From Caldilineaceae bacterium SB0661_bin_32 (GTDB lineage Bacteria > Chloroflexota > Anaerolineae > Caldilineales > Caldilineaceae), in assembly GCA_009841235.1 (NCBI GenBank), contig VXMH01000104.1, positions 1 to 64,000 on the forward strand: a stretch of DNA of 64,000 nt, in the 5' to 3' direction. Each line of letters starts with the position of its first letter. Within the stretch, counting starts at the first letter, position 1. Position numbers and translations under genes: made by a program. The notes under the pieces were generated by a model. The model had not been told where the DNA came from. It made no database searches and was given only the letters and a program-made list of their open reading frames with translations. Shown one piece after another: positions 1 through 64,000 of the stretch.

Positions 1-243
1 CATGCGTTTCGGGCAGCCTCCCAAGAAATTAACGCGATAAGATGCGATTGCCCTGTATTTGACCGGAGTTTTCTTCAATTGCAGGGTCCCAAAGTGATTG
101 AGAATCCGAACCATCTTCCCTGTAGATCAGTTTGTAAGACGAACCTTTCTTTCATACATATGCAGCAAGGTCAGCCAGTTCGGTATCGGCCCGCTTTCGG
201 CACTCTGGGGCAGACCCAAACTGTTTCGAGGGTGCGATTGGCT

Positions 244-2088
244 ATGCTAGAATGGTCAGATATGAACAGCTTCAGCTTCTCTTGGACAGCGCTGATAGTC
301 CCCGTCGGTCCTCCTCTTGTCCTGACCTTGGGCAGCATTGTTCTGTGGATAATGGGACGTTTTGTACGTCCTGGCGCAAGATGGCACGCTTTTGGGAGTG
401 CGATCGGAATCCTCAGTGCGATTGCCCTTCTCTTTTGGGGATTGGCTGCGGCGATGACAGCGGCGCTGCGCGTTCAACCAACTGCCCCAGCACTCAGTAT
501 TCCCTGGCAGCCATTCTTCTCACCCGGCGCCGATTTATTGTGGGTCAGCAACGGCTGGAACTGGTACGTCTCCTGTCTTGTACTCCTGCTTGGCGGAGGC
601 GGGTTGCTTTTCAGTGGAGTGTCCGGTCAACGCGGGGAACAGAGCTCTATTGAGAACTGGCATGGAAGAGCGCTGACGCTTGCCCTCTCGTTGAATGCGG
701 TTTCCAGCGCCCTGTTCTTTGTCAGCAGCGGAAATCTCCTTACCGTTACACTGATGTGGGTCGTCATGGACCTCTTCGTGATCGCCCGCAGCGCAGTGGT
801 GCCGGAAGGCCCCGGGCCATCGCCCACCCGCCAGTTTCAGGGGCTGAGCATGATGGGAGCGCTGTTGCTGTTGATAGGACTGCTTCCGGCCGGTCAGGGA
901 GGGCCTGCCGAACTCCTGGCAGGCGGCCATCTGCCACAAGAGACGGTAATACTCATGCTGATTGCCGGCGTCATCCGGGCCGGCGTCTATCCTTTACACT
1001 TGTGGCTTTTGCCGCACAGAGGGGAACGGCTGTACATGCCGGACCGCCTTATCGACCAGATGCCGCCGGCGCTTTGCGGACTCTGGCTGCTGGGCTGGTC
1101 GAGCGGCCTGGCAGGAGAAGAGCTTCTTGCGCGCCCTGAAATCGCGGCGCTCGCACTGTTTGGTCTTCTTGGCTCGGCTATCGCAACGTTCACCACCACG
1201 ACCAGACAAGAACACACGACCTTCGTGCTGGTCACCGCGGTAGGTATTGCCGGCTTGACGAGCATTTTGTCTGAAATCCGAGGTCCGGCAGCAGTATTGT
1301 GGCCCACGACGACTTTCGCATTGGGAGGGGGCCTGTGGTTGATCGGTGAACGGATCTGGCGGGCGTGGCACTGGCAGATTCCAATTAGCGTAGGTGTACT
1401 GGCCCTGGTGGGGGTGCCTTTTACTCCGGGATTTCTAACGCAATCTGTGGTCGCACAACTACTGGTAGTGGGCGGCTGCACCGACGAGAGCGCACTGTGC
1501 GGGAAACTGGGGACCCTGATGTGGCCCCTTTTTGCCGCATACATTGTTACACAGATGATCTACGTCTCCTCTCTGTTGCGCAGTTGGGACGGTGAGCCCG
1601 ACGGTTCAGTGTGGGAGCTGAGGCCGAATGCATGGGTTATCGGCAGACTGCTGGTATATGTTGTTGTTCTTGCCATTCCGCTGGCAACCGCCGGTCTGTT
1701 TCCCGAGATGATGACCAACCTTGCCAATCTGCCGGATGCCATTCCTCGCGGCGCGGGGAACCCCCCCAGCGCGGTTGCGAGCTGGCAGGTCTGGTTGACT
1801 TTGGCTGGTCCGCTCACATTAGGTATCGGCCTGGCAATCGCCCGCACACAGGTCAGAGAGTTTTTGAGTACAAACGGAAATAGAGCCGGAACATTGCCGA
1901 CGCTTAGGGCGTGGTCGAGCCGAGTAGCCCGACTGGCAACCCTGGACTGGATTTCGGGCCTGACCAGGTGGGGCACTGGCAGGATGGGCGCCGTCTGGGA
2001 CGTTGGTCTGGAGATTGTCGAAGGGACGGGCCATATGGGTTGGGTCGTCGTCTTCGGCATCATTGGCTATCTGTTGTTGAGCGCATAA
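244..2088 (+). CDS. Proton-conducting membrane transporter, NADH dehydrogenase NuoL/NuoM/NuoN-like subunit
   Basis: ORF 79..2088 with multiple TM helices and antiporter-like core (GVIRAGVYPLHLWLLPHRGE; GVPFTPGFL). Start likely ATG 244 or 262. Confidence 0.7.
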   Translation: MLEWSDMNSFSFSWTALIVPVGPPLVLTLGSIVLWIMGRFVRPGARWHAFGSAIGILSAIALLFWGLAAAMTAALRVQPTAPALSIPWQPFFSPGADLLWVSNGWNWYVSCLVLLLGGGGLLFSGVSGQRGEQSSIENWHGRALTLALSLNAVSSALFFVSSGNLLTVTLMWVVMDLFVIARSAVVPEGPGPSPTRQFQGLSMMGALLLLIGLLPAGQGGPAELLAGGHLPQETVILMLIAGVIRAGVYPLHLWLLPHRGERLYMPDRLIDQMPPALCGLWLLGWSSGLAGEELLARPEIAALALFGLLGSAIATFTTTTRQEHTTFVLVTAVGIAGLTSILSEIRGPAAVLWPTTTFALGGGLWLIGERIWRAWHWQIPISVGVLALVGVPFTPGFLTQSVVAQLLVVGGCTDESALCGKLGTLMWPLFAAYIVTQMIYVSSLLRSWDGEPDGSVWELRPNAWVIGRLLVYVVVLAIPLATAGLFPEMMTNLANLPDAIPRGAGNPPSAVASWQVWLTLAGPLTLGIGLAIARTQVREFLSTNGNRAGTLPTLRAWSSRVARLATLDWISGLTRWGTGRMGAVWDVGLEIVEGTGHMGWVVVFGIIGYLLLSA

Positions 2089-2148
2089 ACGAATATTGGT
2101 TTCAGGCAAGAGCAACAGCAGTGTGATCGAATTGAACGAGTTGAACTC

Positions 2149-2892
2149 ATGGCCGCATTTTGGGCTTCAGTCCCCTTTCACGTAGTTCTGGGCCTGGCAG
2201 CATGTATTCCTGTCGTCTTGTGGGACTGGCGGGTTGCACTGCCCGGAATCCTGATCGTTCAGCTGGGAACAAGCGCGTTAATTGGCGCCGTCTATGGACT
2301 GCCGGCGCCCTGGCCTGCGGTCCATTTGGGCATACAGGTCCTGGCCTGCCTGATTCTTCTACTTTCGATCCTGCAAACGAGCAACGTGCAGGTCCGAAAT
2401 TCCGGGGAATTCAGTTCAAGGCTCTTTCGTTTGCTTGTCCTGGGAATTGCTGCTCTGTTGGTTTGGGCGGCGAGCGAAGGCATTGAATTGCCCCTTGTTG
2501 AAGACGCTACAAAGGTGTTGTTCATCTGGTTTGCAGCCGTGGCACTGATAACGCTCGGCGTAACGGAGTCCGCACTTTTTGGGGGCGTTGGCCTTCTTCT
2601 TTGGCTGATTCCCGTACAGGCACTCTTGTCTATACTGTTTCCCTTGCCGGCCGTAATTGTGTTGCTGGGGATATTGCAGATCCTGGTTGCTCTGGCTTGC
2701 AGCTTCCTCCTGCTGGCCGAGGACGATGCGCTCACCCTGACCGAGGTTCCTTCAACCGATCCGGATCTGGCGCCGGGCGGGTATCGTCGCCACAGCATTA
2801 CTTCCGGGGCCAAAGTCCTGGGCTATGGCATCGGTTACTGGATGTATACTTTTCTTTATCGACGTCTCAAGACAGGGGCTCGAAACAGTTAG
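2149..2892 (+). CDS. Polytopic membrane protein between two antiporter-like subunits, unknown function
   Basis: 247-aa hydrophobic ORF, co-directional with flanking NuoL/N-like genes. Confidence 0.6.
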   Translation: MAAFWASVPFHVVLGLAACIPVVLWDWRVALPGILIVQLGTSALIGAVYGLPAPWPAVHLGIQVLACLILLLSILQTSNVQVRNSGEFSSRLFRLLVLGIAALLVWAASEGIELPLVEDATKVLFIWFAAVALITLGVTESALFGGVGLLLWLIPVQALLSILFPLPAVIVLLGILQILVALACSFLLLAEDDALTLTEVPSTDPDLAPGGYRRHSITSGAKVLGYGIGYWMYTFLYRRLKTGARNS

Positions 2893-3036
2893 GGCATGGC
2901 GCCTCGAAACCGGACAGCGTGGATGCGTATCCGACCTGCGAAAGTTTCGCGATTTCCGGCCACTGCTGTCAGATAACTGTGAGGATGTCCTGAGAGCCCC
3001 CAGAATGAAAACAGACCGAGTGACCAACCGCGTTTC

Positions 3037-4455
3037 ATGATCCAGCTTGCCCTGCCATCCTTTCTGTTCAGCCTCCTCCTCCTGGCAATACTATCCAGCT
3101 ATATCCTGCGCCGCTGGGAACGGGGGGTCTCTCTCGCCAATGGCGCAATGTTGAGTCTGGCCGGCGTGTTGCTATGGCGAATTCCGATAGATTCCCCATT
3201 GCTGTCCATTCCATTTATTCCCGTTGACCTTGACTTGCGCGCGGGGATTTGGGAATACGGTTTCCGCCTCCAGTTTACGCAGACAAATGAACCGATTGTC
3301 GTCATAGTCCTCCTCCTGTTGGGATCGGGCATGCTGCTAACGGCCGCCGCAAGTCAGGGGAGGGTATTCCCCCCTTCGATGCTGCTCGTAGGGGCAGGCT
3401 ACATTGGAATCGCGCTCGTGGTGGACGCGCCGATTTCGCCTGTGTTTCTGGCGCCGGCCTCCCTGGCAATTCTGATGGCGCTTAGCGTTTTCCCGCTCCA
3501 AGTGGGCATTGGCGGGGAGGCGTTGACTTCCTTGCGTGCGATGCTGCCGCCGATACTGGCGACGCCATTTGTACTGCTTGCCGCGTGGCACATGGAGCAG
3601 TTGCCTCTCAATCCTCAAGACATTCTCCTTGCAGCTGGCGGTGCGCAGCTTCTCGGGGCAGGGCTGCTTATTCTGCTGGCGCCAGTTCCGTTGCACAGTG
3701 CCCAGCCTCAACTGGGCGAGTCCTCCCCGCCGATTGCGATGGCGCTCACAATTCTTCTATACCAGACGCTGGTCCTCTATCTATACTTTCTGGCGACGAC
3801 GAGTTTTCCATTGCTCCTGAGCAGTACTGCGCTGAACGTGTGGTTGACCTCAACTGCAACAGTCACTCTCGTATGGGGCGGTGTGGCCGCGGCGGCAGCC
3901 AGCCACCCGGGCAGGCTGTTAGGTTATGCCATGCTTCACGACTGGGGCCTGATTCTATTGCTTCTGGCCGGATCTGATGAGGGCAGCCTGCCGATGGTCG
4001 TCTCTCTATTTGCGCTGCGTATATTGAGCACAATGAGCGCATCCGCAGGACTGTCGCAGATCCGGCAGGCGACAGGCAGTTTGGATGCGGAAAGCCTTCA
4101 TGGGGTGGGTGCTCGACTGCCTTGGAGCACCGCCGCTTTTCTCCTGGGTAGCCTGGGACTGGCTGGTTTCCCGTTGACAGCGGGGTTTTCGGGACATTGG
4201 TCGGCGATTCAGGCGCTCGCAGAAGGCGATTGGCGCTTCGCAGCAGTCGTGCTGATCGCCAGCGGCAGTGTCATATTCGGCTTCGTGCGGATGGTCGGCA
4301 TCTTTTTCGGCCCACTCACCTATCCACAGCTGCCCCGCGAACGGCCGTTAGGCATAGTATTCTCCCTGATGGCGATACTTCTGGTCACGGGCATGGCAAT
4401 CGCGCCCCAGTTGTTCGAAGGACCTCTCGCCAGGACATTACTGGCATTTGATTGA
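3037..4455 (+). CDS. NuoN/NuoM-like proton-conducting antiporter subunit
   Basis: 472-aa polytopic protein; LGLAGFPLTAGFSGHW typical of NuoL/M/N proteins. Confidence 0.7.
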   Translation: MIQLALPSFLFSLLLLAILSSYILRRWERGVSLANGAMLSLAGVLLWRIPIDSPLLSIPFIPVDLDLRAGIWEYGFRLQFTQTNEPIVVIVLLLLGSGMLLTAAASQGRVFPPSMLLVGAGYIGIALVVDAPISPVFLAPASLAILMALSVFPLQVGIGGEALTSLRAMLPPILATPFVLLAAWHMEQLPLNPQDILLAAGGAQLLGAGLLILLAPVPLHSAQPQLGESSPPIAMALTILLYQTLVLYLYFLATTSFPLLLSSTALNVWLTSTATVTLVWGGVAAAAASHPGRLLGYAMLHDWGLILLLLAGSDEGSLPMVVSLFALRILSTMSASAGLSQIRQATGSLDAESLHGVGARLPWSTAAFLLGSLGLAGFPLTAGFSGHWSAIQALAEGDWRFAAVVLIASGSVIFGFVRMVGIFFGPLTYPQLPRERPLGIVFSLMAILLVTGMAIAPQLFEGPLARTLLAFD

Positions 4456-4510
4456 TCAAAAGCTGTCAGAATCTTCCCAGCGCACATCTGATAGAGATTG
4501 ATAGTCCACG

Positions 4511-4533
4511 CCTGCTAAGGTTACGATAGCAGG
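4511..4533. other. Inverted repeat CCTGCTA-N9-TAGCAGG
   Basis: Perfect 7-bp arms in the spacer after the NuoN-like gene; no U-tract. Confidence 0.35.
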
Positions 4534-4628
4534 TGCAGGCCAGTCGACCGCGAAGAAGCGTTTGTCATTTCATGCGCTGAAGCGGTGCGCTTTGCCAGGT
4601 TCGATTTTTCTTATCCAGGAGGCCCGCC

Positions 4629-5993
4629 ATCGCTTCCAAGGCGGACGGACGTTCATCCAGAGTTGAAGGGTATTACAACCTGAGCCTGCGCGACCGGGTT
4701 GCGCTCTTGTCCAAGTGGGCGGCACTGACCAGCGAAGAGACGGTAGTGCTGGGCGAGAGTATCGGAGCGGAGCAGGCCGACATGATGATCGAAAACGTTG
4801 TCGGCCGTTTTGCGTTGCCATTAGGGATCGGCGCAAACTTCCTGATTGACGGGCAAGAGTACCTGATCCCGATGGCTGTGGAGGAGCCGTCTGTCGTTGC
4901 CGCGGTCAGCGCTGCAGCACTCCTGGCACGTTCAGGGGGCGGATTCTCGACGGGCAGCACGGATCCCGTGATGATCGCCCAGATTCAGCTTCTTGATGTT
5001 GTTGACTCAGCCAAAGCGAGGGGTATGATTCTTGCTTCTCAAGAGGAGATCCTGAATTGCGCCGACACCAGTCCCTCCCTTTCCCGCCTTGGGGGCGGAC
5101 CCAAAAGCGTTGAAGTGCGCCAGCTGCCGGACACGCCTGCAGGGCCCATGCTTATCGTCCACCTGTTGATCGATTGCCGGGACGCGATGGGCGCAAATGC
5201 TGCCAACACTGCAGCTGAAGCTGTCGCGCCGCTGCTTGAAAAGCTCAGTGGAGGCCGGGCGGGATTGCGCATTCTCTCCAATCTGAGCGACAGGAGACGT
5301 GCGTGGGCCGAGGTCGAGATTCCCGCTGCGGCGTTCAACAGCGATGACTACAGTGGCAAAGACGTCGTTCGCGGCATTGCTGAAGCGAACGCATTCGCTT
5401 ATGCGGACAGCTACAGAGCAGCGACCCACAATAAAGGCATCTTCAACGGTGTGGACGCAGTGCTTTTGGCCACCGGGAACGACTGGCGGGCAGTGGAGGC
5501 AGGCGCCCATGCCTGGGCAGCGCGTGACGGTCAGTACCGAGCGCTTACGGACTGGTACGTGCGCACATGCGGGGACTGCGAGTCCATATTCGGACGTCTG
5601 GAGTTGCCGATGGCTGTCGGAACAGTGGGCGGGGCAACCCAAAGCCACCCTTCCGCTCGAATGGCGCTGAAGATTCTCGGGTTGGAAGCCAAGGGGGAAA
5701 CTGACTCTGAACAGGACAGCTGTGGTTCAGACGAAGATGTGGGCGCGGAGAGCGGCCGCCAGGGGGCGAGAAGGTTAAGCGAGATTGCCGCCGCGGTAGG
5801 TTTGGCCCAGAACCTTGCGGCTTTGCGGGCGCTGGCGACAACCGGCATCCAAAAGGGCCATATGCGTCTCCACGCACGTCAAGTGGCGGTGGCGGCCGGC
5901 GCTGAAGGCGATGCGGTCGAGTTTGTTGCCGGTCAACTTGTGAGGGAAGGAAAGATACGCCTAGAACGGGCCAGGGAGCTGTTGCAAAGGTGA
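4629..5993 (+). CDS. mvaA: Hydroxymethylglutaryl-CoA reductase, class II-like
   Basis: SSRVEGYYNLSLRDRVALLSKW...MIENVVGRFALPLGIGANFLIDG...VVEEPSVVAA matches class II HMGR. Supplied ORF starts at TTG 4707, but homology extends upstream. ATC 4629, 6 nt after AGGAGG (4617-4622), is the best start candidate. Confidence 0.85.
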   Translation: MASKADGRSSRVEGYYNLSLRDRVALLSKWAALTSEETVVLGESIGAEQADMMIENVVGRFALPLGIGANFLIDGQEYLIPMAVEEPSVVAAVSAAALLARSGGGFSTGSTDPVMIAQIQLLDVVDSAKARGMILASQEEILNCADTSPSLSRLGGGPKSVEVRQLPDTPAGPMLIVHLLIDCRDAMGANAANTAAEAVAPLLEKLSGGRAGLRILSNLSDRRRAWAEVEIPAAAFNSDDYSGKDVVRGIAEANAFAYADSYRAATHNKGIFNGVDAVLLATGNDWRAVEAGAHAWAARDGQYRALTDWYVRTCGDCESIFGRLELPMAVGTVGGATQSHPSARMALKILGLEAKGETDSEQDSCGSDEDVGAESGRQGARRLSEIAAAVGLAQNLAALRALATTGIQKGHMRLHARQVAVAAGAEGDAVEFVAGQLVREGKIRLERARELLQR

Positions 5994-5996
5994 AGT

Positions 5997-6019
5997 CAGG
6001 CCGCGCCCTACGCGGCCTG
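5997..6019. other. Perfect 9-bp hairpin CAGGCCGCG-ccctA-CGCGGCCTG between HMGR and HMGS genes
   Basis: Direct inverted repeat; no U-tract, so possibly mRNA-stability or weak attenuation. Confidence 0.5.
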
Positions 6020-6047
6020 TCCGGGTAGTGGGACGAGAGGAGCTCAT

Positions 6048-7154
6048 ATGTTGAATCAGCCAGTTCAAAAGGTAGGGATTGTGGGATACGGGGCTTACGT
6101 TCCGCGTTACCGCTTGCCCGATTCAGAGATCAGCAGGGTCTGGACAGACGAGATTGAAGCCGTTAGCAAGAGGTTGCGTGAGGGAAAGAATGGGTTGCGG
6201 GAGAGGAGAGCGACCAATTTTGCAGGTGAAAAGGCCGTGCCGGGGCTTGATGAAGACACGGCGACGATGAGTATAGAGGCGGCCCGCAATGCGCTGGCGC
6301 GTTCGAAAATCGATCCGCAGGAGATCCGCGCCGTTTGGGTGGGGAGCGAGAGCCACCCCTATGCGGTCAAGCCGACCGGTACAATCGTGGCCGAGGCGAT
6401 CGGCGCCACACCCGCCACGCAAGCAGGAGATTGGCAGTTCGCATGCAAGGCGGGTACAGAAGCAGTGCAGGCCGCGATCGGTCTGGTCGGTAGCGGCATG
6501 GCTCCTTATGCCCTGGCTGTCGGGATGGACACTGCGCAGAGCCGGCCAGGCGATGCGCTGGAATACACTGCGGGCGCGGGCGGCGCTGCCTTATTGCTGG
6601 GTGCAGCAGAGGAATCGGTTGCCGTAATCGAGCGCAGCCTGGGTTATGTATCGGATACGACCGATTTCTGGAGAAGGCCCGGAAGGCAGTTTCCCAGCCA
6701 TGCCGAGCGCTTCAGTGGAGATCCCGGCTACTTTGGCCATGTCTTGCCGGCCGCCGACCAGATGATGCAGGAAGCGGGACTGACTGCAACGAATATCGAC
6801 CATGTTGTCGTGCACCAGCCCAATGTCAAATTTCCAGTACGGGCAATGCGCACCTTGGGATTTGAAAGAGAACAGTGGGAGAACGGACTTCTGGTCGAAG
6901 AGATTGGCAACACCTACGCCGGTTCTGCCCTCGTCGGCCTGACTGCTATCCTGGATATTGCCGCCGAGGGTCAGCTCGTTCTGGTCGTCAGTTACGGCAG
7001 CGGGGCGGGATCAGACGCTTTCCTTCTACGCACAACCGGTGACTTAACAGCCGCCCAGGACAGTGCTCCATCAACCAAAGAGTATATAGGCCGGCGCATT
7101 GAGATTGACTATGCGCAATATGTGCGGCTTGCGGGGAAGCTGGCTGCTCACTGA
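6048..7154 (+). CDS. Hydroxymethylglutaryl-CoA synthase, archaeal-type
   Basis: VGIVGYGAYVPRYRLPDSEISRVW...; FACKAGTEAVQAA active-site Cys; archaeal HMGS-like length and motifs; AGGAG upstream. Confidence 0.85.
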   Translation: MLNQPVQKVGIVGYGAYVPRYRLPDSEISRVWTDEIEAVSKRLREGKNGLRERRATNFAGEKAVPGLDEDTATMSIEAARNALARSKIDPQEIRAVWVGSESHPYAVKPTGTIVAEAIGATPATQAGDWQFACKAGTEAVQAAIGLVGSGMAPYALAVGMDTAQSRPGDALEYTAGAGGAALLLGAAEESVAVIERSLGYVSDTTDFWRRPGRQFPSHAERFSGDPGYFGHVLPAADQMMQEAGLTATNIDHVVVHQPNVKFPVRAMRTLGFEREQWENGLLVEEIGNTYAGSALVGLTAILDIAAEGQLVLVVSYGSGAGSDAFLLRTTGDLTAAQDSAPSTKEYIGRRIEIDYAQYVRLAGKLAAH

Positions 7155-7233
7155 TTGACCGACTCTAACGCAATCGAGCCGGCGGCAGAATCTCGTCACC
7201 GATAGATCGCGCTTCGGCTCTCACCCGACCATA

Positions 7234-10200
7234 CTATTGTCCCGCCTCCAAGGCTTTCAGCGAGTCGACCAGGAATGTTCGCCAGCGGCCTTCCTCGTCG
7301 ATAGGAATGTAGACGGCCTCGCGCCCAACATGGATTGCGTTGTTCGGTATAAACTCGCCTTCGTCGGTCGTGCTGCCCAAAGCCATCCGCAGGAAGTATT
7401 GCAACTTCCGCTTGGGACCGTCGTCCAAGTCCCCTGTGACCACGCCTGATTCACCGATTGCGTGCAAAGGAAATCCTTGAGGAAGCCGAATGGCAATCTG
7501 ATCGCGTCTGCGGCCGATATTCAGGATTCCGGCTTTCAGGGCCTCCATCTTCACCTGAATCTGGTAAAACAGGTTTTGCAATTCCAGTGGTATTGAGTTC
7601 GTTTCCGGGTCTGTGCCGAAGCGGTCCTCGATCTCCTTCTTCATTTCTTCCAGATCATGTAATGAATTCAGACCGGCTATTCGGCGATAGAGCTGAAGGC
7701 GCAAACCCTCATCTTCAACATAGGTCGCTGGAATTTCGGCGCGCAGGGGCAGGTCGAGAGTGACTGGCGGAGCAAGCGGATCGTCCAACTCGACCGGGAA
7801 AGGCGCACCTTCAGGCGGCTGCGATGGCGCATGAGGCGCCCGAGCGCCGTTAGCGCTGTCCGCCAGATGCATGTCGCCGTTCACTTCTTGCACCTTGGCA
7901 AATCGCTCCCTCTTTTCGCGGAGGTCATTGACCGATTGGGCCAGCAAGCGGGTGTAGAGGTCAAAACCTACACTGGCGATCTGGCCGTGTTGCCTGGCGC
8001 CAAGAAGCTCGCCTGCCCCGCGGATCTCGAGGTCGCGCATGGCGATGCGAAAACCTGCACCCAACTCGTCACTGCTTTCAAGCAGGGCTTCCAGCCGGCG
8101 GCGGGCGTCGAAAGTCAGTGTACTGTGGCGGTCGTGGAAGAGGTAGCAGTAACCCCTCACTGCCCCTCGGCCGACGCGTCCGCGCAGCTGGTACAACTGC
8201 GCCAATCCGAAATGATCGGCGCGATTCACTATAATTGTATTGGCACGGCGAATATCGAGACCGTTCTCGACGATCGTGGTACAGACGAGTACGTCGATTT
8301 CTCCGTCGGCAAAGCGCATCATCGTGTTTTCCAACTCACGCTCAGCCATCTGTCCATGTGCCACCGCAACAACCGCCTCCGGCACCTCGCGCTGTAGACG
8401 CGTTGCCAGCGTCCGAAGCCCCCGCACGCGGTTATGGACGAAAAACACCTGCCCGTCCCGCTCCAGCTCTCTCTGAACGGCTTGACGAACCAGCGTGCTG
8501 TCGTACTCAGACAGTATTGTTCGCACAGGCAGCCGCTCCCTGGGAGGCGTGTTTATGGTGCTCATATCGCGAACGCCGCTCAAACTCATGTGGAGAGTAC
8601 GCGGAATCGGTGTCGCGCTGAGTGTGAGCACGTCCATCTGAGACCGCATCTGCTTGAGGCGCTCTTTGTGGCTGACGCCAAAGCGCTGTTCCTCATCTAT
8701 GATGAGCAGACCCAGCGACTTGAAATGCACGTCTTCTGAAAGGAGCCGGTGCGTGCCAATTACGATGTCAACAGTCCCATTCCGCATCTTTTGCAGCACT
8801 TTCTCCTGTTGGGACTGCGTCCGGAAGCGCGAGAGCATCTCGACAAGGATGGGGAATTGCTTCAGGCGCTCGCTGAACACGCGATAGTGCTGCTGCGCGA
8901 GAACGGTTGTCGGCACGAGCATCGCCGCCTGTTTGCCGTCCATTACAGCTTTGAACGCCGCGCGAATTGCAACTTCAGTTTTGCCGTAGCCGACGTCGCC
9001 GATAATGATCCGGTCCATTGGCCGGTCAGTTTCCATGTCGCGTTTGACGTCTACGATGGCGTCGATCTGGTCTGCGGTTTCACGGAAGGGGAAGGCGGAC
9101 TCCATCTCCTCCTGCCAGGGACCGTCAGGGCTGAATGCGTAACCGGGGATGACCTCTCTCTCTGCGTAGAGCTTCAGCAGATCTTCGGCTATGTCTTCAA
9201 CCGCTTTCCTGGCCCGCTCTTTCACGGACTGCCAGTCGCTCGTGCCCAGGCGCGTTACGGAAGGCGGGATGCCGGAGTCTCCCGCCCCTACATACCGGCT
9301 CAGGCGGTCTGCCTGGTGCACGGGAACGTAGAGCCTGTCGCCCCTGGCGTAGTTCACCTGCAGGTATTCGCGCTCGACGCCGCCCATTTCGAGCCTAGTC
9401 AGACCCTCATATATGCCGATGCCATGCTCCATGTGAACGACATAGTCGTTCGGGTTGACATCGGCGAAAAACAGTTCGGGCGCCACTGTGGATTGGGGCC
9501 TGCGACGATGTTGGTGGGATTGCCGCGTCCAGCCAAACAGCTCGGAATCGGTGTACAGACGCAAGGGCAAATGCAGCCTGTCGTTGCTGTCCCCCTCCGG
9601 AGCAGGGGAGCCGTTCATGACAAAGCCTTCCGACAGAACGCCCTGCAAAAGAGAGATTCCACTGCGAGGCGGTGTCTCCAAGTCGGAGATCAGGTTCGCA
9701 GGCAGTTGAGCCTCGCGCAGCTCCTCCTGCAGTCGAGCAGTCTGACGCGAAATCAGGACGACGCGGTCAGAAGAGTTGGCAACCTTTCGCATTTCCTGCA
9801 AAATGCGCTTGGTCTGCCCGGCAAAGTGCGGGCAGGGAACAAACTGGCGTGCGATGGCACTGCTTTCGTCCTCCCTGTTTTCCCCCGGGAGACCGCTCGC
9901 ACCCAAAATCAGCGGCCTGCGCGCGGCAATCCGTTCAAGCAGCTCTTCGGGACTGAAGAAGCTTGAGTCGAATCTGGAAGGCAGCTCGTGGCCGCGCAGA
10001 AGTTCCTGGCAGGTACGGGCCGCCGCTTCCCCGGCCTCCTTAAGGCTTGCGGCCACCTCCTCGCCATCGTCGACGACCAGAAGTCCCCTACCGGGCAGGT
10101 GGTCCAAGAGAGAAGCCGGACGGCTGTAAAGGTAGGGCAGATACCACTCGATGCCTCGAAACGTACGGCCGGCGGCAAGGTCATCCAGCTCCCGCGCAAT

Positions 10201-11130
10201 CTCCTCGCGGATGGCAAGTACCAGATTCGGCTCCGCCAGCAATACTGCGCGCAGACCGTCGATGCGAGCGGCGCTGCCCGAGTCCGTTTCCAACTCCCCA
10301 ACTTCCGTTGGGACTTCCTCAGGCATGTCCTGCACCAGAGCGGATCTTCCCGGAAGGTCATGGACGGTTGCGGCGGCGGAAGCTTCTTCCCTGGGGAAAG
10401 CCGGCGCAGCGCCGCCGGCGAGGACGCTTCCGAGCGCCTCACTTCCAGGCCCGATCAAAACTCTTTGCAGATGTCGCTCGCTGCGCTGCGTTGCCGGGTC
10501 GAAAGACCGCAGCGTCTCTACTTCGTCGCCAAACAGGTCGATGCGGACCGGATGCGGCAGATTTGGAGGCCAGATGTCGACGATTCCGCCGCGACGGGCG
10601 AAAGATCCCGGTTCCTCCACAACTTGCATCGGTTCATATCCGTTTTGCACCCACCGTCCCGTCAGCTCATCCAGTTGAACGAAGCTGCCGACGCGTAAAG
10701 GACGCAGGGCCATTCGAAACGTTCTGGCGGGCAGGGTCTTCTGCATCAGAGCACGGGCCGAGGAGACCACGACAGCTGGCCCGGCAGCTTTTTTCTGCAG
10801 GGCCGCCAGTGCGGTCAGTCTTAGCTGACGCGTGCGCCCGGTCCAGGGAATGCGTTCAAAGGGCAGCGCGTCGGGTTCTGCGTAGAGAGCAATCGGCGGC
10901 GCCCCAGCGGAAGCCGGCAGGTACAGTTCGAGTTGCTCAACCCATTTTTGGGCTTGTTCGGCTGTGCCGGTCACCACAAGGACCGGTCCTTCTCTCTCGA
11001 CGGCGGCGCCGGCGACAAAATATGCGCGCGCTGCCGAGTAGAGCTTTTGCGGCGCCGCCGTATGCTCATTCAGCAGCGCCTGAAAGTTTGGCAGGGCTCT
11101 AAGCAACGGAAGAAGACCAGAGAGATTCAT
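7234..11130 (-). CDS. mfd: Transcription-repair coupling factor
   Basis: 1298 aa; [20 protein letters not shown]-interaction domain; helicase motifs [45 protein letters not shown]. Confidence 0.97.
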
Positions 11131-11190
11131 TCTACTCGTGTTGTCAATGACACCTTTGTGGGGGCCGTCCTGTTTCAGCAGGTGCAGAGG

Positions 11191-11216
11191 CCCGGATTAC
11201 AGACCCGGATTACAGA
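11191..11216. repeat. 13-bp perfect tandem duplication (CCCGGATTACAGA x2)
   Basis: Direct sequence: cccggattacaga cccggattacaga in the pth-mfd spacer. Confidence 0.9.
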
Positions 11217-11233
11217 AAAGAAGGATTGCAGAC

Positions 11234-11860
11234 TCAGGCCGCCGTCGCCGGCGCCGAGTTAAAGCGATTCATTGCTAGGTCAATTCCATGAAATAGCCAG
11301 GTTTCTACGGCGTCGGCAATTCGCGGGCGCAGAGACTTGAAAGCGATCTCCTCGTCGACGCTGAAATTCTGCAAAACGTAGTCGGCCGGACTCATCGGAG
11401 TGAGAGGCCGACCTATGCCCACCCTGGCACGCGGAAACCGATCGGTGCCCAGCATCTGAATGAGCGATTTCATCCCGTTGTGCCCTCCGCTACCACCAAA
11501 AGGGCGCAGGCGCAGCTTGCCGCTTGGCAGGTCGAGCTCATCGTAAATGACGAAGATATCTCGTGGTTCAACTCGATAGAAGTTTGCCATCGGCGCGACT
11601 GAGGTTCCGCACCGGTTCATAAATGTGAGGGGGCGCATGAGAACCACCTTTTGCCCGGGCATAGCTTCTCTCGACAGCCGATTACGTTCCAGCAGTCGCG
11701 AATGCGTGATGGAACCCAAGCCGAACAGGCCATTGAATTTCGCCCGCGAGAGTGAAATCGCATGCCGCTCGGCTAAAATGTCCAGCACTTGAAAGCCAAT
11801 ATTGTGACGATTGCGCGCGTATTGGGGCCCGGGATTGCCCAGACCCACGATCATTTTCAT
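11234..11860 (-). CDS. pth: Peptidyl-tRNA hydrolase
   Basis: MKMIVGLGNPGPQYARNRHNIGFQVLD...; YDELDLPSGKLRLRPFGGSGGHNGMKS. Start set at 11860; the supplied longer ORF translates the upstream tandem repeat. Confidence 0.93.
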   Translation of the reverse strand: MKMIVGLGNPGPQYARNRHNIGFQVLDILAERHAISLSRAKFNGLFGLGSITHSRLLERNRLSREAMPGQKVVLMRPLTFMNRCGTSVAPMANFYRVEPRDIFVIYDELDLPSGKLRLRPFGGSGGHNGMKSLIQMLGTDRFPRARVGIGRPLTPMSPADYVLQNFSVDEEIAFKSLRPRIADAVETWLFHGIDLAMNRFNSAPATAA

Positions 11861-11931
11861 GGTCAACCGTTTTTCCAGCTTCCCCTCGAACGCGACCCAG
11901 GGCGCGTTCAGGTCGGAAAAATGAACCCCGG

Positions 11932-11990
11932 CACAGCTTGAGACACAGCTTGAGACACAGCTTGAGACACAGCTTGAGACACAGCTTGAG
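11932..11990. repeat. 12-bp tandem repeat (CTTGAGACACAG, about 5 copies)
   Basis: Direct sequence: cacag(cttgagacacag)x4 cttgag upstream of pth. Confidence 0.95.
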
Positions 11991-12337
11991 AAAAAGAAAC
12001 AGGCTGGCAGTTCGTGAGACTTGCTGCCTTCCGCCCCCGAATCGCGAGCCAATCATCGCAGAAGTGAACGACAGTCAGCAGTTGACGGCCAGCAGTTGAT
12101 TATCCCGCATACAGCCAGGTTCGGCAAAAAAGGAAGGGGAACTAAAGGCGCCGGTTGCGCTGCAAATTGGCGACTCGCTTTGGGACCGCCATAGGGCAGA
12201 ATCCTGCAATGGCTCTTGCCATTCGTTCAGGTACTCCGCCCATTCGCCGCGCCGGCAGAGGAAATTCCGACCCCGCAGCCGACAGCCCTACTGAAGGGGC
12301 CGTGCAGGTGATTGGGACCGGAAAGGCAGTGCCTGAT

Positions 12338-13330
12338 TTACTCGCTCTTTGCAAATACCCACTCCAACAAGCGCTTGACGGCAAATACGGCGCCTAACAG
12401 AAGGAACAGGCCTGCGCTCCAGCGAACTCCGGTGAAGAACTGCGCACGAAGTTTTTCCAATGCCAATGATTCTCCCAGGTCTCCCAGAATTCCGGGCTGC
12501 GGAACGATTTCACTCTGGTCGGACGAAGAGGCCTGGCTTTCCGTTGTACTACTGTCGTCACCCTGGGAAGGCGGCGGCGGAGTTGTCGTTGGCTCTTCCG
12601 TTGCACCCTCGATGTTCGGCTGCTCTACACGGACCTCAGCGACCGTAGGTTGCGGGTATGGTGTCGGCGTATCTATGGGAATCGGTGTCGGAGTTGGTCC
12701 GTCAGGCGTAGGCGTGATCGGATCCTGGCCGACACTTATGTTATGTACGAAGAACTCCGCATAGTTTCCATCCGGCCGTACGACCCGCAGGCGCAGTGTG
12801 TAGGCGCCTGGCGCAAGGACATCGGTATGCCACACACCCAGCTGTCCGTTGACAACCTGACGTGGTTCCCCGCCGAAATACTTGAAGGCTTCCTCGCCCC
12901 TTGACGACTCCTTGTAGGAGAGCTCATAGCGGGCGAAAGGCGTGCCGGTTGCCGTTCCCATGATCGGCACAGGCCCGCTGACGCTGCTGCCTTGTTCGGG
13001 GGAGGTGATGCCGGACTGGGTAGTCTGTTCATTGCGGGCTTGTACTCGATCCAGTCGATAGTCCTGGAACTGGTCGCGCAACTCTTCCGCGCCGAATTGG
13101 TTTACAGCCGCATTGGAAGTGCCGGCAACGAGGGCCAGCCCAAACAGTCCCGGGGCAAGCAGACTCAAAAGGCAGGGAACGAGCAGTTGCAAGAGTCGTA
13201 AATGTCTCCTGGGACGGGTCTTGCGATTCTCAGTCATATGCATAACGGTCTTCTTCAAGCTTTCAGGGGCCGCATCCGACATTTCAGGGCCGTCGCCGTT
13301 TGCCACACCGGGCGATACATACCGGCCCAA
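12338..13330 (-). CDS. Membrane-anchored surface protein with PT-rich linker and C-terminal TM helix
   Basis: N-terminal hydrophobic segment, Ig-like region (GAYTLRLRVVRPDGNYAEFFVHNISV), PTPTPDGPTPTPIPIDTPTP linker, C-terminal TM. Confidence 0.6.
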   Translation of the reverse strand: MGRYVSPGVANGDGPEMSDAAPESLKKTVMHMTENRKTRPRRHLRLLQLLVPCLLSLLAPGLFGLALVAGTSNAAVNQFGAEELRDQFQDYRLDRVQARNEQTTQSGITSPEQGSSVSGPVPIMGTATGTPFARYELSYKESSRGEEAFKYFGGEPRQVVNGQLGVWHTDVLAPGAYTLRLRVVRPDGNYAEFFVHNISVGQDPITPTPDGPTPTPIPIDTPTPYPQPTVAEVRVEQPNIEGATEEPTTTPPPPSQGDDSSTTESQASSSDQSEIVPQPGILGDLGESLALEKLRAQFFTGVRWSAGLFLLLGAVFAVKRLLEWVFAKSE

Positions 13331-13341
13331 GAGCTGCAGAA

Positions 13342-14256
13342 CTACTGCAAAGATTTGATGTAAAGGACAATGTCACCAATCTGTTCGTCGGTCAGGCCTG
13401 ACTGTCCACCTGAGGGCGGCATAGCGATGCCTGTGCGATTGTCCGCCGCATCGGCGGCGCGTCCATCGCGGATAACTGTCACCAATTCGTCGTCAGTCAG
13501 TCCAGAAACATGAGGCGAGTCCGCCAAGGCAGTACCCAGCCCTTCCACACCTATCCCATGCTCCCCGTGGCAGGGGGCGCAGGCTTGTGCATAGAGCGCT
13601 GCCCCGTTTTCCAGGCTCGTAGGCGTAGCTGACGGCGCAGGGGTTGGCGTCGGGTCCGCAGAGAGTTCGAGAAATGGCAGCTCCGAAACGAAAGGGAGTT
13701 CCACATCCGGCAAGGAAACATGAATCTTCCCCGCCCGGGCGGCGCCGGCTACGTACAACCCTACCGCAATCAGGACCACAAAGGGCACCGGCCAACGCGG
13801 CCACCGATAGGGCCATGCTTTGCCGGCGCCTCCCGCGTCAGCGGCAATGACCATCAACATGCCGGTAGTAACGGCCATGAACCCGAACATTGCCAGAAGC
13901 GGAATCGTTATGAAACCGAACCAATCGAGCCAGACCGTCGCACAGGTCACCCCTATTCCGCAGGAAGAAGGCGATCCAAAGTATGGTGTCTTTTGAAGCA
14001 GGAAATGATAGACGGCGACACCTTGGCCGACCAGTGAAAAGGGCAAGACCAGATGCGGAAGATGAGGGTCTCTGCGCATAATCCCAAGAGTAAGTAGTCC
14101 CGCAAGAGGATACATCAGGATGCGCTGGTACCAACAGAGAGTGCAAGGTGTAAAGCCGCTCACCTCGCTGAAATAGAGACTGCCCATCGTAGCGGTCCAG
14201 GCCGTAATGAGCGCCCCGTACAGACCGAGTTTTGTCCAAAAGCGTGAACTGTTCAT
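13342..14256 (-). CDS. DsbB/BdbC-type disulfide bond formation protein fused to C-terminal c-type cytochrome
   Basis: CTLCWYQR and SSCGIGVTC loops in a 4-TM DsbB core; fifth TM; PT linker; CAPCH heme motif, AMPPSGG axial Met region and IVLYIKSL. Confidence 0.85.
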   Translation of the reverse strand: MNSSRFWTKLGLYGALITAWTATMGSLYFSEVSGFTPCTLCWYQRILMYPLAGLLTLGIMRRDPHLPHLVLPFSLVGQGVAVYHFLLQKTPYFGSPSSCGIGVTCATVWLDWFGFITIPLLAMFGFMAVTTGMLMVIAADAGGAGKAWPYRWPRWPVPFVVLIAVGLYVAGAARAGKIHVSLPDVELPFVSELPFLELSADPTPTPAPSATPTSLENGAALYAQACAPCHGEHGIGVEGLGTALADSPHVSGLTDDELVTVIRDGRAADAADNRTGIAMPPSGGQSGLTDEQIGDIVLYIKSLQ

Positions 14257-14275
14257 TGGACTCAGTTTCGCGTGT

Positions 14276-14977
14276 TCACTGGTCGGAGGACAGTCGTCTG
14301 TCGATTGCCGCCGAGACCGTTCCGTAGTCGAGCGGATTGTCGACGCGTTCGCCGTTGACCAGCACGGTTGGCGTGCTGTTGTGTCCGGCTGTGCGGGCGG
14401 CCTGCAGGCTCTCCGATATGGTCGGCATATGCTCTTGATTTGTCAGACAGGATGTAAACGTATCTTGATCGAGATCCAGTTCCCCAGCGTAGTCGATCAG
14501 GCGCTCCATGAGAAATGCGTTCGCGCCGGAGGAAGTTGCCTGGAATACTCGATCATGGTAGACCCAGAACCGCCCTTGGTCGGCGGCACACTCGCTCGCC
14601 TGGGCGGCCAGGGACGCGCCGGGTTCGTGTTGCTGCAGGGGAAAGTGTCTGAATTCCAACTTGACTTTTCCGGAGGAGATATAGTTGTCAACGAGGCCGG
14701 GCTTTACGCGCTGGTTGAAGGCGGCACACGCCGGACAGCGAAAGTCTTCCCAGGCTTGAACGGTTACCGGGGCATCGGGATCGCCCAGGATGTTCCGATT
14801 CTGCCAGGCGGAAGAAATACCGGAATAGTCAGGAAGTTCAACTGAAATTGACTCATTGTCAGTTGCTGCGGCCAGGATGACCGCCAGCAGTCCTGCCAGC
14901 AAGGCAACCCCGCCGACAAGATAGATGCTCAGCGACAGCCGCCGTCTGCTATTGGCAATAAGGTCTTTTGCTTTCAC
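14276..14977 (-). CDS. DsbA-family thiol:disulfide oxidoreductase, membrane-anchored
   Basis: EDFRCPACAAFNQRVKP (CPAC), FRHFPLQQHEPG, TPTVLVNGERV; N-terminal TM. Confidence 0.88.
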   Translation of the reverse strand: MKAKDLIANSRRRLSLSIYLVGGVALLAGLLAVILAAATDNESISVELPDYSGISSAWQNRNILGDPDAPVTVQAWEDFRCPACAAFNQRVKPGLVDNYISSGKVKLEFRHFPLQQHEPGASLAAQASECAADQGRFWVYHDRVFQATSSGANAFLMERLIDYAGELDLDQDTFTSCLTNQEHMPTISESLQAARTAGHNSTPTVLVNGERVDNPLDYGTVSAAIDRRLSSDQ

Positions 14978-15270
14978 CTACCTGGTCCTTGCCTTTGCAG
15001 TTGCGCTTCCGCCCAATCGCAGGCTACAGAAACTGTGTACTGGCGGGCGTCCGGGCCTAGATTTCCCAGATTTGACCCCTTTAATGGGAAAAGGCCTGAT
15101 ATTGGAATATAGCACCGATTCCTGTACTACACAAAACAGAGTTGGATTTTCCCGGCGGCCACTTGGACCGGCTTTGGTTACAGTTGCTTTCCGAGTAAGC
15201 TAACTCAGGAAAGCGCAGGGCAGGCGCCAGGCCCGGCCTTACCGGGAGGTCCGTTGATTAGGGAGCGCGA

Positions 15271-15291
15271 GGACAGGCACAAGGCCTGCCC
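15271..15291. repeat. REP-like imperfect palindrome GGACAGGC-acaag-GCCTGCCC
   Basis: 8-bp arms with one mismatch in a GC-rich spacer upstream of the SDR gene; dispersal not testable here. Confidence 0.4.
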
Positions 15292-15370
15292 CTACCGTGA
15301 TTTGCCCGGTTACGGGATCGGAGCAGGTATCGAAAACCACAGGGTTTTACGGTTCGGAGGAGTCGTCTCG

Positions 15371-16252
15371 ATGACAAACAGTGGCTCGCGAACGCGGGAC
15401 TTCGAGAAGGAGAAACTCAAAGGAAAGGTAGCCGTCGTCACGGGCGCAAGCCGGGGCATCGGTGAAGCAATTGCCGATGCGCTGGCGGCGGAAGGCTGCC
15501 GGCTGATTCTGGCGGCGCGCAGTAAGGACAAGCTCGAGGACGTTTCAAGTGGGCTGCGGCTGCGACACGGGGTAGAGGTCATTACAGTGCCTACTGATAT
15601 CGGCGACGAAGGCGAGGCACGCAGGCTCATAGAGACAGCCGAGAGTCATTTTGGCGGTGTAGACATCCTTGTGAACAACGCCGGAATGGGCATTTACGGC
15701 GCTATCGACGAGCTGCATCTGGACGACCTCAGGAATGTTTTCGAGGTCAACTTCTTTGGCCCGCTTGCGGCCCTGCAAGCGGCCGTCCCGGTTATGCGTC
15801 GAAACGGCGGAGGTATCATTGTCAATGTCAGCAGTATCGTGGGCAAGTTTCCACAGCCTCTGGGGGGAGGTTACACGGCAACCAAGTTTGCGCTTCAGGG
15901 GGCGAGCGGCGCAGCCCGTGCAGAGTTGAAGCGTGACAACATAGACGTCGTTCTTGTTTGCCCCGGCCTGACAGACACAGAGTTTTCACAGCACAGCCGG
16001 ATCAGCGTGCCGGGCGCTGAGCACCGGCAGGGCGAACGCCATTCACTCGGTCAAGGGGTCGAGCCGGAAAGAGTCGGCCGCCGCACTGTGGCGGCGATCA
16101 AGCGAGGAGAGCGGGAGGTTTACGTGACCTTTTTTGATCGCGCCCTCGTGTGGTTCGCGTTGCATTTCCCCGGACTCTTGCAGTGGGCGCTCGTCTACGT
16201 CACGCGTTACCGGCGAAAGCGGTTTGAAGAAGGAGAGCGTGCGCACGAATAG
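15371..16252 (+). CDS. SDR family oxidoreductase
   Basis: GKVAVVTGASRGIGEAIA, NNAGMGIYG, GGYTATKFALQGASG (YxxxK). Start moved to ATG 15371. Confidence 0.9.
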   Translation: MTNSGSRTRDFEKEKLKGKVAVVTGASRGIGEAIADALAAEGCRLILAARSKDKLEDVSSGLRLRHGVEVITVPTDIGDEGEARRLIETAESHFGGVDILVNNAGMGIYGAIDELHLDDLRNVFEVNFFGPLAALQAAVPVMRRNGGGIIVNVSSIVGKFPQPLGGGYTATKFALQGASGAARAELKRDNIDVVLVCPGLTDTEFSQHSRISVPGAEHRQGERHSLGQGVEPERVGRRTVAAIKRGEREVYVTFFDRALVWFALHFPGLLQWALVYVTRYRRKRFEEGERAHE

Positions 16253-16326
16253 GCGCGTTCGTCCGGTTGGGCCAGGACAACAGTTGTCAGACCGGGTTTC
16301 CGCGACTCCCGCTTGACCTCAAGCGC

Positions 16327-17361
16327 TCACTGTTGTCGAAACAGTACCCACATCGGCTGCTTCCCTATTTCATAGGTATTCAAGTGTGACAGCAACCCGC
16401 TTTCAGGATCGATCGAGTATGCTGCTGCGTTGCCTGTCCCTTGTCCTGCGGCCAGAAGATACCGGCCTTCAGGGTCGACATTGAAGACTCGAGGGACTGC
16501 TTCCGTGCTCTGCCATCCCTGCAGTTTGACAGCTCCGCTCCCCGTGTCGACCGAAAAGACGGCAATGCTTTCGTGGCCTCGATTCGTGACATAGAGTGTG
16601 CGCCCGTTCGGGTGCAGATGAATCTGGGCACAGGTGTTGGCGCCGGTAAACCCTTCAGGCAGAGACGAAACCGTCTGAAATGGGCGCAACGTACAGCCAA
16701 CTCGACTTGAGTGGGTCTGACCGCTGCCTGCCTTGTCAAAGTGGTAGGCAGTGACGCAGGACGCGTCCTCGTCCGACGTGTAAACAAACCGCTGATCGAG
16801 GGAAAAAACGAAGTGCCTTGGGCCTAGCCCATCGGCCGCGGCAACACGAGGTGCAGAAGGGTTGGGCGAGAGTTGACCGGTTTGTTCGTCAAACTGGAAC
16901 AGGAAGATACTGTTTGCTTCGAGCGGATGCGGCACAAGAGCGTAGCGGTTCGTTTCATCAGTCTCAATGCAGTGTGCGCGCGCAGCCGTCGTCACACGAC
17001 ATGCTTCGGCGCCGATTGAGCCATCGGCCTCGATCCGGTGGACCATTGCCTTGCCCGCTCGGTAATAGGCGCTCATCAGAAAGCGGCCTGTCTTGTCAGG
17101 GGCAAGGTAACAGGAATCAGCGTCCACCTGCCGCCTGCCCAGCAGGTGTAACCCGCCATCGCGCTCGATGCGAAATGCCGCCAGCTCATTGCTGGCCCGC
17201 AGAGAGCAGTAAAGCGTCCGCCCATCAGGAGAGCTTGCCAACGCGGAAGGGCCGCCGACTGCGCGGACATCCCGGCACTGTTGCAGCTGGCCGTCACTTT
17301 CCATTTCATAGATCCGGATCAGGTCGTCACCGGATACGGTTATGTAAACGAGTGTGGTCAT
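16327..17361 (-). CDS. Lactonase family beta-propeller protein (6-phosphogluconolactonase-like)
   Basis: Repeats such as ASSPDGRTLYCSLRASNELAAFRIE and HPNGRTLYVTNRGHESIAVFSVD. Confidence 0.85.
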   Translation of the reverse strand: MTTLVYITVSGDDLIRIYEMESDGQLQQCRDVRAVGGPSALASSPDGRTLYCSLRASNELAAFRIERDGGLHLLGRRQVDADSCYLAPDKTGRFLMSAYYRAGKAMVHRIEADGSIGAEACRVTTAARAHCIETDETNRYALVPHPLEANSIFLFQFDEQTGQLSPNPSAPRVAAADGLGPRHFVFSLDQRFVYTSDEDASCVTAYHFDKAGSGQTHSSRVGCTLRPFQTVSSLPEGFTGANTCAQIHLHPNGRTLYVTNRGHESIAVFSVDTGSGAVKLQGWQSTEAVPRVFNVDPEGRYLLAAGQGTGNAAAYSIDPESGLLSHLNTYEIGKQPMWVLFRQQ

Positions 17362-17586
17362 GTTGGGCTCCTCGGGCAACAGGTTGAACGCCAGGAAGAA
17401 AGTCTTATGGCCCCGTTTCGGTTCAGGAGTCAGTTCATTGCATTATTGACTGCAATGCCGGCATGGCTGGCAATCCATACTGCCTTTTCTTCCCCGCCTC
17501 TCCCTCCTGGTTTGTGGGAAAGCGGCGGCTGATGTAATGTTTGCGGAATTGAACCGTTTCCGAATTTCAAATGAGGCAAATTAACG

Positions 17587-18558
17587 ATGGTGAAGAAGAT
17601 CTGGATGGAATGGCCCCTGCCGCCCGCGATGCTTCCGCAGATCACGGAGCTGGCAGAGCTCGTCGATGACGGCGATATGGAAAAGCTACATGGCTCTACC
17701 GTTATTTCCGGCATTCGCCGCTACTATGACGGCGAATTCATGGATCGAGTCGGGCCAAACTTGGTGCAAATCGCCAAGCCCGGCATTGGTGTCGACAATA
17801 TTGACCTCGACGCCGCCACAGCGCGAGGCATTCTTGTTTGCAATACGCCCGACGCGCCGTCTGAGTCAACAGCGGAGCATGCAGTAGCACTGTTGATGGC
17901 GGTTGCCAAGCGGGTGATGGTCGGCGACATGCATCTGCGGGGGGCGTCCGACATTGGACGGGGTGAGATGCTGGGCACTGAATTGCTGGGCAGCTCTTTG
18001 GGCATCGTTGGTTTCGGACGAATCGGCCGGCGGGTAGCAGAAATGTGCGCGCTGGGAATCAGGATGAACGTTACCATTTTTGATCCGCTTCTGCCAGACA
18101 GTATCCGGTTGCCTGAGGGCGTTTCCCGGACTGATGACCTGGATGCGATTTTCGCTGAGAACCAGTTTGTAACTCTGCACACACCGCTGCTTCCGGAGAC
18201 ACACCACCTCGCAAACGAAAGGCGGCTGCGCCTGATGAAGCGGGGCAGTTATCTCATAAATGCGTCACGCGGGGGCGTCGTTGACGAGGCCGCCCTGATC
18301 AGGGTATTGAGCGAGGGACATCTGGCTGGCGCAGGGCTGGATGTCTTCGATCCCGAACCGCCCTTGGCAGACAATCCCCTTCTGGCCATGAAGAATGTAG
18401 TCCTTACTCCCCACATTGCCTCTTACACGGAAGCCGGCATGGCGGCCATGCAGGCCGGGACGGTAGAAAACATCGCGAAGGTCTTAAAGGGTGAACGGCC
18501 GACGTGGATTGCCAACCCGGAAGCGTGGCCAGGCCGGATGGAAAAGGCAGCGGCCTGA
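17587..18558 (+). CDS. D-isomer specific 2-hydroxyacid dehydrogenase
   Basis: LGIVGFGRIGRRVAEMC, LINASRGGVVDEAAL, AGAGLDVFDPEPPL, VLTPHIASYT. Confidence 0.92.
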   Translation: MVKKIWMEWPLPPAMLPQITELAELVDDGDMEKLHGSTVISGIRRYYDGEFMDRVGPNLVQIAKPGIGVDNIDLDAATARGILVCNTPDAPSESTAEHAVALLMAVAKRVMVGDMHLRGASDIGRGEMLGTELLGSSLGIVGFGRIGRRVAEMCALGIRMNVTIFDPLLPDSIRLPEGVSRTDDLDAIFAENQFVTLHTPLLPETHHLANERRLRLMKRGSYLINASRGGVVDEAALIRVLSEGHLAGAGLDVFDPEPPLADNPLLAMKNVVLTPHIASYTEAGMAAMQAGTVENIAKVLKGERPTWIANPEAWPGRMEKAAA

Positions 18559-18606
18559 CAGCGGCCGGGCGGAGATGCACCTCGCGGCCCGGCCTCCTCA
18601 ATTCAC

Positions 18607-18638
18607 ACTATATCTTCGAGAAACTATATCTTCGAGAA
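18607..18638. repeat. 16-bp perfect tandem duplication (ACTATATCTTCGAGAA x2)
   Basis: Direct sequence in the spacer between convergent dehydrogenase and creatininase genes. Confidence 0.95.
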
Positions 18639-18647
18639 AAGCAGCTT

Positions 18648-19469
18648 TCACCAGCGGATGCGGCTCTGAACGGGCCCAATGTGCTGGTCGGAGCGTTCCG
18701 AGATCGGCCAGCTGCGCCACTCCTCAACGACCGCGATCAGCCCGCCAACTGCTGCCTCAAAAATAACTTTTCCCTTCTCAGCTGTTGCAAGCGTCGGGTC
18801 TCCGTGGACACCCAAGCGGGTCCACCGGCCCCAGAAGTCGTTGAACCGGACCGGGTTGGTATAGACGCTGTCGGAGCTGACAAACTGGCCGCGAACATCA
18901 TCGTCGGCTTCGGCCTTGTCCATCTGCACGCGCTCCGGGGCCAGGTGAAGGTAGAGCGAAGTCTCGAACTCATCCGCGTGCGCCATCACTTCCGTCTCCT
19001 TGACAGCGTTGAAGGCTTCCATCGCCAGCCCGAAGTACCCCAGGGCGCCGCACAGCGAGTCGGTTTCAAGCACCGTTTTCCGGGCGACAAGATCGATCAA
19101 GGGGGTGTTTGAGCCGTGTCCGTTTACCAGGAGAATCTTTTCAAAGCCATGATAGGCAACGCTCTTGGTAATGTTAAGGCAAAAGGCGATGAAAACTTCC
19201 GGTTCGATATGGATTGTACCGGGAAAGTCGATATGGTGGAGATTCAATCCATAGGAGATTGGCGGCAAGACCAGTATCGAATCCGGCGCGCGGCGCCCTG
19301 CTTCCAGGCAAATCGATTCGCACAGAAAGACGTCAACGTCCAGTGGGAGGTGGCGGCCGTGCTGCTCAGTCGATGCTACCGGCAGCAGGACGACTTTTTG
19401 AGCTGCGATGGCATCGTTCATCTCCGCCCAAGTCAGACGGTTGTAGCGGTATTCAGTTTGGGGATCCAT
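18648..19469 (-). CDS. Creatininase family protein
   Basis: VVLLPVASTEQHGRHLPLDVDVFLCE, LVNGHGSNTPLIDLVAR, HADEFETSLYL. Start taken as ATG 19469, avoiding overlap with the upstream gene. Confidence 0.88.
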   Translation of the reverse strand: MDPQTEYRYNRLTWAEMNDAIAAQKVVLLPVASTEQHGRHLPLDVDVFLCESICLEAGRRAPDSILVLPPISYGLNLHHIDFPGTIHIEPEVFIAFCLNITKSVAYHGFEKILLVNGHGSNTPLIDLVARKTVLETDSLCGALGYFGLAMEAFNAVKETEVMAHADEFETSLYLHLAPERVQMDKAEADDDVRGQFVSSDSVYTNPVRFNDFWGRWTRLGVHGDPTLATAEKGKVIFEAAVGGLIAVVEEWRSWPISERSDQHIGPVQSRIRW

Positions 19470-19578
19470 AGGTCTGCCTTCTCTGGTGTGTGCTAGTCCC
19501 TTTTCCGGTAATTCAGCGCGAGCAGGTACGGACATTTCGGTCCGCCGTAGAGGGATATTCCATGGGACACTTGCAGGG

Positions 19579-20334
19579 TCAACGAAAGGCTTCGGCCTCG
19601 TCGTTCGGTTCAAAGCCTACAACCTCGCGGGCGTGAGAAATGTCCCGGTAGCCCCATTTATTCCTGGAGAGGGCGTAGAAGATATCAAATCGAAGCTCCG
19701 GCGGAGCGACGATGCATCGTGCCACCATCTGACTGATATCTCTCTGGCTGCACCAGACTGAGAACTGACGGGAATCGGTCGGCCGGTCCTCTTGGTTGAC
19801 AAGCCCAATTCGCAGGCAGATAATGGAAAGTTCTGAGCTGTCCGTAAACTGCCTGGCCAGCGCTTCACCCCATACCTTGGTTGCCCCGTATACACCTGTG
19901 GGGCGGACAGGGGTCTCATGCGTGATCATCGGCCAGGGGTGCCGGACATTCTCGTAGTCGCCATTCACGAGCGCACGATATGGTTGTACCAGTTCCCATC
20001 CGGAAATCGTCGAACCGCTGCTGGCGAAGACCACTCTGGAAACACGCGCTCTGCGGGCTGCTTCAAAGACATTGTAGGCGCCAATCAGGTTGGGATCGCG
20101 AACGCGTTCCCAGGGGTCGCGGCCGCGGGCCGAAGCCGCGAGATGCACGACGGCATCCTGACCTTCGAAGGCCGGGAGGATGGAATCGAAATCAGCGATG
20201 TCCGCTTGTACTGTGCGCACGCCGGGTACGAGACTGCGGTTGAGAGCGGTCAAGTCGTAGCGGCCTTCCAGACGTTGGCGGACTGCGCCGCCGATCAGGC
20301 CGCTCATGCCCGTCACCAGAATTCGTTGTGTCAT
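19579..20334 (-). CDS. NAD-dependent epimerase/dehydratase
   Basis: ILVTGMSGLIGGAVRQRL; VVHLAASARGRDPWE; YGATKVWGEALAR. Confidence 0.88.
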   Translation of the reverse strand: MTQRILVTGMSGLIGGAVRQRLEGRYDLTALNRSLVPGVRTVQADIADFDSILPAFEGQDAVVHLAASARGRDPWERVRDPNLIGAYNVFEAARRARVSRVVFASSGSTISGWELVQPYRALVNGDYENVRHPWPMITHETPVRPTGVYGATKVWGEALARQFTDSSELSIICLRIGLVNQEDRPTDSRQFSVWCSQRDISQMVARCIVAPPELRFDIFYALSRNKWGYRDISHAREVVGFEPNDEAEAFR

Positions 20335-20470
20335 CTGATAGCTCCTGGCAGAGGCTTGTGGGAGGGGTTCGACCGAACTTCAGCGCGAACAAGGGACAGT
20401 CTCTGATTCCCTGCAAAGAGAGGGACGTCTAAAGTAGAAAGACTGAGTGGAGACTCGAAACCGCTAAGAC

Positions 20471-21187
20471 TCAGCCTTCGTTGAGCAATATGCGGCCGCA
20501 GGAGGGACAGCTGAGCAGGTCATCACTGTATCGGATATTGTTCAGGATTCCGACTGCGACCTGCGTATGGCAGGCTCCACAGATTTCGTCTTCCAACAGG
20601 GCGACGGCCACGCCATTCTTCCTGCGACGCAAATGTTCGTACATTTCCAGGTTTTCTTCGGAGAGTATGTCCGCCACTTGCTCGCGCGCCTTTTTCAAGT
20701 AGATATACTCTTTTTTGCGTTGATCGATCTCTGTCTCAAAGGCGGTCTTGCGATTCGTCCACTCTTGTTCAATTTCCACAAGATTGGCCTGCTTTTTCTC
20801 CAATGCCGCCTGAAGAGAGTCGGCCATGACCAGGCGCTCGACGCTCCGATTCTCCAGGTCCGTCCTGTGTTCTTTCATGGCGTCAATACTGGATTGCAAG
20901 GCCTCAAGTTCTCTTGGGTTCTGCAGTTCTCCGCTCATCAGGCTCGTTTCGGATTCGCGTATCTTTTCGGTCAGTGAACGTGATTCGAGTTCAAGGTCCT
21001 GCTGTTCCGAGCGTGTGCCCTGGAGTTCCTCACCGATAGAGTCGACTTCCTCGCGAAGCGCCTCCAGTTCCGTCGATCCTTCCACTGCTCTACTGAGAAG
21101 GAGAATTCTTCGCCGGATTTTGTCGTACAGTGAATCGATTTCGTGCATTTTGAGCAATGCAGCTTTTGCGTTCACGTTTTTCCCCAC
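20471..21187 (-). CDS. Coiled-coil protein with C4-type zinc ribbon
   Basis: Long heptad-rich region then CGACHTQV...LLSCPSCGRIL. Confidence 0.8.
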   Translation of the reverse strand: MGKNVNAKAALLKMHEIDSLYDKIRRRILLLSRAVEGSTELEALREEVDSIGEELQGTRSEQQDLELESRSLTEKIRESETSLMSGELQNPRELEALQSSIDAMKEHRTDLENRSVERLVMADSLQAALEKKQANLVEIEQEWTNRKTAFETEIDQRKKEYIYLKKAREQVADILSEENLEMYEHLRRRKNGVAVALLEDEICGACHTQVAVGILNNIRYSDDLLSCPSCGRILLNEG

Positions 21188-21679
21188 TAAGGTTTCAATT
21201 TTCTCGTGTGCGCTGCCGAAAATGTAGTTGACAGCCGGCCGGTTTCGTGCCGGAGGAGCGGGAGCCCGGCTTGGTTGTCTGCGGTGAAATTTGCACCTTG
21301 CAGAAGCATCCTGGCATATACAGGGCTACGGACCGGAGGGCAATCCAGTATACAGCCGATTGCGACGAAGATTTGCCGCGCGGCTTACCTTTTTCAGTCA
21401 GGTGGCTAAATGCTTGTGCAAGGCGGCCTGGCAAATGCAGGAGACCTTTCGACTTAACCTATCTTATCACTCCTTTACATTTAGAAGCAAAAGGCTGTCA
21501 AGGATTGGTTCGCGCTCAGGCTTGGCGGCCCCGGGAATAGAGGACAATGACTCGGCCCGGAAGGAAATTGCCTTTCTTGGCAACATCCGTAACAATAGGA
21601 GATACGAAACGGCACCTCTGGATTGGGTCACTCCGGCTGGTCGAATTTTGCCGGCGGCTCCGTAGGAGAGTTTGCGGTC

Positions 21680-21907
21680 ATGTCGATGTTCAGATCTTCG
21701 CCAGGTCGCGGCGGCCAGAGTTTTGTAGAGTACGCGTTGCTCTTGATCCTGGTTTCAATAGTCCTGCTGTCGATCCTACTGATTCTGGGAAATGATCTGC
21801 GTACCTTCATCAATGACGTACTCCAACGCTGGTTCCCGGCAACTGAAGAGTCGTCATTTGAACTACCATTGAGACTCATCTGGCTCGTGTCACTTGCCGG
21901 CCGCTGA
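21680..21907 (+). CDS. Flp/Fap-type (type IVb) pilin-like small protein
   Basis: GQSFVEYALLLILVSIVLLSILLILG: G-x4-EYALLL pilin signature. Confidence 0.65.
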   Translation: MSMFRSSPGRGGQSFVEYALLLILVSIVLLSILLILGNDLRTFINDVLQRWFPATEESSFELPLRLIWLVSLAGR

Positions 21908-22658
21908 GTGTAGTCATAGCAACCAGGCCATCCTTGAATTGCTTCAGAGATTCGGTTCCTACCTGCTCGACCTGGTTTTCCCTCCCCGTTGCGTAAACTG
22001 CATGCGAAGCGGCCAGTGGTTCTGCGACTCTTGTGCGCAGCGAGTGCGACCGGCGCCGTCGCGGCAAGTATGCCAGCGATGCGGCATTGAGTTGCCAGGA
22101 GATGTGGAAGGGCTCGGGGCTCCTTGCCCCGGATGCCGGGATGCGCTGGGATGTGTAGGCGCGGCGGCACTGCACGAAGGGCCGCTTCAGCCAGCAATCC
22201 ATGCTCTTAAATATGACGGCAGATTGGAACTGGCTCCAATCCTGACGCGCTATTTGAGAGCCTTGATCGCGGCGGCCCCCTGGCCTGCCATACTGCGACG
22301 GGTGGATGGAATTGTGCCTGTCCCACTGCACAGAGACAGGCTGCTGGAAAGAGGATACAATCAGGCCGCATTGCTGGCTACAGGTCTTACGGTCGGATCG
22401 TGTACGCCCGTGCTGGATAGCGCTATCGAGCGGTTCCGGGCAACCAAATCCCAAGTTGGTCTGACAGCTCTTGAACGGGCCGATAACGTAGTGGGGAAAT
22501 TCAAGGCGAACCCCAGGCTGGTGACTGGGAGGAGGCTGCTGCTTGTGGACGACGTCTTTACGACGGGCGCGACGATGCGAGAGTGCGCAGTCGCCTTGCG
22601 CAGGGCGGGCGCAATCGCTGTCTACGGACTTGCACTGGCGAGACCCGCCAAGAGGTAG
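21894..22658 (+). CDS. comF: ComF family protein (double zinc ribbon plus phosphoribosyltransferase domain)
   Basis: LDLVFPPRCVNCMRSGQWFCDSC...CQRCG...CPGC; RLLLVDDVFTTGATMREC PRPP loop. Confidence 0.9.
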   Translation: MPAAECSHSNQAILELLQRFGSYLLDLVFPPRCVNCMRSGQWFCDSCAQRVRPAPSRQVCQRCGIELPGDVEGLGAPCPGCRDALGCVGAAALHEGPLQPAIHALKYDGRLELAPILTRYLRALIAAAPWPAILRRVDGIVPVPLHRDRLLERGYNQAALLATGLTVGSCTPVLDSAIERFRATKSQVGLTALERADNVVGKFKANPRLVTGRRLLLVDDVFTTGATMRECAVALRRAGAIAVYGLALARPAKR

Positions 22659-22779
22659 CTTGCGCTGGTCCTTCAAGAAGTGAGGGAGCTGGTTGTGTTG
22701 CCCGCGGAGACAGCTGCGTTTCTCCCGACGGTCGAAACTCTGCCAAGAAGATCGAACGAAAGTGAAGGGAGATAAAAGT

Positions 22780-23331
22780 ATGAATCTGACGGTCCACGGA
22801 AGAAACGTTGCAATATCTGACCGAGTTCAGGACTATGTTGACAAAAAGGTGGGCAGGTTGGACAAGTATCTGCCGCGGATAAGGGAGGCCAGGGTTGAGT
22901 TGGTCCGCAGAGAAACACGGGCAGCGGCGGACAGGTACACAGCCCAGTTGACAATATGGACCAGTGGACAGATATTGCGTGCAGAGGAGTCAAGCGAAGA
23001 TCTGTTCGCTTCCGTCGATGCCATTGTCGACAAGATGTACCGCCAGATAGAACGATACAAAGGGCGGCGCTTCAAGAGCAAGAGACGCGATGCGGCCGCG
23101 GCGGCCGCGGCAGTCGAAATGTCGGCAACGCAGTTGCCCGATGATTCGCTGAATATTGTACGCACCAAACAGTTTGTCGCCGAGCCGATGTTGCCCGAGG
23201 AGGCCGTAGAACAGATGGAGCTTCTCGGCCACGACTTTTTTGTCTTTTACAATGTCGACACGCGTTCTCTGAACATCGTCTATGGTCGCAGAGACGGCAA
23301 CTACGGGCTCCTTCAGCCTCGGGTAAACTAA
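22780..23331 (+). CDS. hpf: Ribosome hibernation-promoting factor, long form
   Basis: MNLTVHGRNVAISDRVQDYVDKKVGRLDKYL; C-terminal domain EEAVEQMELLGHDFFVFYNVDTRSLNIVYGRRDGNYGLLQP. Confidence 0.93.
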   Translation: MNLTVHGRNVAISDRVQDYVDKKVGRLDKYLPRIREARVELVRRETRAAADRYTAQLTIWTSGQILRAEESSEDLFASVDAIVDKMYRQIERYKGRRFKSKRRDAAAAAAAVEMSATQLPDDSLNIVRTKQFVAEPMLPEEAVEQMELLGHDFFVFYNVDTRSLNIVYGRRDGNYGLLQPRVN

Positions 23332-23568
23332 GCAGAGTATCCTGAACTGGATGAAGTCGATATGCGAGTGCGTCGTTTCGCTCCAGTCGCGGCGGCGCCT
23401 GAAAAGGGCAGTCCAGGCAGGCCGATTCCGGATAGTCGTGTTGAACGGGCACAAGATTCAAGAAGATCCGGGCTCATTGGGAGCAGGACTTACGGGAAAT
23501 GGAGTGCGCGCTTCAGAAGGGCGCGCCTTTTTTTCGCCCATCGGATCCTGCATAGCCCCGGTTGACAG

Positions 23569-24603
23569 ATGGATAAACACGGACTGATGCGAGTATCCGT
23601 CGTAGCCACAGTGTACAACGAAGGGAACAGCATCAGGACGTTGATGGACTCCCTGCTGAACCAGACTCGCCAGCCCGCTGAGATAGTCATATGCGATGGC
23701 GGCAGTCGAGACGATACCGCGGTCATCCTGAACGAATTCTCAGGGGAAATCCCTGGGTTGCGGATTCTCGTCGAAAAGGGCGCCAACATCAGCCGGGGGC
23801 GCAATCGCGCCATCAGTGAGGCAGCCGGACCGATCATTGCCTGCACGGATGCCGGCGTACGGTTGGACCCCTACTGGTTGGAACAGTTGATGGCGCCGTT
23901 TGAGGCAGGAACTGCATCCGAAGAGCGCAGTGTTGAGGCGGTGGCCGGATTCTTCGCGCCGGACGTTTCCGGCCCTTTTCAAGCGGCGATGGGAGCAACA
24001 GTATTGCCCCGGGAGGAGGAGATAGCGCCTGAACGTTTCTTGCCCAGCAGCCGGTCAATCGCATTTTCCAAGGCGTTGTGGCGAAGGGTTGGCGGCTATC
24101 CCGAGTGGCTCGATTACTGTGAAGACCTGGTCTTCGATCTGCGTATCAAAGTTGCAGAAGAGGAACCCGCGTTTGCCTGGGCGCCGCGGGCTGTCGCTTA
24201 CTTTCGTCCCCGCACTGATTTGAAGTCATTTGGGCAGCAGTACTACCGTTACGCAAGAGGCGATGGAAAGGCAGACCTGTGGCGAATGCGGCATGCCATC
24301 CGCTACGCTACCTATCTACTCTTGATCCCTGCACTCCTGGGCCACGCGCTGTGGGGACAGGAGGCGCGCTGGTTGGGGTGGCTTGGTCTGATTGGCGGAG
24401 GACTCATCAACTGTGCCCGGCCCTGGCGTCGCTTGCGGCTGTTGGCGAGGGACCTTCCCCCCCATGCACAAATGCAGGCTGCGCTCTTCGTGCCGTTAAT
24501 TCGGCTGGTGGGCGACCTGGCAAAGATGGCAGGTTATCCGGTCGGCCTGATCTGGCGGCGCCGCAATCTGCACAGGTCAGAGATTCATTGGCGAGATGTA
24601 TAG
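23569..24603 (+). CDS. Glycosyltransferase family 2
   Basis: VSVVATVYNEGNSIRTLMDSLLNQTRQPAEIVICDGGSRDDT; C-terminal TM segments. Confidence 0.9.
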   Translation: MDKHGLMRVSVVATVYNEGNSIRTLMDSLLNQTRQPAEIVICDGGSRDDTAVILNEFSGEIPGLRILVEKGANISRGRNRAISEAAGPIIACTDAGVRLDPYWLEQLMAPFEAGTASEERSVEAVAGFFAPDVSGPFQAAMGATVLPREEEIAPERFLPSSRSIAFSKALWRRVGGYPEWLDYCEDLVFDLRIKVAEEEPAFAWAPRAVAYFRPRTDLKSFGQQYYRYARGDGKADLWRMRHAIRYATYLLLIPALLGHALWGQEARWLGWLGLIGGGLINCARPWRRLRLLARDLPPHAQMQAALFVPLIRLVGDLAKMAGYPVGLIWRRRNLHRSEIHWRDV

Positions 24604-24635
24604 CGGACTGGGATTCTTTTTCAGCGATTTCCTGA

Positions 24636-25307
24636 GTGAGAAGCGCTGTGCCACTACTCATAGACGGACATAATATAATCGGCTCTGGAGTTCTGGAGAA
24701 CATCAGCCTGCAGGACGAAAACGACGAAGAGCTTTTCGTGTCTCGTCTGCGCGTCTGGCGAAGCAACTACCGGGGAAAGATGACAGTGATCTTTGACCGC
24801 GGCATCGTCGGTGGGGCATCACGGGAGTTGAGCGGCGGCGGCGTCGAGGTCATCTTTGCTCGGAATCCGCAGGAAGCCGATGATTGGATCAGGCGTCGAA
24901 TCCATCTTCGCCCGCAGGGACTAATCGTCGTTACGAACGACCGGGCCCTGCGACAGGAAGCAGAACTGTACGACATCGGGACGTGGCAAGCGGACGAATT
25001 CGTACGGCGAATGGGAGATCGACGAGGGCGAACCGCCGCGGCCCGCGTCGACGCCTCCCGTCCGGGAAGCGGGACCCCGTCTGCGATGGACCAGGAGGAG
25101 ATGCTGAACGACGAGGGTGCAGAAAGTCACGTTCATCTGTCCGACCGTGAGGTGTCAGAGTGGCTGGAAACGTTTGGTCCATCAGAGCCTGAAGTCAAGC
25201 GGCCGCAAAGGACCGAACGCAGGCCGCCTTCCCCAAGTCGGGCTGCGTTTTCGCGGCACCAGGATGCTCTTCGAAAGAGGCTGAAGGGAAAGCAGCGTAA
25301 ACGATGA
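24636..25307 (+). CDS. NYN/YacP-like RNA nuclease domain protein
   Basis: VPLLIDGHNIIGSG...MTVIFDRG...EADDWIRRRIHLRPQGLIVVTNDRAL. Confidence 0.82.
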   Translation: MRSAVPLLIDGHNIIGSGVLENISLQDENDEELFVSRLRVWRSNYRGKMTVIFDRGIVGGASRELSGGGVEVIFARNPQEADDWIRRRIHLRPQGLIVVTNDRALRQEAELYDIGTWQADEFVRRMGDRRGRTAAARVDASRPGSGTPSAMDQEEMLNDEGAESHVHLSDREVSEWLETFGPSEPEVKRPQRTERRPPSPSRAAFSRHQDALRKRLKGKQRKR

Positions 25308-25418
25308 GCATGGCGCAGCCATAGGGGGCTAGAACAGGTCAGTACCCGTCACCTCCTGAATTTCGCTGGCAGGCAGGCCACTGCAGCCTGGAATCCACCA
25401 TGCTGATGGAGGAGTTCG

Positions 25419-25925
25419 ATGACCTCCGAAGTCGAACCTAAGAGGAAGGGGCGACGAAAGGTGAGGGCGCATCTGATCGAGGCGACGCCCGGCGCCGGCG
25501 GTTGGGGCCATTGGGTACTGTCTGCGCCCGCGATCTGCTTCCTAGGATGGCTGTGGCTGGACCTGTTTGGAATTCTCAGCCCGATTCAATCACGACCTGT
25601 TGACCTCCTGTTGGGCACTCTCGCCTACGTTGTCCTCGTTCTGCTGCCATTCGGTTATGGCGCCCACCGCTTCGTGACATCTTTTCCAGGCGTCTTCCAG
25701 CAGGCCGGATGGACCGTACAGCCACTTGAGCCGGTGAAACCGGAAGAACAGCACATTGTCAAATACGTTTGCCTGACAAAAGAGCGGGCGGTCACTGACG
25801 GCAAACGAATCCTGTTGCGAGCAGCACAGGGGTGGGTGTATCTGGAAATTGGCGCGATTCTGGTAAGTGCAGTGGCTATGGTTCCGCTCTTCTTCAGCGC
25901 TGTAGAATTCGGATTTGGCCGCTAG
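25419..25925 (+). CDS. Small membrane protein, unknown function
   Basis: 168-aa ORF with about three hydrophobic segments. Confidence 0.5.
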   Translation: MTSEVEPKRKGRRKVRAHLIEATPGAGGWGHWVLSAPAICFLGWLWLDLFGILSPIQSRPVDLLLGTLAYVVLVLLPFGYGAHRFVTSFPGVFQQAGWTVQPLEPVKPEEQHIVKYVCLTKERAVTDGKRILLRAAQGWVYLEIGAILVSAVAMVPLFFSAVEFGFGR

Positions 25926-25996
25926 CAGTTCAGGTCTACATAAGACCTTTTCAGCCCTGTACACGGCCTGAAGAGACTTTTCAGCAGGAGTTCGCA

Positions 25997-27157
25997 ATGG
26001 AACCCAGTCAACTTATCCCTTTTTATGAACAACAGCAGGCGCAGATTCTGGAAACGATCGGCGAGCACGTAGAGGAGGAGACGCCAACAGACGATAAGGG
26101 ACGACTGGATGCTTTTGCCGCCCGACTTGCCGACCGCTATACGGCGGCTGGATTGAATACGGAAGTTATCCCCAATCAGTTACGCGGCAACCACCTGCGG
26201 GCCCGCTTCCAAGCAGAGGCGCATGTGGACCAGCCGGACGCGGCGCCGGTCCTGATCCTCTGCCATTACGATACCGTCTGGCCTGTCGGATCTTTGGACA
26301 CGCATCCATTTCGGGTTGACGAACAGGGATGGGCCTATGGTCCCGGTATATTTGACATGCAGTCGAGTCTGGCCCTGGTGGAATATGTGTTTCGGGGCGT
26401 AAAGAGCCTGAACCTGCGACTGCCGCGCCCGGTAACGGTGCTCGCGACGTCTGACGAGGAGGTCGGCAGTCAGACCTCTCGTGAACTGATTGAAGAAGAG
26501 GCCCGGCTCGCCGCGTTCGTCCTGGTGCTGGAGCCGCCGTTACCCGGCGGCAAACTGAAAACAACGCGAAAAGGCGGGGGGCATTATTCGCTATCAATAA
26601 CCGGGCGGGCAGCGCACGCCGGCGTCGAGCCGGAGAAGGGTATCAGCGCCATACAGGAGCTTGCTCACCAGGTGTTAAGTCTGCACAGCCTCACCGATTT
26701 GGACGCGGGTACGACGGTTAACGTTGGTGTTGTGGCCGCAGGGACGCGACCCAATGTCGTTGCGGCGCACGCGGAAGCCCGTATCGACGTCCGGGCGTGG
26801 ACTGCTGAGGAGATGGGACGGGTCAACGAAGAGATAATGGGCCTCAGACCGAACCTGGCGGGAACTCAACTCGAAGTCACCGGCGGTGTGAGCCGTCCTC
26901 CATTGGAAAGGACCGTAACGGGTTCACTCTTCGAACAGGCCCGGGCCATCGGTCATACGCTCGGACTGAACCTTCAAGAAGCCGGGACCGGCGGCGGCAG
27001 CGACGGCAACCTGACAGGCGCCCTGGGCGTCCCTACATTGGACGGATTGGGCGTCCCAGGGCACGGCGCACATGCCGACCATGAACATATCGAGGTGGAC
27101 AAAATCGGGGAGAGAGCGGGCCTGTTGACTGCGCTACTGATAGGGCTTTCTCCATGA
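25997..27157 (+). CDS. M20 family metallopeptidase
   Basis: VLILCHYDTVWPVGSL; GPGIFDMQSSLAL; ATSDEEVGSQTSRELIEEEA; GVEPEKGISAI. Start ATG 25997. Confidence 0.93.
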   Translation: MEPSQLIPFYEQQQAQILETIGEHVEEETPTDDKGRLDAFAARLADRYTAAGLNTEVIPNQLRGNHLRARFQAEAHVDQPDAAPVLILCHYDTVWPVGSLDTHPFRVDEQGWAYGPGIFDMQSSLALVEYVFRGVKSLNLRLPRPVTVLATSDEEVGSQTSRELIEEEARLAAFVLVLEPPLPGGKLKTTRKGGGHYSLSITGRAAHAGVEPEKGISAIQELAHQVLSLHSLTDLDAGTTVNVGVVAAGTRPNVVAAHAEARIDVRAWTAEEMGRVNEEIMGLRPNLAGTQLEVTGGVSRPPLERTVTGSLFEQARAIGHTLGLNLQEAGTGGGSDGNLTGALGVPTLDGLGVPGHGAHADHEHIEVDKIGERAGLLTALLIGLSP

Positions 27158-27253
27158 AGCGGCTCACTTCAAGGTAGCTAAGAGGGGCGGGCTTTCATGG
27201 CAACTTTCTGCACCAGTAAGACAGCCACAAAGTCATCTATCACAGGAGAGAAA

Positions 27254-28264
27254 ATGCGTCGAGTATTGCTTGTTTGGTTTCTGATAGCCGCTCTATTGCT
27301 GGCTGCTTGCGGCGGTTCAGACGAAAAGGCGGCTTCAGTTGATGAGCCTGCCATGGAAGAGAAGACGATGGCCGCAGACGATATGTCTGACGGGCTGCCG
27401 GAGGTGAATCCTCTGGAAGTCAGCGGTGATATTATCACTGCAGGCAGTTCGACCGTCTTCCCCTTGTCCGAAGCCATGGCCGAACGCTTCAAGGACGAAG
27501 GCTACGCCGACAACATCACCATCGACAGCATCGGCAGCGGGGCAGGCTTTGAGCGCTTCTGCGTCGCCGGTGAATCCGATGTCTCCAACGCAAGCCGGCC
27601 CATCAAGGACTCTGAACGGGAATCCTGTGGCGCTATCGATCGCATTCCGATTGAGTTCCGCGTCGGCACCGATGCGCTGGCCGTTACCGTCAGCAAGGAC
27701 AACGACTTCGTTGACAACCTGTCCATGGAGCAGCTGGCGATAGTTTTCTCCACTGCCACTACCTGGGCCGACGTCAACCCCGACTGGCCGGGCAAGCCGA
27801 TTCAGCGCTTCAGCCCCGGCACCGACAGCGGTACATTTGACTACTTCGTCGAAGAGGTCTTCGACGAGGACAAGGAGCCGATCCTGAGCGCCGACGCCAT
27901 CCAGCTGTCCGAGGATGACAACGTCCTGGTTCAGGGCGTCACCGGCAGCCCCTACGCCGTCGGTTACTTCGGTTACGCCTACTACCAGGAAAACGCCGAC
28001 ACTCTGAAGATCGTCGCCATCAACGGTGTCGAGGCGACGGCCGCCAACGTCGACAACGCCAGCTACCCGCTTGCCCGCCCGCTCTTCATCTACTCCGATG
28101 CAGGCATCATGGCCGAAAAACCGCAAGTCGCCGCCTTCATCAACTTCTACCTGACATACGTCAACGAGGAAATCGAGCGCGCTGGCTACTTCCCGGCGGA
28201 AAGCTCCGTTCTTGAAGCCGCCAAGCAAAGCCTTCTGAATGCCATGAAGGCCATGGAGCAGTAG
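27254..28264 (+). CDS. pstS: Phosphate ABC transporter substrate-binding lipoprotein
   Basis: Lipobox LLLAACGG; ITAGSSTVFPLSEAMAERF; SIGSGAGFERFC; ASRPIKDSE. Confidence 0.92.
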   Translation: MRRVLLVWFLIAALLLAACGGSDEKAASVDEPAMEEKTMAADDMSDGLPEVNPLEVSGDIITAGSSTVFPLSEAMAERFKDEGYADNITIDSIGSGAGFERFCVAGESDVSNASRPIKDSERESCGAIDRIPIEFRVGTDALAVTVSKDNDFVDNLSMEQLAIVFSTATTWADVNPDWPGKPIQRFSPGTDSGTFDYFVEEVFDEDKEPILSADAIQLSEDDNVLVQGVTGSPYAVGYFGYAYYQENADTLKIVAINGVEATAANVDNASYPLARPLFIYSDAGIMAEKPQVAAFINFYLTYVNEEIERAGYFPAESSVLEAAKQSLLNAMKAMEQ

Positions 28265-28279
28265 GCTGTCGCAACTCGG

Positions 28280-28296
28280 GTTGCCGTGACGGCAAC
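28280..28296 (+). other. Hairpin GTTGCCG-tga-CGGCAAC downstream of pstS
   Basis: Perfect 7-bp inverted repeat just after the pstS stop. Confidence 0.55.
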
Positions 28297-28319
28297 TTCA
28301 GTTTGCAACGCCAGGAGTC

Positions 28320-28345
28320 GGGGTTCAGGGTCAATCCCTGGCCCC
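28320..28345 (+). terminator. Terminator/attenuator-like hairpin GGGGTTCAGGG-tcaat-CCCTGGCCCC between pstS and pstC
   Basis: GC-rich near-perfect inverted repeat followed by a weak U-containing stretch (aactttcctgatttc). Confidence 0.45.
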
Positions 28346-28499
28346 AACTTTCCTGATTTCAGGCAATGGGATTAGAATGGGCCGCAAGCGGAGGCCGACC
28401 TCCCCTTGGCAGTTGAAGTGGAGTTAATCGGGCGCAGTTCTTCGAAGAGGAGCCTGCGCCAACCAGTTAGGCGCATACTTTTGAGAAGCGAGGGAAAAC

Positions 28500-29510
28500 A
28501 TGACACGATCGGCGCCAACAGCGCAAGCCGCCATTTCTGCGGAGTCGATGCGAGGGCCGGTGGCAGGCGCTGAAAGCAAAGGCGAGTCAGTCCTGGGAGG
28601 GGGACCCCCGCTGGACCTGAGTCGCAAGCCGAGAGTCACTGAGTCTTTAATCCAGGGATTCCTGTATCTTTGCGGCGCCATTTCTATTCTTACGACCTTG
28701 GGCATTGTCTATGTGCTGGGGCGTGAGTCACTTTTGTTCTTCGCCAACGAGGAAGTGAACTTACTCAAGTTTTTCGGGGGAACCGAGTGGCAGCCGGCCA
28801 TTGGAAGGTTTGGCATCTGGCCGCTCGTAACCGCTACTTTCATGGCCAGCCTGATTGCGATGGCGGTAGCACTGCCGATGGGACTATGTATCGCCATCTA
28901 TTTGAGCGAATACGCCCCCCAGCGAACGCGGAGCATCCTGAAGCCGATTCTCGAGGTTTTGGCGGGGATTCCAACCGTTGTATACGGGTATTTCGCATTG
29001 ACATTCATGACGCCCTTGTTGCGCGGCATATTCGGGCGCGATATTGTTGAAATCTACAACACTGCCTCTGCCGGCATCGTAATCGGCATATTGGTCATCC
29101 CGCTCGTCAGCTCGATGAGTGAGGATGCGTTGAGCGCTGTTCCAAATACGCTGCGCCAGGCCTCATATGGATTGGGGGCCACGAGGCTGGAAACTGCAGT
29201 ACGCATCGTACTGCCGGCTGCCCTCTCGGGCGTCGCAGCGGCCTTCATCGTGGCAATTTCTCGTGCGGTCGGAGAGACGATGATCGTGGCCATCGCAGCC
29301 GGCGCCGGCCCGAACTTCACTTTCTCACCGTTTCGTGCGGCCGAAACAATGACGGGGCACATTGTGCGTATCAGCGGCGGCGACCTGAGTTACGATTCAA
29401 TCGACTACAACAGCATCTTTGCCATCGGTCTGCTACTCTTCCTGCTGACGCTAAGTCTCAATGTCCTGAGCCAGTGGATTGTTCGCCGTTTCCGTGAGGA
29501 GTACGAATAA
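28500..29510 (+). CDS. pstC: Phosphate ABC transporter permease PstC
   Basis: [59 protein letters not shown]. Confidence 0.94.
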
Positions 29511-30802
29511 TGGCTATCCACCGGCAGCAAACTCTATCGCAGCCTGCTGACGGGCTAATGCCTTCGGGGACTGCCTATCACGAACAGGTCGCTGCGCGGC
29601 AGCGCCGGGGACGGACCTGGGCGATAGTCTTTCAGGCAACTATGCTCTCCGGCATTGTTGCACTGTGCGCCCTTCTCTTAAACATTCTCAATCAGTCATT
29701 CGGCTACGTCGCGATTGTGAACACTATTGATCCCACAGAGCTGGCAGTTGACGGTGTGCCGCTTAACGAGTTGCCGAAAGACAATCTGGTGGAGATTCTG
29801 GAAGCGAATATCTCCGCGGGGCTGATGCGCCGCTATGAGAATGACATGCCCTTTACTGAGAGAAGCCGCGAAGATGTTCACGACTTGATTCTGGAACGCG
29901 TGGTAGAACCGCAAGTGCAGGCGACTTGGGGTCTTTTCGATTCCATTTTCGCACGAGGGAGCGTGTTCGCAGAGGCTGAAGAGCAGTTCCCTGGTTCAGA
30001 TGTCTATTTTCGGAGCTGGCTTACGACCAGTTTCATAAGCAAGTCGCAGTCGAGCGAACCTCTGCGCGCCGGCGTACGGACCGCTATCTTCGGCTCACTT
30101 TGGGTGGTTGCCATTACTATATTGTTTTCTTTTCCCATTGGCGTAGGAGCAGCGATCTACCTGGAGGAGTACGCGCAGAAGGAGCGCCTCCTCAACAGGT
30201 TGATCCAGACCAATATCAATAACCTGGCCGGCGTTCCATCGATCATCTACGGAATGTTGGGGCTGGCAATCTTCGTTCGAATCCTGGAACTGTTTACAAG
30301 TGGGGCGTTCCTGGGCATAGGTGACCAGTCCACCGCCAACGGCCGAACAATCATATCGGCCGGTCTGACACTTGGTCTTCTGATCCTGCCTTTGATCATA
30401 ATCAACGGTCAGGAGGCGATTCGAGCCGTTCCCAACTCTTTGCGGCAGGCGGGCTTTGGATTGGGCGCGACGCACTGGCAGGTAATCTGGCATCACGTCT
30501 TGCCGAGCGCCATGCCAGGCGTCTTGACCGGGACAATTCTGGCCGTAAGCCGGGCAATTGGAGAGACAGCCCCGTTGGTGATTGTCGGCGCTTCAACTTT
30601 CATCGCCCTGGACCCCAGCGGGCCATTCTCCAAGTTCACCGTGCTGCCTATTCAGATCTACCAGTGGACCTCGCGGCCGCAGGATGAGTTCCGGAATCTG
30701 GCCGCGGCGGCCATTTTGGTCCTTCTCATTCTGTTGCTGTCCTTAAACGCCTCCGCTGTGCTATTGCGAAATCGCTTTGACCGCAGTCGGGCTATCGCAT
30801 AG
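29510..30802 (+). CDS. pstA: Phosphate ABC transporter permease PstA
   Basis: [69 protein letters not shown]. Confidence 0.94.
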
Positions 30803-30818
30803 AGGAGCATCCGAAGTC

Positions 30819-31652
30819 ATGACAGTTGCGATTAAACGCCCCTCGCAGACTCAGAGTGAAACGGTCAGCTCTTCGCCCAATGGGACGGGCGGGAATGCTA
30901 TTGAAGCCGAAAGAATGAGTGTCTTTTACGGCGACTTTTGCGCGGTGCGCGATGTAGACATGAAAGTGCCGTCAAACAAGATCACAGCCATCATCGGTCC
31001 CTCAGGTTGCGGCAAGAGCACGGTCCTTCGCTGTTTCAACCGAATGAACGATCTGATCACCAGTGTGCGAATCGAAGGTGAAGTTCTGTTTCAGGGACAG
31101 AACATCTACGACAGTGAAGTAGATCCTGTAGAGGTTCGACGCCGCATCGGTATGGTCTTTCAGAAGCCAAACCCATTTCCGAAGACGATCTATGAGAACG
31201 TCGCCTGGGGAACACGCATAAACGGCTTCCGCGGGGACATGGACGAGATGGTCGAAAGGGCACTGCGGTCGGCTGCCTTGTGGGATGAGGTAAAGGACAA
31301 ACTGCAACAGAGTGCACTCGGTCTCTCCGGTGGACAGCAACAGCGGTTGTGTATCGCAAGAGCGATTGCGGTTGAGCCGGAGATCATTCTCATGGACGAG
31401 CCGGCTTCGGCCCTGGATCCGATCGCCACGCTGCGAATTGAAGACCTGATGAAGGAGTTGTCGGAGAAGTACACGATTATCGTTGTCACGCACAACATGC
31501 AGCAGGCAGCCCGGATTTCGGACTACACTGCCTTCTTCAGCGTAGATGACGAACGAACCGGGAATCTGATAGAGTTTGACGATACCGAGAAGATCTTCAC
31601 AAATCCGGGTCAGAAGAGCACGGAAGATTACATTACCGGGCGCTTCGGCTAA
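30819..31652 (+). CDS. pstB: Phosphate ABC transporter ATP-binding protein
   Basis: [57 protein letters not shown]. Start ATG 30819. Confidence 0.96.
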
Positions 31653-31676
31653 GGTCGCACTGCTCGCGGGGTCAGC

Positions 31677-32102
31677 ATGAACGTCGAAAAGAGACGAGTT
31701 CTCATCCTATGCACGGGAAACTCTTGCCGCAGCCAGATGGCCGAGGGTCTCGTGAACGCCTATCTGGGCGAGAGCTGGCAGGCTTTTTCGGCCGGCACGG
31801 CGCCTTCAGGCATGGTACATCCACTCGCGGTGCGTGCGATGGCGGAGCTGGATATAGACATTCGTGATGGAGCAACGGAGTCGGTTGAGGATTATCGAGA
31901 ATTGCATCCGGACCTCGTGGTCACGGTCTGCGACAGTGCGGCCAAGAATTGCCCGGTCTGGTTGGGGGACGAGGAAGTCACCCATATGCCGTTTGACGAC
32001 CCGACAAAGGTGATTGGCAGCGATTCAGAAAGGATTTCGGCCTGCAGGCAGGTACGGGATCTGATGCGTGACAAGCTGCTCACTTACCTTCAGAGTCGAT
32101 AG
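31677..32102 (+). CDS. arsC: Arsenate reductase, thioredoxin-coupled LMW-PTP type
   Basis: VLILCTGNSCRSQMAEG (CX5R loop), VTVCDSAAKNCPVWLGDEEVTHMPFDDP with resolving cysteines. Confidence 0.88.
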   Translation: MNVEKRRVLILCTGNSCRSQMAEGLVNAYLGESWQAFSAGTAPSGMVHPLAVRAMAELDIDIRDGATESVEDYRELHPDLVVTVCDSAAKNCPVWLGDEEVTHMPFDDPTKVIGSDSERISACRQVRDLMRDKLLTYLQSR

Positions 32103-32128
32103 TCCTTCGGAAGGAAAGGAGACCATCG

Positions 32129-32797
32129 ATGGGACAGCTCCTGCGGACCTCTTTTGCCAGAGAACTGGAGACACTCCAAACTGATACATTGATGCTGGGA
32201 AGCATGGTGATCCAGGCTCTGAAGGAGTCAGTAGAAGCGTTGCGGCGCAGAGACATGGAGACCGCCAGGCGTCTGATCAAAGAAGATGAAATAATCAACA
32301 AGAAGCGTTTCGAGATCGAGGCCGACTGTCTGCGGTTGATTGCGACACAACAGCCAATGGCAGGGAACCTGCGGTTGATAGCAGCGGTGCTGGAGATCAG
32401 CACAGAGCTGGAGCGGATTGGCGATTACGCTAAAGGTATTGGCCGAATAATCCTGCTGATTGGACCTGAGGCACTGCTCAAGCCACTGGTTGACATACCC
32501 CGCATGTGCGAAATTGCTACGACTATGCTACAACAGGCCCTCGATGCCTTCCTGACTCAAGACCTGGAAGCCGCACGAACGATTCCGCTGCGAGACGATG
32601 AGGTGGACGCGCTTTACAATCAGGTCCACCGTGACCTGATTGCCATGATTTTGGAAGACCCCACTCTGATTGACCGTACAAACTACCTGCTTTGGGCAGC
32701 GCACAATCTGGAACGGGCCGCCGACAGGGTGACCAACATCTGTGAGCGAATCATCTTCACCGTGACGGGTGAATTCATCGAGTTTGACATGAACTGA
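32129..32797 (+). CDS. phoU: Phosphate signaling complex protein PhoU
   Basis: Two PhoU repeats: ELERIGDYAKGIGRI and NLERAADRVTNICERIIFTVTGE. Confidence 0.94.
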   Translation: MGQLLRTSFARELETLQTDTLMLGSMVIQALKESVEALRRRDMETARRLIKEDEIINKKRFEIEADCLRLIATQQPMAGNLRLIAAVLEISTELERIGDYAKGIGRIILLIGPEALLKPLVDIPRMCEIATTMLQQALDAFLTQDLEAARTIPLRDDEVDALYNQVHRDLIAMILEDPTLIDRTNYLLWAAHNLERAADRVTNICERIIFTVTGEFIEFDMN

Positions 32798-32970
32798 GGG
32801 CGATTGCGAGGTTGACGTGTGGCTGCGTATCATATAGAATTGTGGCCAGTCCGTACCCGGTTCTTGCATAGTCCTTCAAATGAGATTACGGAGTTTGCAT
32901 AAATCGAGAAGTTCCCTTATCATTCGGGACGCAGTCGCGGACCCCCCCCTTAGCCGTAGTTTCAGGAGCA

Positions 32971-32999
32971 TTGTCTCTGTATACAATTGATGGTACAAT
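32971..32999 (+). promoter_or_regulatory. Candidate sigma-70-type promoter (TTGTCT-N17-TACAAT)
   Basis: -35 TTGTCT 32971-32976, 17-bp spacer, -10 TACAAT 32994-32999, upstream of lipoprotein start 33108. Confidence 0.45.
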
Positions 33000-33107
33000 G
33001 CCCGCGCAGTTCAAATAGCGGGATTGATCATAGTCGGTCGTGTTTTCCGAACTCTTGCAGAACTCAATCATTACCCTTTTTTCTTGACCGCCCTTAGGAG
33101 GTATGAA

Positions 33108-34073
33108 ATGCTCAATCGACGTGTGAGGTTCTGGGCCGCCATAATGCTTATAGCAGTTATTGCTCTTGCGGGCTGTGCACCGCGAGCCGGTCAGGGCAGC
33201 ATCGATGCCGATGCCGACCAATTGGTAATCGACCTGCCTGCGCTGGTGCTTGACTTTGGTATGGACGGGATGGCTTCGATCAAGAACGCTGCCCTGGCCG
33301 ACCTGGTAGGCGGCCTTGGCGTGCCTCTGGATTTGCAGGTACCGCCTGAAGTGGTTTTTGCAATGGGAGCAAGCAATATCCAGCACATCCAGGTGAGCAA
33401 TACGCCTGAGGGACTACTGCTGCTGGTCAATGGCCGGAGTATTCCGAATATCAGCTATGACGGCGATTCGCTGAACGCCCTGCCTGGCGCGCTGAACACA
33501 TTTGGCGTGGTCGTTCCCATGGCAGACCTGCTCTTTGCCCTCGTTGACAGTATCGGGATCGGCGTGATTGCCCGCTTCGAGCCTGCGCCAGGAGTGGAGG
33601 AGATTCCGCTGTACGTCGAAGGTGACACTGCAGCAGCGATGGCCGCCAAGGCCGCGCAGGAAGAGTTCCTGGCCGCGGTAGGTACACCGCCGCGAATCAA
33701 TCTGCCTGTCTTCTATGGGGCTGACGGCAGCATCAGCATTGGTGATCTGTCGATCCAGGAGATGCAGGAGATGACGGGAGGCTCACTTGGGGCTCTCGAG
33801 ATGGGGCTTGGCTCGCTCAGTATGGTTAGAGGCATGGGGATTTCCCAGCTTGGTATCAGCACCGGCGCCGACGGAATCACGATTTCCATTGACGGCACTG
33901 CTCTGCCGACTTTGGACTGGTCGGACGGCAAAGCCAGCAATCTGATCGAGCTGATCACCGAAATTCCGTTGCTGGACATGGCAATGCCGGGCATGGGCTC
34001 GATGATGCCAATGATCCACCAGATTCTCCCACTGGTCCAGGCAACAGATTTCGACTTGACATTGCATTTCTAA
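33108..34073 (+). CDS. Putative lipoprotein, unknown function
   Basis: Signal plus lipobox MLIAVIALAGCAPRAGQG; start ATG 33108. Confidence 0.65.
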   Translation: MLNRRVRFWAAIMLIAVIALAGCAPRAGQGSIDADADQLVIDLPALVLDFGMDGMASIKNAALADLVGGLGVPLDLQVPPEVVFAMGASNIQHIQVSNTPEGLLLLVNGRSIPNISYDGDSLNALPGALNTFGVVVPMADLLFALVDSIGIGVIARFEPAPGVEEIPLYVEGDTAAAMAAKAAQEEFLAAVGTPPRINLPVFYGADGSISIGDLSIQEMQEMTGGSLGALEMGLGSLSMVRGMGISQLGISTGADGITISIDGTALPTLDWSDGKASNLIELITEIPLLDMAMPGMGSMMPMIHQILPLVQATDFDLTLHF

Positions 34074-34147
34074 GTCAGGAACCGCCTGACAGGGCTTGGC
34101 TGGCGGCGCGGCCGCGACGAAATCGGGCGGTTGTACAGATAGAGAGA

Positions 34148-34181
34148 AGAGGTGCGGCGATAGATCGCCGCACCTCTTTTT
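34148..34181 (+). terminator. Rho-independent terminator
   Basis: AGAGGTGCGGCGAT-ag-ATCGCCGCACCTCT followed by TTTTG; perfect 14-bp arms between convergent genes. Confidence 0.9.
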
Positions 34182-34197
34182 GTTGTCGGAAATGGAT

Positions 34198-35955
<1,758 letters not shown>

Positions 35956-36019
35956 GGCGGCTCAAAGACTCTCCAGACTGTCGCGGAAGCTGGAATGCAA
36001 ATCGAGGCGAACAGCAAGA

Positions 36020-36865
36020 ATGGAACTGAAGACGCAAAACAGGTTGCTGACGCTGAATCGCCGCTTCTACGAGCAAGTGGCCCACCACTTCGACGCCACG
36101 CGCCAAGGATGGACCCCGGGACTTTGGGCCATTCTACCGTATTTCAGGGCCGCCGGGAAGGAAAGGCTGTCTGTACTGGACGTTGGCTGTGGTAACGGCC
36201 GCTTCGCGCGGCTGCTAGAGGAAGCAGGTGTCGTCGCGTCTTACACGGGGGTTGATGGAAACGAGTCACTGCTCCGAATTGCGCGCAAGTCTGCTGCGAA
36301 CCTCGCAGGCGTCGAAAGTCAGTTCATTCAGGCCGAACTGTCGAATACGGATTGGGCCAGCGTTTTGGCGGCGGGTCGTCGCGCTGAGAGCAGACACGCC
36401 CACGCGGCCACAGCTTCGATTGGGCCGCCAAAGTATACCGTTGTTCTCTGCACGGCAACCGTGCAACACCTGCCGGGTTATGCGCTGCGATTGCGACTCA
36501 TGAGGGATCTTCAGCGCTTGAGCTCAGACTATGTTGTTCTATCCTTTTGGCAGTTCCTGAGTAGCAACCGATTCCGGAGCAAGCTGATCGACCCAAGCAC
36601 AGTTGGTATCAACCCCACCGAACTGGAGCCAGGCGACGCGCTGCTGCCGTGGCGTCAAGGCGTAGAGTCAGTCCGTTACGTTCACCAAGTCGATGACGCG
36701 GAACTGAGACAGCTGGCTGCCGGCGCAGGCCTGACGGTCTTGCACACGTTTCGCGCTGACGGCAAAGAGTCGGACCTGAATCTATATGCGATCCTCGGCC
36801 GCGCTGATGAAAAGGCGGGGATGGTTCAAGGCGGTCCGAACAGAGAAGACGCAACCGTTTCCTGA
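36020..36865 (+). CDS. Class I SAM methyltransferase, Trm9/ALKBH8-like candidate
   Basis: LNRRFYEQVAHHFDATRQGWTPG; LDVGCGNGRFARLLEE; CTATVQHLPG; C-terminal GDALLPWRQ...VRYVHQVDDAELRQLAAGAGL resembling Trm9 layout. Start ATG 36020 preferred over the ORF start at 35954. Confidence 0.8.
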   Translation: MELKTQNRLLTLNRRFYEQVAHHFDATRQGWTPGLWAILPYFRAAGKERLSVLDVGCGNGRFARLLEEAGVVASYTGVDGNESLLRIARKSAANLAGVESQFIQAELSNTDWASVLAAGRRAESRHAHAATASIGPPKYTVVLCTATVQHLPGYALRLRLMRDLQRLSSDYVVLSFWQFLSSNRFRSKLIDPSTVGINPTELEPGDALLPWRQGVESVRYVHQVDDAELRQLAAGAGLTVLHTFRADGKESDLNLYAILGRADEKAGMVQGGPNREDATVS

Positions 36866-36895
36866 CCTTTCACAAGACCTGATACACTGGGCGCC

Positions 36896-38071
36896 ATGCA
36901 ACCAGACAAGCGAACACAGACTATACTGGACGGTTTTGCGTCTCACTTTGGGGGCAAAGCAACCCATCTTGCGATTGCGCCGGGGCGAGTCAATCTTATT
37001 GGCGAGCACACCGACTACAATGACGGATTCGTGCTGCCTGTGGCCCTGGACCGAGACGTAAGGGTACTCTTTCGGACACGCGACGACCACCGTGTCAGGC
37101 TCTACGCGCTGGAGTTTGACTCGTGGGCTGACTTCGGGATCGGGGTAACGGAGCGAGACGAGAGACAGTTGTGGCCGAACTATGTTCAGGGCGTCGGACT
37201 GGAACTGGCCGAACTTGGCATTCAGCTGCAGGGCTTTGAGGGTATCGTCAGCGGCAACGTCCCGAGGGGAAGCGGCTTGAGCAGTTCGGCCGCTCTGGAA
37301 ATCGCAGCTGCCAAGGCCTTTCTCACGGCAGCCAGCCAGATCCACGCGCTGACCGGTCCCCAGCTGGCCAGGGCTGCTCAGAAGGCCGAGAATGAATTCG
37401 TCGGCGTCAACTGCGGTATTATGGATCAGTTTATCAGTACACTGGGAGAAGAGGGACACGCCCTGCTGATCGATTGCCGCAGCCTCAGCTATCGGCGCGT
37501 ACCGTTTCCTGAAGGCGTATCACTGGTGATTGGCAATACGAAAGCAAGCCGCTCCCTTGCAGGCAGCGCATATAACGAACGGCGAGCACAGTGTGAAGAC
37601 GGCGTTCGCCGACTGAAAGCGGTTCTGCCTGGAATCGCCGCCCTCCGGGATGTAAGCCGCGACGAACTGGAAGCCCATCGTTCTCTACTTGCGCATACAG
37701 TTTACCGACGCTGTCGTCATGTCGTTACCGAAAACGATCGCGTGCAGACCACGGTTGCCGCGCTGGAGCAGGGCGATTTTGGAAAAGCAGGCCGGCTGAT
37801 GGACGCCAGCCACGAGAGCTTGAGAGACGACTACGAAGTCAGCAGCGAGGCACTGGACAAGATGGTCGAGTCGATGCGCAGTCATCCTGGATGCCTGGGC
37901 GCCCGTCTCACCGGGGCAGGGTTTGGCGGCTGCGCCGTTGCACTGGTCCATGCGGGAGCCGAGAAGGATGTACGAGAAACTGTCCAGGAAAGTTATGCCA
38001 AGGCAATGAATCTGTGGCCGGAGATATACATTAGTCCGCCGAGCTCCGGCGCACGTGTCCTGCCCCTTTAG
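36896..38071 (+). CDS. galK: Galactokinase
   Basis: [72 protein letters not shown]. Confidence 0.97.
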
Positions 38072-38084
38072 TCTGGAGAAGGCG

Positions 38085-38603
38085 ATGACCGACCGCTACA
38101 AGAGTCAGCGTAGCCGCCCGGATTTGGGCGCAACCGGGCCGATTGAGTATGAAAGCGGAATGCTCTCTTGGGAGTTCGTCGAATGCCGCATGCGCAGGGC
38201 GGTGAACTATTGGATTGCCAGCGTCCGAAGCAGTGGACGGCCCCATGCCGTACCGGTTTGGGGCGCCTGGCTGGATGATGCTTTCTTCTTCGTGGGTACC
38301 GGCCGGAAGATCCGAAATCTACGCGCCAACCCACAGGCCGTTGTCCATCTGGAGAGCGGGGATGAGGTGGTCATCGTCGAAGGCCGTTTTGAAGAGATCT
38401 CCCGGCCAAGCCAGGAGCTGCTTCAAAGAGTGGACGAGGAATTTGTTCGCAAATATAAGACATATCGCCCTAGTGAACACTTGAACGGACGGAGCACCTC
38501 CAGTTTTGCTCCGGAGGGTCTCTTTGCCGTCCACCCGCAACTAGTCATTGCCTGGAGCGGGATGGCAGGCGACGCCACCCGCTGGAAGATCGGGACCAGT
38601 TAG
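38085..38603 (+). CDS. Pyridoxamine 5'-phosphate oxidase family protein
   Basis: NYWIASVRSSGRPHAVPVWGAWLDDAFFFVGTGRKIRNLRANPQAVVHLES. Confidence 0.82.
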   Translation: MTDRYKSQRSRPDLGATGPIEYESGMLSWEFVECRMRRAVNYWIASVRSSGRPHAVPVWGAWLDDAFFFVGTGRKIRNLRANPQAVVHLESGDEVVIVEGRFEEISRPSQELLQRVDEEFVRKYKTYRPSEHLNGRSTSSFAPEGLFAVHPQLVIAWSGMAGDATRWKIGTS

Positions 38604-38693
38604 CGACGACCATGGCGCGCTCGCTTGCTCTTGACTACGCTTGAGCGAACAGAGTGGAGACATCTCGCATACTACTGCCAAAGGGAAGCAGAA

Positions 38694-39899
38694 ATGCCAA
38701 CGCTTACCAACTACATGCAATTCGAAGGGCTCCATTGGGAGACCGGAACTGTCCGAAACTACTTCGACTATTGCGGCGTGAAGGCGCCTCACACGGGTAA
38801 GCCCTATTCTGAGGCCCTGCTGATGGGTATCAGCGGCGGAGCGGTGATGGGTTACTTCGTCTTCGCCTATCAGGGCATCGACCCGCACGCCCGCATTCTT
38901 ACCCGAAACACGTTCGACCCAATGGAGACCATGCTGCAGCGCCTGGGCGCAGTTCAGGATGTGCGCCAGACGGCAAGCGCGGATAGGGCTGTCAGTAACC
39001 TGGTCGACACCCTGGAAAAGGGAACGCCCGCCGTTACCTGGGTCGACGTCTCCAGCCTCCCCTACGATCCGCAGCCGCACGAATTCGAGATTCCACACAT
39101 GTTACCGGTGGTCATCTTTGGGTACGACGAAGAGGCCGACCGGGTCTTGATCGCCGACCGCGCGCGCGTGCCCTTGTTTGCTACGACCGGCCAGCTGGCA
39201 GCAGCCAGGTCGAAAGTGAAAAAATTTCGACACCGTATAATGACGCTGGAGAAGCCTGATGCCGATCAGATTCCGGAAGCGGTTCGGTCGGGCATCCTGG
39301 ACAGCATTCAACTGTACACGGAAAAGCCGCCCAAGGGCGCGCGCCACAATTTCGGGTTCGCCGCCTACCAGCGCTGGGCCGACGCCTTGCGGAAACCCAA
39401 AATGAGGGGCAGTTGGGACAAGGAGTTTCCCCGCGGGCGCAAGATGTACGCGGGTATTGAGTCGGTGTTTAGCGATACGCACACATACGGCAAGGAAGGG
39501 TTCGCTGAGCGGGACGTCTTTGCTGCGTTCCTGGATGAAGCCGCGCAAATCCTGGCCCTTCCGATCTTGCAAGATGCGGCGGAGCGGTTTCGTACAAGTG
39601 CTCAGGCGTGGCGCGTTCTGGGTGAATTGCTGCTGCCGGACAGTGTTCCAGTCTGGGCGGAGGCCCGCAAACTGATGTTGGACAATCACTCGCTCTTTCT
39701 CGAGCAAGGCGGCGAGGCCTTGGAAAAGGGTCGGGCTAACGCCGAGCGCCTGATCGCGATTCGAGCCCAAATGGAGAAGGAGTTTCCGCTCTCTGAGGAA
39801 GAGGTGGATGCGTTCAGGGAGGGTATTGCTGACCAGGTTCTGAAGATCAGCGCAATTGAGGAGCAGGCGGTCGCAGCGATGAAAGAGGCGATGGAGTGA
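38694..39899 (+). CDS. BtrH N-terminal domain/DUF4872-like protein
   Basis: YCGVKAPHTGKPYSEALLMGISGGAVMGYFVF...WVDVSSLPYDP...HMLPVVIFGYDEEADRVLIADRA. Confidence 0.65.
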   Translation: MPTLTNYMQFEGLHWETGTVRNYFDYCGVKAPHTGKPYSEALLMGISGGAVMGYFVFAYQGIDPHARILTRNTFDPMETMLQRLGAVQDVRQTASADRAVSNLVDTLEKGTPAVTWVDVSSLPYDPQPHEFEIPHMLPVVIFGYDEEADRVLIADRARVPLFATTGQLAAARSKVKKFRHRIMTLEKPDADQIPEAVRSGILDSIQLYTEKPPKGARHNFGFAAYQRWADALRKPKMRGSWDKEFPRGRKMYAGIESVFSDTHTYGKEGFAERDVFAAFLDEAAQILALPILQDAAERFRTSAQAWRVLGELLLPDSVPVWAEARKLMLDNHSLFLEQGGEALEKGRANAERLIAIRAQMEKEFPLSEEEVDAFREGIADQVLKISAIEEQAVAAMKEAME

Positions 39900-39924
39900 A
39901 GGTTGGGGAACAGAAATTGTCTTC

Positions 39925-41208
39925 TCACGTGTTCCCCGCGTGCTCCTGGCTGCCATCGACCTGACGCAGACCGGGGAGCATCACGGCGACCATTGTAACC
40001 AGTAGCGCGGCCAGAGCGACTTCACCCCCGACCGCCAGGGGCGCGCCAAACGCGTCGGCGAGCACGCCAGTCTGTAGTCGACCAAACGGACCTGCGCCAA
40101 TGGCAACAGCGATGGCTCCCATCGCCTGTCCCCGTCTCTCATCTGCGGCGGCGAGCAGAACGATTGAACTCTGCATGATGCCAAAGCAGGCATGACCGAT
40201 CCCAACCAACAGCAGAAACGCCCAAGAGACTGCAAATACGGAACTGGTTGTGAAGGAGAGCAGTGCCAGGCAGTGTAGAAGCGTACCGGCGATGAAGATC
40301 CATCCAGCACTTGCGAAACGTCTTGCCCAGTTGACCAGAAAAAGGCCGACTACGTTCCCGATTCCCACCGACGCGCCGAGGTAGCCCAGGCCGACAGGTC
40401 CCTGATGCAGAACATCGCGTGCAAAAACGGGAAGGAAGTTCATATAGGGAAAGGCAAGCATATTCATGATCATCGTGATCAGTGTCACGGCCAGGATGGA
40501 CTGATTCTGACGAACGTAGCGGACGCTATCTCTAATCTGAGCAAGAGGGGACGCGCTGGATGGGGATGAAGTATGCGGAATGGGCTGCCGCGTAAGGGCT
40601 CGCAGGAGCAGTAGCGAGACTGCCGATAGCCCGCTCAAGGTCAGGAAACAGCCCAGCACATTGAACGCGTCGAGCACAACCCCCGCCAGAAGAGGGCCCA
40701 ATGCGCGGGCGACGCTCATCCCCAGGTTTTCCAGCATTAGTGCGTCGATGACGCGGGGGCGGCCCACCAGATCGGGTATCAGAGCCCGGCGGGTCGGCCA
40801 GTCCATCGCCCAGGCGCAGCCAAGTGTCAGAGCGATAACAACAAGGTGCCATAGCGCGAGCAGGCCCGCAGCCAACAGCAGCGCAACGACCGCGTACATG
40901 CAGAATGTCAGCGTTTGCGAGGCGATGATAAGGGGACGGCGGCCAATTCGATCGGCAAGCAGGCCGCCAAAGCCGCCGACAAGCAATGAGGGGATCGAGC
41001 GGCAGAATCCTACAAGGCCAACCAGGCCGGCTGAGTCGGTCAGTTCAAGTACCAACCAGCTCAGCACGATCATCTCCATGTAGTGGGCCAGCCACCAGAG
41101 TGTGCTCGAGCCCAGGAGAAGGCGATAGTCGGAATTGGCCAGTGTTGCCCTGATACCGGATTCCGGCTGGAGAAAACGGGCGAATCGCTTCGAAAAATCA
41201 GTCCACAT
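39925..41208 (-). CDS. MFS transporter
   Basis: GFGGLLADRIGRRPLIIASQ; about 12 TM segments. Confidence 0.88.
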   Translation of the reverse strand: MWTDFSKRFARFLQPESGIRATLANSDYRLLLGSSTLWWLAHYMEMIVLSWLVLELTDSAGLVGLVGFCRSIPSLLVGGFGGLLADRIGRRPLIIASQTLTFCMYAVVALLLAAGLLALWHLVVIALTLGCAWAMDWPTRRALIPDLVGRPRVIDALMLENLGMSVARALGPLLAGVVLDAFNVLGCFLTLSGLSAVSLLLLRALTRQPIPHTSSPSSASPLAQIRDSVRYVRQNQSILAVTLITMIMNMLAFPYMNFLPVFARDVLHQGPVGLGYLGASVGIGNVVGLFLVNWARRFASAGWIFIAGTLLHCLALLSFTTSSVFAVSWAFLLLVGIGHACFGIMQSSIVLLAAADERRGQAMGAIAVAIGAGPFGRLQTGVLADAFGAPLAVGGEVALAALLVTMVAVMLPGLRQVDGSQEHAGNT

Positions 41209-43081
41209 CTCGCCCTTGCAGCCCCAGCACCCGGTAAGCGAATTTCAGGTGAGTTTCCTGTATGTGTTCGGCTGTTGCTGCACTTGGCAGGCCGTGTCCG
41301 CTGTCCAGCCACACCAGGGTGAAGTCCTTTTGCAGCGCCTCCATCTTACGCGCAAAGCGCTCCATTTGGCGGGGCGTAGCGCGGCTGTCACGGCGTCCCT
41401 GAAAGATCAGTAAGGGAGCCTGGATCGCCGCCGCATGGGTGAGGGGAGAACGGTCCCGATACAGTTCCGGTTTTTCTTGGGGCGTGCCGTCGAATATCAT
41501 TCGCGCCCAGCCCTTCATTGCCGCTGACGAGTCCTCGTAGTTCATCGTCCAGTCTACGATCGCCACCGGGGCGATGCCTCCCGCCCACAGGTCTGGTTCC
41601 TGTGAAAGCGCCCATACGGTCAGAAAGCCCCCGTACGAACCTCCTTCGAGCAAAATGCCATTCGGGTCGGCAATTCCTTCCCCAATCAGCCAGCGGCGGG
41701 CTGCCACCATGTCTTCCAGCTCCCAGCGCCCGACGTCGCCGTTGATCTTTTCCTGAAAGTCGCGGCCGAATCCAGTCGAGCCGCGATAGTTGACGGTAAG
41801 ATAGGCGAAGCCGTGGTCGAGCCAAGCCTGGCTGGGAGCGTCGAAGGCGTTGGACGCGGCGCCGCTAGGGCCTCCGTGGACGTGCAGGATCGCGGGGAAG
41901 GGACCCTCAGACCCTTCACTTGAGGAAGGTATACCCAGCCATGCCTGGACAGACACACCGTCGGAACCGGGAAAGCTGACCGAACGCCAGGGTCGGCCCG
42001 GCGGGCAGTGGGCAACCGGAAGTATCGGCTTGGGACGGTCTGTAGTAGTCAGCGAGAGCAGTTGAGAAGGATGGGAGGCATCGCTCCATTGCGCCCAGAC
42101 TGTACCGTCCGGGGCGAAAAAGCTGGCCGCAGTCCCCGTATGGTACGGTCCGGTGCGGCCGCGAAAGGCGCCTGGCTCGTGTTGAAGCGGCAGCAGATCT
42201 TCGTCGTTAAGATTGTAGATGAAGAGTCCTTCATGTTTGCCCGCTCTCGTTTGAACCAGCAGTTTGCCTCCGTCAGGGGACCAGTCCAGCGGCAGAACTG
42301 ATCCTGCGGCTGATGGCACCGTTATGTCGCGCCGTTCGTTTGAACGCGGGTCCCAAAGCAGAGGCAGCAGCGCACCGCTCGCGTTTGACGCGGCGAGCAA
42401 TCGCTCATCCCCTCGAAGAGGCGAAAACTGAACTGGTTCGACACTGTAGTCGGAACCGTCCCAAAGTTCAGCGACATGTTCGCCTGAATTCGTATTGAAT
42501 ACCAGGGTTGTGTAGCGCCGGCTGTGGGGCGCACGATGTGTTGATTTGACTGCAAGAAGGGCTCCGTCATAGGACAGATGACAGGCCCACGTCTCTTCCC
42601 GGGCCGTGTACACGAGTTGCGGCGGCGAACTTGAGCCGTCCGATGCCAGCGCAATGCAGTAGAACCAGTAGCGATTGTCATAGACGGCATCAAAGGCGAG
42701 GCAGGCGCCGTTGCGGCTTATGTCAAAGCCGCGCAGAGTGTATGGGGGGAGATCGGGTGTCAGGTCTTCGGCAGGTCCTCCGGTCAAGGGAACGCGGACG
42801 ATATGGCCTAGTTCACTGCCTCCGTCGTCCTGCAGGTAGTAAAGGTAGTCCCCTTTCGGTCCCAACCAGCCGTACGCCGGCGTTTCGCCGTCCGGCAGTA
42901 GGGGGCGCAGGTCTCCGGAAGAAGTGTCCCAGGTGAAGATTCGCTTTGCTGGCCCGCCCAGGGTGGCATGGACTATTCCACTCGATGGACTTTCAGGGGC
43001 GACATAGACATATCCGAGGTTCCCGCTGCGAAATCGCTGCCGCCACGGGGCATGGTCTTCAAGCTGAAGTGGGGAAGTCAT
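41198..43081 (-). CDS. S9 family prolyl oligopeptidase
   Basis: ILHVHGGPSGAASNAFDAPSQAWLDHGFAYLTVNYRGSTGFGRDF; GGSYGGFLTVWAL (GxSxGG); DSGHGLPS; WD-like N-terminal domain. Confidence 0.93.
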   Translation of the reverse strand: MTSPLQLEDHAPWRQRFRSGNLGYVYVAPESPSSGIVHATLGGPAKRIFTWDTSSGDLRPLLPDGETPAYGWLGPKGDYLYYLQDDGGSELGHIVRVPLTGGPAEDLTPDLPPYTLRGFDISRNGACLAFDAVYDNRYWFYCIALASDGSSSPPQLVYTAREETWACHLSYDGALLAVKSTHRAPHSRRYTTLVFNTNSGEHVAELWDGSDYSVEPVQFSPLRGDERLLAASNASGALLPLLWDPRSNERRDITVPSAAGSVLPLDWSPDGGKLLVQTRAGKHEGLFIYNLNDEDLLPLQHEPGAFRGRTGPYHTGTAASFFAPDGTVWAQWSDASHPSQLLSLTTTDRPKPILPVAHCPPGRPWRSVSFPGSDGVSVQAWLGIPSSSEGSEGPFPAILHVHGGPSGAASNAFDAPSQAWLDHGFAYLTVNYRGSTGFGRDFQEKINGDVGRWELEDMVAARRWLIGEGIADPNGILLEGGSYGGFLTVWALSQEPDLWAGGIAPVAIVDWTMNYEDSSAAMKGWARMIFDGTPQEKPELYRDRSPLTHAAAIQAPLLIFQGRRDSRATPRQMERFARKMEALQKDFTLVWLDSGHGLPSAATAEHIQETHLKFAYRVLGLQGRDVD

Positions 43082-43307
43082 TGCCTTTCTCGACAGATGG
43101 AGAGGATTGTCCGTCCCAATTCATACGGCCAGCGACAGCCGACGATGACTGTCGACCGGCCTCAGCGGACCGTTGGTGACCTATCCGAGCGACACGAGAC
43201 GGATTGTGTGAAGAATTGTACATGGGCTTGGAAGCCAGTGCAACGAAAACCGTTTGCCAGGTCTCCAGCAGTTGATAGCTGGCGCGGCAGATGCCATAAT
43301 AGAAAGG

Positions 43308-45134
43308 ATGAACTCGAGATTCCGAACTCCCTCCCTCTCCGGCATTGTAAAAGCTCCCGGCGAACTGTTGTTTATCGCGGGGCTCGTGGTTGTCGCGGGC
43401 ATTCTGCGCTTATACCTTATTGAGGAAAAGAGCATCTGGCTGGATGAGTCGTTCAGCTTGTGGATAGCCCGCCACAGCCTGTGGGAGGGATGGCGCTGGC
43501 TCATTGAGGTGGACCAGCATCCACCACTATATTACAGCTTGCTGCATCTGTGGATTGAGCTTTTCGGCACACTTGAAGGTGAAGTGCGAACCCTATCGGC
43601 GCTGGCATCCGTCCTGACCATTCCGGTCTTCTATGCCGCATGCCGCCGTCTGCTTGACGGCCCGACGGCAGCCATTGCAGCGTTCATCCTGACAGTGTCT
43701 CCGTTCCACGTGCAGTTTGCCCAGGAAACGCGCATGTACGCTTTGCTCACGCTCGAAGTCGCGTGTGTTTTCTACTTCCTGGCCCGGCTATTGACGAGCC
43801 GGGTTGCGCAGAGCAAAGACTGGGTCGGGCTCTCGGTCTCGCAGGCCCTCGTGATGCTGACACACAATACTGCAGCGGTGTATTTGCCGGTAGCGCTGAA
43901 CGCAGCCGCCGGGCTGATTTATCTGCTCTTTCCCACGGGAGTAGGAGGCGGAACTGCGAATGGAAGGCAAAATGGAGTAGTTGCAGATGCCGGAGAGGCA
44001 GTAAATCCCCGAGAAAATAGTCAGTTTGAGAGGGAACACGATCGCCAGGTGGAGTCGTCAGATTCTCATGGGGAGGCCGACGCGGAAGCTTTCTGGAAGA
44101 ACTGGGTGCGATTTCAGGGACTGGCAGTCCTGTTGTGGCTGCCCTGGGCCATGCCGTTCATCATTCAGGTAATCGACGTAGGGTCAGGATTCTGGCTGCC
44201 TCCTCCCTGGCCTGACCTGGTGCTGGATACGTTTCGAAATTTTCACTTCGCGTTCTTGCCCTCCGAACTACCATTGAGGCCGGTATGGATGTGGGGTTAT
44301 ACGGTTCTGGCGGCCCTGGGTCTGGCAGGGCTGCTCTTTGCGGTAAGTCCGCACTCCCGGAAGGGGCGAAGGCCCGCTTCGGGGGGGCTTTTTGAAAGAT
44401 ATGACAGTGGTGAGAGGGATACTCATCCACTGGAAAGAGACAGAGCCGCAGTGCTGCTGGTCTGTCTCTTTCTTGTTCCGCACATCGTGGCGCTTCTTGT
44501 GAGTCTGCGCAGCCCAATCTATGCGGAGCGGCCGTTGATATGGACGACTTTGCCCTATTTTGTTCTTGTCGCGGCAGGAATACGCGTCATGGCAGGCCCT
44601 CTGAGAATGAGCGTGCCGGACTTGCTCACTCTCCGACGATCTGCCGGTTTGGCAGGGCTCGTGTCCACAGTTCGACTGGGCGTCCAGCTTCTTGTCCTGG
44701 CGGCTGTCCTGGGACTGAGCAGCCTCTCCCTGAACGGGTACTACTTCTGGTTCCAGAAAGAAGCCTGGGATGAGGCGGCTTCCCATGTTGCCAGGCAGGC
44801 GCGGCCAGGAGAGATAGTTCTCTTCAATGCCACTTGGGTACAGATTCCCTTTGAGTATTACTACGAACGATACGAGCTCGATACGTTACTGAAGGGCCTG
44901 CCTGTAGATCTGTTTGACCGGGGCGAGCTTGAGCCGACGATGGAGGAGGCAGATGTTCCCCGGATTCAGGCGCTGCTCGCCGGTCGAGAACAGGTCTGGC
45001 TTGTGTATTCCCACAACTGGTATTCCGACCCGGAGGGCATCATCCCTCGCGAATTGGGCAAGATGTTCGGAGAGTCCGAGATAACCGACTTCAGAGGGGT
45101 TCAGATCATCCGATTCGCTGGCAGAGAACAGTGA
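43308..45134 (+). CDS. Polytopic membrane glycosyltransferase (GT39/PMT-like)
   Basis: LIEEKSIWLDESFSLWIARHSLWEGWRWLIEVDQHPPLYYSLLHLWIELFG. Start ATG 43308. Confidence 0.85.
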   Translation: MNSRFRTPSLSGIVKAPGELLFIAGLVVVAGILRLYLIEEKSIWLDESFSLWIARHSLWEGWRWLIEVDQHPPLYYSLLHLWIELFGTLEGEVRTLSALASVLTIPVFYAACRRLLDGPTAAIAAFILTVSPFHVQFAQETRMYALLTLEVACVFYFLARLLTSRVAQSKDWVGLSVSQALVMLTHNTAAVYLPVALNAAAGLIYLLFPTGVGGGTANGRQNGVVADAGEAVNPRENSQFEREHDRQVESSDSHGEADAEAFWKNWVRFQGLAVLLWLPWAMPFIIQVIDVGSGFWLPPPWPDLVLDTFRNFHFAFLPSELPLRPVWMWGYTVLAALGLAGLLFAVSPHSRKGRRPASGGLFERYDSGERDTHPLERDRAAVLLVCLFLVPHIVALLVSLRSPIYAERPLIWTTLPYFVLVAAGIRVMAGPLRMSVPDLLTLRRSAGLAGLVSTVRLGVQLLVLAAVLGLSSLSLNGYYFWFQKEAWDEAASHVARQARPGEIVLFNATWVQIPFEYYYERYELDTLLKGLPVDLFDRGELEPTMEEADVPRIQALLAGREQVWLVYSHNWYSDPEGIIPRELGKMFGESEITDFRGVQIIRFAGREQ

Positions 45135-45215
45135 GAAGAAACGCGCCGACAGGAATCGAGGAGAATAAACTCAATAGTGAGTTTTCTTTTCGGATGGACT
45201 CGCCAGGACCGTCTC

Positions 45216-46724
45216 TCAAGAGAGGTCGCGTACAAAACCCTGTCGCCGGATTCCCCAGAAAAGAGCCATGCCCAGGAGACACAGAGTCGGCAGCCACTCC
45301 AACAGTCGCACCCAGTCCAGATCTTGCAGGTTTTCGGGATCGAGGTACGTGACATACGAGAGCGCAACGATACCGCTAAGCCAGAGCCAGGGCAGCGCCA
45401 AAAGCCAGAGTCGCTTCGGCTCGTTTTCTGCCGGCGCCAGAAAAGGCAGGAAGGGGAGCAGGACCAGCAGGTACCAGGGATGAACGGTCGTCGTCAGTAG
45501 GAGATAGCCGCCAAGAGGAACTGCCAGCCAGCGCAAGGTTGTTCTCATGTCGATTTCGGATTGGCGAAACTGCCACCAGACAACCAGCAAGAGCAAAAAC
45601 ATCAGGAAATAGACTATCTCCCGGGCTTGTGTCATCGGGCCGTCTATGCCCATGCTTTCGAGCCAGTTCTCCAGCCAGCGAAACAGGCCGCTATTGAAGT
45701 TCCACTGCGCGTTGTAGATGCGTAAGGCCCCGAACAGTCCGCGGCCGTCCAGTTCCCCGGCCAAACCCCAGCCGGCCCGCAGCGCCGGCGCCACCAGCAT
45801 TCCCAGTGTCAGGTAACCGTAGAGCAATCGACTTCCCCAATTCCACCTCCGCCAAAAGACGGGAATCAGAAGTGCGGGGATCAGTTTCGTCAGTGTGGCC
45901 AAGGCCAAGAACACAGGCGCCAGCAAAGAGAATGCAGGTTTCTCCACAGCGACTTCAGGATGGCCGGTATGCGACGTCCGGCTGTCAGATTTTCCGGCGC
46001 GCACCATCGCATAGACCGCCAACATCATCAACAAAACCATCAGGGCATCAACGTGCGCGCCCTGGGCGGTCTCGACGATGACCAGCGGGTTCCAAAGGTA
46101 GATTAGCAGACGTTTGGCAGGGAATCCGACGGCCGCCAGCAACCTGGAGAGAATAAACGCGGTTCCCAGATCGAACAGGACGGCCGCTGATTGGAAAGAG
46201 ATTGGAGCGAGAGGATAGAAATGGGCGATGGCCGCAAAGAACCACTGTGCGGCAGGCAAGTAGGGGCTGGCCATCCAGGCGTGATTGGCCTGGGCCCGAA
46301 ATGGCGTGTCGAGCCAATCCAACTGGGAGGCGTCAATGGGGTAGGCGTAAGGGCTTACACCATTGGCGGTGACGTAGCCGTCCCACATATATCGAAAAAC
46401 ATCTGAAGACAAGGTGGGGAATGTCTGCAACAGTAACCATCTGAAGAGGCATCCTCCTCCCCAGATCCAGACCAGCAGGTAGAAGCTCTTGACCCCTGTT
46501 CGTGACGGGGAGAGTTCGCGGCTGCCGTCGTGCCACCAACGTTCCAGCCAGAAAACTGCTGCGGCGTAGGCAGCAAATGCCAGGCCAAACCAGAGCAGGA
46601 ACTCCGAGACCTGGGTCGTCCCCAGGTTTCCATGGCGGATCTGCATGGAAAGCATGCCGGTGTAGGCAGCAAGCGAGAAGATAAAGAGTGTGATGGGGAC
46701 ATACCAGGACCTCAGACCTGCCAC
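45216..46724 (-). CDS. Polytopic membrane mannosyltransferase-like protein (GT87/GT39-like)
   Basis: TLSSDVFRYMWDGYVTANGVSPYAYP...LLIYLWNPLVIVETAQGAHVDALMV...WYLLVLLPFLPFL. Confidence 0.78.
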   Translation of the reverse strand: MAGLRSWYVPITLFIFSLAAYTGMLSMQIRHGNLGTTQVSEFLLWFGLAFAAYAAAVFWLERWWHDGSRELSPSRTGVKSFYLLVWIWGGGCLFRWLLLQTFPTLSSDVFRYMWDGYVTANGVSPYAYPIDASQLDWLDTPFRAQANHAWMASPYLPAAQWFFAAIAHFYPLAPISFQSAAVLFDLGTAFILSRLLAAVGFPAKRLLIYLWNPLVIVETAQGAHVDALMVLLMMLAVYAMVRAGKSDSRTSHTGHPEVAVEKPAFSLLAPVFLALATLTKLIPALLIPVFWRRWNWGSRLLYGYLTLGMLVAPALRAGWGLAGELDGRGLFGALRIYNAQWNFNSGLFRWLENWLESMGIDGPMTQAREIVYFLMFLLLLVVWWQFRQSEIDMRTTLRWLAVPLGGYLLLTTTVHPWYLLVLLPFLPFLAPAENEPKRLWLLALPWLWLSGIVALSYVTYLDPENLQDLDWVRLLEWLPTLCLLGMALFWGIRRQGFVRDLS

Positions 46725-46729
46725 CCCTT

Positions 46730-47881
46730 TCAGCGCCCCTTCCCTGGTAACGACTCAGTCGGAATCCGGTACAGACCTCCTTGTGTCACTCCACCAGCGC
46801 TGGATACCATCTCCTCGGCCAGGTTCTGCGTCCTGCGGGCGAATTCAGTGACCGTGTCGTAGCGGGGCAGGTCGCCGGTGACGTCTTCATTGAAGTAGAC
46901 ATCAGTACTGTCTCTGATCGCTTCGGGCAGGGCGTTGTAGCCGTGAATCAGCCCAAGCAGCCCGGCGGCAGTTGCCATGGTGTTGTCGGCATCCCAGCCT
47001 GCCAGCGCGGCGACCTCCATGGTGCGGAGAACGTCGCTTTCACCATAGAGCAAGGCCATAATTGTTACGGCAAAGTTGACCCGCGAAGCCCACCACATTG
47101 GGTCGGTGTCGTACTCATCCCGTATTAGCCGGCGGGTTATGCGCCAGTCCTCAGGATTCTCCTGATGCCAAAGCACCACATTGTCCACGATGGGCGCGAT
47201 GATGGCTTCTTCTGCGGTCAACCGGCGTGCGGCGGCGATCAGGGCTGGCACGTCGTCATCAAAGAAGGCAAGGCTGTAGAGCGTAGCAAAGAAGACGCTG
47301 GCCTCCACCGCCGGCCCGCTGTTCGTGACGCGTGCAAACCGTTCGGCGTATTCTGCGGCCAGGTCCGGCATGCCGGGGGCCAACATGCCGAAAAGTTCGG
47401 TCTGCAGCTGGGCGTCTATGGACCAGGCGCCATCGGGATTGTTTTCGGCGTTTCCGGTCTCCGGCGGCAGAAAGCCTTCGTCCATCAGATCGCGGGCCCG
47501 CCGAGTCGATACCCAGATGTCGTGGTTGAGATGGTCGACCCATTCGACTCTTATCTGTTCAGGGGTGGGATCGAGCCCGTGCGTTTCCAAAATGTGCAGA
47601 TCAACCCATTCGACATGCGTATCGTCGTCTGTTGACCATTCCTCCAACAGCAGGGGCGCGAATGAACCCTCGGGCCCCGGCTCGTCAATGTAGACTCCCT
47701 GCAGTTCGAGGCCCGAATGGTTGGCGAGCATCGTCGCCTTCCAGGCGCCGTATACCTTGTCGTAGTAGGCGTCGGCGGTCAGCGTCCGAAATTGGGGAGG
47801 CGGTTCCGGGCGGGTGAGGCCTACGGCAAGGACGATGGCAAGCCAAATGACGGCAATCAGTCCGATCTTGCGCTGGTCCAA
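46730..47881 (-). CDS. ADP-ribosylglycohydrolase family protein with N-terminal membrane anchor
   Basis: IGLIAVIWLAIVLAVGL anchor; YDKVYGAWKATMLAN; WSTDDDTHVEW; AALAGWDADNTMATAAGLLGLIHG. Confidence 0.85.
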   Translation of the reverse strand: MDQRKIGLIAVIWLAIVLAVGLTRPEPPPQFRTLTADAYYDKVYGAWKATMLANHSGLELQGVYIDEPGPEGSFAPLLLEEWSTDDDTHVEWVDLHILETHGLDPTPEQIRVEWVDHLNHDIWVSTRRARDLMDEGFLPPETGNAENNPDGAWSIDAQLQTELFGMLAPGMPDLAAEYAERFARVTNSGPAVEASVFFATLYSLAFFDDDVPALIAAARRLTAEEAIIAPIVDNVVLWHQENPEDWRITRRLIRDEYDTDPMWWASRVNFAVTIMALLYGESDVLRTMEVAALAGWDADNTMATAAGLLGLIHGYNALPEAIRDSTDVYFNEDVTGDLPRYDTVTEFARRTQNLAEEMVSSAGGVTQGGLYRIPTESLPGKGR

Positions 47882-48016
47882 TGTTGAAGTCCTTGAAGAA
47901 TGAATGGTCGGGAACAGTTGCCAGGCAGTATACCTGAACGGAAGAGGGGAGGAAACTCTGCGGGGGCCTCTCCGATGAAGAGAGCCTCTCCATACGGGCG
48001 CAAAGGAGGAAGCAGG

Positions 48017-49372
48017 TTACTCCCGGCGGAGCGCCTCGATGGGGTCCAGTTGCGCCGCTTGCGTGGCGGGATAGTAGCCGAAGAAGATTCCAACGGCGGC
48101 GGATGCGCCAAATGCCAGTGGGAGCGACAGAGGCACGAGTTCAGTTCGCATGCCCCCCAGCGCCCCAAAGGCGATAGAGCCGGCAACGCCAATGAAGAGA
48201 CCCGCCAGCCCACCAACCAGGCTCAGCATCACGGCCTCGAGCAGGAATTGCCGTTGAACGTCGCGAGGGCGCGCTCCAAGGGCCTGGCGCAGTCCGATTT
48301 CGCGCGTGCGTTCGGTCACGCTGACGAGCATGATATTCATGATACCAATTCCGCCCACGACAAGCGAGACCCCGGCCACCCAAGCCAGGAGACTTCTGAA
48401 GGCTGCTGTGGTGGAGGCTCGAGCGTCGACAATATCCTGTTGTGTTCGCACACCAAAGTTCGGCTCAGAGGGATCTATCTGACGGCGCCCGGCCAGCAAA
48501 GAGGCTATCTGCTCCATTACGCTGTCCATCACTTCGCCGCTCTCGGCCTTGACCAGGATCATGCGTACGCGGTTTCCTCCGAAGCCGGAACCGCCGAATT
48601 TCTTGAATGCGACGGAAGCGGGGATGTAGATGCGGCCGTCGTTATCAGTCGCACCGACAATCCCCTGTTCAGCCATGACGCCAATGACGGTGAAGCGCGA
48701 TGAGCCGATGCGGACCTGTTGCCCTATGGGACCAGCGTCGTCGAACAGGTCCTCGGCGATACCGGCGCCGAGAACGGCGACACGCTGTGTTGCATCGTTT
48801 TCGGCATGCGTAAAGAACCGCCCCTGCCCGATTTCGTAGTCGCGCACCTCCAGAAAGTCGGCTGTTACGCCGACGATGGAGACGCCGGTCAGCGTTGAGG
48901 CGCCGCCTTTCACGTTCTGCGTAGTACTCTGTTCGAGAGAAACACCGGCGATATTGTTCAGGTTCTGTGAGAGGAAGAGGACCTCATCGTAGGTGAAGGT
49001 TGTAATGCCGCCCGGGCCTCCTCCGCCGAAGCCGCGACCGGCGCCGCGCACGCCGCCGAAACTTCGAAATGGGGTTACCATGATCAGATTTGCCCCAAGA
49101 CCGCTTATCTGGTCTTCGATTTCGGCCTCGGCTCCGGCACTGACGGCCAGCATGATGATAACAGCGGCGACGCCGATGATGATACCCAATGTCGTCAGAA
49201 ATGAACGCAGCTTGTTCAGCATCACCCCTTCCCACGCGACGTTGAAGGAGTTCGGCAATGTCATCCCGTGCAGATCTTTGAAGGATCCGTCTTCCAGCGT
49301 TTGTCTGCCTAAGCTGGCCGGTCGGACTGAGTCTTGCAGCATGAGCAGATTGTCTCCTGTGCTTACGCACAA
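48017..49372 (-). CDS. ABC transporter permease, MacB/FtsX type
   Basis: LRSFLTTLGIIIGVAAVIIMLAVSAG; GGIGIMNIMLVSVTERTREIGLRQALGARPRDVQRQFLLEAV. Confidence 0.93.
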   Translation of the reverse strand: MCVSTGDNLLMLQDSVRPASLGRQTLEDGSFKDLHGMTLPNSFNVAWEGVMLNKLRSFLTTLGIIIGVAAVIIMLAVSAGAEAEIEDQISGLGANLIMVTPFRSFGGVRGAGRGFGGGGPGGITTFTYDEVLFLSQNLNNIAGVSLEQSTTQNVKGGASTLTGVSIVGVTADFLEVRDYEIGQGRFFTHAENDATQRVAVLGAGIAEDLFDDAGPIGQQVRIGSSRFTVIGVMAEQGIVGATDNDGRIYIPASVAFKKFGGSGFGGNRVRMILVKAESGEVMDSVMEQIASLLAGRRQIDPSEPNFGVRTQQDIVDARASTTAAFRSLLAWVAGVSLVVGGIGIMNIMLVSVTERTREIGLRQALGARPRDVQRQFLLEAVMLSLVGGLAGLFIGVAGSIAFGALGGMRTELVPLSLPLAFGASAAVGIFFGYYPATQAAQLDPIEALRRE

Positions 49373-49427
49373 AACGTGCTGTCCCCAAGAAGGACAACGG
49401 ACATGCCAGCGTCGTCTTCAACGACTT

Positions 49428-50144
49428 TCAGGCTGACACCAGACGATCGATCCGGGATTGGGGGGCGACAACCCTCCCGTCCAAAACGTTAACAACCCGC
49501 TGCGCCTCGTGCGCCCGTTCCTGTTCATGGGTCACCATCACGATCGTCGCTCCCTGCGCGTGCAGGCTATGAAATATCTCCATGATTTCGGTACTGGAGC
49601 GGGTATCGAGGTTTCCCGTGGGCTCATCGGCCAATATGAGAGACGGGTCGTTGATCAGCGCCCTGGCGATCGCTACTCGCTGCTGTTGGCCGCCCGACAG
49701 CTCGGTCGGCAGATGGTGAAGGCGATCCCCCAGGCCGACCAGGTTCAACAGTTCTGAGGCCCGTTCTCTGCGCTGCTCCTCGCTCCAGTTCTGAAATCCG
49801 TTGTACATCATCGGCAGCATTACATTCTTGCGCGCGCTCAGGCGGGGCAACAGGTTGTATGATTGAAATACGAAACCGATTTTGCGATTGCGGACCGAGG
49901 CAAGCTGGTCGCGAATCAGGCGGCTGACGTCTTCGCCGTCGAGAATGTAGAGCCCGCTGGTTGCGCGGTCCAGACAGCCGATTATGTTCATCAGCGTGGA
50001 CTTACCTGAGCCGGAGGGACCCATGATGGCGACAAACTCGCCTCTTTCAACCTGCAAGTCCAGCTCCTTCAGCGCGTGGACTGCGATGTCGCCCTCACCG
50101 TAGGTTTTTGTCATCTTGGTGATGTCAATGACGAGATCGCTCAT
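49428..50144 (-). CDS. ABC transporter ATP-binding protein, MacB/LolD type
   Basis: [60 protein letters not shown]. Confidence 0.95.
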
Positions 50145-50193
50145 GTTGCACTCGTTTCAGTGTAGTTGACTGTACAATCGAGGTTCATTACGT

Positions 50194-51717
50194 TCAATTG
50201 TTGCCAACCTGAGCATCGCCAGTGCTAATGGTTTCCCCTTCCTCAAGACCTGAAAGAATCTCGGCGCTGACGAAATTTCTCAGACCCACTTGCACCGGTC
50301 GAAATTCAAGTTCGTCATTTGGGCCAACAACAAAGACCGCAAATTGCCCAGGGCTGATTTCTCGCAGGGCCTGGACAGGGACAAGCAGGGCGCCCCGGGT
50401 CTCACCGGCGATGATCTCGACTTCGGCGTTCATTCCGAAGAGCAGCGGCGCCGAGTGCTGGGTCATATCGATGCTGGCCCAGGCCTGAATTGCGGAGGCG
50501 CCGTCGACCTCGACGAGGGCCGGCTCAACCCGAGTTATCTGACCGGCATATGCGTGTTCAGGAAATGCTTCGAAGACGATGCTGACCGGAAAGCCGGGCA
50601 CGGCCGCTGCAATATCCAGCTCCTCAATCCAGAAGCGGACCTGTGCAGTCTGTGAATCTGCCAGCCCAATGATTGGGCCCATAGAGACCGAGTCACCGGA
50701 CTGAACGGAGACAGACGTAACAACCCCTGCGATCGGAGCGCGAATGGCGCCCCCTTCAATCTCGCGTTGCACTTCATCGGCTGTCAGGCGCGCCTGTTCG
50801 ACAGCAAGCCCGGCCCTCTCCAGCTCCTCGGCGCTGGGCCCGTCCAACAGGTCTTCGAGCAGAGCGCGATTCTGTTCGACTTTGGCTCTCGCCGCGGCCA
50901 CGTCCAGCTCATCGGCTTCCTGAAGCAGGAGATTGAGCGTGTTTTGGGCTTGCAGAACGCGCGCTCTTGCCGATTCCACCTGGTCTTCAGCCGCGCCTGC
51001 GGAGCCGATATTGTACTGCGCCAGGGCTTTCTCATATGCGAGTGTAGCAGCCTGCAAGTCGGCCGCTTGTGAGGTCCTGCCGACATCATTGCGCCATGCA
51101 ACCCTGTCGTAAGCGGACTGGGCCTCGGCAAGCGCGACTTCCGCTGACTTCAGGTCTGCCTGGAGGCTGGTAATCGTATCCTGCGAAGGGCCAGCAAGCA
51201 GAGAGTTTAGGGCGCTCTGCGCACTGACCAGTTCACTACGTGCGGCATTAACTTCCTCGGCGGTGGGAGGGGCAACGAGCCGATCATATTCGGCCTGTGC
51301 CGAGGCCAGGCTGGACTGCGCGGCAGCAAGGTCGGCGCCACCTACTTCCCCGGTCAGTTCAATCAGCGCAATCTCGGCCAGGCGAAGGTTGATCTGGGCG
51401 GAGATGAGCTGCGAGTTCAGCGTTGAGTCATAGGCCAGAGTTGCCAGAATCTGACCAGAGTCGACCTGGTCGCCTACCTGCGCGGCAATACTGCTCACGA
51501 TGCCGCTGCTGCGGAACCCGACTTGCGTCTCCTCGCCGGCGAACAGAGTGCCGATCCCTCCAGCCGTCAGTACAAGAGCACCGCGACGCACTGGGGCAGT
51601 CTGCAACTCAGGGGCGACGACTTCCGGATCTACGGACACAAAATAGGTATTGTAGCCGTAGTACGCGCCGGTTCCGAATACAAGCAGTATCAAGAGACTG
51701 AGAAGGATCGTCTTCAT
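50194..51717 (-). CDS. MacA/HlyD-type efflux periplasmic adaptor
   Basis: Lipoyl-like halves around long coiled coil; GGAIRAPIAGVVTSVSVQSGDSVSMG. Confidence 0.9.
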   Translation of the reverse strand: MKTILLSLLILLVFGTGAYYGYNTYFVSVDPEVVAPELQTAPVRRGALVLTAGGIGTLFAGEETQVGFRSSGIVSSIAAQVGDQVDSGQILATLAYDSTLNSQLISAQINLRLAEIALIELTGEVGGADLAAAQSSLASAQAEYDRLVAPPTAEEVNAARSELVSAQSALNSLLAGPSQDTITSLQADLKSAEVALAEAQSAYDRVAWRNDVGRTSQAADLQAATLAYEKALAQYNIGSAGAAEDQVESARARVLQAQNTLNLLLQEADELDVAAARAKVEQNRALLEDLLDGPSAEELERAGLAVEQARLTADEVQREIEGGAIRAPIAGVVTSVSVQSGDSVSMGPIIGLADSQTAQVRFWIEELDIAAAVPGFPVSIVFEAFPEHAYAGQITRVEPALVEVDGASAIQAWASIDMTQHSAPLLFGMNAEVEIIAGETRGALLVPVQALREISPGQFAVFVVGPNDELEFRPVQVGLRNFVSAEILSGLEEGETISTGDAQVGNN

Positions 51718-51765
51718 GAGTAGCCCTCAACTTACGAATACAAGGGGGATTCCGTAGTGACGAGG

Positions 51766-52527
51766 CTAAAACGCGGCCTTTGACTCAAGAAGCTCGATCA
51801 GCGGCCCCATAAGGAAGGAAAGGCGTCCGCCCCCTCCGGGACCGCCTTGACCGCCCTGGCCCTGAAAGCCGCCTTCCGGAATCTCAACTCCCATTTCCTG
51901 AAGTCGCTCGCGCCGCTCTTCGGGAGACAGATTCTGCATTTCCTGCCGGAAGGCAGCACGTTCTTCCTGGGACATGTCGGCAAGGATTCCGCCTTGTCCG
52001 CCTTGTCCACCTTGTCCGCCTTGTCCGCCCTGTCCGAACCGGGGCATTTCAATTCCGTTGTCCTGAGCCCACTGGTTCAGGTCGGTAAATGTAAGCTGCA
52101 GGCCGCCGATCGCCTGAATCTGGGATTCGGTCAGCGTCCCCTCGATCTGGCGCAGCAAGGCAGCGCGCTCGGTCTGGTTTTGAATAGTGCCGCTTTGGAG
52201 AGCCTGCCACAGAGTAAGCATCGAGGCGGCCTGGGCTCCGGTTACCGCATTCTCAGTCTCTTCCAACAGCAGGATTCCCAATATGAGCTGGTTCACCGGC
52301 GGCAAGGCGCCCTCGTATGCGCGCGTCAAAGCGGACGTTTGCTCCTGCACTGCACTTTCGGCTTCGCTTGCCTGGGAGGCATTTGCGGCCGACTCCGGAG
52401 CCTCCTCTGCTGTCGTACTTTCGCCCCGCCCGCACGCAGCGAGGGCAAACAAGGCCACCACAATCAAGGTTACTCTGATCCATGAATGCACTTTATTTTC
52501 TCTCCCTTTCAGCGCCGAGCAGTCCAA
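51766..52527 (-). CDS. Putative lipoprotein with Gln/Gly repeats, CpxP/Spy-like helical segments
   Basis: Lipobox ALAACGRGE; LTESQIQAIGGLQ; MSQEERAAFRQEMQNLSPEERRERLQEMG; GQGGQGGQGGQGGQGG. Confidence 0.65.
   Translation of the reverse strand: MDCSALKGRENKVHSWIRVTLIVVALFALAACGRGESTTAEEAPESAANASQASEAESAVQEQTSALTRAYEGALPPVNQLILGILLLEETENAVTGAQAASMLTLWQALQSGTIQNQTERAALLRQIEGTLTESQIQAIGGLQLTFTDLNQWAQDNGIEMPRFGQGGQGGQGGQGGQGGILADMSQEERAAFRQEMQNLSPEERRERLQEMGVEIPEGGFQGQGGQGGPGGGGRLSFLMGPLIELLESKAAF
51991..52035. repeat. In-frame 9-bp tandem repeat (GCCTTGTCC x5, near-perfect) encoding GQG repeats
   Basis: Direct sequence; reverse strand encodes (GQG)n. Confidence 0.9.
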
Positions 52528-52629
52528 GCGAAGGTCCGGGCAAGCGGTATTGCCGAGTCCGAACTGAAGCTTCGTTAATTGTACATGCGATACATTCAGA
52601 AACTATGAAGGACATGTATTGAACCTGTT

Positions 52630-53982
52630 TCAGTTTGAGGATTTCGGTAGCTGAATCGTAAATCGAGAGCCCTCTCCCGGCGTCGACTCAGCTTGAATCG
52701 TACCATCGTGGGCTTCGACGATTGCTTTCGCGATTGCAAGACCCAACCCTGATTGGGCGAGTCTGTCCCGGCTGCGAGAGCCATCTGCCCTGTAAAAGCG
52801 ATCAAAGATATGCCGGAGATCGTCGCCGGCGATACCAGTGCCTGTGTCCGCCACCTGGAGAGTAACGAAACTGCTATTGGAGGTAGCGCTAAGGGTAATC
52901 TTTCCCTCCGAAGTATAGCGCAGCGCGTTCGTTACCAGATTGTTGAGTACCTGCGTCATTCGCTCCAGGTCGACAGCGACTGACGGCAGCAGTTCCGGCG
53001 CCTCTACGCGAAGAGCAACGTCTTTTTGGTTGGCCTGCATGACGTGTGCCAGCCCAGCTCGCTCCAGCAGAGCCTTTGGATCGACCGCGCGCCTTGCGAG
53101 TGGAAGTTCACCAGCATCTGCAAGGGAAAGAGTCCGCAGATCTTCGACCAGACGTTGCAAATGGGCAACCTCCTGGTGAAGAAGGTCGTACAGTTCCTGC
53201 CGGCCCTGAATCGAACCATCGCTAAGCCCCTCAGTGTAGCCGCGCAGTATGGTCAATGGCGTGCGGAGGTCGTGAGCGATGTCGGCGGTCAACTGTTTTC
53301 GGAGACGAGAAGCCTCGGCCAATTGGCTACTCATCTGATTGAACGAGGAGGCCAGATTGCCGATCTCGTCCTGGGAGTAGACGTTGACCTGAGCCCCCAA
53401 TTGGCCGGCAGACATCACTTGGGTGGCGGAGGTCAACTCGCGCAAGGGGCGAGTAAGCGCGCGCGAAAGAAGAATTCCCAGCGCCAGGGCCAAGAGCGCA
53501 GCGATCAGGGCTGCGGCTCCGGTTGCCTGGTTCACGTTGCGCAAAAAGAAGCTTTCCGGGGACGGTCGGGGCAGTCTCCCACCGGAAGCGAAACGGTTTA
53601 CGTCATAGATCGTCCCAACCTGGAGGCCATCTTTTTCAATTGGAATGCCGCCCTCCAGGTTCAGTTCGGCTGTGTCAAGGCCGCGGTACTCTGGTGAATG
53701 AGAATAGACGACCGTCAGTTCGCCGTCGACGAGCACGATACGCCGGCGCACGATTTCGAGAAAGGGTTCGTTGTCAAGCCAATCCTGGATACCCTCCCAG
53801 CTGCTGTTTTTCGTGTAATGGCCCAGCATCAGGTCGGCAAGAAGCGGGTTTCCTCTTCGCTGAGTGACAAACCGGCCGAACTCCTGGCGGGTGCGAAGCC
53901 CGCTGATGACAGCGACAAGCAGCGCGCCTGAAATACCTACGGCGAGAAACGCAAGAGTAAGCTTTATTGCCAGGGATCGCAT
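52630..53982 (-). CDS. HAMP-containing sensor histidine kinase
   Basis: LTADIAHDLRTPLTILRGYTEGL; NNLVTNALRYT; DTGTGIAGDDLRHIFDRFYRAD; GLGLAIAKAIVEAHDG. Confidence 0.95.
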   Translation of the reverse strand: MRSLAIKLTLAFLAVGISGALLVAVISGLRTRQEFGRFVTQRRGNPLLADLMLGHYTKNSSWEGIQDWLDNEPFLEIVRRRIVLVDGELTVVYSHSPEYRGLDTAELNLEGGIPIEKDGLQVGTIYDVNRFASGGRLPRPSPESFFLRNVNQATGAAALIAALLALALGILLSRALTRPLRELTSATQVMSAGQLGAQVNVYSQDEIGNLASSFNQMSSQLAEASRLRKQLTADIAHDLRTPLTILRGYTEGLSDGSIQGRQELYDLLHQEVAHLQRLVEDLRTLSLADAGELPLARRAVDPKALLERAGLAHVMQANQKDVALRVEAPELLPSVAVDLERMTQVLNNLVTNALRYTSEGKITLSATSNSSFVTLQVADTGTGIAGDDLRHIFDRFYRADGSRSRDRLAQSGLGLAIAKAIVEAHDGTIQAESTPGEGSRFTIQLPKSSN

Positions 53983-53985
53983 CGT

Positions 53986-54675
53986 CTATCTCGACTCGGC
54001 GGCGAAGCGGTAGCCCATTCCGTACACGGTCTGGATATAGCGCGGTTCGCTCGGCACAGGTTCGATTTTTGTGCGTAGATTACGGATATGTACGTCGATC
54101 GAGCGCTCGTAGCCCTCGTATGCGTCGCCGCTGACGGATTCCAGCAGATCGAGGCGGGAAAAGGCCCGACCGGGGGACAGCATGAAAGTTTCCAATAGGT
54201 CGAATTCGGACGGAGTAAGAGAGACCGGGCTTTCACCAACACTTACGGTTCGCCCTGTGCGGTCAAGAGATAGTTCCCCAGAGCGAAGGATTTCAGGTTG
54301 GCGGCCCTGCTTTCCGGTCCTTCTAAGGACTGCGCGGACTCTTGCCACAAGCTCTTGAACGCCAAATGGTTTCGTAACGTAGTCGTCAGCACCCAGCTCC
54401 AGGCCGACTACCTTGTCACTTTCCTCCACTTTGGCGGTAAGAATAATGATCGGCGCGTCAGACTCCTGGGTAAACTGCCGGATGAAGTCGAGCCCTCCCA
54501 TTTCCGGCATCATCAGGTCGAGGAGAACAAGGTCAGGTTTCTCGAAACGCGCCACAAAGAGTGCATCGCGTCCGTGGGCGGCCTCAACCACGCGATACCC
54601 TTCTCGCTCCAGGTACCAGCGCGCCATCTCGCGCAGTTTGACTTCGTCGTCTACTACGAGGATTGTCTGCGACAC
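53986..54675 (-). CDS. OmpR/PhoB-family response regulator
   Basis: ILVVDDEVKLREMARWYLEREGYRVV; LVLLDLMMPEMGG; winged helix ...YIQTVYGMGYRFA. Confidence 0.96.
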   Translation of the reverse strand: MSQTILVVDDEVKLREMARWYLEREGYRVVEAAHGRDALFVARFEKPDLVLLDLMMPEMGGLDFIRQFTQESDAPIIILTAKVEESDKVVGLELGADDYVTKPFGVQELVARVRAVLRRTGKQGRQPEILRSGELSLDRTGRTVSVGESPVSLTPSEFDLLETFMLSPGRAFSRLDLLESVSGDAYEGYERSIDVHIRNLRTKIEPVPSEPRYIQTVYGMGYRFAAESR

Positions 54676-55080
54676 GAAACTCGTTCTCCCGCTACTTTTG
54701 CGTATTTAGTAAAGACGACCCTGGTTTGCAGACGGCAACCTGGTCTGCGTTTCCGTCGGTGTCCAGCGCTGCTCTGGAATGTATTATCGCGCACAATTGT
54801 TCAGGAATTATGAAGGCGGTTTGAAGAAGTAACAAGTGTAGGACAGCCGGCCGAGTCAATAGTATTGAATCCTAAATGAGTTTTTGCACAAGGATGCCTC
54901 CGAAAAGGATGAATGCAGGCGAGCCACTGCCAGTCTTGCGCTGGCGGCCCCCGCATGTTGGCAGGTTTCGGCTGTGGTACAATGCTGGCTGAAATAGTGG
55001 CAGGTAACCTCTTCGGCAGACAAGACCGAGAAGGCGCGCAAGTCCCCTTCTTCAGACGATCAAAAGAAAGGAAGCATGAC

Positions 55081-55548
55081 ATGACACAGGTAGCTGTGGA
55101 AGTTCACAGGCAGATTCGATCTTCGATACACACGGCGGTTGAAGGGCTTTCCGCAGAGCAACTGCACGAGATGCCGGATGGCTTCGACAACAACATCGCC
55201 TGGAATCTGGGGCACATTATGGTTGTTCAGCAGCGCATTCTTTACGGATCCAGCGGCCTTCCTTTGTCGGTCTCGGAAGCAATGATTCCGCTGTACCTGC
55301 CCAACACTTCGCCTGCGGACTGGCAGACTGCGCCGGACGCAGAAGCGCTGGTAGCGATGCTGATGCCGCAACAGGAGCAGCTGGAAGCAGATTTTGCGGC
55401 GGGCCGCTTCAGCGAGAACGAGTTCAGCGTGTTTACAACCCGATCAGGCCTCGCGCTGGGGGACCTGGACGCGACGCTGACTTTCAACATCTACCACGAG
55501 TCGCAGCATTACGGTTTTATCCTGGCCCTGATCAACCTGGTGGGCTGA
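55081..55548 (+). CDS. DinB family protein
   Basis: [43 protein letters not shown]. Start ATG 55081. Confidence 0.85.
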
Positions 55549-55553
55549 GCTCT

Positions 55554-56824
<1,271 letters not shown>

Positions 56825-56828
<4 letters not shown>

Positions 56829-58168
56829 AGCAGGTACCCAGGATCTCGCCAGCCCAGGCGGCTGCCCTGGTCAAGACGGGAGACACGATCCTGGTTGGCG
56901 GCTTTGGCATGACCGGCAATCCCACGCAGGTCCTGCACGCCCTGGCCGAGACGGACACTTGCGACCTGACTTACATCGCCAACAACGTAGGCGAACCGGG
57001 CCTGGGCGGGGGCCGCTTGCTGCGGAACGGGCAGATCAAGAAGGCAATCGGCTCATTTTTCACGAGCAACCCGGAAGCGGTGGCGGCGGCCCAGTCGGGC
57101 GCGATCGAGTTCGAGGTCATGCCCCAGGGCACGCTGGTTGAGGCTATACGGGCAGGCGGGGCCGGGATCGGGGGGTTTTTCACTCCCACCGCCGCGGGCA
57201 CTGTTCTTGGCGATGGTAGAGAGACGAAGCGCATTGGCGGGCGGCTGCATGTCTTTCAGCCGGCACTGCGTGCAGACGCGGCCCTGATTCGCGCCTGGAG
57301 CGCGGATACGACCGGAAATCTCGCTTACCGAATGACTGAGCAGAATTTCAACCGGGCGATGGCCACGGCGGCGGACCTTGTCATTGCCGAGGTGGAGGAT
57401 TGCCTGCCAGCAGGTGAACTGCGCCCCGAGAACATTCATACGCCTGGGTGCTACGTTGACTACCTGGTGCCTGCGCGAACTACAGTTGCCGACCTGGGCT
57501 CGTCTGCGTCGATTGCCGACAGCGGCAAGAAAGCGGGCGACTTACGGATGAAGCTGGCTCGACGCGCGTTGGAGGAACTGAAGCCGGGAGAGATCGTAAA
57601 CCTTGGCGTCGGCATTCCAACGCTTGTCGCCGACCTGATCACGCCGGCGCACGGCATCATTCTGCACACAGAGAACGGAATGCTGGGGGTCGGGCCGGCG
57701 CCTGAGAGCGGAGGCGCGCTGGACTACCCGATCAATGCCAGCAAGATTCCGGTGACTGCGCTGCCGGGAAGCAGCTATTTCGACAGCGCTGACTCTTTTG
57801 CGATGATCCGGGGAGGACACGTGGACACGGCGATCATGGGCGGCCTGCAGGTTGACGAAAAGGCCAACCTTGCGAATTGGGCCGCGCCGGGAAGACCCCT
57901 GCTGGGCGTCGGCGGGGCGATGGATCTGGCATCCGGCGCCAAGCGTCTGATCGTGACCATGACCCACGCCAGCCGCGACGGCAGTTCCAAGATTGTGCCA
58001 GCCTGCACGCTACCGCTGACTGCGGCAGGCGCCGTGGACGTGATCATCACCGAACTGGCGGTCTTTCGTTTTTTGGACGGACGCCTGACCCTCACCGAGC
58101 TGATGGGCGGCGCTTCACTGGAGGAGGTAAAGACTAAGACCGAGGCAGCATTTGAAATTGCCCTGTAG
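56825..58168 (+). CDS. 3-oxoacid/3-oxoadipate CoA-transferase, alpha and beta subunits in one polypeptide
   Basis: Alpha part [15 protein letters not shown]; beta part [13 protein letters not shown]...[12 protein letters not shown]. Start overlaps the thiolase stop (ATGA). Confidence 0.9.
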
Positions 58169-58228
58169 AGTTGACGGAAGCGAAGAGGGCAGACTTGAAT
58201 TCGTCTTTGAAAGAACGGGAACCATCCT

Positions 58229-59002
58229 ATGAATCAACGCCCGCTGTATTGCATTTTGCTCGCGGCAGCTTTGGCGGCCATGTCTTTGGCCGCATGCACG
58301 TCGACAGAGATATCTGCAGAACCCGGCATACAGGCGCCCCAAGCCGTTCCAGCCCAGGTCGATGTCACAGCGAGTCAGGAGGAAGGTGATCTCGAAGAGG
58401 TATCAGTTGAACAAGATCCCAGCGAGCTGAAAATAGAAATCGAATACTTCACACCCTCGCAGACCGAAGGTCCCTTCTATCCTGTTCAGATGCCGAATGA
58501 TCGAGACAGCGATCTCGTCGTCGTGGAAGGGGCAGAGGGGAGGGCTGCCGGGGAGATTCTGGTTTTCGAAGGAACATTGTACGATGGTTCAGGCAGGCCG
58601 GTTCCCGGAGCAGTCATTGAGATCTGGCAGACCGATGACAACGGAATCTACATGCACCCCGGCGACTCCGACAGTTCGAGAAGGGATGTGAACTTTCAGT
58701 CCTATGGTGAGTCGGAAACCGGGGCTGATGGTCGCTACAGCTTCAGGACAATCATGCCGGGCGCTTATAATCCGCGTCCTCGACATATCCACGTGAAGGT
58801 CAGGATGGATGGGCGTGAACTCCTGACCACCCAGTTCTATTTCAGTAACGACCCAAACGCCGGCTCTGACCAGATCTTCGCGGGGGCGGGGGAGGAGGTG
58901 TCGGCCCTGATCATGGAGATTGAGGAAGGCCGTGACTCCGAAGGCACTTCAGTGTTGATTGGCCAACGCGATATCGTTCTTCGGGCTGTACTTTCGGAGT
59001 GA
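58229..59002 (+). CDS. Intradiol ring-cleavage dioxygenase-like lipoprotein
   Basis: Lipobox [40 protein letters not shown]. Confidence 0.87.
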
Positions 59003-59029
59003 CGGGGCTCGCAGGGAGAGAATCGCCGC

Positions 59030-59410
59030 GTGCAGCTTTCAGATATCGGCAATCCCAAGTACATTGCTCTGGAGACCTACCGCAAGAGTGGACAGGCGGT
59101 CAAGACGCCGGTCTGGACCGTGGCTCAAGGCAGCAAGTTGCTGGTGTGGACGCAGGGCGATAGTTGGAAGGTCAAACGTGCTCGCAACAATCCGCGGGTG
59201 CGAGTAGCCATATGTGACATGAGAGGAAACGTTCAAGGTCCCTGGGCGGAAGGTGTTGTCACGTCAATCTCAGGGGACGAAGAAACGAAGCGAGCAATGT
59301 CGAGGCTGTTGAGGAAAAAGTATCCCCTCATGGTTGCCGTGCTCTCCCTGATCGCCGTAATTCGGGGAACGAACAAAGGCCAGGTTGTCATGGAAATCGG
59401 GGATCCATAG
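59030..59410 (+). CDS. PPOX-class oxidoreductase (F420/FMN split-barrel)
   Basis: KYIALETYRKSGQAVKTPVWTVAQGSKLLVWTQGDSWKVKRARNNPRVRVAICD; GTG start. Confidence 0.78.
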   Translation: MQLSDIGNPKYIALETYRKSGQAVKTPVWTVAQGSKLLVWTQGDSWKVKRARNNPRVRVAICDMRGNVQGPWAEGVVTSISGDEETKRAMSRLLRKKYPLMVAVLSLIAVIRGTNKGQVVMEIGDP

Positions 59411-59531
59411 CGGCCGACCGCATTGAGGCATTGACTGCCCGCGTATCATCAGAAGTCAAGTCTGAGCGCCCCACGAAGTTTCATAGCTTGATCTACTTAG
59501 TCCACCTCAGATTACAGGAGCCTTCTTCGCC

Positions 59532-61055
59532 ATGAAAGCTGTGATGGTCATGTTCGACACGTTGAACCGGCACATGTTGCCACCCTACGGATGCGATTGG
59601 ATCCATGCGCCCAACTTCACCCGCCTGGCAGAGCGAACGGTCACATTTGACAACTGCTATGTGGGCAGCATGCCCTGTATGCCGGCGCGGCGGGAGATGC
59701 ACACGGGGCGCTACAATTTCCTGCATCGCAGCTGGGGCCCGCTTGAGCCGTTCGACGATTCGATGCCGGAACGTCTCTCGGAGAACGGGATTTACACGCA
59801 TCTGAGCACAGACCACCAGCACTATTTTGAGGATGGGGGAGCAACCTACCATACGCGCTACGACAGCTGGACGTTTCACCGCGGCCAGGAAGGAGACGCC
59901 TGGATCGGCCAGGTGGGAGATCCGGTAGAGCCGGAAAACATCAACCGGACTTCCTCATCAAGCCTCCGGCCTCCCCGGCATGGAGACAAGCGCCGGAATG
60001 GAGATACAGCTCGCCAGGACTGGATCAACCGGGCGTTCATGGACAGTGAGGAGAAACAGCCGCAGGCGAAGACCTTTGCCGCCGGGCTGGAGTTCATTCG
60101 CCGCAACCATGAGGAGGACAACTGGTTCCTGCAAGTGGAGACCTTTGATCCTCACGAGCCTTTCTTCACCCAGCAGAAGTACAAGGATCTCTATCCGCAC
60201 GAATACAATGGCAAACTCTTCGACTGGCCGTCCTATCGAAAGGTGGAGGAAACCGAGGAAGAGGTGCAGCACTTGCGCTACGAATACGCGGCTCTGCTCA
60301 GCATGTGCGACGAATACCTGGGTAAGGTTCTGGACCTGATGGATGAGTTCGGCCTGTGGGACGATACGATGCTGATCGTGTGTACGGACCACGGTTTTCT
60401 GCTGGGGGAGCATGACTGGTGGGCCAAGATCGTGCCGCCGTTCTACAATGAAGTTGCCCACACGCCGCTCTTTATCTGGGACCCTCGCAGCAAGGTAGCC
60501 GGCGCCCGCCGCGACCAGCTGGCACAGATAATCGACCTGCCTGCGACGCTGCTGGAGTATTTCGGCGTTGACAGGCCGCCGGATATGGAAGGCATCCCGC
60601 TTGGCGATGTCATCAGGACGGATGCACCGACCCGCGATGCGGTTCTGTTCGGCGTACACGGCGGACACGTGAACATTACGGACGGGCGCTTTGTGTACAT
60701 GCGCGGGCCGGTGGATCCTTCCTACAACCAACCCCTTTTCAATTACACGTTGATGCCCAACCATATGCGGGGCCGCTTTGGCGTGGAAGAGCTGCAGGAG
60801 ATCCAGCTGGCCGAGCCGTTTGCGTTCACGAAGGGTTGCCGAACGATGAAGATCGCTTCCAAGCAGGTCTTCGATGCTCCCCCGCGCTATACGATGCTCT
60901 TTGACCTGGAAAAGGACCCGGGGCAAGAGAATCCGATTGACAGTGCGGCAGAGGAGGCCCGTTTGTCGGCGCGCATGGCGGAACTGATGCAGGCCAACAA
61001 CGCGCCGCCGGAACAGTTCGAGCGGCTGGGACTTGCAGTTCAGGTGTCGAGTTAG
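59532..61055 (+). CDS. Sulfatase (formylglycine-dependent, Cys type)
   Basis: CMPARREMHTGRYN (CxPxR); VMFDTLNRHMLPPYG; TDHGFLLGEHDWW. Confidence 0.93.
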   Translation: MKAVMVMFDTLNRHMLPPYGCDWIHAPNFTRLAERTVTFDNCYVGSMPCMPARREMHTGRYNFLHRSWGPLEPFDDSMPERLSENGIYTHLSTDHQHYFEDGGATYHTRYDSWTFHRGQEGDAWIGQVGDPVEPENINRTSSSSLRPPRHGDKRRNGDTARQDWINRAFMDSEEKQPQAKTFAAGLEFIRRNHEEDNWFLQVETFDPHEPFFTQQKYKDLYPHEYNGKLFDWPSYRKVEETEEEVQHLRYEYAALLSMCDEYLGKVLDLMDEFGLWDDTMLIVCTDHGFLLGEHDWWAKIVPPFYNEVAHTPLFIWDPRSKVAGARRDQLAQIIDLPATLLEYFGVDRPPDMEGIPLGDVIRTDAPTRDAVLFGVHGGHVNITDGRFVYMRGPVDPSYNQPLFNYTLMPNHMRGRFGVEELQEIQLAEPFAFTKGCRTMKIASKQVFDAPPRYTMLFDLEKDPGQENPIDSAAEEARLSARMAELMQANNAPPEQFERLGLAVQVSS

Positions 61056-61161
61056 AGGAGGAACATAAGGGCGCCGTACGCGCTTGCCGTGCGCCGGCGC
61101 CATCCGGAGAACTCTTCCTGGTTCGCGATATGTCGCGCGAGGAAGGACAGAGGGGGGCAGG

Positions 61162-61524
61162 CTATACGCTAATGAAGCGCTTCTCCTTGAGTCGCGCCGA
61201 TTTGCCTTGCCGGTCCCGCAGGTAATAAAGTTGCGCGCGGCGAACTTTGGTCTTGCGCAGGACCTCGACCTTATCTATGTTCTTGCTGTATAGCGGGAAG
61301 GTGCGCTCCACGCCGACACCATGTGAGCCTGTACGGCGCACGGTATAACTGGCGCCGGCGTCGTGGCCCCCACGCATCGAGATCACAACCCCCTGGAACA
61401 CCTGAATACGCTCGTTACGGCCCTCGGTGATGCGTTGGTGAACGCGTACTGTGTCACCGGGATCGATTTCCGCCATGCCTTCCGGCAGCTCCGGTTGCAA
61501 GGACGCCATTAGTGCGTTTGTCAT
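61162..61524 (-). CDS. rplS: 50S ribosomal protein L19
   Basis: [77 protein letters not shown]. Confidence 0.96.
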
Positions 61525-61668
61525 CTTTTGCCACCCTCTATAACTGACAGTGCCATTGTCGGAACCGGCACGAGATTTGAACCCAGGGGAACATAACTAC
61601 CAAGGCCCTTGATAAGCACACAGCATCGCAGTTTACCACGAGGGCAGGCCCATTCCAAATTTTTGCGG

Positions 61669-62706
61669 CTACAGTTCTTCACGAACGACGTGCACGCCTT
61701 CCACCATGTTTTTCAGTTTTTGCCTGGCAGCCCAACGGGCGGTCTGGCTGAGTCCGCAGTCGGGCGCGAAGGCCAGGCGGTCAGCGGGCGCAAACTCCAG
61801 GCAGCGGCGGACTGTGTCGGCAACGTGTTCGGGCGTTTCGATAAAGTAGCTTTTCACGTCAATGATGCCGACCGCCGCGTCTCGTTTTTCGGAAATGAGG
61901 CCGATCAGTTCGAGCTCTGAATATTCCCGGTTCGCCATCTCCACGTGGATCTCGTCGACATCCATCTCGAGAAAGTCGGGGAACATCGGCGCGTAGCGCC
62001 GGAGCCCGACAGGATGGCCCTTGTAGTTGCCAAAGCAGAGATGGGTCGAGAGCCGGCACCTGCCCACGACCGGCTCCACCGTTCGGTTGAAGATGTCGAC
62101 GAAGCGGGCGGGATCTTCCCGGTAGGCGTAGCAGCTCATCGAGGGTTCATCTACAGTGAGCTCCCGGCAGCCGGCATCGACCAGGTCCTCCAACTCCTTG
62201 CGTACAATCGGGAGGAGAGCCTCCGTCACTGCGTAGCGGTCCGGGTACTGGGCATTGGGCAGCAGTCGACCGCTCAGTGTATAGGGTCCGGGCACGCTTG
62301 CCTTGAGTGCAGGACTCCCCTCTGAAACCGGGGCAAGCCGCTTCAGGCGAAGGAATTCATCCACTGCGCCAAGCCCTTCAGGCGCGGTCAGGTCGCCGAT
62401 GATGGTATGTTTGCCCCTCTGGTCGTGTGCCGGCGGCCCCCACCTTCGCGGCGAGGCCGGTTCCGGCTGGATCCCCTTAATGTAGCCATAGAAGGAAAGG
62501 TTGAAATCCAACCGGGTCTGCTCACCGTCGGTAATTACATCGGTCCCAGCTTCAAGCTGGTCATGGACAGCCGCCACGACGGCATCGTCGATCAGTTCGG
62601 CGACATCGTCGCTGCCGAACCGGTCAAGGTGGGCGCTGGCAAACTCCAGCCACGCTGGAAAAGGATAGCTGCCGATGACTGTGGTGCGAAGCGGATTGGG
62701 TTGCAT
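61669..62706 (-). CDS. Cobalamin-independent methionine synthase-like (MetE C-terminal-type) protein
   Basis: TVIGSYPFPAWL; TDGEQTRLDF; LTVDEPSMSCYA; HLCFGNYKG; LAFAPDCGLSQTARWAARQKLKNMVEGV. Confidence 0.85.
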   Translation of the reverse strand: MQPNPLRTTVIGSYPFPAWLEFASAHLDRFGSDDVAELIDDAVVAAVHDQLEAGTDVITDGEQTRLDFNLSFYGYIKGIQPEPASPRRWGPPAHDQRGKHTIIGDLTAPEGLGAVDEFLRLKRLAPVSEGSPALKASVPGPYTLSGRLLPNAQYPDRYAVTEALLPIVRKELEDLVDAGCRELTVDEPSMSCYAYREDPARFVDIFNRTVEPVVGRCRLSTHLCFGNYKGHPVGLRRYAPMFPDFLEMDVDEIHVEMANREYSELELIGLISEKRDAAVGIIDVKSYFIETPEHVADTVRRCLEFAPADRLAFAPDCGLSQTARWAARQKLKNMVEGVHVVREEL

Positions 62707-62783
62707 TACGGTTTCGGGATTGTGTGGAATGCGGAGGATGCTCGGAGATCCTAAAGGACACTTACTATTGACCCGTCTCCCGG

Positions 62784-63554
62784 TCAGTCCCCATAGACCC
62801 GGCGAACCCGGCGGCGGTAATCGTCGTAGGAGGCGTCAAACCTGGCTGCCGACGCGTCGCCGGAGAAGACGCTGCTGGAGAGGACGAGAGGCGGCTTGCC
62901 GCGGGCGGCCAGTCCAGCGGCCACTTGGCACTTGACGGCATTCACGACCGCGGCCGCGCCGATCGTTGAACCCGGGCCGACCGGGTCTTCGAGACCTTCC
63001 ACAGTCACCATGGCATCTCCGGCCGGCGTGCAGTTGTCGATTGTTATATCGGCTATATCCAGAAGCCTCTTGCCGCTACTATGCTTGGGAGCCGACGCGG
63101 TGCAGTGATCGACGGAGAGGAGTGCTATCACAGGCAGCTCCAGCTTTTTCGCTTCCAGGGCCATTTCGACAACGACCTCGTTGACACCGCTATTGGAAAA
63201 GATCATGAAGCTGTCCGGCGGCCGGAGCACGAAGTTGCGCAGGATCTGCCGGGCAAAGCCCTCCACGTGCTCTATGAACATGGCCTGGCGCTGCCCGTTG
63301 GCGCCTACGACCTGGTTGTGAAAGGTCAGCGACAGTTCAACAATCGGATGGAAGCCGGGGAATGAGCCGTGGCGGGGATACATCTCTTCGATAAACATGC
63401 GAGAGTGGCCGGTGCCGAACAGGTGCACAAGTCCCTCTGCGGCAATTGTGTCGACGCAGATGTCTGCAGCGCGCTGAATGTTTTCGGTTTGGGTGGCGAC
63501 AATCCGAGCCAGTATGGCTTGCGCAGCCCCCAAGTAGTCAGATGCTGGATTCAA
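62784..63554 (-). CDS. SIS domain protein
   Basis: GLVHLFGTGHSRMFIEEMYPRHG; SFMIFSNSGVNEVVVEMALEAKKLELPVIALLS. Start uncertain; TTG 63554 avoids overlap with the next gene. Confidence 0.8.
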   Translation of the reverse strand: MNPASDYLGAAQAILARIVATQTENIQRAADICVDTIAAEGLVHLFGTGHSRMFIEEMYPRHGSFPGFHPIVELSLTFHNQVVGANGQRQAMFIEHVEGFARQILRNFVLRPPDSFMIFSNSGVNEVVVEMALEAKKLELPVIALLSVDHCTASAPKHSSGKRLLDIADITIDNCTPAGDAMVTVEGLEDPVGPGSTIGAAAVVNAVKCQVAAGLAARGKPPLVLSSSVFSGDASAARFDASYDDYRRRVRRVYGD

Positions 63555-63633
63555 AGTGTTCCTCGTACTCCTCTGTCCGGCTCGGCCCAGGCCGCGCTTT
63601 ATCCGGGCCTGCCCGATCCTGCGCGGGCGTCGG

Positions 63634-64000
63634 TCACCAGTTGAAGGGGACTGTCCCCGTTTCATCCAGAGAATAGCCCCATTTCTTGACATACGTCTCG
63701 CCGGGCAGGAATTCATCCCCCCGTTCATCCAGTTTGCGCTGAAGCTGCGACTCCAATTCCGCCTGCAGTGACGCTACTTCGGGGCGGTCAACCAGGTTTG
63801 CCAACTGGAAGGGATCGGCCTCGTTGTCGTAGAGCAGCCAGGGACCATTCAGATCGCGGGCGTAGGTGTGGGTCTGCGTGCGAAGTCCCCTGTACTCGCG
63901 GCCGCCGTCACGGCGCAGGAACTGGCCAAAGGGATGGGGACAGTAGATGAGGGCGGCACCCCCTGACGGATCCTGACCGCCTTCAATCGCGCCGGTGAAA
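63634..64000 (-). CDS. C-terminal part of a sulfatase-like protein (truncated by window edge)
   Basis: Minus-strand translation ...YRGLRTQTHTYARDLNGPWLLYDNEADPFQLANLVDRPEVASLQAELESQL...WGYSLDETGTVPFNW*. Confidence 0.7.
   Translation of the reverse strand, partial: FTGAIEGGQDPSGGAALIYCPHPFGQFLRRDGGREYRGLRTQTHTYARDLNGPWLLYDNEADPFQLANLVDRPEVASLQAELESQLQRKLDERGDEFLPGETYVKKWGYSLDETGTVPFNW

Follow-up and report, generated by a model that had tools for sequence, protein, structure and literature searches.

The characterised bacterial DsbB proteins pass electrons to quinones. BdbC of Bacillus and DsbB of E. coli (PF02600, PRK03113) have four transmembrane (TM) helices with the C terminus inside, two external Cys pairs, a CxxC motif followed by the quinone-site Arg and no heme, and their genes adjoin that of a dsbA/bdbD-type partner. 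In DsbI from Campylobacter and Helicobacter, a DsbB-like part with five TM helices and without the second Cys pair is joined to a periplasmic β-propeller (PMC4460558, PMC5403849). LTO1-type proteins combine a VKOR disulfide oxidase with its upstream thioredoxin (PMC3842002), and the mitochondrial FAD protein Erv1 hands electrons to a separate cytochrome c (PMC5203823).

The protein analysed here shares with BdbC and E. coli DsbB the core fold, both external Cys pairs, the CxxC motif with the following quinone-site Arg and the adjoining dsbA-type gene, but it carries a fifth TM helix and a cytochrome c domain in addition. If the orientation predicted below is correct, DsbI comes closest in structure, since it too adds a C-terminal domain outside the cytoplasm to a part with five TM helices; membership in the DsbI group was rejected, as the second Cys pair (C99/C105) is present and a heme carrier domain takes the place of the β-propeller. 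As in LTO1, a disulfide oxidase is joined to a pathway partner, but LTO1 belongs to another membrane family and its partner is the upstream thioredoxin, whereas the partner here would be the downstream electron acceptor. The cytochrome is tethered to the membrane by a linker like that of CcoP and other membrane-anchored respiratory cytochromes c; CcoP, however, is an oxidase subunit and has no DsbB part. The likeness to Erv1/ALR is one of function only, namely a proposed route from a thiol oxidase via cytochrome c to cytochrome oxidase, since Erv1 is unrelated in sequence. A full-text literature search that covered few subscription papers found no report of DsbB fused to cytochrome c; within this literature, the protein is a variant of the DsbB family with an apparently undescribed architecture.

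The fusion protein is encoded in the window, the whole stretch of 64,000 nucleotides analysed (contig VXMH01000104.1, Caldilineaceae bacterium SB0661_bin_32), by an uninterrupted frame of 304 amino acids with an ATG start. The features of the locus are as follows:

12338..13330, minus strand: secreted or anchored Pro-Thr-rich protein, downstream of the fusion gene (syntenic in relatives)
13342..14256, minus strand: DsbB-cytochrome c fusion protein, 304 amino acids (open reading frame, Pfam, NCBIfam, relatives)
13348..13623, minus strand: class-I mono-heme cytochrome c domain, residues 212-303 (Pfam, alignment, structure comparison)
13420..13422, minus strand: Met279, predicted distal heme ligand in AMPPSGG (invariant)
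13567..13581, minus strand: heme-binding motif CAPCH, residues 226-230 (sequence, invariant)
13624..13728, minus strand: Pro/Thr-rich flexible linker, residues 177-211 (low pLDDT)
13735..13791, minus strand: fifth TM helix, residues 156-174 (model; hydropathy segment 154-178)
13834..14256, minus strand: DsbB core, residues 1-141, TM1-TM4 (Pfam DsbB, NCBIfam PRK03113, AlphaFold model)
13942..13962, minus strand: second Cys pair, C99-GIGVT-C105 (invariant)
14122..14124, minus strand: Arg45, corresponding to the quinone-site Arg48 of E. coli DsbB (invariant; alignment to 2hi7_B)
14134..14145, minus strand: first Cys pair, C38-T-L-C41, corresponding to C41-C44 of E. coli DsbB (invariant; alignment to 2hi7_B)
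14276..14977, minus strand: DsbA-like membrane-anchored thioredoxin (CPAC) with a GTG start, upstream of the fusion gene (Pfam Thioredoxin_4, 9.4e-36; DSBA, 2.7e-10)

Profile searches assigned both halves of the protein. Residues 15-114 matched PF02600 (DsbB) with an E-value of 3.7e-11 (44.1 bits versus a curated Pfam cut-off of 22.1), and the NCBIfam model PRK03113 for BdbC-type disulfide oxidoreductases was matched with 1.1e-38 (132.6 bits, cut-off 124). For residues 215-303, Cytochrome_CBB3 (PF13442, 1.3e-12) and Cytochrom_C (PF00034, 3.5e-11) were both above their curated Pfam cut-offs. Neither VKOR (PF07884) nor a FAD-binding Erv domain was matched in the protein at E ≤ 1 in Pfam. A preceding sequence-only reading had proposed a DsbB-like core with CTLC and SSCGIGVTC loops, then a fifth TM helix, a linker and a mono-heme domain with CAPCH and AMPPSGG; all four motifs were found at the expected places, and helix and linker were recovered in the structure model. 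In an alignment of 20 fusions that are 35-89% identical to the window protein, C38, C41, R45, C99, C105, C226, C229, H230 and M279 are invariant, and the CxxCWYQR motif around Arg45 is invariant or nearly so. C38, C41 and R45 align with C41, C44 and R48 of E. coli DsbB (chain 2hi7_B). Among solved chains, the cytochrome domain scored highest against CcoP.

The fusion is real: in these uncultured Chloroflexota, a DsbB thiol oxidase and a cytochrome c lie in one polypeptide. The protein is under purifying selection; within the genus, dN/dS had a median of about 0.06 in the DsbB core and of 0.14 in the cytochrome, ratios that are approximate because dS is near saturation. Together with the intact full-length frame in 19 further genomes of the family, among them one assembled as a single contig, this ruled out an assembly artefact, a frameshift or a pseudogene. 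Two conditions under which the initial proposal would have fallen were thereby checked, since the frame is neither the product of a frameshift or assembly join nor split in close relatives; separate frames occur only in more distant lineages, where they sometimes adjoin.

An AlphaFold model computed with 56 sequences reached a mean pLDDT of 85 (73 in a run with 20 sequences) and placed membrane helices at residues 2-32, 39-60, 66-89, 118-141 and 156-174. The cytochrome domain was modelled confidently with a helical cytochrome fold, and the linker, which is 14-38 residues long in 30 fusions, had a pLDDT of about 50. The best Foldseek matches among solved structures were E. coli DsbB and small cytochromes c (probability 1.0 for the cytochromes); because the E-values were about 0.1, they support the fold loosely, and the assignment rests on the profile matches. 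Positive charge is higher in the loop that joins TM2 to TM3, predicted to be inside, and the C-terminal linker is acid-rich; the average charge of the TM4-TM5 loop is not positive. Model and charges are consistent with a predicted topology in which the N terminus is inside and the C terminus, the heme and both Cys loops are on the outer face, as had been proposed from the sequence. The accompanying claim that the fifth TM helix is what enables the heme to lie on this side stood in so far as the helix would put the C terminus outside; it is not specific to the fusion, since Chloroflexia and family f38 have unfused DsbBs with the fifth helix, right behind which the protein stops. An innovation specific to the fusion was thus ruled out, and as unfused DsbBs already end after a fifth helix, the likely evolutionary path led from four TM helices to five, to which the cytochrome was then added.

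The DsbA-like gene ends 19 bp upstream of the fusion gene, and the two probably share an operon. The order dsbA, fusion gene was also found in L032, L187, L191 and L200, which include other genera, and in L032, L187 and L200 the gene for the Pro-Thr-rich secreted protein follows as in the window. In L188, where the gene caller missed the fusion frame, the gene intervals are compatible with the same order of three. The secreted protein itself has a GITSP-type domain, occurs downstream of dsbB-c in several genera and had no family match in Pfam or NCBIfam; as it contains almost no Cys, it is not an obvious disulfide substrate. Beyond its gene lie a peptidyl-tRNA hydrolase gene and a frame of 1298 amino acids that we take, by eye, to encode a Mfd-like protein.

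The host genome (5.2 Mb, 122 contigs, 98.7% complete), whose named close relatives are Caldilineaceae metagenome-assembled genomes (MAGs), contains one detected DsbB, the fusion, and no VKOR was found in it; the fusion is therefore expected to act as its main disulfide oxidase. For the Ccm system the genome encodes CcmF and a CcmC-type protein. Its bc complex has a Rieske protein, cytochrome b and diheme cytochrome c, and its aa3-type oxidase has COX1 together with a COX2 without a heme motif. A search of this genome for NrfD of alternative complex III found none.

All 20 sampled Caldilineaceae genomes contain a full-length fusion, the 19 relatives being 37-89% identical to the window protein. 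In family f4 the fusion is present in 17 of 20 DsbB-bearing genomes (16 near full-length copies and G266, which is truncated by a contig end), and the three others, all from a single genus, have an unfused protein; in family f34 one genome has it and two do not. Among the 80 best loci of a genome scan, fusions occurred only in records named as Chloroflexota lineages. A plasmid survey for the same architecture gave 252 matching records, none of which covers 80% of the query. The cytochrome domain can be lost, as indicated by two loci. The fusion at L034:1041-1949, from a MAG labelled Litorilinea, has CAACR instead of CxxCH, with sister copies intact; a second MAG with this label (L038) has an intact fusion. 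Litorilinea is a cultivable genus. At L047:920-1588, a DsbB without cytochrome is nested in the fusion clade, and since its downstream GITSP-type gene is still there, a secondary loss is indicated. A DsbB from a contig titled Singulisphaera (Planctomycetota; L061) is nested among Roseiflexaceae sequences; this is probably a mislabelled or contaminated bin.

Three DsbB lineages bear fusions, and two types of cytochrome are involved. The fusion of L041 falls outside the main clade of the DsbB-core tree and groups with Herpetosiphon-like DsbBs, and a single origin of all type-A fusions was rejected (AU p = 3e-5). For the main clade without L041, with L047 counted as a loss, a single origin was not rejected (AU p = 0.29). 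The L051 fusion belongs to another supported DsbB clade (98/98), aligns with the window protein over the DsbB part only, and has a cytochrome of the other type that resembles the free lipoprotein cytochrome of L076 (31% over 134 amino acids). The fusion with a cytochrome c thus arose separately on other DsbB lineages two further times. Genes for copper-centre assembly were seen at both outlying loci, SCO1/SenC and PCuAC following the fusion at L051:4983-7579 and PCuAC near that at L041:3762-5927.

A cytochrome c gene lies within 150 bp of an unfused dsbB in five of 33 inspected Anaerolineae cases (G067, G114, G035, G094 and G104; no cytochrome adjoins in the remaining 28), with 0.03-0.10 expected by chance if a genome has 6-20 cytochrome c genes. 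The independent events number fewer than five, since three of these cases are related and one lies on the opposite strand; if there were two, the same assumptions give a chance probability of 0.0004-0.004, in a test framed after the first examples. The gene order is dsbA, cytochrome c, dsbB in G094 and dsbB-dsbA-cytochrome c in L076. All of the five free cytochromes except that of G104 have lipoprotein signals, by which they would be anchored at this same outer face, and several have Pro/Thr linkers similar to that of the fusion. A lipid anchor with linker and a fifth TM helix with linker would therefore both place a mono-heme cytochrome at this face. No cytochrome c gene was found beside 43 Bacilli dsbB loci, most with flanks of about 5 kb, nor beside those of Chloroflexia except in L054, where it is about 1.6 kb off on the opposite strand. 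With fusions on three DsbB lineages, two cytochrome types and repeated gene adjacency, it is well supported that DsbB is functionally linked to a c-type cytochrome.

Both cytochrome types have their nearest free relatives in respiratory surroundings. The cytochrome domain of the window protein has its best free relatives among lipoprotein cytochromes, of which some are encoded beside NosL and nos-type genes (L175, L179), and the L051-type cytochrome resembles ones whose genes adjoin COX1 and a gene for a cytochrome b/ferredoxin/cytochrome c protein (L173). The latter protein (L173:3518-5947; G050, Anaerolineae) has 809 amino acids and an unusual architecture of cytochrome b, 4Fe-4S clusters, FlpD domain and cytochrome c; its gene adjoins those of COX1 and a lipoprotein cytochrome c.

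With slightly more confidence than doubt, we propose that the fusion is a disulfide-generating oxidase wired to respiration at the level of cytochrome c. Reduced DsbA, encoded just upstream, would deliver electrons to the second Cys pair of the DsbB core, from which they would go on to the first pair and then to a quinone bound at Arg45, which is probably menaquinone. The quinol or semiquinone would then reduce the tethered heme c on the same outer face, one electron at a time, and the heme would be oxidised by the CuA subunit of the aa3-type oxidase, directly or via another cytochrome c. Electrons would in this way bypass the bc complex and the pool of free quinone, wholly or in part. In this scheme, the topology, heme loading, the direction of electron flow, the quinone-to-heme step and the acceptor are inferred. 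Against this proposal, ordinary quinol release would suffice, as the host has a bc complex; many unfused DsbBs, among them 28 of the 33 Anaerolineae cases and those of all Bacilli loci, have no cytochrome beside them, and L034 and L047 show that the domain can be lost.

The cytochrome might instead be a tethered carrier between bc complex and oxidase, with the DsbB part serving mainly as an anchor or the two merely profiting from proximity, and with quinol released to the pool and re-oxidised by the bc complex. The bc complex with its diheme cytochrome c and the aa3-type oxidase of the host, the respiratory gene clusters around relatives of both cytochrome types and a linker length that suffices for a mobile domain would all fit. 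The DsbB part, however, is the most conserved and retains all catalytic residues, which argues against a mere anchor; anchoring alone does not explain why DsbB is the repeated neighbour or partner, and the free neighbouring cytochromes are mostly lipoproteins that need no such anchor. We regard this explanation as unlikely. A role in assembly or maturation, of the Sco/CuA copper centre or of cytochrome c, for example by oxidising thiols near the oxidase in place of general disulfide formation, is suggested by the copper genes beside L051 and L041, but in the main clade, to which the window protein belongs, the linked gene is dsbA and not one of these, and no second DsbB was found in the genome, so that we consider such a specialisation quite improbable.

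The initial proposal that thiol oxidation is coupled to a c-type cytochrome was borne out as far as the link itself is concerned; a direct step from thiol to heme is less likely, because the quinone-site residues are invariant. Reduction of the heme by the DsbB Cys pair without a quinone would profit from the location of both sites on the same predicted outer face, but the retention of Arg45 and the adjoining CxxC indicates that electrons probably pass through a bound quinone on their way from thiols to heme. Moreover, a dithiol yields two electrons and a heme accepts one, a mismatch for which the known solution of DsbB is the quinone intermediate, and we give the quinone-free route very little credence. 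Chance fusion kept by drift, with a cytochrome that has no role in thiol oxidation, would account for L034 and L047 but is hardly credible in view of purifying selection, heme ligands invariant across two families and recurrence by both fusion and adjacency.

Beyond the proposed route from DsbA through bound menaquinone and heme c to the oxidase, a stronger form can be put forward only tentatively: an obligate cytochrome c-dependent disulfide oxidase that evolved several times in Anaerolineae, with the quinone as a bound relay only and with no dependence on the menaquinone pool. If this is true, it is the high-potential end of the respiratory chain, and not that pool, that would drive oxidative folding. 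The potential of menaquinone is close to that of DsbA; with the heme as acceptor, its high potential would make disulfide formation strongly downhill in organisms that rely on menaquinone. By analogy, the fusion may represent a bacterial counterpart of the mitochondrial route from Erv1 to cytochrome c, in one polypeptide, of which several independent natural versions can be compared. The pairing of DsbB and cytochrome c in related bacteria, by separate fusions or as neighbouring genes, suggests that extracellular protein folding joins the respiratory chain at the level of cytochrome c.
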